NCBI GenBank assembly: GCA_020692325.1
Contig: JAIMKR010000010.1
Coordinates: 1 to 64,000, forward strand
Origin: Desulfocurvus sp.
GTDB lineage: Bacteria; Desulfobacterota; Desulfovibrionia; Desulfovibrionales; Desulfovibrionaceae
Direction: 5' to 3'
Length of the DNA stretch: 64,000 bases
A program made the position numbers and the translations under genes. The notes below the pieces were generated by a model. That model was not told the origin of the DNA. It made no database searches and saw only the letters and a program-made list of their open reading frames with translations. How positions within the stretch are numbered: the stretch's first letter is position 1; every line of letters begins with the position of its first letter. Shown here piece by piece: positions 1 through 64,000 of this stretch.

Positions 1-426
1 CTGCGCGACGAGCTCGGGGCCTTCGTCACCCTGAACCGGCAGGGCCGGCTGCGCGGCTGCATCGGCAACATCGTCGGCCAGGGACCGCTGTTCGTCACCG
101 TCTGGAACATGGCCCGCGCCGCCGCCTTCGAGGACCCGCGTTTTCCGCCCCTTTCGCACGCGGAGCTGGACGACCTGACCATCGAAATCTCCATTCTCGG
201 TCCCGTCACCCCCTGCCAGGACCTCGGCGAGATCGAGGTGGGCCGGCACGGACTCATCATGCGCCGCGGCCTACGCCAGGGCCTGCTGCTGCCGCAGGTG
301 CCCGTGGAATGGGGCTGGGACCGCGAGCAGTTCCTGGCCCAAACCTGCCGCAAGGCCGGCCTGCCCGCCACGGCCTGGCGCGACCCCGACACCATGATCT
401 ATTGGTTCGAGGCGGAATTCTTTTAG
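1..426 (+). CDS. AMMECR1-domain protein (AmmeMemoRadiSam system protein A type), 3' part only
   Basis: The reading frame is open from base 1, so the gene begins outside the window; the track's start at 109 is an internal Met. The visible C-terminal 141 residues begin with GAFVTLN...LRGCIG, the signature of the AMMECR1 fold, and continue with FEDPRFPPL and EISILGP, also typical of the family. In bacteria this domain occurs with a Memo-like protein and a radical SAM enzyme; neither is visible here because the upstream side is cut off. The biochemical role is not established, although the family is suspected of RNA or protein modification. Family assignment is firm; function is unknown. Confidence 0.85.
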   Translation: MRDELGAFVTLNRQGRLRGCIGNIVGQGPLFVTVWNMARAAAFEDPRFPPLSHAELDDLTIEISILGPVTPCQDLGEIEVGRHGLIMRRGLRQGLLLPQVPVEWGWDREQFLAQTCRKAGLPATAWRDPDTMIYWFEAEFF

Positions 427-461
427 CCTCCCGCCAGACTCGCCAAAAGTCGCAAAGCCTG

Positions 462-490
462 TTGCGCTTTTCCCGCGCACGGAATAAAGT
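462..490 (+). promoter_or_regulatory. Putative sigma-70 type promoter for the chemoreceptor gene
   Basis: TTGCGC and TAAAGT are separated by 17 nt, about 70 nt upstream of the receptor start. It lies in a short intergenic gap after the AMMECR1 gene. It is a pattern match only. Confidence 0.35.
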
Positions 491-558
491 CCAGACATAT
501 CTCTCAATCGGACCAGATTCGGCGCCCCCCGCTCATCTTCTTGCCCGGAGGATTTCTC

Positions 559-2571
559 GTGCGACGAATGACGATCAAGGCGCTGCTCGCCATTCTTGGC
601 GGCGTCACCATTTCCGGATTCATCGTGACCCTCGCCCTTTTCGCGCTCCAGTCGCGACACATCGGCGACACCTTCGAGAACATCATCAATGTCGAGGAGG
701 CGCTGCTCGGAAACCTGCAGGAAATGTACGCCCAAGGGCTGCAAACGGAGCAGGCCACGCGCAACGTGGTGCTGAACCCCGCGGACGAGACGGCCAGAAA
801 GAACTACGAGAAGGCCGACGGGAAATTTCTCCAGGCCCTGGAGGCCGCGCGCGGGCTGGCCAAGGACGACATGGCGGCCTCCCTTGCGCCGCTGCCGCAG
901 ATGTGGCGCGAATCCGGCCAGCTCAAGCGGGAGGTCATGGAGCTCGCGGCGGCGGGGCGGACTCGTGATGCCACCGAGCTGCTGAACACCCGCGAGACGG
1001 GCATGTGGCGCAAAATCAAGGCAGTCATCCAGAAGGACATCGAAATCCAGGCCAAGACGAGCAAGGCCACCTATGCTGACTACAAGGCCAGCGAGCGCCT
1101 GTCGTTTTGGCTGGTGATCGCGACGGGGCTCGTTCTGCTGGCCGCCATGGCCGTGCTGATCACCCTCGGCGGCCGGATGATCCTGCGTCCCCTGCGTGAG
1201 ATTCAGGATTTCGCCCTGTGCCAGGCCCATGGCGATTTCGAGAACTGCCGGCTCGGCGAGTTCTCCGGCGAACTGCACAGCGTCTCCGAGGCGCTGCGGG
1301 CCATGGCGGTCAAGGTGCAGGAATCACTCGGCTTCACCCAGGGGGTGCTTGGCGGCATCGCCTCCCCCTTTGTTGTTGTGGATGAGCAAAGCCGGCTGAC
1401 GATGACCAACCAGCCCCTCATCGATCTCATCGAGCAGGACGGCGGCCCGGACGACCACAAGGGAGTGGATGCGGCCCGGTTCTTCTACGGCGTGGCCGCC
1501 CGCTCCACCGTGCTTGGCGAGGCCATGCGCGAAAACCGGACCGTCGTGCGCGAGGTGGACCTGACCGGCCACAAGGGTGGCCAGAAGCGCATCCATATCT
1601 CCGCCTCGCCGCTGTTCAACACCATCAATGGCAAGCTCATGGGAGCGCTTTGTCTGTACACCGACCTCACCGAGCTGCGCGCCAAGGAGGCGCAGGTGCT
1701 GGCCCAGAACCAGGCGGTGACCGAAGCGGCGCAAAAGGCCGAGGCCGTTGTCCACTCGCTGCTCGAATGCTCCGACCGGCTCACCGGGCGGATCTCCAAC
1801 GCCGAGGACGGCGCGGCCCAACAACGCGAGCGCGTGGGCTCCACGCAGCAGGCCATGGGCGACATGAGCGAGGCCATCCACGGCGTCGCGGAAAGCGCCG
1901 AGGTGGCCGGCGGCGGTGCGGAAAACGCCCGGGCCAAGGCCGGCGAGGGCGAGGGAGTGGTGCGCGAGGTCGTGACCTCCGTGGACGACGTGCGCACCCA
2001 GGCGCTGGCCCTCAAGGACAACATGGGCGAGCTGGGTCGGCAGGCCGAGTCCATCGGGCAGATCATGAACGTCATCACGGACATCGCCGACCAGACCAAT
2101 CTGCTGGCGCTCAACGCCGCCATCGAGGCGGCCAGGGCTGGCGACGCCAGACGCGGCTTCGCCGTGGTGGCCGACGAGGTGCGCAAACTGGCCGAGAAGA
2201 CCATGTCCGCCACCAAGGAGGTGGGCGCGGCCATCGGCAGCATCCAGCAGGGCACCCGCACCAACGTGCGGCAGGTGGATCAGGCCGCCCGCTCCATCGA
2301 GCGCGCCAACGAACTGGCCGGACGCTCCGGCACGGCGCTCTCCGAGATTGTGGGCATGGTCAACGACACAGCCCAGCGGGTGCGCGGCATCGCCACCGCC
2401 GTGGAGTTGCAGGCCAAGGCCAGCGAGCAGGTCAACGCCGCCGTCGACGAGATCAGCGAAATCGCCATGCAGACCTCCGCCGGCATGGACGAGGCCGCCC
2501 GCGACGTGGAGGAACTCAAAAAGCTGGCCGACCAGCTGCGCGAGGTCATGGACGTGATGGCCAAGGCCTGA
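559..2571 (+). CDS. Methyl-accepting chemotaxis protein with PAS domain
   Basis: Inner-membrane chemoreceptor of about 670 aa. I choose the GTG at 559 because GGAGG at 547-551 lies 7 nt upstream; the track's start at 541 would lie before that Shine-Dalgarno site, and an ATG at 568 is the alternative. Order of parts: TM1 at about residues 6-28, a helical extracytoplasmic sensor of about 150 residues resembling a four-helix bundle, TM2 at about 183-205, a HAMP-like linker, a PAS-like region around 265-380, then the long coiled-coil signalling domain with the conserved hairpin ([20 protein letters not shown], then [14 protein letters not shown]) near 510-550. There is no CheR-docking pentapeptide at the C-terminus. 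The gene stands alone between a promoter-like sequence and a strong terminator. The ligand is unknown. Confidence 0.95.
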
Positions 2572-2594
2572 GCGATTTCCTCGAAACGAACGCC

Positions 2595-2630
2595 AAAGGC
2601 CCGTGGAACCGATGCTCCACGGGCCTTTTT
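2595..2630 (+). terminator. Rho-independent terminator of the chemoreceptor gene
   Basis: Perfect stem AAAGGCCCGTGGA / TCCACGGGCCTTT with an 8-nt loop running into a T tract, 23 nt after the stop codon. Confidence 0.9.
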
Positions 2631-2941
2631 CTGGTCCGCCGGGCTGCGGAGGAATCCCACGCCGAGGCGTCGTCCGCCCCCACGGCCGACGTCGCCCCCG
2701 TCCGAACCCGTCGTGACGCAGACAGGAGGACCGGGGCAACGCGTCCCATACGGCCCGCGACGCTTGCACTTACGGCCGGAGACGCAGCCCAGGCGATGCG
2801 CCGGCGTTCCGGGGAAGACACCTCCCCCCACACGGTCGGCGTCGCCCCGCCCCGGGTCCGTCGAGGCGCCAATGAGGGGACCGGCGGCCTCGTGCCGTCG
2901 CGACATTTTGACGCCCGGCCTCGCGTGCGGCGTATGCCCGG
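2631..2941. other. Intergenic region with a decayed 54-bp direct repeat
   Basis: No credible gene lies here; the open frames are shadows of very GC-rich DNA. Segments 2681-2734 and 2831-2884 can be aligned without gaps, and about 38 of 54 positions match by my hand count. Both begin cacgg and end ccgg. The second half faces the 3' end of the minus-strand molybdoenzyme gene. Confidence 0.4.
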
Positions 2942-5038
2942 CTACGCCTCCACGCGCCGCACGCGCACGAAATTCTCCTGCATGGCCACGGCCCCGCCGG
3001 CCTTGTCCCAACGGGGAAAACCGCCGGGCATCAGCTCGTTGTCCGAAACGCCGCGCCCGCGCGCCCGGCTCTCCACCGGCAGCGTGTGGCCGAAGCCATG
3101 CACCGTGAACACACACTCGGGATGGATGAACTCCGTGACAAAGGCGCGCAGCCGGCCGGGCGTTCCGCCGCCAGCCGCCGGGGCCACCTCCACCATGTCC
3201 ATGTTGCCGATGCCCAGCGCCTTGGCCCGGGTCTTGTTGATCCACAACACGTTCTCGGGCATCAGCTCGAACAGCAACGGATTGTTCACCGTGTGCCCCT
3301 GGGTGTGCAGGCCGCAGCGTCCGAAAGCGAGGCGGAAAGCATCCTCGGGCGGACGGCGCGGCGAGACATAGGGCGGCAACGAGGGCAGGCCGTCCTTCTC
3401 CAGCCTGGGGGAGATCACCTCGATCTTGCCGGAGGCCGTCTTGAAGGACAGCGGCTTGTACGTGGGCTTGTCCGCCAGCTCCACGAACCCCTTGGCGTCG
3501 AAGTCGGCGATGGACACGCCGGTCCCCTCCAGCTGACGCTCCCACAGCTGCTCCACACGGTCCACGGCCAGCAGCTCCATGCCCAGGCGCTTGGCCAGTC
3601 CGGCGTAGATCTCCCAGTCAGCCTTGGTGTTGAAGCGCGGGGCCACCGCGCGCCGCCGCATGAAGAACTGCGGCTTGAGACCGCCCTTGCCGGCGATGAT
3701 GCTCTCGCGCTCCAGATAGGTGCTCAGCGGCAGCACCACGTCGGCGTTCCAGGCCGTGTCCGACCAGCTGAAGGTGACGGCCACGAGCAGCTCCAGCTTC
3801 TCCCACAGTTTTTTCACCGCCGCTTGGTCGGGGAAGGACATGAGCGGATCGTGCCGGTGGGCGATGTACGCGCGGATGGGGTACGGATCGTCGCTACCGA
3901 TGGCCTCGAAAGCCAGATTGACCAGTCCGGGACCGGCGTCGAAGTGCGTGCGGCCCTCGGCCCAGCCCACGCCGTCGGCGCGCCTGGCCGTGGGTTTGGG
4001 GAAAAGCTCCTGCAAGGACTTGAGCCCCTTGCGGCCCACGTCACCTGGCTTGCAGGCCAGCGGCAGCCCGCCCTTGGCCCCAATGGCCCCCATGAGCGCG
4101 TTGATGAGGTAGGCTGTGCGGCTGACGTAGAACGAGCCCTCATAGCGGGCGGTCATCCAGCCCGGATGCCAGACGACGCGCGGTGCCGCCTTGGCGAACT
4201 GCCGCACGAACTGGCGCAGGGCCTCGGCCGAGACGCCGGTCTCCTTCGCCGCGAACTCCGGCGTGTACGGCTCCACGAAGGCGCGCAACGCGTCGAGATC
4301 GGCGAACCACTCCTTCACATACTGCCGGTCGTGGAGGTTCTCGGCGAGGATGACGTTGATGACCGTGAGGTTGAAGGCGTAGTCCGTGCCAGGCCGCAGC
4401 AGGAAGAAGTTGTCGGCCTTGGCCCCGGGCACGTTGGCGCGGATGTCCACGACCGTGATCTTGCAGCCGGCATCGCGCGCGTCCATGAGGTCGTTGACCT
4501 CCTTGACGTTGATGGCCTCGAGGATGTTGCGGCTTTGCAGCACCACGTGCCGGGCGTTTTTCAGATCGTAGACGAGATCCGTGCGGCCGCCGCCGGTGAC
4601 CGACTGGGCGGCGTGCTGCACGTTGCGCGCGCAGGCGGCGTCGTGGTTGCAATAGTTGGGCGAACCAAAGCCGCGCAGAAAGGCGCGCTCCAGGTCGACG
4701 AAGGGACCGCCGCGGTCGGAGAGCAGCAGCGACTCCGGGCCGTGCTTGGCGCGAATGTCCGCCAGCTTGCCCGCCACGTAGTCGAAGGCCTCGTTCCAGG
4801 ACACGGCGCGCCACTTGCCCTCGCCACGCGCGCCGGCGCGGATGAGCGGTGTTTGCGGACGCTCGTCGTCGTAAAGCAGGGCCGGTCCAGCCGCGCCACG
4901 CGCGCAGAGCGCCCCCTTGAGCCCCGCGGCATGGGGATTGCCGAACACGGACACCACGCGCCCGTCCTCCACGTCCACCGCGATGGGGCACCCCACGGTG
5001 CACATTCCGCAAACGCTGTATATTTTTTCGCGAGCCAT
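2942..5038 (-). CDS. Molybdopterin-dependent oxidoreductase catalytic subunit (PsrA/PhsA-like), no Tat signal
   Basis: DMSO-reductase superfamily protein of about 698 aa. The start at 5038 (MAREKIY) has AGGAGG 5-6 nt upstream on the minus strand, so the track's start 7 residues earlier is unlikely. C10-x2-C13-x3-C17-x27-C45 is the N-terminal [4Fe-4S] site. The segment SPNYCNHDAAC places a Cys (C136) where PsrA/PhsA-type enzymes have the molybdenum ligand. The C-terminal cofactor-binding domain is present (HTQGHTVNN, then TVHGFGH). There is no twin-arginine leader, unlike periplasmic thiosulfate or polysulfide reductases, so a cytoplasmic location is inferred. It is divergent from a four-cluster ferredoxin and a TSUP permease, which suggests reduction of an imported sulfur compound. 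The substrate cannot be read from sequence. Confidence 0.88.
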   Translation of the reverse strand: MAREKIYSVCGMCTVGCPIAVDVEDGRVVSVFGNPHAAGLKGALCARGAAGPALLYDDERPQTPLIRAGARGEGKWRAVSWNEAFDYVAGKLADIRAKHGPESLLLSDRGGPFVDLERAFLRGFGSPNYCNHDAACARNVQHAAQSVTGGGRTDLVYDLKNARHVVLQSRNILEAINVKEVNDLMDARDAGCKITVVDIRANVPGAKADNFFLLRPGTDYAFNLTVINVILAENLHDRQYVKEWFADLDALRAFVEPYTPEFAAKETGVSAEALRQFVRQFAKAAPRVVWHPGWMTARYEGSFYVSRTAYLINALMGAIGAKGGLPLACKPGDVGRKGLKSLQELFPKPTARRADGVGWAEGRTHFDAGPGLVNLAFEAIGSDDPYPIRAYIAHRHDPLMSFPDQAAVKKLWEKLELLVAVTFSWSDTAWNADVVLPLSTYLERESIIAGKGGLKPQFFMRRRAVAPRFNTKADWEIYAGLAKRLGMELLAVDRVEQLWERQLEGTGVSIADFDAKGFVELADKPTYKPLSFKTASGKIEVISPRLEKDGLPSLPPYVSPRRPPEDAFRLAFGRCGLHTQGHTVNNPLLFELMPENVLWINKTRAKALGIGNMDMVEVAPAAGGGTPGRLRAFVTEFIHPECVFTVHGFGHTLPVESRARGRGVSDNELMPGGFPRWDKAGGAVAMQENFVRVRRVEA

Positions 5039-5073
5039 GAACGCCTCCTGCATCGTCATGAAAGTTCCATTGG

Positions 5074-5115
5074 ATACCCCCCTACATGGAAATCGTGATT
5101 CTGACTAGGGGGATT
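5074..5115. promoter_or_regulatory. Inverted repeat upstream of the molybdoenzyme gene
   Basis: The arms ATACCCCCCTA and TAGGGGGATT are separated by about 21 nt and lie 35-75 nt upstream of the minus-strand start. It could be an operator or a hairpin in the 5' leader. Confidence 0.4.
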
Positions 5116-5224
5116 ACGCGGCAAAGCTTACAACCATGCGGATTTCCTGCGATCATTTTTCTCAAATGCATCAATCTATTATCTCTGATCGTCATGAGAA
5201 AAAAAGAACGAAAGTCGCCCGCTC

Positions 5225-5255
5225 TTGACATCATACTTCACGATATGGTTAGAAT
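5225..5255 (+). promoter_or_regulatory. Putative promoter of the ferredoxin-TSUP genes
   Basis: A perfect TTGACA -35 box is followed by TTAGAA or TAGAAT after 18 or 19 nt, in the AT-rich part of the 328-bp divergent gap (5039-5366). Spacing is slightly long. The rest of the gap holds only the inverted repeat at 5074-5115. Confidence 0.4.
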
Positions 5256-5366
5256 TCCAAACTACGGGATACCTCTCCGGGGTTTCCGAACGAGCCGGAA
5301 TGGTGCGCGCGCGTCGTCCGGGGAGCGTTTCTCCGTAATATGACAGGGCAATGCGGGGGAAACTTC

Positions 5367-5822
5367 ATGAGTCTGTATCGAATCGCGCTCAATCCGAACA
5401 GATGCATCGGCTGCAAGGCCTGCCTCGTCCATTGCAACATCAAGAACAAGCTGCCGGCCGGGCTCTCGCTCAACCGGCTCAAAGTCCTGGGACCATTCAC
5501 CGGACCCGACGGACGGCCACGCATGGAGTTCGTCTACCAGAACTGCATGCAGTGCGACGATCCCTTTTGCGTCAAGGCCTGCCCCGCGGGGGCGCTGGCC
5601 AAGAGACCCGAGGACGGGCTCGTCTGGCTGGATCAGGACGCCTGCATCGGCTGCCACCGCTGCACCGAGGCCTGCCCCTGGGAGGTCCCCGTCTTCGTGG
5701 AGACCCGGGGCAAAACCATGAAGTGCGACTACTGCAAGGACCGCGTCGACCAGGGGCTGGACCCCGCATGCGTCACCGGTTGCACGGCCAAGGCGCTCAC
5801 CTTCATCCGACCGGCCCCGTAA
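5367..5822 (+). CDS. Four-cluster [4Fe-4S] electron-transfer subunit (PsrB/PhsB/DmsB-like)
   Basis: A 151-aa iron-sulfur protein. The start at 5367 (MSLYRI) follows a GGGGGA Shine-Dalgarno-like run; the track's start 9 residues earlier has none. Four Cys groups are visible: CIGCKACLVHC, CMQCDDPFCVKACP, CIGCHRCTEACP and CDYC...PACVTGC, the pattern of the small electron-transfer subunits of molybdopterin oxidoreductases. There is no signal peptide, matching the Tat-less catalytic gene transcribed divergently. No NrfD/PsrC-type membrane subunit is present nearby, so the electron donor is unknown; a soluble complex is inferred. Confidence 0.9.
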   Translation: MSLYRIALNPNRCIGCKACLVHCNIKNKLPAGLSLNRLKVLGPFTGPDGRPRMEFVYQNCMQCDDPFCVKACPAGALAKRPEDGLVWLDQDACIGCHRCTEACPWEVPVFVETRGKTMKCDYCKDRVDQGLDPACVTGCTAKALTFIRPAP

Positions 5823-5910
5823 CATCCTCACAATCGCGACTGTGGCCCCGCGTGTGCGGCGCGGGGCAATCAATACAGCCAACCACAATCTTCGGAGGAG
5901 TACTGCGCTT

Positions 5911-7170
5911 ATGAAAAAACGTCACATGATCGCCCTCGCCATCGCCACCCTGGCGCTCAGCCTGTGGTTCGGCGCGGCCATGGCCCAGCAGGCGCCCGAC
6001 CCGGCGGTGAACGCCACAGCGACGGAAGCCAAGCCGGCCGCCGCCCCGGCCAACGCCACGGACGCCGCCGCCAAGCCCGCCCCCACCAGCGCCAGCGGCA
6101 AGCTCGCCGACGCCATCGCCAAAGCCCCGCGCGGCACCGGCCCCGGCCAGATCGACGAGACCAAACCAGCAGGATTCCTTGGCATTCCCGGCGCGCCCAA
6201 CACCAACATCATCCTGGCCCTGGTCTGGGCCGTGTGGGTTGGCTGGATCTTTTCCACCGTGGGCGCCTTCGGCGGCGTCATGGCTGGCGTGGGGCACATG
6301 AGCGTCTTCGGCTTCGGCTCCTACGCCGGCGGCCTCAAGAAGACCGCACCGGACCTCGGTAAAATCGTCACCGACTCCATCAAGGTGTCCAACCAGTTCC
6401 TGGTGGGCACCTCGGCGGCCATCAGCTCCTTCAACTACCTCAAGATGAAGCGCCTTGTGCTGCCGCTGGCCATCAGTCTGGGCCTGGGCTCGCTCATTGG
6501 CGCGTGGGGCGCCGCCACCCTTTCCGCCGGCAAGCTCGACTTCAAGTCCTACCAGGGCTACTTCGGCCTGTTCGTGCTCTTCCTGGGCTGCTGGCTGTTC
6601 TACCAGACCACCGAGAAGGCCCGCGCCAAGCAGAAGACGGCCAAGGCGGCCGCCAAGGCCTTCGAGGACGCCATCCAAAAGCAGAAGTGTGGTGAAAAGG
6701 TCGAGGAATGCAACGTCGGCCTGCGCATCAACCGCTTCAACATGAGCGCCTGCGACTTCACCTTCTACGGTGTGCCCTTCCACTTCAATCCGCTGGTTCC
6801 GTTCCTCGGCGGCGTGGTCATCTCCGCCGTCGCGGCATTCCTGGGCGTCGGCGGCGGCTTCCTGCTGGTGCCCTTCCTCACCAGTGTGACCCAGCTGCCC
6901 ATGTACCTGGCCGCCGGCACCAGCGCGCTGGCCGTGCTCGTCAGCATGGTCACCAGCATCATCACCCTCATCAGCAAGGGAACCCCCATCGAATGGCACT
7001 TGGTGGGCGTCGAGCTCATCGGCATCGCCATCGGCTCCATTATCGGCCCCAAGACCTCCAAGTACCTGTCCGACTCGCTGATGAAGCGCATCTTCATTCT
7101 GCTGTCCCTGTACATCGGCATCGGCTACACGCTGGCCGGCTTCGCCGGAATCAAGATCCCCGGCGTGTAA
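5911..7170 (+). CDS. TSUP (TauE/SafE) family permease with N-terminal signal peptide
   Basis: A 419-aa polytopic membrane protein. The ATG at 5911 has GGAGGAG about 10 nt upstream; the longer track ORF from 5842 is rejected because it begins before this site. A cleavable leader (cut after AMA) precedes a 60-residue Ala/Pro/Lys-rich extracytoplasmic stretch, then at least seven hydrophobic segments. The family repeats are recognisable (FGGVMAGVGHMSVFGFGS and FLGVGGGFLLVPFLT). TSUP proteins move sulfite, sulfoacetate, thiosulfate and related anions. It follows the ferredoxin by 88 nt, so co-expression is likely, and it would supply or export the anion handled by the divergent molybdoenzyme. The substrate is inferred from context only. 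Confidence 0.88.
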   Translation: MKKRHMIALAIATLALSLWFGAAMAQQAPDPAVNATATEAKPAAAPANATDAAAKPAPTSASGKLADAIAKAPRGTGPGQIDETKPAGFLGIPGAPNTNIILALVWAVWVGWIFSTVGAFGGVMAGVGHMSVFGFGSYAGGLKKTAPDLGKIVTDSIKVSNQFLVGTSAAISSFNYLKMKRLVLPLAISLGLGSLIGAWGAATLSAGKLDFKSYQGYFGLFVLFLGCWLFYQTTEKARAKQKTAKAAAKAFEDAIQKQKCGEKVEECNVGLRINRFNMSACDFTFYGVPFHFNPLVPFLGGVVISAVAAFLGVGGGFLLVPFLTSVTQLPMYLAAGTSALAVLVSMVTSIITLISKGTPIEWHLVGVELIGIAIGSIIGPKTSKYLSDSLMKRIFILLSLYIGIGYTLAGFAGIKIPGV

Positions 7171-7184
7171 CGAAAACAAACGAT

Positions 7185-7219
7185 GGGCGGCCCCTCCCCG
7201 CAAGGAGAGGGACCGCCCC
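7185..7219 (+). promoter_or_regulatory. Strong hairpin between TSUP gene and next gene
   Basis: GGGCGGCCCCTC pairs with GAGAGGGACCGCCC. There is no T tract, so it is a poor terminator. The AAGGAGAGG Shine-Dalgarno-like sequence for the next gene sits in the loop and 3' arm, so the hairpin may limit translation of that gene or mark an RNA-processing boundary. Confidence 0.4.
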
Positions 7220-7229
7220 TTGCCAAGCA

Positions 7230-7700
7230 ATGACACCCTTCGACATCCTCGACGCCCTGCTCATCGCCCCATTCCGTCTGTTCGGCCCGCCGGCGGCCGG
7301 CTTTCTCTTCGGCGAACTCTTCCTCGCCTTCGTCGGCGCGGCCCTCGGCCGCGGCACGGACGCCCTGGTGGCCCGCTCCCAGCGCGCCCGGCGCGACGAA
7401 CAGGAACGCGAGACCCGCCGGCGCAGCGAACTCTCCGAGCAGGCCCTGCGCCAGGGCGACAAGAAGGCCTACCTCGTCCAGAACGACCTGGCGCAACAGG
7501 CCTACGGCAACACGCTGGCGCTGGCGGCCGGTCGCGGCGCGGCCCTGCTCTGGCCTGGCTGCGCGCTGCTGGCCTGGCTGTCCTGGCGCTTCGATGGCGC
7601 GCCCATGCCACTGTTGTGGAGCAGCGCCGGTCCCGCTTGGTATTTCATCCCGTTCTATGCCGGAGCCCTGTGGTTCCTGGGACGTATTTTTAGAAAATAG
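7230..7700 (+). CDS. Small membrane protein of unknown function
   Basis: A 156-aa product from the ATG at 7230, the only usable start in this frame after the TSUP stop. An N-terminal hydrophobic segment (GFLFGELFLAFVGAALG) is followed by a charged Arg/Glu-rich helical region of about 45 residues, then two more membrane segments near the C-terminus, ending in LGRIFRK. I do not recognise the family. The Shine-Dalgarno-like AAGGAGAGG is about 19 nt upstream, which is far, so translation may be weak or coupled. It lies in the same direction as the TSUP permease. Confidence 0.65.
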   Translation: MTPFDILDALLIAPFRLFGPPAAGFLFGELFLAFVGAALGRGTDALVARSQRARRDEQERETRRRSELSEQALRQGDKKAYLVQNDLAQQAYGNTLALAAGRGAALLWPGCALLAWLSWRFDGAPMPLLWSSAGPAWYFIPFYAGALWFLGRIFRK

Positions 7701-7848
7701 CAGTATTTCCGCACAGATACCGTTTAAAACGCTCGACACGTTTATGCGTTCCGGTTACGTTATGCGAGCTGGTCGCCACGCCCCGGGTCGCGAACAAGCC
7801 TCCGCGTCCGGACCCCGTGAAATTCGGCGGCCACCCGAGGCGCGAAGA

Positions 7849-8676
7849 ATGTTCGAGAAAATCTGCACCGGCCTGCTGGCCTTCTGTCTGCTGCTCATCA
7901 CCCTGCAAAACGCCCCCTACCTCGCCCACGGCTACATGCTGCACATCGCGCCCATGCTCGTGCTGTGCTGGCTCACCTGGGCCATTCTGCGGCAGCCCGG
8001 CCCTCCGGCCACGAGCACCGTGTTCTGGACCCTGGCCGCCTGCTGCGTGGTCGGCGTGGCCATGGAGCTGGGCTTCGGCATGTACAAACGCAAGCCCTTC
8101 GACGAGAACGGGGTGGCCACCATCACGTCCTTCGCCCAGCTGCTCGCCTCCAGCTTCACCGCCTTCGCCATCTGGTGCAAACGGCGCAAGCCCGGCCGCT
8201 TCCACCTCACGGACATGGCCACCATCTGGCTGCTCATCGCCATCGGCTTCCTCTACCTCGCCACGGATGAGGAAATTCTGCTGCACGAGGGCATTGGACG
8301 CGACATAAAAAGACTGCTGCACCTCGCCACCAACGCCTGGAGCGTGCGCCTGGACGACATGCTCATCGGCGTCTACGGGCTCATCGGGCTGGGGGCGCTG
8401 TGGGCCTATCGCGCGGAGCTCAAACTTTTCCGCGCGTGCGATGTGCTGCTCGCGGTGGGATTTTTCTGGCTGGCCGTCTCCGTCGCGGCGGACATGGCCT
8501 CGCACCGGCCGGATTTCTTCGTCTGGCTGCTGGGGCCGGAGCGCGGCATGGTGGCCTACGACCTCGGCGAAGACGCTGACGAGATCGCCAAACTCATCGC
8601 CGAGGTGTTCTTCCTTTCCGGCTTCTCCAGCGCGCTGGGCCAGACGCGAAGGCGCAACGTCAAGCGCCCCGCCTAG
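7849..8676 (+). CDS. Polytopic membrane protein of unknown function
   Basis: A 275-aa protein from the ATG at 7849 (MFEKICTG). The track ORF begins much earlier, but that segment is Arg/Pro-rich and unlike coding sequence. About seven hydrophobic segments are visible, for example LLAFCLLLITLQ, MLVLCWLTWAIL, FWTLAACCVVGVAMELG, TIWLLIAIGFLYLA, MLIGVYGLIGLGALW and VLLAVGFFWLAVSVAADMA. A soluble C-terminal tail contains an acidic stretch (YDLGEDADEIAKLIAE). I recognise no catalytic motif. It converges on the receiver-STAS gene, with only 9 nt between the stop codons. Confidence 0.7.
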   Translation: MFEKICTGLLAFCLLLITLQNAPYLAHGYMLHIAPMLVLCWLTWAILRQPGPPATSTVFWTLAACCVVGVAMELGFGMYKRKPFDENGVATITSFAQLLASSFTAFAIWCKRRKPGRFHLTDMATIWLLIAIGFLYLATDEEILLHEGIGRDIKRLLHLATNAWSVRLDDMLIGVYGLIGLGALWAYRAELKLFRACDVLLAVGFFWLAVSVAADMASHRPDFFVWLLGPERGMVAYDLGEDADEIAKLIAEVFFLSGFSSALGQTRRRNVKRPA

Positions 8677-8685
8677 GAACGACGG

Positions 8686-9396
8686 TCAGGCCTCGCGTCC
8701 AGGGGCGGGAGATCTCGTCTCGGCCAGACCCGAAAGGCCAGCCGCGTCGAAGGCGCGCAGGCAGCCGGCGGAAAATCCGCGCAGCCGCACGGTCACCCCG
8801 ACCTGACGCGCCTCGCGCAGCAGGCGGACGAGCACGGAGAGGCCTGCCCCGTTGGCGCTGGCCCCGCGCGTGAAATGCAGCACCACGCAGGCCCGTTCCA
8901 GCGCCCGCGCCCGCAAGAGCGCCCGGGCGAGGAATGGTTCGGACTGGGCGGTGACGCCCCCGAGCAGGCGCAGCACCGCCGCGCCTGGTTCCTCCGACAA
9001 CTCGATGTCGCGCCCTCGCAGCAGGGCCGACGCCAAACGCGCCTCGACCCTGGCCAGCGCCCGGCGCAGCGCCCCGATTCCCAACGGTTTGGCCAGCAGA
9101 TCGGCCGCGTCCAGGTTCAACGCCCGCGCGGCCACCCCGTCGGAGACGCCGTCGCACAGCAACACCACCTCGACGTGCGGATCGAGCGCCTTGACGCGCC
9201 GCAGCGCCTCCACGCCATCCAGCACCGGAGCGGCCGCTTCGGCCAACACGATGTCCGGGCGCCTCCGCGCGAAGGACTCCAGCCCGCGCGCGCCGTCGGG
9301 CTCGGCGAGCACATCGTAGCCCATGGCCGAAAGCTGCCGCAGCAGCCTGTCCCGCGGGATCGATTCGTCGTCGATGACCAGGATGCGCTTGTTCAT
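8686..9396 (-). CDS. Receiver-STAS fusion protein with Glu at the phosphorylation position
   Basis: A 236-aa protein. The start at 9396 has AGGAGT upstream, so the longer track frame is not used. Residues 1-120 form a CheY-like receiver: the acidic pair is kept (VIDDES) and the conserved Lys is kept (LLAKPL), but the strand that should end in the phosphorylated Asp reads DIVLAEAAAPVLDG, so Glu stands where Asp is expected, and the usual Thr/Ser is Cys (VVLLCDG). The C-terminal 90 residues resemble a STAS domain (VVLHFTRGASANGAGLSVLVRLL...GVTVRLRGFS), the fold of anti-anti-sigma factors. A Glu can mimic a phosphorylated state, so this may be a constitutively active or phosphorylation-independent regulator. 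No partner kinase or anti-sigma gene is adjacent. Confidence 0.8.
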   Translation of the reverse strand: MNKRILVIDDESIPRDRLLRQLSAMGYDVLAEPDGARGLESFARRRPDIVLAEAAAPVLDGVEALRRVKALDPHVEVVLLCDGVSDGVAARALNLDAADLLAKPLGIGALRRALARVEARLASALLRGRDIELSEEPGAAVLRLLGGVTAQSEPFLARALLRARALERACVVLHFTRGASANGAGLSVLVRLLREARQVGVTVRLRGFSAGCLRAFDAAGLSGLAETRSPAPGREA

Positions 9397-9614
9397 GAAA
9401 ACTCCTTGTGGCCGCGCGCGCACGGCTCCGAACGGCCGTCGCGGCCGCCGGTCAGTGCCGGAATCCGGGGGGAGGAGCCTCATGTGTAGCGCATCGGGCG
9501 AGGGAATCAAGGGGGCGGCGGAAAGTTCCCCCTCTTCCGACGCGCCGGAAATCGCCCGCGCGGGTTGGCACGACGCGCCGATCATGGTACGGGCCGGAGA
9601 GAGGTCTTCCGCCC

Positions 9615-10769
9615 ATGTTCCAACCGACGGATCGATCCGGCCCGGCGTCCGACCCCGACGCCGAGGCTAGGCGGACGCTGCTGGCCCTGTGCTGGCCCGA
9701 GGGACGCAAAAGCTGCCCGCGCTGCGGCGCGGGTGCGCCCTATCAGCTGGCCGGCGGCAGGCTGCGCTGCGGCGGCTGCCGATACACCTTTCACGACTTC
9801 ACCGGCCGCTGGCTCAACGAGGCCGGCCTTTCCCCGCGCCAATGGATCGCCCTCGCCCGGGCCTTCGCGCGCGAGGCCACCGCGCGCGAGGCGGCGGCCG
9901 AACTCGGCATCGCCTACAACACGGCCTACAAGGCGCTGACAGTGCTACGGCTGGCCCTGCTCGCCCAAGAGCCGGACGCCCCACAATTGCTGGCCCCCGG
10001 CGCGCCGCTGGCCCCCCTCGCCCCCGGTGGCGACGGGACCCTCGCCCCGCGCGGGGCGGACCTGCCGGTGTACGGCATCCTCACCGGACCGGCCGAAGTT
10101 TTCGTGGACCTGCTGCCCGAGCTGACGGCGGCAAGCGTGCTGCACTTCATGCGCAACTTCCGGCTGGGCGTGGCGCGGCATGGCGGCGTCATCATCACCG
10201 ATCGCTACAAGAGCTACGACGCCCTGATCCTGTGCGCCGACGAGACCCTTCCCTGGAACGAACCACCGCGCCGCCGGGACGTGGTCTACGCTGAAAGCGG
10301 GGCCTGCCCGTTCTGGGATTTCGCCCGGCCACGCCTGCGACGGTTCAAGGGACTCTCGTGTCTGCGTTTTCCGCTGTACATGAAGGAGCTGGCCCTGCGC
10401 TTCAACATGCGGGGAGCCGACCTGCTCCCCGTGGCGCTGACGGCGCTTTGCGCGCCGACGCCCCACTTCGCCCCGTCGCCGGCCGGCGCGTCAACGCCGG
10501 AACAACGCGAACAGGAGCGAGAGCACGACGCTGACGATCAGACAGGTGACGATGGGAAAGGCGAGGGTGAAGCCACCCCGGCGGATGAAGATATCGCCGG
10601 GCAGACGGAACAGCGGAAAACGCGCCAAACCAAGACGAGCAAACAGCGCTCGCGCGGCCGGCGCGTCCGCCAGGACGAGCAGCAATCCCACGAGCGCCAT
10701 GCCCAGGCCAAGGAAAACCAGAGTGCGCCCCAGTCCAGCCATGCGCCGATTCCTCCTTCCACCGACTAG
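9615..10769 (+). CDS. IS1595/ISXO2-like transposase-derived protein, probably inactive
   Basis: A 384-aa ORF from the ATG at 9615. The N-terminus has a zinc ribbon (CPRCGAGAPYQLAGGRLRCGGC, FHDFTGRW) and a helix-turn-helix-like segment (TAREAAAELGIAYNTAYKAL), the usual front of IS1595-family transposases. The following core keeps ITDRYKSYDAL and the C-terminal YMKELALRFNMR, but I cannot find the DExYxGG block with the first catalytic Asp, nor HTNxIE. No terminal inverted repeats or target duplication were seen. The last 90 or so residues are Lys/Gln/Glu-rich and are simply the antisense of the DUF2905 gene, so the functional protein may end near 10480. A domesticated regulator or a decaying transposase are both possible. 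Confidence 0.6.
   Translation: MFQPTDRSGPASDPDAEARRTLLALCWPEGRKSCPRCGAGAPYQLAGGRLRCGGCRYTFHDFTGRWLNEAGLSPRQWIALARAFAREATAREAAAELGIAYNTAYKALTVLRLALLAQEPDAPQLLAPGAPLAPLAPGGDGTLAPRGADLPVYGILTGPAEVFVDLLPELTAASVLHFMRNFRLGVARHGGVIITDRYKSYDALILCADETLPWNEPPRRRDVVYAESGACPFWDFARPRLRRFKGLSCLRFPLYMKELALRFNMRGADLLPVALTALCAPTPHFAPSPAGASTPEQREQEREHDADDQTGDDGKGEGEATPADEDIAGQTEQRKTRQTKTSKQRSRGRRVRQDEQQSHERHAQAKENQSAPQSSHAPIPPSTD
10491..10742 (-). CDS. DUF2905 family small membrane protein
   Basis: An 83-aa protein. The start at 10742 (MAGLGRTLVF) has GGAGG 9 nt upstream on the minus strand. Two membrane segments flank the family hallmark FRLPGDIFIRRGGFTLAFPIVTCLIVSVVLSLLF, which matches DUF2905 (FPLxxRLPGDIxIxRxxFxFYFP...). 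Function is unknown; members are often encoded near recombination or queuosine genes, which are not seen here. It lies entirely inside the 3' part of the opposite-strand transposase-like ORF. I consider this strand real because the family motif is clear. Confidence 0.85.
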   Translation of the reverse strand: MAGLGRTLVFLGLGMALVGLLLVLADAPAARALFARLGLARFPLFRLPGDIFIRRGGFTLAFPIVTCLIVSVVLSLLFALFRR

Positions 10770-11196
10770 CATCGCGGCCGCCACGGTTCAAGTGTGGCAT
10801 GGCTCGCCGAACTGCCGCAAGAAACTCTCCGCCCCGGAATCAACGCGGGAATAACGCCTTCAGACGCAAGGTCTTCACGCCACCGCCGCTCGGCCTCCCC
10901 CGCGCGCTGACGGTCGTTCACGGCGTTCGCCGCCATGCCCAGGCCGACGATCTCAGCGACGCCATGGTGAAATCCGCCTTCGCGTTCGACGTGGTCCAAT
11001 GCCCCGGCCTGCCCCTGGGCGCGAGCGCCGCATGTCGCCAATCGACGCCGATGCCCTGGTTGTGGAGAGCGACAACCTGCGCCGCCCCATTCCGCCAGCA
11101 TGAGGCGCGCTCGATGACGTGGTCTTCGAGCGGCTCCCGGCCGGCCCCGCCCCGGCCGGTTGACGCGTCGCCACACCGGGGGTACAAGGCATCCCG
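10770..11196. other. Gene-poor region with a possible decayed coding remnant
   Basis: No intact gene is convincing. On the plus strand, 10940-11160 reads ADDLSDAMVKSAFAFDVVQCPG in one frame, and then MSPIDADALVVESDNLRRPI and ALDDVVFERLPAG in another that contains an in-frame TGA. Both fragments look protein-like, as if a gene had been broken by a frameshift and a stop. I could not name the family. The GC-rich stem CCGGCCGG...CCGGCCGG follows at about 11140-11160. Confidence 0.3.
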
Positions 11197-11348
11197 CTTG
11201 TTCTCAGGGCGGGGTGCAATTCCCCACCGGCGGTATCCCGGCGTGCGCGCGGGGGAGCCCGCGAGCGCTCGCTCCATGGGGAGCGGGGTCAGCAGATTCC
11301 GGTGCGAAGCCGGAGCCGACGGTTACAGTCCGGAGGAAAGAGAATGAG
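11197..11348 (+). promoter_or_regulatory. FMN riboswitch (RFN element)
   Basis: The conserved RFN sequence blocks occur in order: TCTCAGGGCGGGGTGCAATTCCCCACCGGCGGTA at the 5' side, then GCCCGCGAGC, GTCAGCAGATTCCGGTGCGAAGCCGGAGCCGACGGTTACAGTCCGGA, and a closing P1 helix (CTTGTTCT pairing with AGAATGAG). It lies about 100 nt upstream of ribB, so FMN should repress that gene. Confidence 0.95.
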
Positions 11349-11431
11349 GCAGTCGACCCGCCGGTCCATGGCGGGCTGCCGTTTGGCGCTCGCCGGCGGC
11401 GTCTGTCCCACGCCCTGATTCTGGCCCAAGC

Positions 11432-11446
11432 TGCCTGAAGGAGGCA
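11432..11446 (+). promoter_or_regulatory. Shine-Dalgarno-sequestering hairpin, probable riboswitch expression platform
   Basis: TGCCT pairs with AGGCA around GAAGG, so the GAAGGAGG ribosome binding site of ribB lies within the loop and 3' stem. I see no terminator with a T tract between the aptamer and the start codon, which favours control at translation initiation. Confidence 0.55.
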
Positions 11447-11450
11447 CGCC

Positions 11451-12095
11451 ATGAATCAGTCCCTGCTTGATCGTTTCGGAACCCCCAAAACCCGTGTCGA
11501 ACGCGCGCTGGACAGCCTGCGCGAGGGAAGCGGCGTTCTCGTCGTGGACGACGAGAACCGCGAGAATGAGGGCGACCTCATCTACCCCGCGCAAACGCTG
11601 AAGCCGGAGCAGATGGCTCTGCTCATCCGCGAGTGCAGCGGCATCGTCTGCCTGTGCCTCACCGACGAACAGGCCGACCGGCTGAACCTGCCCCCCATGG
11701 TGGAGCACAACACCAACCGCAACAAGACCGCCTTCACCGTCACCATCGAGGCCGCCGAGGGCGTGACCACGGGCGTCTCCGCCGCCGACCGCGTGACCAC
11801 AGTCCAGGCCGCCGTGGCCGAGAACGCCAAGCCCGCCGATCTGCACCGGCCGGGGCATGTGTTCCCCCTGCGGGCCAGGTCGGGCGGAGTGCTGGAGCGC
11901 GGCGGTCACACCGAGGCCACAGTCGACCTCATGCGTTTGGCCGGGCTCGCCCCCGCCGGCGTGCTCTGCGAGCTGACCAACCGCGACGGCACCATGGCCC
12001 GTTTGCCCCAGGTGGCGGCCTTCGCCGAGCTGCATGGCCTGCCCCTCATGGCCGTGGCCGACCTGGTGAGCTACCGCAAGGAATTCCGCGACTAG
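11451..12095 (+). CDS. ribB: 3,4-dihydroxy-2-butanone 4-phosphate synthase
   Basis: Stand-alone 214-aa enzyme converting ribulose 5-phosphate to 3,4-dihydroxy-2-butanone 4-phosphate and formate in riboflavin synthesis. Signature segments: [14 protein letters not shown] (acidic metal-binding loop), [65 protein letters not shown] and [12 protein letters not shown]. No GTP cyclohydrolase II domain is fused, so this is the short RibB form. It is preceded by an FMN riboswitch and a strong AGGAGG site, followed by a terminator, and stands apart from any other rib gene in the window. Confidence 0.97.
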
Positions 12096-12120
12096 GCCAT
12101 CGACCGCCGCGACAACGCGA

Positions 12121-12158
12121 AAGGGCCGTCGGGAATTCGCTCCCGGCGGCCCTTTTCG
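12121..12158 (+). terminator. Rho-independent terminator of ribB
   Basis: AAAGGGCCGTCGGGA pairs with TCCCGGCGGCCCTTTT, 25 nt after the ribB stop. Confidence 0.88.
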
Positions 12159-12265
12159 TCGTGGTCCTCGTCACTGCAGGTTGCGGCGCCATCGACGCCC
12201 AAGCGCCGGATCGCCACGCCCGCGTTTTCGTCGCGATGGCCCTTTGCGGGGCGCGACGGCGCGGC

Positions 12266-13606
12266 TCAGCGCTCCGCGCCCGTCATGCCCTGCGGCGTCG
12301 CGCCACCCTGCCCGTCGCCCGCCGGCTCCTGCTCCAGGGCGGGCAGCGCCCGGCGGCTCACCAGCAGGTTCAACGCGCCGGGATTCTTCATCCGACCGGA
12401 AACATACTCGGCGTAGGTTCCGCTGCCGCAGAACAGGTCCACGTGGTTGCCCACGATGGCGCCGCCCGTGTCCTGGGCCATGACCAGCCCGGAAAGGCTC
12501 GTCGGCCCGCCGCTCTGCGGCGCGGGCAGGGGCACGCTCATAGCCAGCGCCGCGCCCAGCGGCACGCGCGAGCGGTCCACCGCCACGGAGGCCATGGGCG
12601 TGAGCAGCTTGCCCATGCTGCCGAAGGGCCCGTTGTCGGCCAGCTTGAAGAACACGTAGCTCTTGTCCGCGGCGAGCAGGCTCTTGGTCAGATCCGGGTG
12701 CTCGCGCACGAACTCACGGATGCGCGGCATACTGGCCTCGCTGGGTTTGAGGTAGCCACGGTTGATGATGGTGCGGCCAAGCATGTTGAGTTCGCGGCCG
12801 TTCTTGTCGGCATAGAGCACGTGCTTCACCTCGCCATCGGGCAGAATGAGCCGGCCGGAGCCCTGAATCTGCAGGAAATACAGTTCGACGCGGTCCCTTA
12901 CCCAGGCCAGCTCGTCGCCCTTGCCCCTGAGTGAGCCGGTGAAATCGATGTCCTCGCGCGAGTAGTAGGGCTTGATGCCGTTTTTCTGCATCCTGTAGCG
13001 CAGCACCTGCCCACGCCAACGCGGATGAAACTCGCCGAGGTCCACCTCCATCATGTCCGCGGGGCGGCCATACAGAGGATAGGGGTAGGCGGGATCAGGC
13101 TTGAGACTGGCCTCGAGATAGGGCTCGTAATAGCCGGTGACGAGCGTGTCCTGTTCCAGGGGATACCAAGCGAAGACCTGGGCCAGCAGGGCCGGGTCGT
13201 CGTCCAGGTAGGGCAACGCGGCGATGAGGTCCTCCAACGTCTGGCGCATGGCTCCCCAGGTGATGGAGAGGCCCGGCCGGCTGAAGGCCGTCGCCCCGGC
13301 CGGCTTTCTGCGCACGTAGGCCAAGCTGGCCTTGAGGCCGGGCTCCAGGTCGCGCCAGGAGCGCAGTCCCTGCGTGGCGGGCGACATGCGCCGGGCCTGC
13401 GCCAGGGCCTCCTCGCGCGGGAGGGGCTCCCAGCTTGGCGCCTGGACCACGGGCGGCCGCACCGGCGGCGCGGGAGGCGGCGGGGTGGGCGGCAGAGGGG
13501 CCCGGGCGCAGCCCCAGGCAAACAGAGCGAGACAGCAGAGCAGGCCGCACAGGCGGCCGGTGAAGCGCGTCCGGAACTTCCGGCGCGACGCGGCGGATGG
13601 GATCAT
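12266..13606 (-). CDS. mltA: Membrane-bound lytic murein transglycosylase A (lipoprotein)
   Basis: A 446-aa protein that cleaves peptidoglycan glycan strands to 1,6-anhydromuropeptides at the inner face of the outer membrane. The start at 13606 gives a lipoprotein signal (CCLALFAWGC), followed by a Pro-rich linker. The MltA domain is recognisable from TGYYEPYLEAS through SREDIDFTGSLRGKGDELAW and FFLQIQGSG, and the C-terminal 3D domain holds VMAQDTGGAIVGNHVDLFCGSG, with the catalytic Asp region. The longer track frame upstream is an antisense shadow of the next gene. Its ATG overlaps the stop of the upstream permease gene by 4 nt, so the two are translationally coupled. Confidence 0.95.
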   Translation of the reverse strand: MIPSAASRRKFRTRFTGRLCGLLCCLALFAWGCARAPLPPTPPPPAPPVRPPVVQAPSWEPLPREEALAQARRMSPATQGLRSWRDLEPGLKASLAYVRRKPAGATAFSRPGLSITWGAMRQTLEDLIAALPYLDDDPALLAQVFAWYPLEQDTLVTGYYEPYLEASLKPDPAYPYPLYGRPADMMEVDLGEFHPRWRGQVLRYRMQKNGIKPYYSREDIDFTGSLRGKGDELAWVRDRVELYFLQIQGSGRLILPDGEVKHVLYADKNGRELNMLGRTIINRGYLKPSEASMPRIREFVREHPDLTKSLLAADKSYVFFKLADNGPFGSMGKLLTPMASVAVDRSRVPLGAALAMSVPLPAPQSGGPTSLSGLVMAQDTGGAIVGNHVDLFCGSGTYAEYVSGRMKNPGALNLLVSRRALPALEQEPAGDGQGGATPQGMTGAER

Positions 13607-14739
13607 GGTTCGTTCCTGTATTCGTGGTAACCGGTGCGCGAGGAAAGCACGTCCTTGTACTCCTCGCCGTAGATCTTGAGCATGACCATGATGAAGGTCA
13701 GAATAAGCGGACCGTAGAAGATGCCCAGCGGCCCGAAGGCGTGCATGCCGCCGAGGATGGACAGGAAGATATAGAAGGGCGAGACCTCGGCCGCGCGCCG
13801 CATGAGCAGCGGACGCAAAATGGTGTCGATGTTGGTGACGATGAGCACGTTGTACAGCAGGAAGAACAGCGCCCACTGCCATTCGCCGAAGAAATACAGG
13901 TACGCCGCGGCGGGAATCCAGACGAGCCCGGTGCCGATGACCGGGATGAGCGAGGACAACCCCATCATGGTGCCCCAGAACAGCGGATTGATGCCCACGA
14001 TGTACAGGCCAAGCGACCCGAACACCCCCTGCAACACCGCGATGAGCAGGCTGCCGAGGAACACCGCGCGCGAAACGCGCTGCAGGCTCTCGATGATGCT
14101 GTCCTCCTGGTGCGTGCGCAGCGGCGCGAGGTACTTCAGCTTCTGCACGATGCCGCGCCCCTCGCGCAGGAAATAGAACATCATGAAGATCATGAGGAAG
14201 AAACGCAGCACCAGCCTGGCCATGTTGCCCACCAGCGTCGCGCTGGCGTCGAGCATGGATTGCGATAATTTGCGCGCGAAATCCAGGATGTAGGCCTGGA
14301 TGTTCGCCTCATCGAGCGGCAGGAACGGAAACCGCACCCGCATCCAGTCCAGCACGGGATCGAGCCGGTGTCCGCGCAGCAGCTCGGCGAAATCGTTGCG
14401 ATTGGCCCAGGCGATGATGGACGTCATGGAGTCCAGCCCCTCCGAGACCAGCCCCCATATGAGAAAGGCCGTGGGCAGCATGATGAGCACCACGATGAGC
14501 AGCGAGGTGATGCCGGCGGACAGATTGGCCCGCCCGCCCAGCTTTTGGAACAGTTTGGCGTTCACTGGCGAGAAGATTATGGCCAGCGCGGCCGAAAGAA
14601 TGATGGTGTTCAGGAAGGGCTCGGCGAGGATGAAGCCGAAGCACAGCGACACCACCAGGAAGAACAGCATGAAATAGGCGAAAATCTTGTTGGAGTGCGG
14701 CAGCGGCGTGTCGAACGTCTCCTTGACTTTGTCGTCCAT
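13603..14739 (-). CDS. AI-2E family (PerM-like) membrane transporter
   Basis: A 378-aa membrane protein. Hydrophobic segments occur in the family arrangement: two near residues 20-60 (FAYFMLFFLVVSLCFGFILAEPFL, TIILSAALAIIF), one after LGGRANLSAGITSLLIVVLI, a soluble middle region, and the C-terminal cluster with GINPLFWGTMMGLSSLIPVIGTGLVWIPAAAYLYF, the diagnostic motif of PF01594. Members have been proposed to export autoinducer-2 or act as Na+/H+ antiporters; substrate is unproven here. It is the first gene of a two-gene unit with mltA. Confidence 0.9.
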   Translation of the reverse strand: MDDKVKETFDTPLPHSNKIFAYFMLFFLVVSLCFGFILAEPFLNTIILSAALAIIFSPVNAKLFQKLGGRANLSAGITSLLIVVLIMLPTAFLIWGLVSEGLDSMTSIIAWANRNDFAELLRGHRLDPVLDWMRVRFPFLPLDEANIQAYILDFARKLSQSMLDASATLVGNMARLVLRFFLMIFMMFYFLREGRGIVQKLKYLAPLRTHQEDSIIESLQRVSRAVFLGSLLIAVLQGVFGSLGLYIVGINPLFWGTMMGLSSLIPVIGTGLVWIPAAAYLYFFGEWQWALFFLLYNVLIVTNIDTILRPLLMRRAAEVSPFYIFLSILGGMHAFGPLGIFYGPLILTFIMVMLKIYGEEYKDVLSSRTGYHEYRNEP

Positions 14740-15161
14740 GGTGCGTCCACTCCCTGCGGCGTTGTTGTGTGCTGCGGGACCACGTCTCGTCGCCCGCCCG
14801 TCGCCCGCATTATCCGAACGGATGCGACGCGGCGTGATTGAAACGGCGCGTAACGTCCTGCCCCCTCTCCAGCGAGAGGCGCGGCGGCGGGAAATCCGCG
14901 TCCCACCTGCCTCGCGGCAGCTTACCGGGCCTGTGTAAGCTCCGGCGCTGGCGCGGTCAAGGGCGGACGCGCACGCTACCCGGGCACGGGCGAATGCTTC
15001 TTGTTTTTTCCGTGGGATGTGTCTAAAGGGAAATCAGCACCGTGCGGGAAAGGGTTTGGCCGCTCGGGGGCAGCAGCTTTCCCGACCCTGCGTTGGCAAC
15101 ACGCGCGGTCGGGAATTTGTGGTGGTCTTGTGTGCAAAAAATTTCAACTGGAGGAATTTGG
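14740..15161. other. Divergent intergenic region upstream of the amino acid ABC operon
   Basis: A 422-nt gap without a convincing gene. A weak promoter-like pair, TTGTTT (15001-15006) and TAAAGG (15024-15029) spaced by 17 nt, faces the ABC operon. Nothing else was recognised. Confidence 0.35.
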
Positions 15162-15962
15162 ATGAAACGCCTGTTCAAATCCATCATCATCGCCGCCGCC
15201 ATGAGCGTGCTCGCCCTGGGCGTGGTCGGTTGCGGCAAAAAGGATGAGCAGAAGCCCGCGGACAACGCCACTGCGGCCGCTTCCGGTCCGAAGACCATCG
15301 TCTTCGCCTCCGACGCCACCTACCCCCCCATGCAGTACATGGATGAAAGCAAGAACATCGTCGGCTTCGAAGTCGATGTGATCAAGGCCGCCGCCGAGAA
15401 GGCCGGCTTCAAGGCCGAGTTCAAGAACGTCGCCTGGGATGGCATTTTCGCCGGTCTGGCCGCAGGCAAGTACGACGCCATTTCGTCCTCCGTGTCCATC
15501 ACCGATGAGCGCAAGGCCGCCATGGACTTCTCCGACCCGATCATGCCCATCGAGCAGATCCTGGTCGTCCCCACGGACAGCAAGGCCACCTCGCTCGCCG
15601 ACCTGAAGGACAAGACCGTGGGCGCGCAGATCAGCACCACCAGCGCCCTGGTGCTGAAGGACGCCAAGGGTCTCAAGGCCGCGAAGACCTACGATGAGGT
15701 CGGTCTCGCCATGGAGGATCTGGTGAAGGGCACCATCCAGGCCGTCCTGGCCGACAGCCCGGTCGCCGTGGAGTACACCTCCCACAAGTACCCGGACAAG
15801 ATCAAAATCGCCGGCGTGGTCAAGAGCGACAAGGTCGAGAACATCGGCATCGCCGTCAAGAAGGGCAACAAGGACGTGCTCGACCTGGTCAACAAGGGCC
15901 TGGCCGCCATCAAGGCCGACGGCACCTTCGACAAGATCAAGGCGCAGCACAACATGAAGTAA
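15162..15962 (+). CDS. Polar amino acid ABC transporter, substrate-binding lipoprotein
   Basis: A 266-aa periplasmic solute-binding protein of family 3 (PF00497). The ATG at 15162 follows GGAGG by 6 nt; the longer track frame begins 40 codons earlier without a site. The lipoprotein signal ends LGVVGC, then a charged linker precedes the binding domain: FASDATYPPMQYMD, GFEVDVIKAAAEKAG, WDGIFAGLAAGKYDAISSSVSITDERK and FSDPIM are classical glutamine/His/Arg-binding protein motifs. It leads a three-gene transporter operon. Specificity (polar amino acids) is from the family; the exact ligand is unknown. Confidence 0.95.
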   Translation: MKRLFKSIIIAAAMSVLALGVVGCGKKDEQKPADNATAAASGPKTIVFASDATYPPMQYMDESKNIVGFEVDVIKAAAEKAGFKAEFKNVAWDGIFAGLAAGKYDAISSSVSITDERKAAMDFSDPIMPIEQILVVPTDSKATSLADLKDKTVGAQISTTSALVLKDAKGLKAAKTYDEVGLAMEDLVKGTIQAVLADSPVAVEYTSHKYPDKIKIAGVVKSDKVENIGIAVKKGNKDVLDLVNKGLAAIKADGTFDKIKAQHNMK

Positions 15963-16001
15963 GCACGGCCGCTCGTCGGTCCGTCTCTTTCGCTTCCATC
16001 G

Positions 16002-16033
16002 CCTGGGGGCCGTCCATCGGCGGTCCCCAGGCA
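16002..16033 (+). promoter_or_regulatory. Intercistronic hairpin in the ABC operon
   Basis: GCCTGGGG pairs with CCCCAGGC, with further GCCG/CGGC pairing, and no T tract. Placed directly after the binding-protein gene, it is the sort of structure that stabilises the upstream message so that the binding protein outnumbers the membrane parts. Confidence 0.5.
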
Positions 16034-16059
16034 TTCCTCACAAGCAAGGGCCTGCACAA

Positions 16060-16828
16060 ATGACCAATAGACAAAAAATCGACGTGGGCGAAGGGGCGGC
16101 CATTCCCACCCGAAACGACTGGGGACTCTTCAACGCCTGGATGATCAGCCTCGTCGGCGCCGTCGCCTCCATCCTCTATCTTCTCATCGCCCACCCGGAG
16201 CCGTATCGCCGCCTGCTCGTCTACCTCGGCGACGGCATCGTCATCACCTTCAAGGTCACCATCGCCTCCATCCTCTGCGCCTGTTGCATCGGGCTCATCA
16301 CGGGTCTGGGACGCGTGTCGAAGAACAAGGTGATCAACCTGATCGCCTCCACATACGTGGAGATCATCCGCGGCATTCCGCTGCTGGTGCAACTTTTCTA
16401 CATTTACTACGCCCTGGGACGCTTCCTCAACGTGCCCGACCTGACGGCCGCCGTCATCGCCATGAGCGTGTGCTACGGCGCCTACATGGGCGAGGTGTTC
16501 CGCGCGGGCATCACCGCCATCGACAAGGGCCAGACCGAGGCCGCCCGGTCCCTCGGGTTCAACACCCGGCAGACCATGTTCCTGGTCATTCTGCCCCAGG
16601 CATGGCGCACCATTCTGCCGCCCGTGGGCAATGAATTCATCGCACTGTTGAAGGACACCTCGCTCGTGTCCATCCTGGCCGTGGCCGATTTGCTGCGCCG
16701 CGGACGCGAGTTCTCCAGCGAGACCTTCCTGTACTTCGAGACCTATACAATGGTCGCGCTCGTCTATCTCGTCATCACGCTCATTCTCTCCAAGGGAGTG
16801 AGCTTCATGGAAGCGAGGCTCAGCCACT

Positions 16829-16842
<14 letters not shown>
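16060..16842 (+). CDS. Polar amino acid ABC transporter, permease
   Basis: A 260-aa inner-membrane permease of the His/Glu/Gln/Arg type. A hydrophobic segment near residues 25-45 is followed by several TM helices. The typical [19 protein letters not shown] and the cytoplasmic EAA loop ([45 protein letters not shown]) that docks with the ATPase are clear. One permease serves as a presumed homodimer. It overlaps the ATPase gene by 14 nt. Confidence 0.95.
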
Positions 16843-17575
<733 letters not shown>

Positions 17576-17592
17576 CCCGGCAAGGGCGTTCG

Positions 17593-17630
17593 GCGGGGCG
17601 CCTCCCGGGAGGCACCCCGCGATCCTTTTT
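17593..17630 (+). terminator. Terminator of the amino acid ABC operon
   Basis: GCGGGGCGCCTCCC pairs with GGGAGGCACCCCGC and is followed by GATCCTTTTT. Confidence 0.85.
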
Positions 17631-17691
17631 CCCCACGTTCTTGCGCCAGCCGGCGCACCGGCGTGAGACGGCAGACACCCCGGAGGCCCTC

Positions 17692-19113
17692 ATGCGCGCA
17701 CTCGTCCGTTTCGCCACCCCCATTCTTCTCCCCACCCTGCTCTGCGCCTGCACGCTGCGAGGGGCGACCGCTCCGGCCCCCGCACCACAGCAGGCGGCCG
17801 CGCCCGCCGCTCTCCTCGGCGAGGCCGAGGTCTGCGCCGCCCTCAACACGCTGGTGAACGACACCATCCCCGGCTCCACGGACGACGCCGCGCGCCGCGC
17901 CGCGCTCGCCAAGGATCTGAAGGGCGGCCGCGTTCCCGAATCGCTGTCCTGGACCGTGAGCCAGACCGTCGCCTTCAACCCGCCGCAGCTGGCGCGGATC
18001 TGGAGCGAACGGCAGAAAGCCGAGGGAAACGCCGCTGCTGGCTACACGGCGGCTCCGCCCCAGAATTACGCCCAGCTCAAGGGCGGCGTTGTGGAGCGCC
18101 GGCTGGGGCCCGAACTGTATCTCGTGCGCATGACATCCGGTGAATCGGCGCTGCTTAGCACCTCGCGCAAATTGCGCGACGGCGCGCGCCTGAACAAGCT
18201 GCTCGCCGCCGAGCAAAGCTCGCCACGGCCGGACAAGCACAACAACGATCTTGTGGACGAGCTTTCCGCCGACCAGTTCCGCCGGTTCGTGGAAATTTCA
18301 CGCGATGAGGCGCGCCGCCGCGAGACCATGCGCTCCCCCGCCCTGGCCGGCCTGCGCGCCCTGCGTGGTCAGGACGACGCTTCCGAACGCGCCATGGCCG
18401 CCGATCTGGCCCGGGTGGACACACTCACCCGCGAGGTCAACGCCGTCATCAGCCCACGGCTGCTGCCCCAGGGAACTGCGCCCACGGTCTTCATCCACAA
18501 TGTGCGGCGCATGGCCAAGACCTTCAGCCAGCATCAGTACTACCGCTACGCCCTGCCCGTCACCGACGCGCCCCAGGTGGACGCGGTCCTGCAAGGCTAC
18601 CTGAACGAGCGCCGGGACGACGTGCAGCACCTGCTGCGCAGCACCGGCGTCGGGCACGGCCGGACGCGGACCAACACCGACCGCATCATCTTCACGACCT
18701 ACACGGCATCGCCACGCCTGCTGTCCATCCGCTTCCAGGAACTGCGCGACACCGGCGGCGCGCATCCCAACACCACCTTCGCGTCCTTCGTCTTCGACAT
18801 GCGCACGCACAGACTTCTGAGGCTCGCCGACCTGTTCACCGACGAGCCGACGGCGCTCAAGCTGCTCTCCGAGCTGGCCACGCGACGCCTGGAGATGGCG
18901 CTGGATGGAACGACGTTCCCCGAAGGCTACGCGCCCAGGGCCGAGAACTTCTCCGTGTTCGTGCTGGACGGCGCGGATCTCGTGTTCACCTTCCCACCCT
19001 ATCAGGTGGCCAGCTACGCCCAGGGCCCGCAGACGCTGCGCGTGCCGCTGTGCCATCCGCGACTCCTGCCCCTGCTCTCGCCCGCGCTGCGTGAGGCGCT
19101 GGCCACCAAATAG
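17692..19113 (+). CDS. Lipoprotein with DUF3298/RsiV-like C-terminal domain
   Basis: A 473-aa exported protein. The ATG at 17692 has CGGAGG 6-7 nt upstream; the signal ends LLCAC, a likely lipobox. The N-terminal half (to about 240) is helical, Arg/Ala-rich and unrecognised. The C-terminal half contains RIIFTTYTASPRLLSIRFQELRDTGGAHPNTTFASFVFDM, then LRLADLFTD and VFTFPPYQVASYAQGPQTLRVPL, matching the DUF3298/DUF4163 pattern found in RsiV and in peptidoglycan-associated proteins. In RsiV this fold binds lysozyme, but no sigma factor lies nearby, so that role is not claimed. It is a single gene between two terminators. Confidence 0.7.
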   Translation: MRALVRFATPILLPTLLCACTLRGATAPAPAPQQAAAPAALLGEAEVCAALNTLVNDTIPGSTDDAARRAALAKDLKGGRVPESLSWTVSQTVAFNPPQLARIWSERQKAEGNAAAGYTAAPPQNYAQLKGGVVERRLGPELYLVRMTSGESALLSTSRKLRDGARLNKLLAAEQSSPRPDKHNNDLVDELSADQFRRFVEISRDEARRRETMRSPALAGLRALRGQDDASERAMAADLARVDTLTREVNAVISPRLLPQGTAPTVFIHNVRRMAKTFSQHQYYRYALPVTDAPQVDAVLQGYLNERRDDVQHLLRSTGVGHGRTRTNTDRIIFTTYTASPRLLSIRFQELRDTGGAHPNTTFASFVFDMRTHRLLRLADLFTDEPTALKLLSELATRRLEMALDGTTFPEGYAPRAENFSVFVLDGADLVFTFPPYQVASYAQGPQTLRVPLCHPRLLPLLSPALREALATK

Positions 19114-19192
19114 CCCCGGCGTCGCCGGCCGCGCGCGGGCACTCCGGCGAACCTCGCCACCGCGTCGCGCATTGAACTCATCGCCCCTTAGG

Positions 19193-19227
19193 AGCCGGCC
19201 GGTCGATTCCCGCCGGCTTCTTTTTTA
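19193..19227 (+). terminator. Terminator after the DUF3298-like gene
   Basis: AGCCGGC and GCCGGCT form the stem, followed by TCTTTTTT. Confidence 0.85.
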
Positions 19228-19348
19228 CGGTTCCGCCAGCCGCCGGGCGGGGGCATTCCCGCGACCTTGCCGCCCGGGGCGCGACGTGGCATGGAATGAA
19301 CAGGGTGGCGCGAGTGACCGCGCGGGCCCATGCAGCAGGAGGCCAACC

Positions 19349-20503
19349 ATGTCGCAGCCGGCCGCTCCCAGCGTTCCGCCCGGTCCCTTCGATCCCTTCG
19401 TCATCAAATCCCTCGCGCTGCCCAACCGCTTCGTGCGCTCGGCCACGTGGGAGGGGCTCGCCACCGATGCCGGCAATGTGACGCCAGGACTTTGCGAACG
19501 CATGGCCGAGCTGGCGCGAGGCGACGTGGGGCTCATCATCAGCGGCCACGCCTATGTCCGGCGCGACGGCCAGGCGGGATTCCGGCAGCTCGGCGTCCAC
19601 GACCCGGCGCAGGAGGAGGGGCTGGCGGCCATGGCCCGGGCCGCGCACGCCGCAGGCGGCCACATGGCCCTGCAGCTTGCCCACGCGGGAATGCAGGCGG
19701 GCACGGCGCGCACGGGGCTACCCGCGGTGGACCCCGGCGATCTGTCGGCCGAGGGGCTGCCGCCCTGCCAGGCGCTCACGGCCGGAGGCATCGCCGACTT
19801 GGTGGAGGCCTTCGCCCGCGCGGCGCTGCTGGCGAAAAACGCCGGCTTCGACGCCGTGCAGATCCACGCAGCCCACGGCTACCTGCTCAGCCAGTTTCTC
19901 TCTCCGGCCTGGAACCGCAGGACCGATGTCTACGGCGGCGCATTGGCCAACCGGGCACGCATGGCGGTCGAGACGGCGCGAGCCGTGCGCGCGGCCGTGG
20001 GACCGGACTATCCCGTGCTGGCCAAACTGAACGCCGAGGACTTCGTGTCCGGCGGGCAGACGCCGGCCGACGCCGTGGAGGCCGCGCGGCTGCTCGCCCA
20101 GGCCGGAGTGGACGCCATCGAGATTTCCGGCGGCTGCCGGCAGGGGGGCGAGACTCGGATGCCCGCGCGCAGGGGCCGCATCAAAAACCGCGAGGCCGAG
20201 GTCTACTACCGGGAGGCCGCTCGGCTGTACAAAAAACGCCGCGTGCCAGCCCCCCTCATCCTCGTGGGTGGCATCCGCTCCATCGAGACGGCCGAGGAGC
20301 TGCTCGCTTCGAGCGAGGCGGACCTCATCGCACTCTCCCGTCCCCTCATCTGCGAGCCGGACCTCGTGCACCGCTGGCGCAACGGCGACCGCCGGCCGGC
20401 GCTCTGCGTGTCGGACAACGCCTGCTATGGCCCCGCGAACGCTGGCGAGGGCGTCAGCTGCGTCACCTTCGCCAAGCGCCTCGCCACGACAAGGATGTCC
20501 TGA
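19349..20503 (+). CDS. NADH:flavin oxidoreductase (Old Yellow Enzyme family)
   Basis: A 384-aa FMN-dependent TIM-barrel enzyme. The ATG at 19349 has AGGAGG 6 nt upstream; the track ORF starts 148 codons earlier inside the preceding gene. Motifs: LPNRFVRSATWEGLATDAGNVT near the start, LQLAHAGMQA, FDAVQIHAAHGYLLSQFLSP with the substrate-binding His region, RTDVYGGALANRARM, EISGG and LVGGIRS with LIALSRPLICEPDLV for FMN phosphate binding. The Cys pattern near the end (CVSDNACYG...GVSCV) resembles the [4Fe-4S] loop of 2,4-dienoyl-CoA-type reductases, but the protein stops there without the second FAD domain. Reduces activated alkenes; physiological substrate unknown. Confidence 0.92.
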   Translation: MSQPAAPSVPPGPFDPFVIKSLALPNRFVRSATWEGLATDAGNVTPGLCERMAELARGDVGLIISGHAYVRRDGQAGFRQLGVHDPAQEEGLAAMARAAHAAGGHMALQLAHAGMQAGTARTGLPAVDPGDLSAEGLPPCQALTAGGIADLVEAFARAALLAKNAGFDAVQIHAAHGYLLSQFLSPAWNRRTDVYGGALANRARMAVETARAVRAAVGPDYPVLAKLNAEDFVSGGQTPADAVEAARLLAQAGVDAIEISGGCRQGGETRMPARRGRIKNREAEVYYREAARLYKKRRVPAPLILVGGIRSIETAEELLASSEADLIALSRPLICEPDLVHRWRNGDRRPALCVSDNACYGPANAGEGVSCVTFAKRLATTRMS

Positions 20504-20545
20504 GTCCGCCGTTCCGCGCGCTTCCTTCCCGGTGGAACACTCCCA

Positions 20546-20568
20546 TATGCGAGGATTCCCGTCGCATA
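20546..20568. promoter_or_regulatory. Palindrome, possible enhancer-binding-protein site
   Basis: A perfect inverted repeat TATGCGA-N9-TCGCATA lies in AT-richer DNA about 90 nt upstream of the sigma-54-like promoter. That distance and form fit an upstream activating sequence for a bacterial enhancer-binding protein, one of which is encoded 940 nt downstream. Confidence 0.45.
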
Positions 20569-20657
20569 GTTCCTATTTTATGGGAATATACGCAGTCTCT
20601 CACCTGGACAAAACAGCCATCCTTGCGGAATCATTACATCGCAATGCGTATCAGGCC

Positions 20658-20674
20658 CTGGCACGATTGTTGAT
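20658..20674 (+). promoter_or_regulatory. Sigma-54-like promoter
   Basis: CTGGCACGATTGTTGAT matches the consensus YTGGCACGRNNNTTGCW at all defined positions except the -12 C, which is A. The -12 GC is normally important, so the call is tentative. It points toward the Hpt, sigma-54 regulator and kinase genes. Confidence 0.45.
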
Positions 20675-21069
20675 GATGTGAGGGCATGAATGCAAACGGC
20701 CAAACCCCAAACGGCTTTCCCTTCCGCGAAACGCAGCGACGCGCACGCCATGAGCGGCCGACCGAACAAAACGACGGCTTAGGCGTGACCTCGGCGGCGC
20801 GCATCCGCCGCGCGCGGGGCCGGGCTCTTGCGCCCGCGGCGCCGGCAGGCCGGATGGACACGCCGGAGCATGGCGAATGTCCCGGTTTGACCGGGCTCAT
20901 CGAAATGGCGCCCGGTACGCACAAGCCGACTAAATCGCCCATGGGCGCGCCGAAGCGCGACCGGGGCATGCCGCTCGTTGGGGCGGGACCGGATGCGGAG
21001 CATTGCGGTTGGACGCGGAAACGCCAACCCGCCGGCGACGACGGCGGGCGGGCAGCCTGAGGAGCGACG

Positions 21070-21432
21070 ATGTCCACTGCGGAAACCGTGCCCGAGGAAT
21101 GTCAGGGCCTGGATTTCGACAAAACGCTGGCGGGGCTGCCGGACCGATTGGGGGAGATGTTCTTCACCGAGGGGGAGCAGCGGCTCCTCGATCTGGACCG
21201 GGCCATGGCCGGCCACGACGCCAAGGCGGTGATGGACGCAGCCCACTCCCTGGCGGGGCTCACGGGGCTTTTGCACATCCAGGCGCTGCCCGGCTATGCG
21301 CAGGAAATTTACGCGGCGGCCGAACGCCGCGATCTGGAAGCGGCGCGACCCGCCCACGAACGTTTACGGATCGTTTTCAACTGGGCGCTGGAACGCCTGC
21401 GGCCAAACCAAAGGCAAGGCGCGCGGAACTGA
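21070..21432 (+). CDS. Histidine phosphotransfer (Hpt) domain protein
   Basis: A 120-aa all-helical protein, ATG with GAGGAGCGACG upstream. The phosphorylatable His lies in DAAHSLAGLTGLLHIQAL; the usual HxLKG motif has Ala in place of Lys. LPGYAQEIYAAAERRDLEAA follows, typical of Hpt helix packing. A stand-alone Hpt protein passes phosphate between a receiver and another receiver. The next gene encodes a receiver-containing sigma-54 activator, and a histidine kinase lies further along, so a relay is inferred; the kinase here has no receiver, so another hybrid kinase may be the donor. Confidence 0.8.
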   Translation: MSTAETVPEECQGLDFDKTLAGLPDRLGEMFFTEGEQRLLDLDRAMAGHDAKAVMDAAHSLAGLTGLLHIQALPGYAQEIYAAAERRDLEAARPAHERLRIVFNWALERLRPNQRQGARN

Positions 21433-21506
21433 CGTTTGCCTGATTTCCTGGGCTTGGCTATGCTGGAGCGAATTCCCCCACAGGCGACCCCCCAACGAGG
21501 CATATT

Positions 21507-23033
21507 GTGATCAAGGCCTTAATCATAGACGACGACGATTTCTTCGCCCAACTGCTCGCGTCCATGCTCACCGGACCGGACGTCGAGGCCGTGCTCGCCA
21601 GCAGCCTTTCCCAGGCGCGGGAGCAGCTCGACGCCGATGCCTTCGACGTGGTGTTTCTGGACGTGCGCCTGCCCGACGGCAACGGTCTGGACCTCGTTCC
21701 GCGCATCAGGGAGCAGGCGGGCGCGCCGGAACTCATCATCATGACCGGCCTGGGCGATCCCGACGGCGCGGAACTGGCCGTGCGCAACGGCGCGTGGGAC
21801 TACATCCAGAAGACAGGCTCGCCCGAGGGCTTGCAGCTCTCCTTCCGGCGCGCGCTGGAATACCGGCGCAAAAAGCAGTCCGCCCAGCCCGTGGAGCGCC
21901 GGGGCATCGTGGGCGGCAGCCCGCGGCTGACCGAGGTCATCGATCAGATGGCCCGAGCGGCGAGAAGCTCGGCCAACGTGCTCATTCTGGGTGAAACGGG
22001 CACCGGCAAGGAGGTGTTCGCCCGCGCGGTGCACGCCAACAGCCAGCGCAGCCAGAAAAACTACGTGGTGGTGGACTGCGCCTCGCTGCAGGAGGCGCTG
22101 GTGGGCAGCGATCTCTTCGGCCACCGGCGCGGGGCCTTCACCGGCGCGGTGTCGGACAAGGCCGGCGTGCTTCAGCGGGCCGACGGCGGCACACTCTTCC
22201 TCGATGAGATCAGCGAACTTTCCCTGGAGATGCAGAAAAGCTTTCTGCGCCTGCTGGAGACGCGCACCTTCCGCCCTCTGGGCGACACGCGCGAGGTGCG
22301 CCTGGACTTCCGCCTTGTGTGCGCCAGCAACAAGGGCCTGGCCGACATGGTGGAGGCCGGCACCTTCCGCGAGGACCTGTTCTACCGCATCCGCTCCGCC
22401 GTGCTGCAACTGCCCCCCCTGCGCGAGATCAAGGACGATGTGCTCCCCATCGCCCAGCACCACCTGGAGCGCATCTGCCAGGACAGCCGGCTGAGTCAAA
22501 AAACGCTCTCCGGCGAACTCAAGTCCTTCCTGCGCGAGTATTCCTGGCCGGGCAACGTGCGCGAGCTCGTCCACGTGCTGGAGGCCATGGTGGCCTGCGC
22601 GCCGGACGAGGAGATGCTGCTGCCGGCGCATCTGCCCCAGGAGTTGCGCATCCAGCTGTTGCGCGCCCGCGTGGGCAGAACGGGCGGTCTGGCCTGCGCC
22701 CCGGCGCGGCCCGATGCAGCTGTCGCCCCCGACGGTGGTCTGGCCAGCTGGAACGCCTACAAAAAGCGAGAGCAGGAGCGCGTGGAGTGCGCCTATCTGG
22801 ACAATCTGGTCCAAGCCAGCGGCGGCGACCTCAAGCGCGCCATGCACATCTCCGGTCTGAGCCCCTCGCGCCTGTACGGCCTGCTCGGCAAGTACGGGCG
22901 TTCGCTCAGCGGCGGCGTCGCGCGCGGATCCCGCCGGGGCGGCCACGACGGCCATGGGGCCGGTGCCGAAGGGCGCGGCGGGACCGGAACCTCCAGCGAG
23001 ACGCCGCCAGGCGCCGCCACGGAGAAACGATGA
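21507..23033 (+). CDS. NtrC-type sigma-54-dependent response regulator
   Basis: A 508-aa activator starting at a GTG (21507) with a weak CGAGG site. The receiver (1-120) has the acidic pocket IIDDDD, the phospho-Asp in VFLDVRLPDG and the Lys in IQKTGS. The AAA+ domain (about 135-380) has Walker A GETGTGKE, the sigma-54 contact loop GAFTGA, Walker B GGTLFLDE and the R-finger region FREDLFYRI. A Fis-type HTH follows near 440-465 (GGDLKRAMHISGLSPSRLYGLL). A Gly/Arg-rich tail of about 40 residues is unusual. It probably activates a sigma-54 promoter, possibly its own at 20658. Confidence 0.95.
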   Translation: MIKALIIDDDDFFAQLLASMLTGPDVEAVLASSLSQAREQLDADAFDVVFLDVRLPDGNGLDLVPRIREQAGAPELIIMTGLGDPDGAELAVRNGAWDYIQKTGSPEGLQLSFRRALEYRRKKQSAQPVERRGIVGGSPRLTEVIDQMARAARSSANVLILGETGTGKEVFARAVHANSQRSQKNYVVVDCASLQEALVGSDLFGHRRGAFTGAVSDKAGVLQRADGGTLFLDEISELSLEMQKSFLRLLETRTFRPLGDTREVRLDFRLVCASNKGLADMVEAGTFREDLFYRIRSAVLQLPPLREIKDDVLPIAQHHLERICQDSRLSQKTLSGELKSFLREYSWPGNVRELVHVLEAMVACAPDEEMLLPAHLPQELRIQLLRARVGRTGGLACAPARPDAAVAPDGGLASWNAYKKREQERVECAYLDNLVQASGGDLKRAMHISGLSPSRLYGLLGKYGRSLSGGVARGSRRGGHDGHGAGAEGRGGTGTSSETPPGAATEKR

Positions 23034-23349
23034 TGCGGGCTCGAGCCGCGCGGCGCGGCGAAGCCGGCGACGAAATTTCCCGTCCGACGGAGGGGCATTG
23101 GCTTCCAATCCCCCACCGTCGGCTCCGGGAGAGGCAACGCGCGTGGACAGTCCGGACGACGGAGTGGGGGTTGAGTGGTGGCTCCCTCTCCGTGAATAGG
23201 CCCATCCTCATATCGTCCGGACGTCCAGCGTGCGGGAGCGACTCCCCAGAAACACGCGCGCGCCTCCTCTTTGTCCCCCCCCGGCGGCTCTTGTTGTCCG
23301 CCGGGGGCCGGGATGGGGAGTTTTTTCCCAGCCCGACGCGGAGCGGACG
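23034..23349 (+). other. Intergenic region with a strong hairpin
   Basis: A 316-nt gap between regulator and kinase. At 23277-23307 a perfect CCCCCGGCGG / CCGCCGGGGG stem with a 10-nt loop is followed 14 nt later by TTTTTT, so it may attenuate transcription into the kinase gene. The rest is GC-rich with no gene I can support. Confidence 0.5.
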
Positions 23350-25551
23350 GTGAGAAACATCTTTTTCAGCTCCCTGCGCAACAGCCTCATCACCCTGGTG
23401 ACACTGGCCGTTCTGCCCGCGCTGGCGGTTATTCTGCACTCCAGCCTGGAAAACCGCGAGCGCGCCATCGCCGACGCCCGCGGCGACGCCCTGCGCGTGG
23501 CGCAAATCCTGGCCCGCGAGCAGCAACTCATCACCATGCGCGCGGAACAGCTGCTGACCCTGCTGGCGCAAATGCCGCAGGTGCGCGGCATGGACGGACA
23601 TGCCACCACGGCGCTGCTGCGCCGGCTCAAAACGCACAGCTCCGTGTTCATCAACATCATCGCGACCGACGCCAAGGGCCGCGTCTTCGCCTCGGCCCTG
23701 CCCATGCAGCACCCGCAGGAACTCAAAATCGGCTCCAACCTGGAAGATACCCTGGAAAACGGCGAATTCGCCGTGGGCGGACGCGAACTGGGACTGCGCG
23801 GCATCGCGCGCGAGCCGCTCATCCACTTCGCCTACCCCATCGCCGACGGGGACGGCCAGACCATCGGTCTGCTCACCACCGCGCTGCGGCCCGACCGTTA
23901 CGACCAAGTCTTCAACGTCGCCTCGCTGCCGCCAGGTTCGGTGCTCTCCATAGCCGATCGCGACGGCAACCGGCTCTACCGTTACCCCGCGTCCGAATCG
24001 GCCTCCAACGGCCGCAAGCTCGTCATGGAGCTCTGGGACCTCATCAGCGGACCCGTCCCCACGGGCGCGGCCACCGTGACCCAGGCCGACGGAGTGCGAC
24101 GCATCGTGGCCTACGCCCAGCTGCGCCTGCGGCCGGAGGATAAACCCTATCTCTACATCGCCGTGGGCATTCCCGAAAAGCAAGCCCTGCGCGGCGCCAT
24201 CGACACCCTGCGCCGCGACCTGCTGCTGCTGGCCGCCTCGGCCTTGCTGGCCGTACTGGTGGCCTGGGGCGTGGGCGGCATCGTCATCGGCCGGCCGGTG
24301 CAGCGCCTGACGGCCGTGGCGCGCCGACTGGGCGGCGGCGATCTGGACGCGCGCAGCGGCGGACCCGAGGAATTCGGCGAGCTGTCCTTGCTGGCCAAGA
24401 CCCTGGACAACATGGCCGACGCTCTTTCCGAGGACATCACCGCGCGCGAGGCGGCCGAGCACGAGCTGCGCAAAAGCGAGGCGCTGCTGCGCATGATCCT
24501 CGACGGTCTGCCCGTGGGTGTGTGGATGTCCGACCCGGATGGCCGCGTGCTTTACGCCAACCAAGTCAGCCGCGACATATGGGGCGCGGACGAAAACGGC
24601 CTGCCCGTTCTTGGCGCGGGGTTCCTGGCCTGGCGACACGCCACGGAGGAGCCGCTGCCCTACGCCGATTTCGTCCTGCCCAGGGTCATCGCCACGCACA
24701 CCCCCCAGCCGCAGCAGGTGCTGGAGGTGGAGGCTCCCGTCCGACACGGCCGGCTCATCGTCAACTGCTCGGCCATTCCCCTTCTCGCCGAGGAGGGCGG
24801 CCTGCGCGCGGTCATCGTCGTGCTTGAGGACATCACCGAGCGCACCCAGCGCGAGCAGGCGCGGGAAAGCATCGAGCACATGATGCGCCACGACCTGCGC
24901 AGCCCGCTCATTGGCTTCGTGAGCCTGCCGCAGCTGTTGCTCACGCAGCCGAACCTCACGGAGGAGCAACGCGACTGGGTCACCCGGCTGCAAGTCTCCG
25001 CCCAGAACATGCTGCGCATCATCGACGCCTATCTCAAACTCTCGCGCATCGAACGCGGCAGCCTCGCGCTGGAGACCGAGCAAACCGACCTCGTGCGCAC
25101 GGTCCACGCCGTGCGCCAAAGCCTGGAGCCGCTGCCGCAGTGCTCGGGCTGCCACGTGCTCATCACGCTGAACGGCGCGCCGCAGCTGCCTGGCCAGCGC
25201 TTTCCCCTGGACTGCGAGCCGACGCTCGCCGCCACCATGCTCTCCAATCTGCTGAAAAACGCCATGGAGGCCGCGCCCGAGGGGGGCATCATCGGCATCG
25301 ATCTCACCGACCTCGGCGAGACGGCGCGCATCACCATCACAAATCCCGGCGAGGTTCCCCGCGCCATCCGGCCGCGCTTCTTCGAGAAGTACGTCACCAC
25401 CGGCAAGCCCACCGGGACAGGCATGGGCACGTATTCCGCCAAGCGCATCGCCGAATTCCACGGCGGCTCAATCTCCCTCGACGTCTCCATACCCGGCCAG
25501 ACCTCCGTGAGCGTGGTGCTGCCCAAAAATCACGCGAGGCCGGCTCGATGA
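23350..25551 (+). CDS. Membrane sensor histidine kinase (Cache-HAMP-PAS-HisKA-HATPase)
   Basis: A 733-aa kinase. I choose the GTG at 23350 (MRNIFFSSLRNS), with GCGGAG upstream; the track start is 40 codons earlier without signals. Order: TM1 at about 10-30, a large extracytoplasmic dCache-like sensor (about 35-285), TM2 (LLLLAASALLAVLVAWGVGGIVIG), HAMP (to about 355), PAS (375-510, GVWMSDPDGRVLYANQVSRDIWG), H box HMMRHDLRSPLIG with phospho-His, N box NLLKNAMEAAP and G boxes (GTGMGTYSAKRI). The ATP lid is short. It is the natural partner of the sigma-54 regulator just upstream and overlaps the next gene by ATGA. Confidence 0.93.
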   Translation: MRNIFFSSLRNSLITLVTLAVLPALAVILHSSLENRERAIADARGDALRVAQILAREQQLITMRAEQLLTLLAQMPQVRGMDGHATTALLRRLKTHSSVFINIIATDAKGRVFASALPMQHPQELKIGSNLEDTLENGEFAVGGRELGLRGIAREPLIHFAYPIADGDGQTIGLLTTALRPDRYDQVFNVASLPPGSVLSIADRDGNRLYRYPASESASNGRKLVMELWDLISGPVPTGAATVTQADGVRRIVAYAQLRLRPEDKPYLYIAVGIPEKQALRGAIDTLRRDLLLLAASALLAVLVAWGVGGIVIGRPVQRLTAVARRLGGGDLDARSGGPEEFGELSLLAKTLDNMADALSEDITAREAAEHELRKSEALLRMILDGLPVGVWMSDPDGRVLYANQVSRDIWGADENGLPVLGAGFLAWRHATEEPLPYADFVLPRVIATHTPQPQQVLEVEAPVRHGRLIVNCSAIPLLAEEGGLRAVIVVLEDITERTQREQARESIEHMMRHDLRSPLIGFVSLPQLLLTQPNLTEEQRDWVTRLQVSAQNMLRIIDAYLKLSRIERGSLALETEQTDLVRTVHAVRQSLEPLPQCSGCHVLITLNGAPQLPGQRFPLDCEPTLAATMLSNLLKNAMEAAPEGGIIGIDLTDLGETARITITNPGEVPRAIRPRFFEKYVTTGKPTGTGMGTYSAKRIAEFHGGSISLDVSIPGQTSVSVVLPKNHARPAR

Positions 25552-26978
25552 AGTCGACGACACGCTCCCGGCGCCTGAAGCTCTTGGTGCTGCTGCTGGG
25601 GCTGATGCTCTTCATCCTGTGCAGACCGGCGGACGGCGCGAAGACGTCCAAGGCCTCCGGCGGCTCGACCGCCGCCGCCACAACCGGCAAGACCAAACGC
25701 GCGGCCACGGTCAACAAGCCGCACGCGCGCAAAAAAACACACGCGGCCCAAACGCGCCGCGTCCGCGACGCGAAAACGCGCAAGGCCAAAACGGGAACGA
25801 AGGCCGCGATCAAGACGCGCAGGGCAAAGACCGGGAAATCCGCCAAGGCCGGGGTGGCGGCGACCGGCAAACCCGTCGGCGGCGCGGCCAAAACATCCGT
25901 CCAACCGCTCCATTCCCCCTTCCAAACGAGCAAGGGCGCGACGGGCAAAATGGCCAGGGAATCCGCTCAGACCCGGCCCATCCTCCTCTCCAGCCCCGTC
26001 AGGCGGGACAACGCCTCCAGCCCGTCCCCCGGCGCGCGTTGGGTTGAACCGCGCACGGGCATGGCCTTCCGCTGGATTCCAGCCGGGTGCTTCGTCATGG
26101 GCAGCCCCAAAACCGAGCACGGCCGGGAGCGCGACGAGGGGCCGCAACACAAGGTCTGCCTCTCCGGATTCTGGATGGGCGAAACCGAGGTCACCCAGGG
26201 CCAATGGACCGCCATCATGGGCGGCAACCCCTCGCTCATCAAAAACGGCAACGACCATCCCGTGGACATGATTTCCTGGAAGATGGCGCGCGACTACGCC
26301 CTTGCCCTCGACCAGGGCTCGGAGGACAGCTACCGCCTGCCCACCGAGGCCGAATGGGAGTACGCCTGCCGCGCCGGCACCGACACGGCCTATTTCTTCG
26401 GCGACAAGGCGACCAAGGATCAGGCCACCTTCGACAAGCCCTTCGTGCTGCCGCTGCCGCCCCTCTCGCCCGGCGGAACCCGGCGCAGCCATGCCCGCAA
26501 GCCCGCGCCCGCCAAAATCTGGCCCAACATGCACACCACTGTGGTGGGCAGCTACCCGGCCAACGCCTTCGGCCTGTTCGACATGCACGGCAACCTTTGG
26601 GAATGGTGCGAGGACGTGTACGACGCCGGATTCTACGCCTGCTCCCCGCGCGACAACCCACTGCGCCTTGGCGAGGGCAAGTCGCGCGTCATCCGCGGCG
26701 GCTCCTGGGTCACGCGCGCGGAATCGCTGCGCTCGGCCAACCGGGGCTATGGCTGGCCGGACATGCGGACCGCGTTCTACGGTCTGCGTCTCGTGCGCAT
26801 TGCCAAACCGGAAGCCCCGCAGCCCCCGGCGAACGTCGGGACCCCCACCGCCAACAACACGACCGTCCCCTCCCCCGCGCCGTCCGAGTCGAAAGCCCCC
26901 CCAATCGCCACCGACAAGCCGGCTCCGGCCGCTTCCGGTCCTGACAAGCCGGCCGCCGCGCGCCTGCCCGGCACGTGA
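25548..26978 (+). CDS. Exported FGE-sulfatase (SUMF1-fold) protein with histone-H1-like linker
   Basis: A 476-aa protein. An N-terminal hydrophobic segment (LLVLLLGLMLFILCRPADG) is a signal peptide or anchor. Residues about 35-150 are Lys/Ala/Thr/Arg-rich and resemble histone H1 tails. Then comes the FGE-sulfatase domain: RTGMAFRWIPAGCFVMGS, VCLSGFWMGETEVTQGQW, HPVDMISW, YRLPTEAEWEYACRAGT, FGLFDMHGNLWEWCEDVY and VIRGGSWVTRAESLRSANRG. The Cys residues of genuine formylglycine-generating enzymes are not present in the RGGSW segment, so it is probably a binding or scaffolding version. A Pro/Ala-rich tail closes the protein. Its ATGA overlap with the kinase implies a linked role in sensing or envelope work. 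Confidence 0.82.
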   Translation: MKSTTRSRRLKLLVLLLGLMLFILCRPADGAKTSKASGGSTAAATTGKTKRAATVNKPHARKKTHAAQTRRVRDAKTRKAKTGTKAAIKTRRAKTGKSAKAGVAATGKPVGGAAKTSVQPLHSPFQTSKGATGKMARESAQTRPILLSSPVRRDNASSPSPGARWVEPRTGMAFRWIPAGCFVMGSPKTEHGRERDEGPQHKVCLSGFWMGETEVTQGQWTAIMGGNPSLIKNGNDHPVDMISWKMARDYALALDQGSEDSYRLPTEAEWEYACRAGTDTAYFFGDKATKDQATFDKPFVLPLPPLSPGGTRRSHARKPAPAKIWPNMHTTVVGSYPANAFGLFDMHGNLWEWCEDVYDAGFYACSPRDNPLRLGEGKSRVIRGGSWVTRAESLRSANRGYGWPDMRTAFYGLRLVRIAKPEAPQPPANVGTPTANNTTVPSPAPSESKAPPIATDKPAPAASGPDKPAAARLPGT

Positions 26979-27013
26979 CGCCGCGCGCACACGCCCGCAA
27001 CCAAAGGAACCGG

Positions 27014-28273
27014 ATGAATCCGACGACCATGGAAATCATCGGCGCGGGTCTGTTCGCCCTGGCCATCGTCCACACCTTCGCCACCAAGGCCTTCGAACGC
27101 CTAGCCCGCGCGCGGCCCACACACGCTGGTGTGTGGCATCTGCTCGCCGAGGTGGAGGTGGTCTTCGGATTCTGGGCGCTCGTGCTCGCCGTGTGCATGT
27201 TCGGCGTGGAGGGCAGACAGGCCGCCACCGACTACCTGGACTCCCGCGACCTCACCGAGCCGCTCTTCGTCTTCGCCATCATGGTCATCTCCGGCACGCG
27301 GCCCGTGCTCGGCACCGTCCACGGCGCGATCCTGCGTCTCAGCGGCATCCTGCCCCTGCCCGGCAGCCTCGCCTTCTACTTCGCCACCCTCGCCATCGTC
27401 CCGCTTCTCGGCTCCCTCATCACCGAACCCGCCGCCATGACCCTCGCCGCCATGCTGCTTTCCGACGGCGTGTTCTCCCGCAACGCATCGCCAAAGCTCA
27501 TGTACGTCACCCTCGGCGCGCTCTTCGTCAACGTCTCCATCGGCGGCACGCTCACGCCCTTCGCCGCCCCCCCCGTGCTCATGGTGGCCGACAAGTGGGG
27601 TTGGGACCTTGGCTTCATGCTCACCAACTTCGGTCTCAAGGCCGCTCTCGCCGTGACCATCAACGCCGCCGCCGCCACCCTCCTCTTCCACCGCGAGCTC
27701 GCCGCCATGCCCCTGGCCGAATCGGCCGACTCCCGTCCGCCCGTGCCGCCAACCCTCGCCCTCGTCAACTTCGCCTTCCTCGCCGGCGTCGTCGTCTTCT
27801 CCCACCATCCAATCATCTTCATGGGTTTGCTGCTTTTCTTCCTCGGCGTCGCCCAGGCCTACAAGCGTCATCAGGACCGGCTCATCCTGCACGAGGGGCT
27901 CCTCGTCGCCTTTTTCCTCGCCGGGCTCGTGGTGCTCGGTGGAATGCAGCAATGGTGGATTGAACCGTTGCTGCTCGGCATGAGCGAGCGCGCCGTCTTC
28001 TTCGGCGCGGCGGGCCTCACAGCCTTCACCGACAACGCGGCCCTCACCTACCTGGGCTCGCTCGTCCCCACCCTGTCCGACGGCTTCAAGTATGCCCTCG
28101 TCGCCGGAGCCGTCACCGGCGGCGGACTCACCATCATCGCCAACGCACCCAACCCCGCCGGGGCGTCCATCCTGCGCGAACACTTCGAGGACGAAGCCAT
28201 CAACCCCCTCTGGCTCCTCGCCGCCGCCCTGCCGCCCACCTGCGTCGCAGCTCTGGCGTTCCTGTTCTTGTAG
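27014..28273 (+). CDS. Putative Na+/H+ antiporter (PF07399-like)
   Basis: A 419-aa polytopic protein from the ATG at 27014, with AAAGGAACC upstream. About eleven hydrophobic segments are visible. LVPTLSDGFKYALVAGAVTGGGLTIIANAPNPAGASIL and FGAAGLTAFTDNAALTYLGSL match the putative Na+/H+ antiporter family of PF07399, and LLGSLITEPAAMTLAAMLL is the equivalent half-site in the first repeat. It follows the FGE-fold gene by 35 nt in the same direction, so it may be part of the same operon. Transport specificity is not proven for the family. Confidence 0.8.
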   Translation: MNPTTMEIIGAGLFALAIVHTFATKAFERLARARPTHAGVWHLLAEVEVVFGFWALVLAVCMFGVEGRQAATDYLDSRDLTEPLFVFAIMVISGTRPVLGTVHGAILRLSGILPLPGSLAFYFATLAIVPLLGSLITEPAAMTLAAMLLSDGVFSRNASPKLMYVTLGALFVNVSIGGTLTPFAAPPVLMVADKWGWDLGFMLTNFGLKAALAVTINAAAATLLFHRELAAMPLAESADSRPPVPPTLALVNFAFLAGVVVFSHHPIIFMGLLLFFLGVAQAYKRHQDRLILHEGLLVAFFLAGLVVLGGMQQWWIEPLLLGMSERAVFFGAAGLTAFTDNAALTYLGSLVPTLSDGFKYALVAGAVTGGGLTIIANAPNPAGASILREHFEDEAINPLWLLAAALPPTCVAALAFLFL

Positions 28274-28280
28274 AGAAGCC

Positions 28281-28500
28281 GGGGGCTTCGCCCCCACACC
28301 CCGCTCAGGGGCGCTGCCCCTGAGAACCCCACCAAAGGGCATTCGATCAATGCTGTCGTCGGCCGTAAGATTCGCGGGAGACCGCTCACCTAACGGCCGA
28401 CGCCTTTGGAATCCCATAAAGGGAAGCCCCAGCGCTCAGTGATGCGGGGGGCAAGGGACACGCGCCCCCCCCAAAGGGGACCCTGGCCGCCGGGACATAA
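28281..28500 (+). repeat. GC-rich intergenic repeat, left copy beside the autotransporter
   Basis: Successive hairpins GGGGGCTTCGCCCCC and CAGGGGCGCTGCCCCTG, the words CCAAAGGGCAT and CCTTTGGAATCCC separated by a GTCGGCCGT/ACGGCCGAC stem, and a last part with AAAGGGGACCCTGGCCGCCGG. The same words in the same order occur at 31535-31794. The remaining gap to 28684 is AT-richer and holds nothing I recognise. Confidence 0.75.
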
Positions 28501-28684
28501 TATAGATGACGGCTCGGCGACGAGGGGCGAAACCTTGCGCCAAACGCAAACGAACACGGACGAATCACGCAAGTCCTGGGAAAGGCAAATGCGGCCTGCA
28601 CATTCATAGGCAGCTATACAACACCAATTTTTTGGCCTAGCATTGATTGAAACGCTGCACAAAAAAACAGATTAGGAAATAAAA

Positions 28685-31492
28685 ATGCGCACCAACCGCC
28701 CCCAACCGCGTGACCCATCTTGCCGCTTTCGCCAGTTCCGACGTTTCCTCTTGGTGCTTCGCACCCATCTCGCGCTCGCTATTCTGATAGCCGCCCTGAC
28801 CTGCCCCGCCTATTCCCTGGCTATGCAGATTACAAAGGAGGGCCAGATCGTGGTGAACACCACGATCGCAAGCGGCGACGAATGGGTCGTGTCCTCCACC
28901 AAATCGCTGGACAACTTCGCACATCTAACGAATTCAAACGGTGCAACCTTAACCGTCAATGGAGATGTCATAAATGACGATGGGATAATAGATAACAATG
29001 GTGCTATAGATATTAACCACGCTCTAAATAACTTTAGTCAGTTCATCAATAATACTGCAGGGATTCTCAATAATCATGCAACAATTTACAATGGTTCCAG
29101 TACGTCGGATAATTTTACGTTAATATCTATTGAGAACAACGGAACGATAAATAACTTATCAAATTCTATATTTTACAATTTTGCTTCAATAAGCAACGGT
29201 GCTTCAGCACACTTTAACAACAATGGCACACTGTACAATCGCAGTCCCGCTACATTTGATAACAGTGGAGTCGTTACAAACTACGGAAACATATATAACG
29301 AAGGAACATTTAATAACCATTATCCAGGTTTTTTAAATAATTTTGGAACATTCACAAATAGTGGGACACTAAACAGCGAAACGTCCTTATTCAATGAATC
29401 TGGAGGTAGACTGATAAACAATGGCACGATCAACAACTCTCAGGCATTTCATAATTTTGCAGATGCGACCATAACCAATAACAGTTCTTTTTATAATACG
29501 AACAGTGGTGTTTTTGCCAATTCCGGCACATTCACGAACGAGAAAAGTGGTAAAGTACAAAATGCTGGCAAGGTACAAAACACATCATATGGTACGTTGA
29601 TAAATAATGGTGATTTTACTAACTATGGGAGAACAATAAACGACAATAATGCTATCCTGATAAATAACGATTTAATCAATGCTAGAGATGGGTCACTTGA
29701 AAATAGTGGCACAGTTACAAATAATAAAGGCTGTTCAATAGAAAATTATAACAATTTTATAAACGAATCTGGTGGAACCATTAATAATTATGGCACAATA
29801 ACCAGCGCTGGTTATATGTTAAACGCCTCATCCGCGACATTAAATAACCTAGCTTTTCTGTCCAATGAGTCCAACCACACCATAGAGAATCAAGGCATCT
29901 TAAACAACAAGGGCACACTGGACAACAAAGGTAATTTCATAAACACGTCTGGCGTGCTGAATGTGCAAAATGGCGGTGAGTACATTGGCCGCGCCAACTC
30001 CCAGTTCAGCGGCGGCGAGCTGAATGTGCAAAATGGCGGCAAGCTGACCGTGGGAACGGACCTCACTGTGGACAGGCTATCCCTGTCCGCCCTGGGACAA
30101 TACTTCACCAGTGGAATGAGCAGCTCCACTGTGACGATTTCGACAAGGACGGGGCTGACCCTGACGGACACCAACGCGACCACACTGGATATGACAAGCG
30201 TTTTGGCGCTGCAATCCGCACACATTTATGCCGAAGCCGGGGCCAATAACGCCACAATAACCTCCACGGTCAAAACACTGGCGAGCGTGAGCGGCGGTAA
30301 CGGGGCGGCGCTGGACACCGTGTGCGCCAGCGCCGCTCCCGGATCAGCCGTGGCCGGCTTCTTCACTGCGCTCTACTCCGGCCAAAGTCTGGGGCAAGTG
30401 CAAACCGCCGTGCGACAGGCCCTGGGTGAAGGAGTGGTGGGCAGCACACAACTCGTTCTGGGCCAGACCATGGTCTTCCACGGAGCCATTGGCCAGCAGC
30501 TCGGGGCCGTTGGTTTCGGCGCGCGCCCAACCACGCTGAGCGCCGGATTCTGGTCCACGGCCGGGCAGGCGGAGGGACAGCCCGACGGCGATGCCGGTTT
30601 GATGGCTGCGCTGGCGCAGATCGCGTACATGAACGGAGTCCAGACCAACACGCCGAGTGCGCAAAATGGCTTGAACGCCCTGGGTATGCGGGGGCAGGCC
30701 CAATGGATGCACCAAGGAGCGCGCGGCGGTCGCGGCGGTTACGACGCCGACATGGGCCTCGCCGCCCTGGGCTACGACACGCCGCTCTCCGACAACGCGC
30801 GCATCGGCATTGCCGGAGGCTTCAGCTCTGGCCAATCACGCGCCACGGGCGTCAAAACCGATGTCCGCTCCTGGTTCATCGGCCCTTACGGCACGTTGCG
30901 CGTCGGGCCCGTCACCTTGGATGCGGACGCCGCCTACACTTACAGCCACGGTTCCATGAAAGGCAGCTACAGCTTCCCCTACGTCGATTCCACCTCCGGC
31001 GACTTCGACGCCAACACCCTTTCCACCAACCTCAAGGCCTCACACACTTTCGGCTTCGCCGACGACACGATCCGGCTCACCCCTTCCGTGGGCGTCGAGG
31101 TCGTGTACTCCGCGCGCGACGCCTTCACCGAATCCGGCAGCGCCATCACCCGCCACTACGCCGCCGGCGACACGACCAGCGTTGGCGTGCCCGTCGGCGC
31201 GGCCCTGCAACGCGACTTCGTCATCGGCAACATCACCGTGACGCCGGAGCTCTCCGCCTACTACGTGCGCGAACTGGCCGACACCGCCCCCACCGCGCGC
31301 GTGACCCTTCTGGACAGCACCGTATCCTCCACCACCAAGGGCGCGGACGCCGGCCGCGATCTCTGGCGCGCCGGCTTCGGCGTCCACGCCGATCTCGGCG
31401 ACGGTTTCAACGCCTCCGCCAACTACAAAGGCGAATTCGGCGACCGCTACGCCAACAACGGCGCGGAGCTGCTCCTTCAATACGCCTTCTAA
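28685..31492 (+). CDS. Autotransporter with AT-rich Asn-repeat passenger
   Basis: A 935-aa type V secreted protein. A long, basic signal sequence of about 47 residues (THLALAILIAALTCPAYSLA) precedes a passenger of degenerate NNGT/NSG/FNN repeats (about 75-430), as expected of a beta-helix; then a Gly/Ser/Thr transition, and a C-terminal beta-barrel from about 670 (GYDADMGLAALGYDTPLSDNARIGIAGGFSSG) ending in the terminal Phe (LLLQYAF). DNA of the passenger (about 28900-29950) is strikingly AT-rich with AT-ending codons, whereas the barrel has host-like GC-rich codons. The gene is alone and flanked by repeats. ATTAGGAAAT before the ATG is a plausible ribosome binding site. Adhesin function is inferred. 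Confidence 0.9.
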   Translation: MRTNRPQPRDPSCRFRQFRRFLLVLRTHLALAILIAALTCPAYSLAMQITKEGQIVVNTTIASGDEWVVSSTKSLDNFAHLTNSNGATLTVNGDVINDDGIIDNNGAIDINHALNNFSQFINNTAGILNNHATIYNGSSTSDNFTLISIENNGTINNLSNSIFYNFASISNGASAHFNNNGTLYNRSPATFDNSGVVTNYGNIYNEGTFNNHYPGFLNNFGTFTNSGTLNSETSLFNESGGRLINNGTINNSQAFHNFADATITNNSSFYNTNSGVFANSGTFTNEKSGKVQNAGKVQNTSYGTLINNGDFTNYGRTINDNNAILINNDLINARDGSLENSGTVTNNKGCSIENYNNFINESGGTINNYGTITSAGYMLNASSATLNNLAFLSNESNHTIENQGILNNKGTLDNKGNFINTSGVLNVQNGGEYIGRANSQFSGGELNVQNGGKLTVGTDLTVDRLSLSALGQYFTSGMSSSTVTISTRTGLTLTDTNATTLDMTSVLALQSAHIYAEAGANNATITSTVKTLASVSGGNGAALDTVCASAAPGSAVAGFFTALYSGQSLGQVQTAVRQALGEGVVGSTQLVLGQTMVFHGAIGQQLGAVGFGARPTTLSAGFWSTAGQAEGQPDGDAGLMAALAQIAYMNGVQTNTPSAQNGLNALGMRGQAQWMHQGARGGRGGYDADMGLAALGYDTPLSDNARIGIAGGFSSGQSRATGVKTDVRSWFIGPYGTLRVGPVTLDADAAYTYSHGSMKGSYSFPYVDSTSGDFDANTLSTNLKASHTFGFADDTIRLTPSVGVEVVYSARDAFTESGSAITRHYAAGDTTSVGVPVGAALQRDFVIGNITVTPELSAYYVRELADTAPTARVTLLDSTVSSTTKGADAGRDLWRAGFGVHADLGDGFNASANYKGEFGDRYANNGAELLLQYAF

Positions 31493-31534
31493 CATCGCCC
31501 CTCGCACTCCGCCGGGGCGATCCCCCCGGACACC

Positions 31535-31794
31535 TGCGCGGGGCTCCGCCCCTGCACCCCGCCGGGGCGCTGCCCCGGACCTCGCCAAAGGGCATGCGCC
31601 CTTTGGAATCCCTCATTCGCGGATGTTTGCCGCCGCGATGCCGGCGGAAGACATCCGCGACAAGTGCGGGGGCGAAATGTGGTGGTGGCGGCAAAAGACT
31701 CGGCACGGCATATGGAAAAAAATTTCCTTAGCGCGGGGTTCCAGGGGACGCGTCTGAACCCCGAAGGGACCCCTGGTCGCCGGAGGCATCACCC
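31535..31794 (+). repeat. GC-rich intergenic repeat, right copy beside the autotransporter
   Basis: CGGGGCTCCGCCCC, GGGGCGCTGCCCC, CCAAAGGGCATGCGCCCTTTGG with GAATCCC, and later GGGACCCCTGGTCGCCGG repeat the word order of 28281-28500 in the same orientation. Between its halves lies the stem CGCGGATGT...ACATCCGCG with an inner CCGCCG/CGGCGG stem (31618-31659). Confidence 0.75.
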
Positions 31795-31960
31795 AACCAC
31801 AGCGGCGTGGCAGGGGAACACACTTGGCAGACCTTTCCGCCCGTGAGGGAATCGACGGAACAGCAGATAACGCCAGGGCGACGGCGGCACGGCGGAGGCG
31901 TCCGAAAACGGCGCGAAAACGCGGGCCATGCCCGTGTCACCGATAAAAGCCTTTGGAAGG

Positions 31961-32004
31961 GGGGAACGGGGAGAGGACCTTCCCAGCGGAAAGGTTCCCC
32001 TCCG
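31961..32004. terminator. Hairpin between convergent genes, possible bidirectional terminator
   Basis: GGGGAGAGGACCTT pairs imperfectly with AAAGGTTCCCCTCC, 20 nt beyond the minus-strand gene's stop. It resembles other dispersed hairpins of this genome type. Confidence 0.4.
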
Positions 32005-32024
32005 ATTGGTTCACTCTTTTAAAT

Positions 32025-32297
32025 TCAGCGACGCCGCTTGCGGTCGGCGCGGCATTTCATGGTGATGCCGGCGAGGCAGCCGCACAAAAGGCCGAGGCCG
32101 AGCATCCGCCCCATCTCCACGCCGGGAATGACCCAGGCGGCGATGACGCCGAGCGACCCGCCGATGATGATGCCCCGGGCGAGATGGTTCAGGGTTCCGG
32201 CGAACCGCTTGTCCTCATCCGAAAAGCCGCCGGCGGCCTCGTTGGCGGCCAGCCTGGCCTGTTCGTCCTTGCGTTCGCGCTTGGCCTGTTTGCCCAT
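32025..32297 (-). CDS. Small two-helix membrane protein
   Basis: A 90-aa protein from 32297 (MGKQAKRERKDEQ), chosen because GAGGAGGA lies immediately upstream; the track start 13 residues earlier lies before that site. A charged N-terminus with FSDEDKRFAGTLNHLARGI is followed by two hydrophobic segments (IIIGGSLGVIAAWVI and MLGLGLLCGCLAGITM) and a basic end. The layout is like AtpZ/AtpI-type small proteins, but no ATP synthase genes are near, so no function is claimed. It is divergent from the feo operon. Confidence 0.6.
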   Translation of the reverse strand: MGKQAKRERKDEQARLAANEAAGGFSDEDKRFAGTLNHLARGIIIGGSLGVIAAWVIPGVEMGRMLGLGLLCGCLAGITMKCRADRKRRR

Positions 32298-32409
32298 GGG
32301 TCCTCCTCGTCGTTGCGGCAGTGCGGACGGATACAATCATAAAAACGTCCGCCGCTCAAGCCTTGGCGGGATTGTTGACGGGGACGGAGATATTTTCACA
32401 CCGACCTTA

Positions 32410-32438
32410 TTGACATTGGTTTTCAATTTCACTACATA
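32410..32438 (+). promoter_or_regulatory. feo promoter overlapped by a Fur-like box
   Basis: TTGACA (32410-32415) and TACATA (32433-32438) are 17 nt apart, an excellent sigma-70 promoter. The same bases carry TTGACATTGGTTTTCAA (32410-32426), a TTGA-N9-TCAA dyad resembling the Fur operators described for Desulfovibrio. Bound Fur would cover the -35 box, so repression by iron is inferred. Confidence 0.65.
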
Positions 32439-32494
32439 TCCGGGTGACGGCGCAGGCCCGCGTGGGCGCGTCGAAACGACAAGGAGTTTTAGAC

Positions 32495-32713
32495 ATGTTG
32501 TGGCAGAACATCATCGTTGTTTTCATCGTTGCGCTGGCGGCGGGACTGACGCTGTGGCGCTTTTACAGAAACTTCACGGGCAAGTCCTCCTGCTGTGGCG
32601 AGGGGGGCTGTTCCGGCTGCGGCGGGACCTGCGGAGGCTGCGGCTCCGGCGGGGACAAGGGACGGAATCATCTCGAGGACATGCGCAAGGGCGGCGGCTG
32701 TTGTTGCCACTAA
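32495..32713 (+). CDS. FeoB-associated Cys-rich membrane protein
   Basis: A 72-aa peptide from the ATG at 32495, with AAGGAG 8 nt upstream. A single N-terminal membrane helix (NIIVVFIVALAAGLTLW) is followed by a soluble tail with clustered Cys (SSCCGEGGCSGCGGTCGGCG and GGGCCCH). This matches the FeoB-associated Cys-rich family (PF12669). In place of FeoC it may handle Fe(II) or sense redox next to FeoB. It is the first gene of the feo operon, right behind the Fur-like promoter. Confidence 0.88.
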   Translation: MLWQNIIVVFIVALAAGLTLWRFYRNFTGKSSCCGEGGCSGCGGTCGGCGSGGDKGRNHLEDMRKGGGCCCH

Positions 32714-32768
32714 TCTCAACAGATTGAGGAACGCACCAACAATCGTCAACGAGCAAGGAGACCGCCCA

Positions 32769-33008
32769 ATGAATTCGTGCCTTACGCTGCGCCGCGCCCA
32801 GGTCAATCAGAAACTGCGTATCTGCTCCATCGACGCCAAGGGGGAACTGGGGCGCAGGATTCGTGACATGGGGCTCATCCCCGGCGTGGAACTCTCCGTC
32901 GTGGGCAAGGCTCCGCTCAAGGATCCCGTGGCCCTGCGCCTGCGGGACTTCACCCTCACCCTGCGCAACAGCGAGGCCGACCACATCGTCGTGGAGCCCG
33001 TGGAGTAG
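32769..33008 (+). CDS. feoA: Ferrous iron transport protein A
   Basis: A 79-aa SH3-like protein. The start at 32769 has AAGGAGA upstream. LGRRIRDMGLIPGVELSVVGKAPLKDPVALRLRDFTLTLRNSEADHIVVEP follows the FeoA core pattern closely. FeoA is a cytosolic accessory protein that docks with FeoB. It lies 55 nt after the Cys-rich gene and 4 nt before feoB. Confidence 0.95.
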   Translation: MNSCLTLRRAQVNQKLRICSIDAKGELGRRIRDMGLIPGVELSVVGKAPLKDPVALRLRDFTLTLRNSEADHIVVEPVE

Positions 33009-33012
33009 ACGC

Positions 33013-35283
33013 ATGCAACAGAGTTACACGATTGGCCTTGCAGGCAATCCGAACTGCGGCAAGACCACCATGTTCAACGCCCTCACCGGCTCCCACCAGC
33101 ACGTGGGCAACTGGCCGGGCGTCACAGTGGAGAAAAAAATTGGCAAGATTCACGCCGAGGACGTGTCGCTGGACATCGTCGACCTGCCCGGAACCTATTC
33201 GCTCACCGCCTACTCCGAGGAGGAGAAGGCGGCGCGAAATTTCCTCACCGACGACCATCCCGACGCCGTCATCAACGTTCTGAACGCCGACTGCCTGGAA
33301 CGCAACCTGTATCTGGCCATTCAGATCATGGAGCTGGGCGTGCCGCTCATTCTCGCCCTGAACATGATGGACGAGGTGCGCAAGGCCGGCAAAGACATCG
33401 ACGTGCCCCTGCTGACGAAGCTCATGGGCTGCCCGGCCGTCGAGACAGTCGCCCGCGCCGGCGTGGGCAAGCGCGAACTCATCGCCGAGGCGCTGCGCGT
33501 GGCCAGCGAAAAAGGCGGGCACGCGGAACCTCTGCGCATCACATACGGGCCGGACCTGGACCCCGTGCTCGCGGAGATGGAGCAACTCATTGCCGACGCG
33601 CGCTTCCTGGCCGAGAAAGGCCCCGCCCGCTGGGTCGGCATCAAGTATCTGGAGGGCGACGCCTCCGTGGTGCGCCACGGCCGCGAGCGTGACACCGGGC
33701 TCTCCCGCAAGCTGGAGGCCTTGGTGGAGAAGGTGTCACAACATTTGCAGGCGACACTCGGGGCCTCGCCGGAAGGCATCATCGCCGACTACCGCTACGG
33801 CTATCTCATGGGCATCGCCAAGAAGGTGGTGCGCTACCCGAACATCAACGCCGAACGCATCCGCCTTTCCGACCGCATGGACCGGGTGCTGACGCATCAG
33901 CTGGCCGGCCCGGTCATCATGGCGCTGGTCATCTACCTTCTGTACATCATAACCTTCGCCCTGGGCAAATTCCCCATGGACTGGCTGGACGCCGGCTTCG
34001 GCTGGCTTGGCGACACGGTCAAAAGCACCATGAGCGACGGCCTGCTGCGCTCGCTCATCGCGGATGGAGCCATCGCCGGCGTGGGCGGCGTCATCGGCTT
34101 CGTGCCGCTCATCATGATCATGTTCTTCCTGCTCTCCGCCCTGGAGGACTCCGGCTACATCGCGCGCATGGCCTACATGCTCGACCGTGTGTTCCGCATC
34201 TTCGGCCTGCACGGCACGAGCGTTTTGCCGTTCATCATCTCCGGCGGCATCGCCGGCGGCTGCGCGGTGCCAGGCGTCATGGCCACGCGCACCCTGCGCA
34301 GCCCCAAGGAAAAGCTGGCCACCCTGCTCGTCTCGCCCTTCATGACATGTGGGGCCAAGGTGCCGGTGTTTCTGATGCTGGCGGCGGCCTTCTTCCCCGG
34401 AGCCGAGGCCAGGGTGATGACCCTGGTGACGCTGGCCGCCTGGGTGGCCGCCATGCTGGTGGCCAAGCTGCTGCGCAGCACCGTGATCAAGGGCGAAAGC
34501 ACACCCTTCGTCATGGAACTGCCGCCCTACCGCATGCCCACCCTGCGGGGCCTGTGCATCCACACCTGGGAACGCTCCTGGCAGTATATCCGCAAGGCCG
34601 GCACGGTGATTCTGGGCATCTCCATCCTGCTATGGGCGGGCATGACCTTCCCCAGCCTGCCGGCCGACCAGGCCCGGGGCTTCGCGGACCGCATCGCCCG
34701 GGCGCAGGCTCTTGAGACAGCCCCTGCGGATGCAGCCCCTGCGGATGCAGCCCCTGCGGATGCAGCCCCTGCGGGTGGTTCTAAGGCGACGGCCGCCGCG
34801 CCAGCCGTGTCGAAGGACGCCAAGGGCGATGAGAAGGCCAAGAGCCCGGCGGTCCAGACCATCGAGGCCGAGCAGTCCGAGGCCCAGCTGCTCAACTCCT
34901 ACGCCGGCCGCGCCGGCATGGCTCTGGGCGCCATCACGTCTCCCGCCGGCTTCAACTGGCGCACGAACATCGCACTGCTCGGCGGCTTCGCGGCCAAGGA
35001 GGTCATCGTCTCCACGCTGGGCACGGCATACTCCCTGGGCAAGGTGGACGCCGAGGAATCGACCCCGCTTTCGGAAAAGATCGCCAAGGACGACAGCTTC
35101 AGCAAGGCGGCGGCCATCGCGCTCATCGCCTTCGTCATGCTCTACTCGCCCTGCTTCGTCACCCTCGTGGCCATGGGGCGGGAGGCCGGCTGGAAGTGGG
35201 CGGCCTTCGCCATGGGCTTCAACACGCTCCTGGCCTACGTGGTGGCCGTCTTCCTCTTCCAGATATCGCGCCTGCTGATCTGA
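33013..35283 (+). CDS. feoB: Ferrous iron transporter B with an Ala/Pro-rich insert
   Basis: A 756-aa Fe(II) permease with an N-terminal G domain: G1 GNPNCGKTT, G3 DLPGTYS, G4 NMMDE, then the helical GDI domain and a membrane part with two Gate motifs (IISGGIAGGCAVPGVMATRTL followed by MTCGAKVPVFLMLAAAFF; and the C-terminal LLGGFAAKEVIVSTLGTAYSLG, MLYSPCFVTLVAMGREAGW). Between about residues 557 and 635 lies an Ala/Pro/Lys-rich insert that contains a PADAA tandem repeat; FeoB proteins commonly vary here, but the repeat is unusual. The start at 33013 is preceded by GTGGAGTAGACGC. A strong terminator follows. Confidence 0.97.
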   Translation: MQQSYTIGLAGNPNCGKTTMFNALTGSHQHVGNWPGVTVEKKIGKIHAEDVSLDIVDLPGTYSLTAYSEEEKAARNFLTDDHPDAVINVLNADCLERNLYLAIQIMELGVPLILALNMMDEVRKAGKDIDVPLLTKLMGCPAVETVARAGVGKRELIAEALRVASEKGGHAEPLRITYGPDLDPVLAEMEQLIADARFLAEKGPARWVGIKYLEGDASVVRHGRERDTGLSRKLEALVEKVSQHLQATLGASPEGIIADYRYGYLMGIAKKVVRYPNINAERIRLSDRMDRVLTHQLAGPVIMALVIYLLYIITFALGKFPMDWLDAGFGWLGDTVKSTMSDGLLRSLIADGAIAGVGGVIGFVPLIMIMFFLLSALEDSGYIARMAYMLDRVFRIFGLHGTSVLPFIISGGIAGGCAVPGVMATRTLRSPKEKLATLLVSPFMTCGAKVPVFLMLAAAFFPGAEARVMTLVTLAAWVAAMLVAKLLRSTVIKGESTPFVMELPPYRMPTLRGLCIHTWERSWQYIRKAGTVILGISILLWAGMTFPSLPADQARGFADRIARAQALETAPADAAPADAAPADAAPAGGSKATAAAPAVSKDAKGDEKAKSPAVQTIEAEQSEAQLLNSYAGRAGMALGAITSPAGFNWRTNIALLGGFAAKEVIVSTLGTAYSLGKVDAEESTPLSEKIAKDDSFSKAAAIALIAFVMLYSPCFVTLVAMGREAGWKWAAFAMGFNTLLAYVVAVFLFQISRLLI
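34718..34774 (+). repeat. 15-bp tandem repeat inside feoB
   Basis: The unit CAGCCCCTGCGGATG occurs three times in perfect tandem, plus a fourth partial copy. It encodes APADA repeats in a non-conserved loop. Being a multiple of three, changes in copy number would keep the frame. Confidence 0.95.
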
Positions 35284-35345
35284 CGTGAACCCCCATCCCC
35301 CCTATGCCCGGTATCCGGTCCCCCCACGGGGCCGGTGCCGGGTGC

Positions 35346-35384
35346 GAAAGGCCGAAGGCGAACGCCTCTCCGGCCTTTCTTTTT
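35346..35384 (+). terminator. Terminator of the feo operon
   Basis: GAAAGGCCG pairs with CGGCCTTTC, with an inner GGCG/CGCC stem, followed by TTTTT. Confidence 0.9.
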
Positions 35385-35512
35385 GGCCACAAAGCGGTTA
35401 CGCAGGGCGATCGAGTCGTTTATCCGGCGCATTTCACGCCCCCCCGGTCTTCCCCGCCCCCGCGCGGGGAACCCGTCTTTTCGCCGGGGCCACCCGCAAC
35501 AGAGGAGAGCTC

Positions 35513-35902
35513 ATGTTCCTTGACCCGAAAGCCGTCCACACAGACGCCGCCCCCGCCGCCATCGGCCCATACAGCCAGGCCGTGACGAGCGCGGGGCTGA
35601 CCTTCGTCAGCGGCCAGCTTGGCGCCGACCCCGGGACCGGGGTTATTTCCGAGGATTTCGCCGAGCAGGTCCGGCAGGCCCTGACCAACCTCAAGACCAT
35701 CGTGGAGGCCGCGGGATCGGACATGACCCGTGTCGTCAGCGTGGACGCCTTCCTGCTCGACATGGGGAACTTCCAGGCGTTCAACGCGATCTACGCCGAA
35801 TTCTTCAAGGACCACCGCCCGGCGCGCGTCGTCGTGGCCGTCGCCGCGCTCCCGCGCGAGGCACAGGTGGAGGTCCGCTGCGTGGCCGCCCAAAGGGGCT
35901 AG
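35513..35902 (+). CDS. RidA family protein (2-iminobutanoate/2-iminopropanoate deaminase)
   Basis: A 129-aa YjgF/YER057c/UK114 protein. The start at 35513 follows GAGGAGAG. GPYSQAVTSAGLTFVSGQLGADP, AGSDMTRVVSVDAFLLDMGNFQAFNAIYAEFF and HRPARVVVAVAALPREAQVEVRCVA carry the active-site pattern, including the Arg of RPAR that binds the imine carboxylate. RidA hydrolyses reactive enamines and imines released by PLP enzymes. It is monocistronic, between two terminators. Confidence 0.93.
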   Translation: MFLDPKAVHTDAAPAAIGPYSQAVTSAGLTFVSGQLGADPGTGVISEDFAEQVRQALTNLKTIVEAAGSDMTRVVSVDAFLLDMGNFQAFNAIYAEFFKDHRPARVVVAVAALPREAQVEVRCVAAQRG

Positions 35903-35920
35903 GCCCGCCGTCTTCCGCAC

Positions 35921-35963
35921 AAAAAAACGGCCGTCCCGGATGCTCTCCAGGGCGGCCGTTTTT
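35921..35963 (+). terminator. Terminator of the RidA gene
   Basis: AAAAACGGCCGTCC pairs with GGGCGGCCGTTTTT; A-rich on the left and T-rich on the right, so it could work in both directions. Confidence 0.88.
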
Positions 35964-36192
35964 CGACTACGGCCCATCCGCTCCCAAGGGAGGGACGGAA
36001 GGACTCGCAAAGATGATGACGGGGACAGGCCCGGGGAAAAACGGGAAGAAAGGGAAATGCCCGCGATGAACGCGCGGAACACGTACCGTCCGCAAGACCG
36101 CTGACGGCGAACGCCAGTCGCCCGGACCCCGGACGGGGATCAGGCCGAAGGCCCGATCCGCCGCCCGAAGTCATGAACCGGCTGGAACCGGG

Positions 36193-36525
36193 CTAACAGC
36201 AGCAGCTGCCGCTGGACTCACCGCCGCCGCAACCGCCGGAACCGCAAGAGCCGCCGCCGGAGATGGGGTTCTCGGAATCAACGCTGAAGCCGTATTCGGT
36301 CATGTCGATGGAGATGGTGCCGGTCGCCTCGAGCAGGGTTTTCTCGGCGATGAGGGTGTAGCCGTTCGCCTCGAAGGACGAGTCACCGTCCTTGGCGTCG
36401 TCCAGGGCCAGGGAGAGCCGGGGACCGCAGCACCCGCCGGAAAGAAACACACGGATGGGGGACTTTTCCTTGTCTGCGAAGTAGCCGTCCAACTGCTGCT
36501 TGGCGGAATTGCTCAACGTGATCAT
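36193..36525 (-). CDS. HesB/IscA-like protein, Cys form, with Cys-rich tail
   Basis: A 110-aa protein from 36525 (MITLSNSAKQQLDGYF), with AGGAGT upstream; the longer track frame is not supported. It shows an IscA/HesB-like fold pattern with IRVFLSGGCCGPRLSLALDDAKDGD, then ISIDMTEYGFSVDSENP and a Gly/Cys-rich tail (GGSCGSGGCGGGE, ending CCC). Such proteins are thought to bind iron-sulfur clusters or metals. The neighbouring upstream gene is a paralogue with TGA at the Cys position. Both are on the minus strand with about 160 nt between them; a terminator in that gap suggests separate transcription. Confidence 0.88.
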   Translation of the reverse strand: MITLSNSAKQQLDGYFADKEKSPIRVFLSGGCCGPRLSLALDDAKDGDSSFEANGYTLIAEKTLLEATGTISIDMTEYGFSVDSENPISGGGSCGSGGCGGGESSGSCCC

Positions 36526-36619
36526 GGGAGACTCCTTTTTGCGCGTCGTCTGCGCGTGGTGTGGCGTGCGGCGTCGCCGTCGAACCGGCGGTCCCTCGCG
36601 CTCTCGCCCGGCGTCGCCC

Positions 36620-36661
36620 CGAAAAGGAAGGGGCGCCGCTCCGGTATGAAACGACGCCCCC
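36620..36661 (-). terminator. Terminator after the HesB-like selenoprotein gene
   Basis: On the minus strand GGGGGCGTCG pairs with CGGCGCCCC around a 13-nt loop, followed by TTCCTTTTC. It lies 26 nt past the stop codon. Confidence 0.6.
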
Positions 36662-36687
36662 ATATGCTCTCGTGTCGCGCGGGGCTC

Positions 36688-37014
36688 TCAGCCGCCGCAG
36701 CTCCCCGAGCTGCAGCCGCCGCCGCAACCTCCCCCGCCGCCACCGGCGATGGGGTTTTCCGACTCGACGGTGAACCCGTAAGGGGTCATGTCGATGCGGA
36801 TGGTTCCGGTCTGCTCCCGCAGGGCCCGCTCCACAATGAAGCTGTAGCCCAGCACGTCATAGGTGTCATCGTTCTCACGCGGCTCGTCCAGAGCCAGCGA
36901 AAGCCTCGGTCCGCTTCAACCCCCGGCGGCCAGGAAAACCCGGAGCGGGGATTTCTCCTTGTCCGCGAAGTACCCATCCAGCTGGGCCTTGGCGGATTCG
37001 GTCAGTTCAACCAT
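36688..37014 (-). CDS. HesB/IscA-like selenoprotein (in-frame TGA read as selenocysteine)
   Basis: Not in the ORF track. From the ATG at 37014 (AAGGAGG 7 nt upstream) the frame reads MVELTESAKAQLDGYFADKE..., meets TGA at 36918-36916, and continues in the same frame to the TGA at 36690-36688 (108 residues). The paralogue at 36193-36525 aligns throughout: LRVFLAAGG-U-SGPRLSLALDE here against IRVFLSGGCCGPRLSLALDD there, and IRIDMTPYGFTVESENPI against ISIDMTEYGFSVDSENPI. The sequence stays coding after the TGA, so this is not a truncation, and the TGA sits at a conserved Cys. A SECIS-like hairpin follows at 36878-36899. HesB-like Sec proteins are known from bacterial selenoproteome surveys. The tail is Gly/Cys-rich. 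A sequencing error or a young pseudogene remains possible. Confidence 0.82.
36878..36899 (-). promoter_or_regulatory. Bacterial SECIS-like element
   Basis: Starting 16 nt after the UGA, the minus-strand RNA reads CGC-U-GGCUC-UGGAC-GAGCC-GCG. The CGC/GCG and GGCUC/GAGCC stems flank a bulged U, and the loop contains GG. A bulged U below an apical loop with G residues is the SelB-binding feature of the E. coli fdhF SECIS, and the distance fits bacterial rules. Confidence 0.7.
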
Positions 37015-37209
37015 GCAATGCCTCCTTGAACGCATTATGGGAAGGTCAGGCGAAAATAAGGGCCCCCCTGGGGTTTGTCAAATGAGTGAGGACCCGCACC
37101 ACCCGTTGACCCAGCTCGCGCTCTGGGCTACAACGCAGTGAAGCGGCAGGAGATTTTTTCGCCGCGTGGGGAATGTTCCCCCCCAGGCGTTTTTTCCGCG
37201 AGGCAGCTC

Positions 37210-37785
37210 ATGAGCACCAAGGATCTAATTCTCTCGACCGCCAAGGACATGATTTCCGAGGTCGGCTTCCACAAGATGACCACGGCCAATCTGGCCCGCC
37301 GCGCCGAAATTTCCGAAGGCACGATCTATCGCCACTTCGAGAGCAAGGAGGACATCCTCCAGCACATCCTCGACAACTTCGACGAAAAGTACCAGCAACT
37401 CGCGGGGCAGTGCCGCGCCCGCATGAGCCACAACGAACTGTCCATCGAGGACTTGCTGGGCAGCCACTTCGCCTTTGTGGACGCCAACTCGGCCGACATA
37501 AAGATCGTCCTCGGCACTTACAGCATCCTGGACCTCACGCGGCGCTCCATGGCCCGGTTCATCGAACGCATGCGCGGCCTGTTCGAGGAATTCCTCACCC
37601 GTGGCATGGCGCGTGGCACGGTGCGCGGCGTGGCCGTGCACGACACGGGCATGATCATCGCCAACATGTTTTTCGGCCTCATGCGCATCAAACTCTACTG
37701 GCCGGAATACCCCGATTTCTCCGCCGAGGCCGTGGACTTCTGCCGCCGAAGCCTCATCTTCGTCGAGGAGAAGGAGCGGTCATGA
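37210..37785 (+). CDS. TetR family transcriptional regulator
   Basis: A 191-aa repressor-type protein from the ATG at 37210. The N-terminal HTH is plain: ILSTAKDMISEVGFHKMTTANLARRAEISEGTIYRHFESKEDIL. The all-helical ligand-binding part is unspecific. Its stop overlaps the ATG of pyrR by 4 nt, so it is the first gene of an operon and may regulate it. The effector is unknown. Confidence 0.92.
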   Translation: MSTKDLILSTAKDMISEVGFHKMTTANLARRAEISEGTIYRHFESKEDILQHILDNFDEKYQQLAGQCRARMSHNELSIEDLLGSHFAFVDANSADIKIVLGTYSILDLTRRSMARFIERMRGLFEEFLTRGMARGTVRGVAVHDTGMIIANMFFGLMRIKLYWPEYPDFSAEAVDFCRRSLIFVEEKERS

Positions 37786-38318
37786 GCGAACGCACGCTGC
37801 TCACCGCGAGCGAAATGTCCCGCACCCTGGAACGCCTGGCTTCCGAGGTGGTGGAACGCCGGGCCGAGGAGGCCCCCCTCGTGCTCGTGGGCATTCAGCG
37901 CCGCGGCGTCGATCTGGCCCACCGGCTCAAAACGCTGCTGGACGAACGCCTGCCCGCGCCAGTGATCCCGGGAATGCTCGACATCAACCTCTATCGCGAC
38001 GACTGGAGCAGCCTGGGAAAGACCCCGGCCATCAGCAGCACGAAAATTCCCGACGTCGAGGGCAAGACCGTCATCCTCGTGGACGACGTGCTTTTTTCCG
38101 GCCGCACCACGCGCGCCGCGCTGGAGGCCATCCTCGACTTCGGCCGGCCCCGGCGCGTGGAGCTGCTCGTGCTGGTGGATCGCGGTCACCGCGAGCTGCC
38201 CATCCAGGCAGACTACGTGGGCAAGCGCGTCAACACCTCCAGCGCGGAGCGGGTCGATGTGCTCATAAACGAACGCGACGGGCAGGATAAAGTCATCCTG
38301 CGCGGCCAGTCCGCCTGA
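37782..38318 (+). CDS. pyrR: Pyrimidine regulatory protein / uracil phosphoribosyltransferase
   Basis: A 178-aa type I phosphoribosyltransferase. LLTASEMSRTLERLASEVVER, LVLVGIQRRGVDLAHRL, MLDINLYRDDW, the PRPP loop VILVDDVLFSGRTTRAAL, and LVLVDRGHRELPIQADYVGK match PyrR throughout. In Firmicutes it binds pyr mRNA; in other phyla it may act only as an enzyme. No pyr biosynthetic gene or PyrR-binding leader is visible here. GAAGGAGCGG lies before the ATG. Confidence 0.95.
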   Translation: MSERTLLTASEMSRTLERLASEVVERRAEEAPLVLVGIQRRGVDLAHRLKTLLDERLPAPVIPGMLDINLYRDDWSSLGKTPAISSTKIPDVEGKTVILVDDVLFSGRTTRAALEAILDFGRPRRVELLVLVDRGHRELPIQADYVGKRVNTSSAERVDVLINERDGQDKVILRGQSA

Positions 38319-38349
38319 CATCCCCCATCCCCTTACGAAGGTTCCCTCC

Positions 38350-38946
38350 ATGCTCCCGGAACAACACGCACCGCATTTCCTCGCGCCCGACGCGCCCCGA
38401 GACATCGACGCGGCCACCCCCCTGCCCCGCCTGTGGGAGGGGGGCTGCGTCAGCCTCATCGGCATGGCCGCGGCCGGCAAGAGCACCCTGGGCCGCCTGC
38501 TGGCCGAAAAACTCGGCTGGGCGCATTTGGACACCGACCACATGATCGAGGCCTTCTACGGCCTGCCCCTGCAGGAGGTCCTCGACGGCATGGGCCTCGA
38601 ACGGTTCATCAAGGCCGAGGAGGACATCGTCTCCCTGCTCGGCGTGCGCCGGGCGGTCATCTCCACCGGGGGCAGCGTGGTCTACGGCCCCAGGGCCGTG
38701 GCCCGGCTGAAGCTGCTGGGTCCCGTGGTGCACCTGGACGTGAGCCTGCAGAATTTTCTCAAGCGCGTGGGCGACGGCGGCAATCGCGGTCTGGCCATCG
38801 CCCCGGGTGCGACCCTGTCCGATCTGTACGAGGAACGTCAGCCGCTTTACCGCGCCGCCGCGGACTTCACTCTGAACACCGACTCGCCGGACCAGCACGA
38901 CACGCTCGCGCGCCTGCTGGCCTGGCTCACGGAGAATCCGGCATGA
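38350..38946 (+). CDS. Shikimate kinase-like P-loop kinase
   Basis: A 198-aa protein with GAAGGTTCCCTCC before the ATG. After a 35-residue N-terminal extension, VSLIGMAAAGKSTLGRLLAEKLGW is the P loop, LDTDHMIEAFYG has the shikimate-type Asp pair, VISTGGSVVYG the GG loop, and LYEERQPLYRAAADFTLNT the lid and substrate Arg region. The P loop has Ala where shikimate kinases often have GxGK. The typical FxRxxE segment after the Asp is altered to LERFIKAEEDI, so it may phosphorylate something other than shikimate. Gene overlap with the next ORF is ATGA. Confidence 0.75.
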   Translation: MLPEQHAPHFLAPDAPRDIDAATPLPRLWEGGCVSLIGMAAAGKSTLGRLLAEKLGWAHLDTDHMIEAFYGLPLQEVLDGMGLERFIKAEEDIVSLLGVRRAVISTGGSVVYGPRAVARLKLLGPVVHLDVSLQNFLKRVGDGGNRGLAIAPGATLSDLYEERQPLYRAAADFTLNTDSPDQHDTLARLLAWLTENPA

Positions 38947-39539
38947 AAAACAAACTCAAAAACCCGGTGCTGCGCCGCCTGCACGAACTCTACAAACGCA
39001 TGGACCAGGCCTACGTCGAAACCGCCGGGGCGCTCGGCCTCTCCTGCGCCGGCTGCACGGACAACTGCTGCGAGACGCCCTTCAGCCACCACACTTACAT
39101 CGAGTGGCTGGACCTGTCCCGGGCCATATCCGCCCTGCCAGAGGCCCGGCTGAACGAAGTGCGCCACAATGCCGAGGAGTGGCTGCGTGTCCAGCGCGGC
39201 AGTATGCCGGGCGTGATCCCGCGCGTGCCCTGCCCCCTTTCCGTGCCCACGGAGTCCGGGCTCGGCTGCGGGCTGTACGAGCACCGGCCCATGGTCTGCC
39301 GGTTGCATGGCGTGCCCACGTACCTCGTCCGACCGGACGGCGCGCGGCTGTCCTTCCCCGGCTGCGAGCACGCGCAGGAGCTGGCCAAGACCAAGCCGGA
39401 CGCCGCCCTCGACCGCACCATGCTGCTGGCCGACCTGGCCCGGCTGGAGATGGACCTCGCTGGCGGCGTGCGCGGCGGCAGGCCCAGGGTGAACCTGAGC
39501 ATCGCCGAGATCATCCTCGTGGGGCCGCCGACCCTCTAA
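38943..39539 (+). CDS. YkgJ family cysteine cluster protein
   Basis: A 198-aa protein beginning in the overlap with the kinase gene. The Cys pattern CAGCTDNCCETPF, then PCPLSVPTESGLGCGLYEHRPMVCRLHGVPTYL, is that of the zinc- or iron-chelating YkgJ family (CxxCxxxCC...C...YxxRPxxCR). A further Cys occurs in FPGCEH. Function in this family is unsettled. It ends the TetR-pyrR-kinase cluster and is followed by a terminator about 100 nt on. Confidence 0.85.
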   Translation: MKNKLKNPVLRRLHELYKRMDQAYVETAGALGLSCAGCTDNCCETPFSHHTYIEWLDLSRAISALPEARLNEVRHNAEEWLRVQRGSMPGVIPRVPCPLSVPTESGLGCGLYEHRPMVCRLHGVPTYLVRPDGARLSFPGCEHAQELAKTKPDAALDRTMLLADLARLEMDLAGGVRGGRPRVNLSIAEIILVGPPTL

Positions 39540-39640
39540 CCATCGGGGCGACACGAAGTTGTTCACGACTTGCCCTGATTCGGCCGATGGACGCTTTGTT
39601 GTGTAATTCCATGTGATTTCGACGGAAGTCGTCTTCATGA

Positions 39641-39667
39641 AGCCAGCGGGGCGACTCGCTGGCTTTT
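39641..39667 (+). terminator. Terminator after the YkgJ-family gene
   Basis: AGCCAGCG pairs with CGCTGGCT around an 8-nt loop, running into TTTTTT. Confidence 0.88.
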
Positions 39668-39957
39668 TTCGTCCCGGCTGGACGGCTCCGTCGCCGATCC
39701 GGGCCTCGCGTCCCGGACGCGGGCCAGTCCCCCAGCCCTCGTCGGCGAACCCCGCCGAGCGACCGCGGAGGGGCGGTGCGGAGAACCAGAATCCGACCCG
39801 CCCACCGATCGAGGCCGATCGGAATCCACCACGACGCATCCACCTTTCCCATATAAATTGTTGAACACGCCGCCAGCTCGGTATATGGGTACAGGTAGCC
39901 TTTCCCCCTTGGCGAATAACGACGCGCGCCCCGGCGGCCTTCGATCAGGAGCCACAC
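39668..39957 (+). promoter_or_regulatory. Leader region of the giant sensor operon with an inverted repeat
   Basis: Within this gap an exact inverted repeat CCCATATA...TATATGGG (39848-39889, 26-nt spacer) lies 70-110 nt before the start codon, in the only AT-rich part. TATAAA at 39852 could be a -10 box, but I see no good -35. The rest is GC-rich without features. YkgJ to sensor gene is 418 nt in all. Confidence 0.4.
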
Positions 39958-45630
<5,673 letters not shown>

Positions 45631-45655
45631 GGCCCACCAAGGGCGAGGAGGAGAC

Positions 45656-46524
45656 ATGCGCAACCGACTGGCGCTGGGCGCGGTGCTGACCATCGCGGCG
45701 CTTCTGGCGGCCGGCTTTCTCGTCGCGCGTCTGTCCGGCGGCGACGACTCCCTCGAACGACTCAAGCGGGCGGACGTCATCCGCGTCGGATACGCGGTGG
45801 AGGCCCCGCACGCCTTCCTCACCCCCAAAGGACAGGTCACCGGCCAGTCGCCGGAACTGGCGCGGCTCGTGATCGCGCGGCTGGGCATCGGCCGCGTCAA
45901 CTGGAGGCTGATGGAATTCTCGCAGCTCCTCGACGCACTGGAGCGCGGCCACATCGACGTCATCGCCGCGGGCATGTACATCACGCCCGAGCGGGCGCAG
46001 CGCGCGACCTTCTCCGAACCCATCTTTCACGCCTCGCAAGGGCTGCTCGTGGCGCGCGGCAATCCGCATGGACTGCACTCCTACGAGGACTTGCGGACCG
46101 ATCCCACCCTGCGAGCGGCAGTGCTGGCCGGCGCGGTGGAGGAAAAAATGCTGCGACGCATGGGCGTTGCCGACCAGCAGCTGGTCGAGGTGCCCGACGC
46201 CTCCACCGGCAAGGTGGCCGTGGAGACCGGCATGGCCGACGCCCTGGCCCTTTCCGCACCCACCATCGCCTGGATGGCCGGCCGCGAGCAGCTCGGCAAG
46301 ACCGAACAGGCCGAGCCCTTCCGGCAGCCGGAGCCCGCCGTGCGGCGTGATTACGGCTACGGGGCCTTCGTCTTCCCAAAAAACGATCGGAAATTTGTGG
46401 ACGCCTGGAACAAGGAGCAACGCACGGTGATGGAACGACCGGAATTCAAGACGATAATGGACGCGTTCGGCTTTCTGCCCGCGGATTATCCGGGTGACGC
46501 GGCGACCAGCGAGATTCTGCACCA

Positions 46525-46528
<4 letters not shown>
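45656..46528 (+). CDS. Periplasmic amino-acid-type binding protein (family 3), sensor-associated
   Basis: A 290-aa protein with GAGGAGGAGAC before the ATG. A hydrophobic N-terminus (LALGAVLTIAALLAAGFLVARL) without a lipobox Cys is a signal peptide or anchor. The SBP_bac_3 domain follows: ADVIRVGYAVEAPHAFLTPKGQVTGQSPELARLVIARLG, LDALERGHIDVIAAGMYITPERAQRATFSEPI, and a C-terminal lobe with YGYGAFVFPKNDRKFVDAWNKE, like ectoine- or cystine-type binders. No ABC permease or ATPase accompanies it; instead it overlaps a membrane hybrid kinase gene by ATGA. I infer that it delivers ligand to that kinase. Confidence 0.88.
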
Positions 46529-50277
<3,749 letters not shown>

Positions 50278-50330
50278 ACCCAAGGAAGATCATTCAACCC
50301 GAACGCCCCCATGAGGGAGGAGGAAGCCGC

Positions 50331-51755
50331 ATGCACACCAAAATCGTCGCCACCCTCGGCCCGGCCTCCAGCAACTACGAAACCATGCGGGCCATGGTGG
50401 AATACGGCGTCCGCATCTTTCGCCTGAATTTCTCGCACGCCAACGCCGCCGCCTTCGACCCCATCGTCAAGGACATCCGCCGCCTGGAAAGCCACCTCGG
50501 CCTGCCACTCACGGTCATGGGCGACCTGTGCGGACCCAAGGTGCGCATCGGCGAGGTGGCCGGCTCGCCCCTTTCCGTGCGCAAGGACCAGCGCCTGGCC
50601 CTCGGCCTGCCGGACGAGCGGGACGAGGCGGGCGACCTGCCCTTCGTGAACCTGGACATGCCCGAGCTCTTGCAGGGGCTTTCCGTGGGGATGCCCGTCT
50701 CGCTCTCCGACGGGATGCTTCAGTTCGACGTAGTGGAGGTGCGCGAGGCGAACAAACTCTTCGTCATCCAGTCACGCAACAGCGGCGTGCTCACCTCGAA
50801 AAAAGGCATCGCCTTCCCCGGCAAGTTCCATCCGCTGCCGGCCCTCACCGCCAAGGACCGCCGCGACCTGCACGAGGGCATGGACATTGGGCTGGACGCC
50901 GTGGCCATGTCCTTCGTGCAGACCATCGCCGACATCCGCGACATCCGCCAGGAGATGGCCGCGCACGGCCGCAGCATTCCCGTGGTGGCCAAGATCGAGC
51001 GGCAGAACGCCGTGGACAATCTGGAGTCCATTCTGAGCCTGACCGACGCCGTCATGGTGGCACGCGGCGACCTTGGCCTGGAATGCCCGCTCTCCGCCGT
51101 GCCGGTCATCCAGAAGCGCATCATCCGCGCCTGCCGCCATGCGCAGAAGGCCGTCATCGTGGCCACGCAGATGTTGCTCTCCATGGTCAACAACCCGCTG
51201 CCCACCCGCGCCGAGGCCGCCGACGTGGCCAACGCCATGCTCGACGGCGCGGACTGCGTCATGCTCTCCGAGGAGACCGCCATGGGCAGCTACCCGGTCG
51301 AGTCCGTCAAGTTCATGAGCGAAATCGCCAAGAACGCGGAACCCTACTACATCGAACGCATGAAGGGGCCATTCGCCCCCAAGCTGGAGAAGAACCCCGC
51401 GAAGTATCTGGCCTACGCCGCCTGTCTGCTGGCCCAGAACGCCGAGAGCGAGGGCCTGGTGGTCCACACGGAGTCCGGCACCACCGCGCGCTTTCTGTCC
51501 TCGCGCCGGCCGGAGCAGATCATCCATGCCCTCACGCCCGACCCGCAGGTGGTGCGGCACCTGAACTTCTTCTGGGGCGTGGAGCCCCGTCAGGTCGGCA
51601 CCACACTGGAAAGCCACGTGCAGCGCGCCGAGAAGTACATCCACGACTCGCCGCAGTTCACGCCCGGCAAGAGCGCGATCATCCTGGCCGGCCAGTTGAC
51701 GCCCGGTCAGGTGGAGCCGCACACCACCAACGAACTCAAAGTCTACTACAAGTAA
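50331..51755 (+). CDS. pyk: Pyruvate kinase
   Basis: A 474-aa glycolytic enzyme forming pyruvate and ATP from phosphoenolpyruvate and ADP, with GGGAGGAGG before the ATG. TKIVATLGPASSNYETM and RLNFSHA open the barrel; MGDLCGPKVRIGEV leads into the B domain; SFVQTIADI, VVAKIERQNAVDNLESI (catalytic Lys), VMVARGDLGLE (Mg2+ site), IVATQMLLSM and NAMLDGADCVMLSEETAMGSYPVE are all present. The C-terminal regulatory domain is of normal size. It is 53 nt after the hybrid kinase gene; a terminator follows. Confidence 0.97.
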   Translation: MHTKIVATLGPASSNYETMRAMVEYGVRIFRLNFSHANAAAFDPIVKDIRRLESHLGLPLTVMGDLCGPKVRIGEVAGSPLSVRKDQRLALGLPDERDEAGDLPFVNLDMPELLQGLSVGMPVSLSDGMLQFDVVEVREANKLFVIQSRNSGVLTSKKGIAFPGKFHPLPALTAKDRRDLHEGMDIGLDAVAMSFVQTIADIRDIRQEMAAHGRSIPVVAKIERQNAVDNLESILSLTDAVMVARGDLGLECPLSAVPVIQKRIIRACRHAQKAVIVATQMLLSMVNNPLPTRAEAADVANAMLDGADCVMLSEETAMGSYPVESVKFMSEIAKNAEPYYIERMKGPFAPKLEKNPAKYLAYAACLLAQNAESEGLVVHTESGTTARFLSSRRPEQIIHALTPDPQVVRHLNFFWGVEPRQVGTTLESHVQRAEKYIHDSPQFTPGKSAIILAGQLTPGQVEPHTTNELKVYYK

Positions 51756-51781
51756 CTTCCGTCCGACACGACGCGAAAAGA

Positions 51782-51820
51782 CAGGGCCCCGAGGGAACGA
51801 TCCCCCGGGGCCCTGCTTTT
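51782..51820 (+). terminator. Terminator of pyk
   Basis: AGGGCCCCGAGG pairs with CCCCCGGGGCCCT, followed by GCTTTT. Confidence 0.88.
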
Positions 51821-51892
51821 GCCAATCGCGCGGTCGCGCGGCAGTCTCGCGAAAGGCCAGTCCGCCGGCCCGCGCCTCGTCAGAAGGTCGGC

Positions 51893-53068
<1,176 letters not shown>

Positions 53069-53246
53069 GCGCTTTCCCCCGTTTGCTGCCAAAGCGTTAT
53101 CCCCGTCGACCGGGCACGGTTGCGCCGACTTGTCCGCGCCCGCCGTGGGGCCGAGTTGTACTGGTTCCCAAAAGTTTTTCAAGAGGCGGCGGCGCCCGGT
53201 CCCCGCGCCGCTTTACCCGCATGTCCGTTCGATGCTATGAACCATC

Positions 53247-56200
53247 ATGCGCCGCCCCACCACGACCGCGGCCCTGATTCTGGGCGTTCTGCTTCTGGCT
53301 GGCACGCTGTGCGGAGGCCTGCTTTATGGCGTGTTCATGATGGCCAGGCAGGAGGCCCTGAACAATCTCGACGCCCAACAGGAGATGCTGGCCCGCCAAG
53401 CGGCCAAGGGACTTCAGGACGATTTCGCCGGACTGCGCCATGTGGCCTGGGCCGCGGCCCAAAACTCCCATGTCGTCGATCTGGACGCCGATGGCGAACG
53501 ATATCTCGACAATGTGCTGGCCGAAAACGCGCGCGAAGTCATGGCCATAAGCCGCCTGACCCCCGACGGCCGCATCGTCTTTTCCACCCCGGACAGCGCG
53601 GTGATCGGCCACAACCTCAACGACCAGGCGCACGTGCGGCGCATTCTGACCACCCACGAACCGGTCGTCAGCGACCTGTTCGTCTCCGCCCAGGGCTACC
53701 GCACGGTCAGCCTGCACGTTCCGGTGTACAAAGAAGACAGGTTCGCGGGCACGCTCGGCCTGCTGCTCAATTTCGACGCCATCGCCCGCCGCTACCTCGA
53801 AGGAGTGGGCGGCGGCGCGTCCGGCTACGCCTTCCTGCTCAGTCAAAATGGCGTGCTGCTCTACAGTCCCGTGCCCGGTCTGGCGGGCAGGAGCCACGCC
53901 GAGATCACGCGCGGTTTTCCCGAAATGCGCGCGCTGGTGGATCGTATGCTCGCGGGCGAATCCGGCTCGGCCAGCTACGTGTTCAACCGCGTGCGCGACA
54001 TGCGCACCAATGATGAGCGCAAGCGGGCGGTGTTTTTGCCCATCCACCTGGGCGACACGTTCTGGTCCGTGTGCGTGGCCGCGCCGGAATCACATATCCT
54101 CGGCGGGCTCTCGCACCTTGCCCTGTATCTGCTGCCGCTGGGCGGGCTGGCCCTGCTCTTCATGGCCGCCATCGCCGGGCTGACCCTGCGCCACATGGCG
54201 CTCCAGCGCGAGATAGGCCTGCGGAAGGACACCGAGAACGCCCTGCGCGAAAGCGAGGCGCGCTACCGCTCCGTCATCGAGAACATTTCCGATGTGTTCT
54301 ACCGCACCGACACCGAGGGCCGGCTCGTCATGATCAGCCCAAGCGGACTGGCCATCGCCGGTTACAGCCACGATGAGCAACTCCTCGGCCGGCCGGTCGC
54401 CGAATTCTGGGCCCATCCGGAGCAGCGCGAGGAAATGATCAAAATCATCAAACGCGACGGTGTGGCCCGCGACTTCGAGGTCGAGATGCTGGCGAGCGGC
54501 GGCCGCGTCGTCCAGGTCGCCACCTCCTCGGGATTCTACCACGGCAATGACGGGGAGATTCTCGGCGTGGAGGGGATCTTCCGCGACATCACCCAGCGCA
54601 AAAGCGACGAGGCCGCGATCGAGGAGAACGCGCGGCGTTTTCTGACGCTGTTCCACAATATGCCAGAGGGCGTGGCCCTGTGCACACTCATGCGCGACAC
54701 GGCCGGCCGGCCCGTGAACTTCCGCGTCGAGGAGGTGAATCACGGCTTCGAGACCATTTTCGGCGTACGCGCGCGGGACGCGGCCGGCCGACTGGTGACG
54801 GAAGTGTTCCCCCAGCCGGAACCGCCGAATCTGTCCGACCTCGCCGGCGTGGTCGCCTCCGGCCGGCCCTTCTCCACGGAAATGCGTCTGGCCGCTCTGG
54901 GCAAGGAGATATCCCTCAACGCAGTGCCCTGGATGACCGACGGCTTCGCCGCCATCTTCGCCGACGAGACCGAGCGCAGGCACATGGAGGCCCAGCTGCG
55001 CTACCGCGCCCTGCACGATTCCCTCACCGGCCTGGCCAACCGCGTCCTGTGCCTGGACCGCATCGCCCTTGCCGGCGAGCGCGCCCAGCGACACTCGGGC
55101 GCGGACTACGCCGTGGTCTTCATGGACCTGGACCGCTTCAAGGTCATCAACGACAGCCTGGGGCACGAGGCCGGCGACATGCTTCTGCGCGAGGTGGCGG
55201 CCAGACTGCTGGCCTGCACCCGCCGCATGGACACCGTGTGCCGCTACGGCGGCGACGAATTCGCCCTCGTGCTGGAGGAACTCGCCCCACGCGAGGCGCT
55301 GCGCACGGTCCGGCGCATCCGCGAAAGCCTGCGGCGTCCCGTGGATCTAAACGGGCACGCCATTTTGCTGGAGGCCAGCTTCGGTGTGGCCTATCCGCCG
55401 GAGAACGCCATCGGACCGGAAGAGCTGCTGCGCAACGCCAACATCGCCCTGCACCGGGCCAAGCGCCTGGGCCGCAACCGCACCGTCGTTTACAAGCACG
55501 ACATGCATCTCGCCGCCATGGAGGCGCTGAGCATGGAGAACGACATCCGCGCCGGGTTGGCCGCCGGCGAATTCTTCATGCTCTATCAGCCCACTTTCGG
55601 TCTGGCCGACAAGTGGCTGGCCGGCTTCGAGGCGCTTTTGCGCTGGCGGCATCCCCAACGCGGCGCGGTGAGCCCATCCGAATTCATCCCCGTCGCCGAG
55701 GAATCCGGCTCCATCTTCGAGCTGGGCGGCTTCGCCCTCGACCGCGCCTGCCAGGACATGGCCGGTTTTCTACGCACCCATCCCGCTCTCGGTCCCCTGC
55801 GGTTGTCCGTGAACCTCTCGCCGCGGCAGTTCTCACGTCCCGGTCTTGGCGACCAGATCGGCCGGGCGCTGGCCGTTTCCGGTCTGCCGCCACGATCGCT
55901 GCTGCTGGAGATCACCGAGTCGTCCATCATGCAGCATCCCGAGACCTCGGCCAAGATCCTCACCCGCCTCAAGGCGCGCGGCGTGGGCGTGGCCATCGAC
56001 GACTTCGGCACCGGCTACTCCTCCATGAGCGCCCTGCAGCACCTGCCGCTCGACTGCCTCAAGATCGACCTGAGCTTCGTCTCACGCATCACCGAGAGCG
56101 CCGAGGACCGGGAGATCGTCCGGGCCATCATCACGCTGGCCAGGAGCCTGCGGCTGGACACCATCGCCGAGGGCATAGAACACGAGGAGCAGCGGCGCGT

Positions 56201-56324
56201 GCTGCGGGAACTGGGGTGCCAGCTGGGGCAGGGCTATCTTTGCGCGGCAGCCATTCCCCTCGCCGAGGCGCTGACCTCCGTGAACCCCGACGTGTGCCGG
56301 CTGCGCTTCACGAACGCGAACTAG
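53247..56324 (+). CDS. Membrane Cache-PAS-PAS-GGDEF-EAL c-di-GMP enzyme
   Basis: A 1025-aa sensor. TM1 at about 8-32; a dCache-type sensor region to about 285 (ISRLTPDGRIVFSTPDSAVIGHNL, FLLSQNGVLLYS); TM2 at about 288-312; two PAS domains (335-575); a GGDEF domain with an intact YGGDEFA near 666; and an EAL domain from about 750 with GFEALLRW, VNLSPRQF, EITES, IDDFGTGYSS, KIDLSFV and AEGIE. Both domains keep their catalytic residues, so it could make or break c-di-GMP depending on the ligand. Its stop codon shares the four bases CTAG with the stop of the convergent PilZ gene, a candidate effector. Confidence 0.95.
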   Translation: MRRPTTTAALILGVLLLAGTLCGGLLYGVFMMARQEALNNLDAQQEMLARQAAKGLQDDFAGLRHVAWAAAQNSHVVDLDADGERYLDNVLAENAREVMAISRLTPDGRIVFSTPDSAVIGHNLNDQAHVRRILTTHEPVVSDLFVSAQGYRTVSLHVPVYKEDRFAGTLGLLLNFDAIARRYLEGVGGGASGYAFLLSQNGVLLYSPVPGLAGRSHAEITRGFPEMRALVDRMLAGESGSASYVFNRVRDMRTNDERKRAVFLPIHLGDTFWSVCVAAPESHILGGLSHLALYLLPLGGLALLFMAAIAGLTLRHMALQREIGLRKDTENALRESEARYRSVIENISDVFYRTDTEGRLVMISPSGLAIAGYSHDEQLLGRPVAEFWAHPEQREEMIKIIKRDGVARDFEVEMLASGGRVVQVATSSGFYHGNDGEILGVEGIFRDITQRKSDEAAIEENARRFLTLFHNMPEGVALCTLMRDTAGRPVNFRVEEVNHGFETIFGVRARDAAGRLVTEVFPQPEPPNLSDLAGVVASGRPFSTEMRLAALGKEISLNAVPWMTDGFAAIFADETERRHMEAQLRYRALHDSLTGLANRVLCLDRIALAGERAQRHSGADYAVVFMDLDRFKVINDSLGHEAGDMLLREVAARLLACTRRMDTVCRYGGDEFALVLEELAPREALRTVRRIRESLRRPVDLNGHAILLEASFGVAYPPENAIGPEELLRNANIALHRAKRLGRNRTVVYKHDMHLAAMEALSMENDIRAGLAAGEFFMLYQPTFGLADKWLAGFEALLRWRHPQRGAVSPSEFIPVAEESGSIFELGGFALDRACQDMAGFLRTHPALGPLRLSVNLSPRQFSRPGLGDQIGRALAVSGLPPRSLLLEITESSIMQHPETSAKILTRLKARGVGVAIDDFGTGYSSMSALQHLPLDCLKIDLSFVSRITESAEDREIVRAIITLARSLRLDTIAEGIEHEEQRRVLRELGCQLGQGYLCAAAIPLAEALTSVNPDVCRLRFTNAN

Positions 56325-56986
56325 GCGGACAGGCGCCCCAGAAAACGCACCCCGGCGCAGTTCCGGCCATCGGCCCGGCGAACGCGCCACCGCACCTCCG
56401 CCGCGAGACTCGACATGGGCCGGCATCCCGGCAGGGGACGCGCGGCCGCGGACAGGCGCAGGCGCAGCACCCCTCCCTCGGGCAGCGGTCCGGGGCCGGA
56501 GACGCGCGCGCCCGTGGCCGAAAGATCGAGCAGCATGAAGGGCCTCGGGTGAATGAAGGCCGCGTCGTCGCGGGAGGCTATCTCGGCCGGGCGCAGCATG
56601 GGCGTGCGCGGACTCAACCGCGCGGGACGCGGTTCGAAAGCCCTCGCCAGCGTGAGGAAACGTTCGGGATCGTCCAGCAGAAGCCGACCCCCATGGTCCC
56701 GGCGCACCCGCAGCAGAGGAAAGGCCTCGGCGAGCTGCCAGACGTTCTCGCGCCGCACACCACGCAAGGCCTGCACGCGATCCAGGTCGAGAATGAAGCC
56801 GCTCACCGCGCGCCCGCGCAGGGCCTCGGCAAGTTCCCCCACCTCCGTCACCGCGAGCGGGGTCAACCCCGCCGCCAAAAGCCCTGGCGCGAAATCCTCA
56901 GGACTATCAACCAGTACAGGAACCAAACGTTCGGGGCCTTGCCCCGCGCCCTTTCCCCCACGCACCGTGATGCCGCTTTGGCCCAT
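56321..56986 (-). CDS. PilZ domain protein (probable c-di-GMP effector)
   Basis: A 221-aa protein from 56986 (MGQSGITVRGG), with GGAGGGC upstream. The N-terminal 115 residues alternate Val/Leu-rich strands and helices (LVPVLVDSPEDFAPGLLAAG, VSGFILDLDRVQALRGVRR), like a degenerate receiver or STAS-type fold that I cannot name. The C-terminal 90 residues read FIHPRPFMLLDLSATGARVSGPGPLPEGGVLRLRL...AEVRWRVRR...CAGVRFLGRL, the PilZ core (DxSxxG and the following strands); the N-terminal RxxxR is not clearly seen, though RPAEIASRDDA is close. It is convergent with the GGDEF-EAL gene. Confidence 0.75.
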   Translation of the reverse strand: MGQSGITVRGGKGAGQGPERLVPVLVDSPEDFAPGLLAAGLTPLAVTEVGELAEALRGRAVSGFILDLDRVQALRGVRRENVWQLAEAFPLLRVRRDHGGRLLLDDPERFLTLARAFEPRPARLSPRTPMLRPAEIASRDDAAFIHPRPFMLLDLSATGARVSGPGPLPEGGVLRLRLSAAARPLPGCRPMSSLAAEVRWRVRRADGRNCAGVRFLGRLSA

Positions 56987-57020
56987 GGCTGCCCTCCGCA
57001 ATGATTTTCACGTATCATTA

Positions 57021-57048
57021 CGTATAGCAGCTTTCACGACGTGCGCAA
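57021..57048 (-). promoter_or_regulatory. Putative promoter of the PilZ gene
   Basis: On the minus strand TTGCGC and TATACG are 16 nt apart, 35-60 nt before the start codon. The surrounding 40 nt are AT-rich, and ACGTAT occurs twice in tandem. Confidence 0.4.
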
Positions 57049-57078
57049 GAAAAACGCGCGCGGTGGGACGATTCGGGG

Positions 57079-58101
57079 TTATTTCCGTTTGCCGGTGGTC
57101 AGCACCAGGGCCTGAAGAGCGCGGGTCAGTTCCGGGTCGTAGCCGGGGTCTTGCATCAACGTCGCCATGGCCTTCATGGGTTCCATGGCCGGAGCGTAGG
57201 GCCGCTGCGTCACCATGGCGCAGTAGGAATCCACCAGACCGCACAGCCGAGCCAGGTGGCTGATGTCCGGCGCGATCTTGCGCTGTGGGTACCCGGAGCC
57301 GTCGAGGCGCTCGTGGTGGTCGCGCACGCACTCCTCCACCTCGGGGAAGCGCAGGTCCAGCTTGCCCAGCATCTCCACCCCGGCGGGCACATGGCGTTGC
57401 ACCTTGGCGCGCTCGTCCATGGTCAGGCCCTTGTCCTTGCCCAGGATGAATCCCGGCACCTTGGTCAACCCCAGGTCATGCACGAACAGGCCGCAGACCA
57501 GATGGTCCAGGTGCTTGCGCTTGACCTCGCCGCCCTCGTAGGCGGCGGCGTGGACCTTGGCGTGCAGGGCCAGGCCCAGCACCCCGCAGTCAAAGGAATG
57601 GTTCTCCAGGTTGTGCTCCGTGTGCAGGCGCTTTTGCAGGGCGCGCACGCGGTGGATATCCTGGAACAGATACTCGGTGAGGACCATGAGGTCCGTCCAC
57701 AACTTGGCGAAAACCAGCGGCACGGGCTGAGAGAAGAACTCCGCCAGCCGGCGCGTGATGGCCTGGGCAAAGATGTCGGCGATCTCGCTCTCGTGCAGGT
57801 TCTTGTCCACCAGCACAAGATCCAGCTGATAACTGATGTGCTTGACGTAGACCGGATGGTCGGCGCGGGAGACGAAAATGAGTCCCTCCTCCACCAGCCG
57901 GGCCAGCTCCTCCACCTGCTCATTGCTCAGGCGGTCGCCCGCGCGGCAGAAGAGCACCACCCGCGCCACGTCCTCACGGAAGCGGTACAGCGCCAGCGGT
58001 GGGCGGTATTTGCTGAAACTTTCCAGAATATCCAGATTGATCTGGTAAAACTGCTCGTCCAGGGCATCCGCGATGCCAGCCTTTTTCTCAGCCGCTGCCA
58101 C
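57079..58101 (-). CDS. HD-GYP domain c-di-GMP phosphodiesterase
   Basis: A 340-aa protein. I choose the GTG at 58101 because AAAAAGGAG lies 5-7 nt upstream; the track ORF begins 61 codons earlier in GC-rich non-coding-like sequence. The N-terminal 160 residues are an unrecognised mixed fold. The HD-GYP core follows: NHSFDCGVLGLALH, VCGLFVHDLGLTKVPGFIL (HD pair), RHVPAGVEML, VRDHHERLDGSGYPQRK (HHExxDGxGYP) and ARLCGLVDSYCAMVTQRPY. It hydrolyses c-di-GMP. It is in one direction with the PilZ gene, 92 nt upstream of it, and may be part of the same local c-di-GMP group. Confidence 0.93.
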   Translation of the reverse strand: MAAAEKKAGIADALDEQFYQINLDILESFSKYRPPLALYRFREDVARVVLFCRAGDRLSNEQVEELARLVEEGLIFVSRADHPVYVKHISYQLDLVLVDKNLHESEIADIFAQAITRRLAEFFSQPVPLVFAKLWTDLMVLTEYLFQDIHRVRALQKRLHTEHNLENHSFDCGVLGLALHAKVHAAAYEGGEVKRKHLDHLVCGLFVHDLGLTKVPGFILGKDKGLTMDERAKVQRHVPAGVEMLGKLDLRFPEVEECVRDHHERLDGSGYPQRKIAPDISHLARLCGLVDSYCAMVTQRPYAPAMEPMKAMATLMQDPGYDPELTRALQALVLTTGKRK

Positions 58102-58324
58102 CTTCGCTCCTTTTTCCCGCCCGAGCCGGGGTGTTCCCCCCCCACGCGCGCCGCGCAAGGGGAACTCATCGCGGGCACGGCCATTCGCATGGGACAACTC
58201 GCGAACATCGTTCGTCATCCTGTCCGGCTGCATTTCCCCTGCCGGGGTTGCCCCGATTACTAACCGCATTTGTAATGGATGCAAATATTTTTTGTGTTGA
58301 CTTTCCCTCGGATTTCATAAAAAG

Positions 58325-58359
58325 GTGGGGCGAAGTGGTAATTCGTGGGAAATTGTGGT
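58325..58359 (+). promoter_or_regulatory. MraZ operator: four GTGG repeats at 10-bp spacing
   Basis: GTGGG, GTGGT, GTGGG and GTGGT begin at 58325, 58335, 58345 and 58355, exactly one helical turn apart, 17 nt before the mraZ start codon. MraZ is known to bind direct TGGGN repeats with 5-nt spacers and to repress its own operon. A TTGACT (58297) in AT-rich DNA lies just upstream and is the best -35 candidate, although I see no convincing -10. Confidence 0.88.
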
Positions 58360-58375
58360 TTCCCTGGGGGAGAAC

Positions 58376-58828
58376 GTGCGACTTCTCGGCCATGTCCACC
58401 GCAGTCTAGATCCCAAGGGGCGGCTCATGCTGCCTGGGGATTTCCGCGACCAATTTTTGGCCGCGTCTCCAGACGGGCGCTTGGTCCTGACCATCTTCCA
58501 GGGACAGATCATCGGCATCACCCCCACGCAGTGGGACCAGTTCGTGGCCGAGCTGGAGGAGAAACTCACCGCTCCCTCGATAACGCTGCAGCAACTCCGC
58601 CGCGTGGCCTTCGCCGGCTACACGGAGGTGGTTTTGGACAAACAGGGGCGCATCCAGCTGCCCGCCCACCTGCGCAAGAGCGGCAAGCTCGAACGCGACG
58701 TGGTGCTGGCTGGTGTGGGCCGCTGCTTCGAGATTTGGGACAAGGAGCGCTTCGAGGCCCTGCTTGAGCAGAGCAGCGAGGACGTCTCCGCCGAACTGGC
58801 AAGGGCCGACATCAAGCTGCCCTTCTAG
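58376..58828 (+). CDS. mraZ: Transcriptional regulator MraZ
   Basis: A 150-aa DNA-binding protein from the GTG at 58376, with GGGGGAG just upstream; the track start at 58325 is the first operator repeat and is rejected. Two SpoVT/AbrB-like halves carry the family motif: SLDPKGRLMLPGDFR and LDKQGRIQLPAHLRKS. MraZ forms a ring that binds its own operator and controls the division and cell-wall cluster that follows. It is first in the operon, 14 nt before rsmH. Confidence 0.96.
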   Translation: MRLLGHVHRSLDPKGRLMLPGDFRDQFLAASPDGRLVLTIFQGQIIGITPTQWDQFVAELEEKLTAPSITLQQLRRVAFAGYTEVVLDKQGRIQLPAHLRKSGKLERDVVLAGVGRCFEIWDKERFEALLEQSSEDVSAELARADIKLPF

Positions 58829-58842
58829 CGGAGAGGAACAAC

Positions 58843-59817
58843 ATGCCCGTTACGGACGCCACACCCCACATTCCGGTCATGCTGGATGAGGTGGTGGGCT
58901 ATCTTTCGCCCAAGCCCGGAGGCCGCTATCTTGACGGCACCCTTGGGCTGGCCGGGCACAGCCTGGGACTGCTGCGTGCAAGCGCGGGCGGGGCGGAACT
59001 CGTCTGCCTGGACCGCGACGGGGAGGCCCTCGGCCTCGCGCGCGCGCGGTTGGAGGAGTTCCCGGGCCGGGCGCACACGTTCCACGCGCCCTTCAGCCGC
59101 TTCGAGGACGCCCTCGCCAATCTGGGCTGGACCGAACTCGACGGGGCCACGCTGGACCTGGGCGTCAGCTCGCTACAGCTCGACGAGGCCGAGCGCGGCT
59201 TCAGCTTTTGCGCCGACGGGCCGCTGGATATGCGCATGGACGCCGCCAGCGGCATGGACTCCGCCAAGACGCTGGTGAACCGCGCACATTTCGAGGAGCT
59301 CAAGCGCATCATCCGCGACTACGGCGACGAGCCGCTGGCCGGCAGAATCGCCCGGGCCATCCTACGCACGCGCGAGCAGGCGGAGATCGCAACCACGTCG
59401 CGGCTTGCGGAAATCGTGGCCAGGGCGTACCCCCCCGACCGCCGCAGGGAGGCGCGCAACCACCCCGCCACCCGCACATTCATGGCCCTGCGCATGGCCG
59501 TAAATCATGAACTTGAGGAACTCGAAACGTTTCTGGAACGCATCGTGCGGTACCTGAAACCCGGGGCCCGCGTGGCCATCATTTCGTTTCATTCCGCGGA
59601 GGACCGCGAGGTCAAGGAAAGCTTCCGCTACTGGGCCAAGGGCTGCCGCTGCCCGGCCGAGCAGTTTGTATGCACCTGCGACCGCACGCCGGTTCTGCGC
59701 GTGCTGACGAAAAAGCCCCAGCTTCCCACCCAGGCCGAGGTGGACCGCAACCCCAGAAGCCGCAGCGCCAAACTGCGCGTGGCGGAACGCCTGCCCGGCG
59801 CGAAGGACGCGCAGTGA
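58843..59817 (+). CDS. rsmH: 16S rRNA (cytosine(1402)-N(4))-methyltransferase
   Basis: A 324-aa enzyme, formerly MraW, methylating C1402 in the decoding centre. HIPVMLDEVVGYL, GGRYLDGTLGLAGHS (SAM site), DLGVSSLQLDEAERGFSFCADGPLDMRMD, NHPATRTFMALRMAVNHELEELE, VAIISFHSAEDREVKESFR and NPRSRSAKLRVAE are all typical. The usual GxGGHS SAM loop reads GLAGHS here. The stop overlaps the next start as GTGA. Confidence 0.97.
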   Translation: MPVTDATPHIPVMLDEVVGYLSPKPGGRYLDGTLGLAGHSLGLLRASAGGAELVCLDRDGEALGLARARLEEFPGRAHTFHAPFSRFEDALANLGWTELDGATLDLGVSSLQLDEAERGFSFCADGPLDMRMDAASGMDSAKTLVNRAHFEELKRIIRDYGDEPLAGRIARAILRTREQAEIATTSRLAEIVARAYPPDRRREARNHPATRTFMALRMAVNHELEELETFLERIVRYLKPGARVAIISFHSAEDREVKESFRYWAKGCRCPAEQFVCTCDRTPVLRVLTKKPQLPTQAEVDRNPRSRSAKLRVAERLPGAKDAQ

Positions 59818-60179
59818 GCCGTCTGCGCGGGCTGGTGCTGGCCTTCTTTTGCGCCATCATGGGCGCACTGCTGCTCGGACTGTCCAGCGTGTGGCTGAAC
59901 ATCGAGCGCATGGACCTGGCCTACGACCTGGACAAGCTGCAGAAGGAGCTGGACGCGCGCTCGGCGCTGGCGGCCAAGCTGGAGCTGGAGCGTAACAATC
60001 TTCTCTCGCCCTACCGGCTCAAAAGGCTGGCGACCATGTACGGACTGGTTCCCGTGGGTCCTGGGCAGATGCGTTTGATGAACGGTCAACGCCCGGCTAC
60101 CGTCGTGGTTCCCGCCGCGGCCAACGCGACGGGCGCAATGGACGCCGGAGGCGCCACAAACGCCACGGGCGGCGAATAG
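59814..60179 (+). CDS. FtsL-like cell-division membrane protein
   Basis: A 121-aa protein beginning at the GTG overlapping the rsmH stop (AAGGACGC upstream). One membrane helix (GLVLAFFCAIMGALLLGLSSVWL) is followed by a heptad-rich stretch (DLAYDLDKLQKELDARSALAAKLELERNNL) and YRLKRLATMYGLVP, the FtsL/DivIC layout. The last 35 residues are Ala/Asn/Thr-rich. Position between rsmH and the transpeptidase gene is that of ftsL. Sequence conservation in FtsL is poor, so the call relies on layout and synteny. Confidence 0.82.
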   Translation: MSRLRGLVLAFFCAIMGALLLGLSSVWLNIERMDLAYDLDKLQKELDARSALAAKLELERNNLLSPYRLKRLATMYGLVPVGPGQMRLMNGQRPATVVVPAAANATGAMDAGGATNATGGE

Positions 60180-60194
60180 ACGACGGAGAGACGG

Positions 60195-62213
60195 ATGAGG
60201 ACGGCAGTGAGCAAAAGCCGCATCGAGCGCAAACGCCCCAAGCAGGAGCGTCGCGCCCAAACGGATCTCGGCAAGATCAAGCTTGTCGGGATCGCCTTCG
60301 TTTTCGCCATCATCTGGGTGGCGTTGTGGGGGCGCGCGGCCTACGTGCAGCTGTACCTCGGTCCCAAGCTGGCCGCAGCCGCGGGCAAACAGAACCTCGC
60401 CACGGAATTCGAGGTGGGCGAGCGCGGCCGCATTTACTCCAGCAACAACGCCATTCTGGCCACCAGCGTGGAGAGCAAGAGCGTGTACGCCTCGCCCGTC
60501 GAGGTGCAGAATCCGGCGCAGACGGCACAGACCCTCTCGCGGATTCTCGGCGTGCAGCGCCGCTGGTTGGAGCGCGAACTCGGCTCCAGCAAGGGCTTCG
60601 TCTGGCTCAAGCGGCAAATCGAGGACCGGGAGGCCGAGGCCATTCGGCAGGCCAATCTGCCCGGCGTGCACCTGACCACGGAATACCGCCGCATGTATCC
60701 TAACCGCAGTCTGGCCGGGCAGGTGCTCGGCTTCGTCGATGTGGACGGCAAGGGACTGGAGGGCATCGAGGCGCTCTTCGACGAGCGCATGGCCGGCGGC
60801 CGCGCCAAGTTCGTGGTCCAGCGCGACGCATCGGGCCGCAGGCTCTACCTGGACGCCCAGGGACACGAGATGAACATCCGTGGCCAGGACGTGCGCCTCA
60901 CCATCGACACCGTGGTGCAGGACGCGGCCGAGCAGGTCCTGGCCGAGGCCGTGACCAAGTACAACGGCCGTTCGGGCATGGCCATCGTCGTGCGCGTGGC
61001 CGATGGCGACATCCTGGCCCTGGCGCACTATCCGTTCTTCAACTGCAACATTCCGGCCGAATACAAGCCCGCCACCCGCCGCGACCGCGCCGCGCTGGAC
61101 ATCTTCGAGCCCGGCTCCACCATGAAGCCCTTCACCTTCGTGGCCGCGCTGGAGCAGAAGGTCATCAACCCGAACAAGATTTTCGACTGTGAGAACGGCA
61201 AGTGGAAGCTCAGCGGCAAGATCATCCGCGACACCCACCCCTACCGCTGGCTCTCGGCCAACCGCGTGCTGCGCTACTCCAGCAACATCGGCACCGGCAA
61301 AATCGGCCTCTCGCTCGGCGCCCAGCCGCTTTACAACTCCCTGCGCTCCGTGGGCTTCGGCGAGCGCACGGGGCTCTCCCTGCCCAGCGAGTCGCCCGGA
61401 ATGCTGCGCCAGCCCAAGGAGTGGAGCGAGTTCGACCTCGCCACCATCGCCTTCGGCCAAGGCATCGGCGTCACCGGCCTGCAGATGGCCAAGGCCTATC
61501 TCACCCTGGCCAACAAGGGCATGACCAAGCCCCTGCGCCTGGTTCTCGATCCCCTGCAGGAGGTCACCGACGAGCCGCGCCGCGTCTTCAGCGCGCAGAC
61601 CGCCAACTCCGTGCTCTCCATGATGCGCGAGGTGGTGGAGGAGGACGGCACCGGCAAGGTGGCCCGCATTCCCGGCGTGCCCATGGCCGGTAAAACCGGC
61701 ACCGCGCAGAAGTTCAGCGGACTTGCCGGCAAGGGATACGGCACCGGCATCGTGGCGTCGTTCGTGGGCCTCGTGCCCGCGAACAACCCGCAGTACCTGT
61801 TCTTCGTCGCCGTGGACGAGCCCACGCCGGTGTCTTTCGGCGGCGTGGTTGCCGCCCCGGCCGTGCGCGACATCGCCATCAAGACGCTTTCGTACTTCGG
61901 CCAGCTGCCCGAGTCCAAGGGACCGCCCGATCCCAACGCCCCGGAGCACACCATGCTGGCCAAGGCCACCCGCCCGCCCGTGGCGGAGAGCGCCGGCAGC
62001 GGCGTGGTGCCCAATCTGACGGGTCTTTCCGTGCGCCGCGCGCTGGAAGTGCTGGGCCGGCACGGCATCGTGCCCACGCTCAAGGGCAACGGCATGGAGA
62101 TCATCAATCAGAATCCCGCGGCAGGCGACCCCTGGCCGGAGGCGACCGAGGCCAGCCGGCCCGACGCCTTCACCCTATGGTTGGGTCACGCGGAGAAGGA
62201 GAGAAAGCAGTGA
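60195..62213 (+). CDS. ftsI: Septal peptidoglycan transpeptidase FtsI-like (PBP3) with PASTA domain
   Basis: A 672-aa class B penicillin-binding protein. A membrane anchor at about 30-52 is followed by the dimerisation domain (FEVGERGRIYSSNNAILATS; YPNRSLAGQVLGFVDVDGKGLEGIE) and the transpeptidase: active Ser in EPGSTMKPF (near 306), SSN (near 362) and KTGTAQ (near 498). A C-terminal PASTA-like region (VVPNLTGLSVRRALEVLGRHGIVPTLKGNGMEIINQNPAAGDPW) is more typical of Gram-positive and Desulfobacterota forms than of E. coli. It joins new strands at the septum. It overlaps murE as GTGA. Confidence 0.95.
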   Translation: MRTAVSKSRIERKRPKQERRAQTDLGKIKLVGIAFVFAIIWVALWGRAAYVQLYLGPKLAAAAGKQNLATEFEVGERGRIYSSNNAILATSVESKSVYASPVEVQNPAQTAQTLSRILGVQRRWLERELGSSKGFVWLKRQIEDREAEAIRQANLPGVHLTTEYRRMYPNRSLAGQVLGFVDVDGKGLEGIEALFDERMAGGRAKFVVQRDASGRRLYLDAQGHEMNIRGQDVRLTIDTVVQDAAEQVLAEAVTKYNGRSGMAIVVRVADGDILALAHYPFFNCNIPAEYKPATRRDRAALDIFEPGSTMKPFTFVAALEQKVINPNKIFDCENGKWKLSGKIIRDTHPYRWLSANRVLRYSSNIGTGKIGLSLGAQPLYNSLRSVGFGERTGLSLPSESPGMLRQPKEWSEFDLATIAFGQGIGVTGLQMAKAYLTLANKGMTKPLRLVLDPLQEVTDEPRRVFSAQTANSVLSMMREVVEEDGTGKVARIPGVPMAGKTGTAQKFSGLAGKGYGTGIVASFVGLVPANNPQYLFFVAVDEPTPVSFGGVVAAPAVRDIAIKTLSYFGQLPESKGPPDPNAPEHTMLAKATRPPVAESAGSGVVPNLTGLSVRRALEVLGRHGIVPTLKGNGMEIINQNPAAGDPWPEATEASRPDAFTLWLGHAEKERKQ

Positions 62214-63667
62214 GCGGTCCGCGCTTCAACGAACTGCTGTCCATGGTCGGACGCGGCCTCATGGTCCGCACGGACTCCCGGGAAGTTCAGCCGGGCGAGG
62301 TCTTCGTGCTCATGCCCACCGCCGGCGACAAATCCGGCGACTTTCTGGGCGACGCCCTTTCCCACGGGGCCGGCTGGGTCGTTGTGGGCGAGGGACAGCC
62401 AGTGCCCGGGGACATGTCCGCCGGGCTGGTGCGCGTGCCCGACACCGCCGACGCCCTGGGCATGTTGGCCGAGGCGCACTTCCGCACGCGCGAGCAGGCC
62501 ATGCAGGTCATCGGCGTCACCGGCACCAACGGCAAGACCACCGTGGCCTACCTGCTGGAGGGGCTGCTCACCGCCTGCGGCCGCAACGTGGGCGTGCTGG
62601 GCACCGTGGCCTATCGCTGGCCGGGAACGGTGATCGAGAGCAACCTCACCACCCCGGGGTGCTGGCGGCTGCACGAGCTGTTCTCGCGGATGAGCGAGGC
62701 CGGTGTGGACACCGTGGTCATGGAGACCAGCTCCCACGCCCTGCATCAGAAGCGCGTGGCCGGGCTGGAGTTCGACGCCGCCGTGCTGACGAACCTCACC
62801 CAGGACCACATGGACTACCACCACGATTTCGAATCGTACTACCAGGCCAAGAACCTGCTTTTCGGCACGTATCCGCGCCTGGACAAGCACAAGGCCGCCA
62901 ACGCCGATGATCCCTACGGCCTGCGCCTGCTCTCCGAGTACCCGGACGCTCTGGGCTTCACCCTCAAGGGCGCGCGGCCGGCCGGCGGCAACCAGATGCT
63001 GCGCGGCGACTTGGTGGAGTGCACCCCGCGCGGGCTGACCCTGCGCATGGAGTGGGAGGGCAAGTGTTGGAGCCTCAAATCCGGTCTGGTGGGCGCGCAC
63101 AACGCCAGCAACCTGCTCGCCGCGCAGGCTGTGGCCCTGGGCATCGGCCTGGGCCCGGCGGACATGCAGCCCCTGGCCAGCTTCACCGGCGTGCCCGGCC
63201 GGCTCCAGCGCGTGGCCAACGAGCGCGACCTGGACATCTTCGTGGACTACGCCCACACGCCGGACGCGCTCATCAACGTGCAGCGCGCCCTGCGCGACGC
63301 CGGCTTCAAGCGGCTCATCACCGTGTTCGGCTGCGGCGGCAACCGCGACAAGACCAAGCGTCCCCTCATGGCCCGCGCCGTGGCCGAACAGGCCGACGTG
63401 GCCGTGCTCACGTCCGACAACCCGCGCTTCGAGGACCCGCTGGCCATCATTGCCGACGCCCGCCCCGGTCTGGCCGAGGCCAAACAGGTGGTGGAGAATC
63501 CCGACCGTTACGCCGCCATCCGCGAGGCGGTTTCGATCATGCGGCCCGGCGACGCCCTGCTCGTGGCCGGCAAGGGACACGAGCCCTACCAGCTCATCAA
63601 CGGCGTGAAACATCCGTTCTCCGACGTGGAGGCGGTTTCCCGCGCCATTCACGAGGTGCTCGGATGA
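62210..63667 (+). CDS. murE: UDP-N-acetylmuramoyl-tripeptide synthetase (meso-diaminopimelate adding)
   Basis: A 485-aa cytoplasmic ligase. The GTG at 62210 overlaps the ftsI stop and has GAAGGAGAG upstream; the track start 11 codons earlier is less likely. Motifs: VRTDSREVQPGEVFVLMPTAG, VIGVTGTNGKTTVAYLLEG (P loop), VMETSSHALHQKRVAGLEFDAAVLTNLTQDHMDYHHDFESYYQAK, YAHTPDALINVQRAL, VFGCGGNRDKTKRPLM and the specificity motif DNPR in LTSDNPRFEDP, which indicates meso-diaminopimelate. The carbamylated Lys lies in YYQAKNLLF. It overlaps murF by ATGA. Confidence 0.97.
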   Translation: MSGPRFNELLSMVGRGLMVRTDSREVQPGEVFVLMPTAGDKSGDFLGDALSHGAGWVVVGEGQPVPGDMSAGLVRVPDTADALGMLAEAHFRTREQAMQVIGVTGTNGKTTVAYLLEGLLTACGRNVGVLGTVAYRWPGTVIESNLTTPGCWRLHELFSRMSEAGVDTVVMETSSHALHQKRVAGLEFDAAVLTNLTQDHMDYHHDFESYYQAKNLLFGTYPRLDKHKAANADDPYGLRLLSEYPDALGFTLKGARPAGGNQMLRGDLVECTPRGLTLRMEWEGKCWSLKSGLVGAHNASNLLAAQAVALGIGLGPADMQPLASFTGVPGRLQRVANERDLDIFVDYAHTPDALINVQRALRDAGFKRLITVFGCGGNRDKTKRPLMARAVAEQADVAVLTSDNPRFEDPLAIIADARPGLAEAKQVVENPDRYAAIREAVSIMRPGDALLVAGKGHEPYQLINGVKHPFSDVEAVSRAIHEVLG

Positions 63668-64000
63668 GACTCGCCCTGCGCGACATAGCCCTGGGCCTCA
63701 CCGGCTCGCCCCTCGACGCCCCGTCCGGCGACGTCGTGGCGACCACCGTGCGCACGGACAACCGTGAGGTTGCCCCCGGCGATCTCTTCCTCTGCCTCCG
63801 GGGCGAACGCTTCGACGGGCACGACTTCGCCGCCCAGGCGGCCGAAGCCGGGGCCTGCGCCATCGTTGCGGAACGCGATCTGCCCAAACTGCCCTGCCCG
63901 GTCATCCGCGTTGACGACACGCGGGCCGCCCTGGGCCGGCTGGCGCGCATCTGGCGCGACGCCGTGTCCGCAAAGGTGGTGGCCATCACCGGCACGGCCG
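63664..64000 (+). CDS. murF: UDP-N-acetylmuramoyl-tripeptide--D-Ala-D-Ala ligase, 5' part only
   Basis: The first 112 residues are in the window. ATTVRTDNREVAPGDLFLCLRGERFDGHDFAAQAAEAGACAIVAERD is the Mur N-terminal UDP-binding domain, and the frame runs out at VVAITGTA, the beginning of the P loop. Its place right after murE, overlapping by 4 nt, fits murF rather than another Mur ligase. The gene continues past base 64000. Confidence 0.93.
   Translation, partial: MRLALRDIALGLTGSPLDAPSGDVVATTVRTDNREVAPGDLFLCLRGERFDGHDFAAQAAEAGACAIVAERDLPKLPCPVIRVDDTRAALGRLARIWRDAVSAKVVAITGTA

Follow-up and report, generated by a model that had tools for sequence, protein, structure and literature searches.

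Several described systems resemble, in part, the locus analysed here. In the PsrABC system of Thermus the enzyme is exported by the Tat pathway and is completed by an NrfD-type membrane subunit, PsrC, and in formate hydrogenlyase (FdhF-HycB-Hyc) a cytoplasmic MopB enzyme is combined with a four-cluster ferredoxin and a complex I-like membrane arm. In Desulfovibrio, PhsAB is already annotated as a thiosulfate reductase, and the literature mentions a purified D. vulgaris enzyme (EC 1.8.2.5). Overexpression of PhsA (E8L03_06385) of Oceanidesulfovibrio marinus CS1 in E. coli led to more H2S from thiosulfate (PMC10989961), in a test made on whole cells with background activity. The phenotype published for PhsAB mutants of D. 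alaskensis G20 is weak, being a mild fitness defect seen mostly on thiosulfate (PMC4215793), and it is not taken here as direct proof for the Tat-less clade described below.

A second line of work concerns complex I without the EFG subunits, as encoded by D. gigas (PMC4287179). The electron donor of this form has been called unresolved, a search for one conserved donor having failed, and a role as a docking platform has been proposed (PMC11238625). In Thermodesulfovibrio N1, genes for molybdopterin A and Fe-S B subunits (THER_0567-0568) lie beside an EFG-less nuoABCDHIJKLMN operon, and the authors suggested proton-transfer coupling to sulfur oxidation or reduction (PMC5165239).

The locus considered here lies in a 64,000-nucleotide stretch (the window) at positions 1 to 64,000 of contig JAIMKR010000010.1 of a Desulfocurvus sp. 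(GCA_020692325.1), whose closest named relatives are Humidesulfovibrio. An earlier reading made from the letters alone (the sequence-only reading) had proposed that a Tat-less molybdoenzyme, a four-cluster ferredoxin and a TSUP permease may form a distinct route in which sulfur compounds are imported and then reduced or oxidised in the cytoplasm.

Results

All three genes were confirmed to be present (Table 1). The molybdoenzyme gene, here phsA, is divergent from the ferredoxin and TSUP genes rather than leading a tandem array of three, and the u156 gene is a fourth part of the conserved set. The sequence-only reading had missed this divergent arrangement and the fourth gene, along with the linkage to complex I, Rnf and flavoprotein genes in relatives. 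A scan of the divergent region for the sigma-70 consensus returned no site; the aligned loci nevertheless keep TTGACA and TATGG, and what we say of this region is a statement of conservation among six Humidesulfovibrio loci and not a promoter call. Within the Humidesulfovibrio group, four further loci likewise have the chemotaxis gene next to phsA, and its product is a possible sensor outside the core set.

Table 1. Features of the locus, in window coordinates
Feature	Position	Strand	Remarks
Methyl-accepting chemotaxis protein	541..2571	+	Converges with phsA; has a PAS domain
phsA-like, Tat-less molybdopterin (bis-MGD) catalytic subunit	2942..5038	-	698 aa; RBS-supported ATG 5038; ORF reaches ATG 5059
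Divergent region (putative promoter)	5039..5366		Conserved blocks ATACCCCC-TA, CTAG-GGG, GAAAAAAAGAACG, TTGACA...TATGG; alignment of six Humidesulfovibrio loci
phsB-like ferredoxin	5367..5822	+	151 aa; four [4Fe-4S] clusters, 16 Cys; leaderless
TSUP/TauE permease	5911..7170	+	419 aa; candidate importer of thiosulfate; hydrophobic segment at the N-terminus, Ala/Pro-rich linker
u156, small conserved membrane protein	7230..7700	+	156 aa; no known family

The molybdoenzyme ORF (2942-5059) carries the Pfam Molybdopterin domain (3.3e-37) together with Fe4S4 and dinucleotide-binding domains. Above position 5059 the frame stays open for only 15 codons, none of them a start, and there is therefore no hidden upstream leader; a search for an alternative Tat-encoding start accordingly came back empty. 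The true start is likely to be ATG 5038, which is preceded at five bases by AGGAGG, and since this motif is identical in six Humidesulfovibrio loci the protein is probably of the length given in Table 1. The window protein has no Tat leader, nor has any of the 30 relatives from Desulfovibrionaceae for which the start was read, which supports the cytoplasmic location that had been proposed. A second set of relatives (group B, about 35% identical) has Tat leaders in the Desulfovibrionaceae members whose starts were read, and the two types often occur together in the same genome.

The four Fe4S4 Cys residues (17/20/24/52) are invariant in 58 relatives and the Mo-ligand Cys143 is kept in 57 of the 58. 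Among NCBIfam models the best is PhsA (NF012032), with 469 bits, which is below the equivalog cut-off of 694; the ArrA model gives 125.8 bits. For both the A and the B subunit the best solved structure is the Thermus 'thiosulfate reductase' PSR (2vpw).

The Cys residues of the ferredoxin fall into four quartets, in keeping with the four-cluster assignment. Contrary to the sequence-only reading, the Fe-S subunit is not unusual in sequence, since it is 38% identical to enteric PhsB and both are four-cluster proteins. The permease scores 89.8 bits with PF01925 (cut-off 32.6), which upholds its assignment to a sulfur-anion permease family, and a solved relative of it was not found. For u156 only a non-significant Pfam match was obtained, and an AlphaFold model built from 7 sequences was too poor to use (pLDDT 61.8); in the majority of linked loci its gene and that for TSUP are neighbours. 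As had been stated, an NrfD/PsrC membrane subunit is absent from the window's contig, the three NrfD of the genome being on contigs 21 and 22, and no PhsC membrane cytochrome b was present among the neighbouring ORFs.

The phylogeny was a single FastTree run (LG) on 92 sequences, with the PSR sequence copied from a printed alignment and without ArrA or SrrA. In this tree the Tat-less proteins are monophyletic (support 0.979), with enteric PhsA as their sister group (support 1.0), and they are placed away from TtrA, FdhF, NapA and DmsA. Placement in a clade of non-sulfur function was thus looked for and not seen, and the sister position, together with the ortholog tested in E. coli, supports the sulfur-anion chemistry that had been proposed. 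Membership of the polysulfide-reductase clade is ruled out by the tree, in which PSR groups instead with the Tat-bearing group B paralogs. Members of the Tat-less clade from outside Desulfovibrionaceae are 42-66% identical.

The clade also includes the enzyme that has been expressed in E. coli. We infer, tightly, that genome G051 of our survey is O. marinus CS1 and hence that its phsA is E8L03_06385: its type III SQR is above the NCBIfam cut-off with Cys exactly at 159 and 331, as published, its gene positions predict tags near 05425 (SQR) and 06385 (phsA), and no second molybdoenzyme was found near the predicted 06385 position. This phsA is about 65% identical to the window protein and has the ferredoxin divergently adjacent; it differs from the window in that the TSUP gene is not adjacent.

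Among 149 Desulfovibrionaceae genomes, Tat-less phsA was found in 79, representing 27 genera. In 46 of the 79 (18 genera), phsA and the TSUP gene are no more than 20 kb apart, on opposite strands in 41; this recurrence cannot be put down to chance and supports the permease linkage read from the one locus. Co-occurrence of phsA and TSUP gave a Fisher p of 3.6e-14, a figure inflated by shared ancestry; a TSUP of this type is missing in 11 of the 79 phsA genomes and is present without phsA in 18 genomes. The ferredoxin gene mostly adjoins phsA, either divergently or in tandem. Outside the family, TSUP-u156-phsA-ferredoxin can be found on one strand (L117, L121, L136), and in some relatives (L105-L111, L114) the ferredoxin is not beside phsA. 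The neighbourhood is therefore conserved, not as the three genes that had been read but with the catalytic gene divergent and u156 as a fourth part, and the conservation of the ferredoxin-permease-u156 set across Desulfobacterota is new here. The TSUP gene is also retained at sites without an adjacent phsA, beside genes for a PhnD-type binding protein and a sensor kinase. A search of the window for the binding protein and kinase genes of this sensing cluster gave nothing beyond generic kinase/response-regulator matches, at 44-50 kb.

In some relatives, the set is found with genes for respiratory complexes. Fifteen genomes from nine Desulfovibrionaceae genera have nuoD no more than 5 kb from phsA, upstream and divergent in 14 and downstream on the same strand in one (G114). 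In every Desulfovibrionaceae locus that was read through, the complex I operon near phsA is without nuoEFG, and in four of the nine genera it is situated exactly between phsA and the ferredoxin-permease genes. In three genomes (G045, G015, G016) phsA is divergent from nuoA...N-ferredoxin-TSUP-u156, nuoEFG being absent, and two others (G041, G069) have this order with nuoB-C-D-H-I only. Genus g40 (G114, G068) has the order phsA-ferredoxin-nuoA...N-TSUP-u156 with a different complex I subtype, and in G044, where the first subtype is absent, an Rnf operon together with genes for cytochrome c and ApbE is found in the place of nuo. Outside the family, nuo genes adjoin phsA in six loci (L113, L117, L119, L123, L124, L135), the operon in the genome of L113 also having NuoF- and NuoG-like genes (L160), and at seven other loci a GltD-like NAD(P)H flavoprotein with Fe-S domains is encoded beside or near the ferredoxin. 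The nuo subunits were confirmed with Pfam in L155 and L170 only, the remaining loci being typed by tblastn and by eye. Such a NuoD is missing in ten phsA genomes and occurs without phsA in twenty, and since nuo-linked and nuo-free phsA genes are interleaved in the tree, the linkage must have arisen or disappeared at least twice.

Linkage of the window's own operon to nuo was ruled out, the nuo operon of this genome being on contig 6. On that contig nuoN is followed by an ORF resembling a type I restriction N-terminus. The linked clusters L155, L161 and L170 have an ORF 45-54% identical to it after u156, which suggests that the window's set may formerly have been joined to nuo.

Discussion

We propose that the four genes quite probably constitute a cytoplasmic thiosulfate-using system, with thiosulfate as the most likely substrate. 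Since the catalytic subunit is sister to PhsA and an ortholog has been tested in E. coli, import followed by cytoplasmic reduction is well supported. The sequence-only reading is therefore supported as to the cytoplasmic location, the sulfur chemistry and the tie to TSUP; the notion of a previously unseen route does not extend to the enzyme, Desulfovibrio PhsAB having been annotated and one ortholog expressed in E. coli. Thiosulfate would cross the membrane via TSUP with u156 and would be split by PhsA-ferredoxin into sulfite and sulfide, the sulfite then being taken by DsrAB. The ferredoxin would serve as the electron hub, and, to judge from gene order in relatives, its source of electrons may differ by lineage, being EFG-less complex I in reverse, Rnf, or NAD(P)H via the GltD-like flavoprotein. 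In the window genome no partner of these kinds is encoded next door.

The thiosulfate/sulfite plus sulfide couple lies at about -0.40 V and menaquinone at about -0.07 V. With 4 H+ moved for every 2 electrons, a pump working at about 170 mV would yield about 0.34 V, which, on these textbook values, is just enough to carry electrons from menaquinol to thiosulfate. The arrangements in relatives suggest that PhsA-ferredoxin swaps electrons with exchangeable partners, possibly including a complex I driven by the proton motive force. A more detailed model, which taken as a whole we hold to be rather unlikely, is that PhsA-ferredoxin takes the docking position of the NADH module on the 11-subunit EFG-less complex I, whereby menaquinol and the proton motive force would drive cytoplasmic thiosulfate reduction (or the reverse would conserve energy), with TSUP and u156 supplying the substrate, the coupling part being swapped between two complex I types, Rnf and the GltD-like flavoprotein, and the window module representing a version split from nuo.

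The strongest competing explanation, to which we would give somewhat less than an even chance, is that the enzyme is ordinary and uncoupled and that the complex I and Rnf neighbourhoods in relatives reflect nothing but the clustering of respiratory genes. The phsA genomes without such a NuoD, the NuoD genomes without phsA and the separate nuo contig of the window genome are all consistent with this. Against it, nuo adjoins phsA in nine genera and with two complex I subtypes, Rnf occupies the same place in G044, and elsewhere a flavoprotein gene is found beside the ferredoxin.

As to the permease, it is doubtful that TSUP exports sulfite or another product while thiosulfate enters by sulfate carriers. 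Known TSUP members do include sulfite exporters, several carrier families have been proposed in sulfate reducers (PMC5840216), and some phsA genomes are without this TSUP. However, a sulfate reducer has DsrAB for cytoplasmic sulfite, an established pathway, and since DsrAB consumes this sulfite its export would waste an acceptor; furthermore, the occurrence of TSUP beside the PhnD-type binding protein and sensor kinase, where phsA is not adjacent, agrees with a role in sensing and taking up substrate.

We consider it improbable that the enzyme runs oxidatively, combining sulfite and sulfide into thiosulfate, with the low-potential electrons going via ferredoxin to complex I or Rnf. The energy-coupling partners appear to be swappable, and with a couple near -0.4 V the oxidation could drive proton pumping, but the sole experiments on relatives show reduction, and in a sulfate reducer DsrAB would compete for the sulfite. 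Equally poor is the prospect of a different substrate (another S-S, sulfonate, arsenic or selenium compound, or formate), for although MopB specificity shifts easily and clade members beyond the family are of rather low identity, the tree places the enzyme with PhsA and away from the other MopB types included (ArrA not among them), the O. marinus ortholog was tested with thiosulfate, the genes are linked to a sulfur-anion permease family, and the ArrA model scores far below that of PhsA.

Of the described systems, PhsABC of Salmonella and E. coli plasmids is like the window system in its A subunit, the window protein keeping all the cofactor Cys residues, and in its four-cluster B subunit. It is unlike the window system in that the latter has no Tat leader and no PhsC, has TSUP and u156 in addition, and scores below the equivalog cut-off. 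Thermus PSR, the best solved relative of both subunits, nevertheless belongs with the Tat-bearing paralogs. The likeness to formate hydrogenlyase would be an analogy of architecture, FdhF being in a different MopB clade. Thermodesulfovibrio N1 is comparable by gene arrangement, and differs in that the part of that report consulted mentions neither TSUP nor u156 (PMC5165239). Thus the kind of enzyme is already annotated in Desulfovibrio and the coupling of PhsAB to complex I has been floated once, for Thermodesulfovibrio. None of the open-licence papers searched was found to describe the TSUP-u156 part, the exchange among Rnf, flavoprotein and two complex I types, or the phylum-wide spread.

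For the EFG-less operons, the recurrent phsA-ferredoxin-permease set around them points to one specific candidate partner, for which the substrate is defined. Such a partnership would explain how sulfate reducers without PhsC make cytoplasmic use of thiosulfate, an acceptor of very low potential, and the set provides a candidate importer of thiosulfate as well as a new family of membrane proteins, u156.

Gene context of phsA and its relatives

Outside the Desulfovibrionaceae, the phsA relatives at loci L105, L106, L107, L108, L109, L110, L111 and L114 are 53-66% identical, and neither an ortholog of the ferredoxin gene nor one of the TSUP permease gene adjoins phsA there. In the relative genome G044, an Rnf operon that includes multiheme cytochrome c and ApbE genes, together with a CitMHS_2 transporter, lies between phsA and the ferredoxin-TSUP genes. 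The occurrence of an HSDR_N-like ORF of 183-193 aa follows the u156/nuo cluster (Table).

Table. Coordinates of the features discussed
Locus	Positions	Feature
Window	541-2571	PAS-containing chemotaxis receptor
Window	5039-5366	phsA/ferredoxin divergent promoter
Window	7230-7700	u156 membrane protein
L155	17455-18036	HSDR_N-like ORF
L161	17486-18037	HSDR_N-like ORF
L170	18215-18781	HSDR_N-like ORF
L162 (window genome's own contig 6)	4261-4827	HSDR_N-like ORF
L170 (G044)	6775-15095	Rnf operon and CitMHS_2 transporter

Possible regulation and sensing

The divergent promoter holds conserved blocks, namely ATACCCCC-TA, CTAG-GGG and a stretch containing GAAAAAAAGAACG, which are possibly operators for some regulator. 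The chemotaxis receptor gene is convergent with phsA, an arrangement retained in the Humidesulfovibrio group (L034, L035, L039, L041), and its product could sense the same compound.

The u156 family, a neighbour of this TSUP type, is without a Pfam match; D8, G28, G40, S69, A72, N85, A88, W116, R120 and F139 are invariant (alignment A1). TSUP-u156 pairs are also found distant from phsA (L166, L167, L168, L169) or linked to nuo (L153, L154), and a DUF169 gene precedes the cluster in L166 and L168. Downstream of all these pairs comes a gene for a binding lipoprotein of the PhnD type, and with it genes for a Cache/PAS sensor kinase, a response regulator and another kinase (lipoprotein, kinase and response regulator genes Pfam-checked in L166 and L169 only). 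The clusters resemble sulfur-oxyanion sensing systems.
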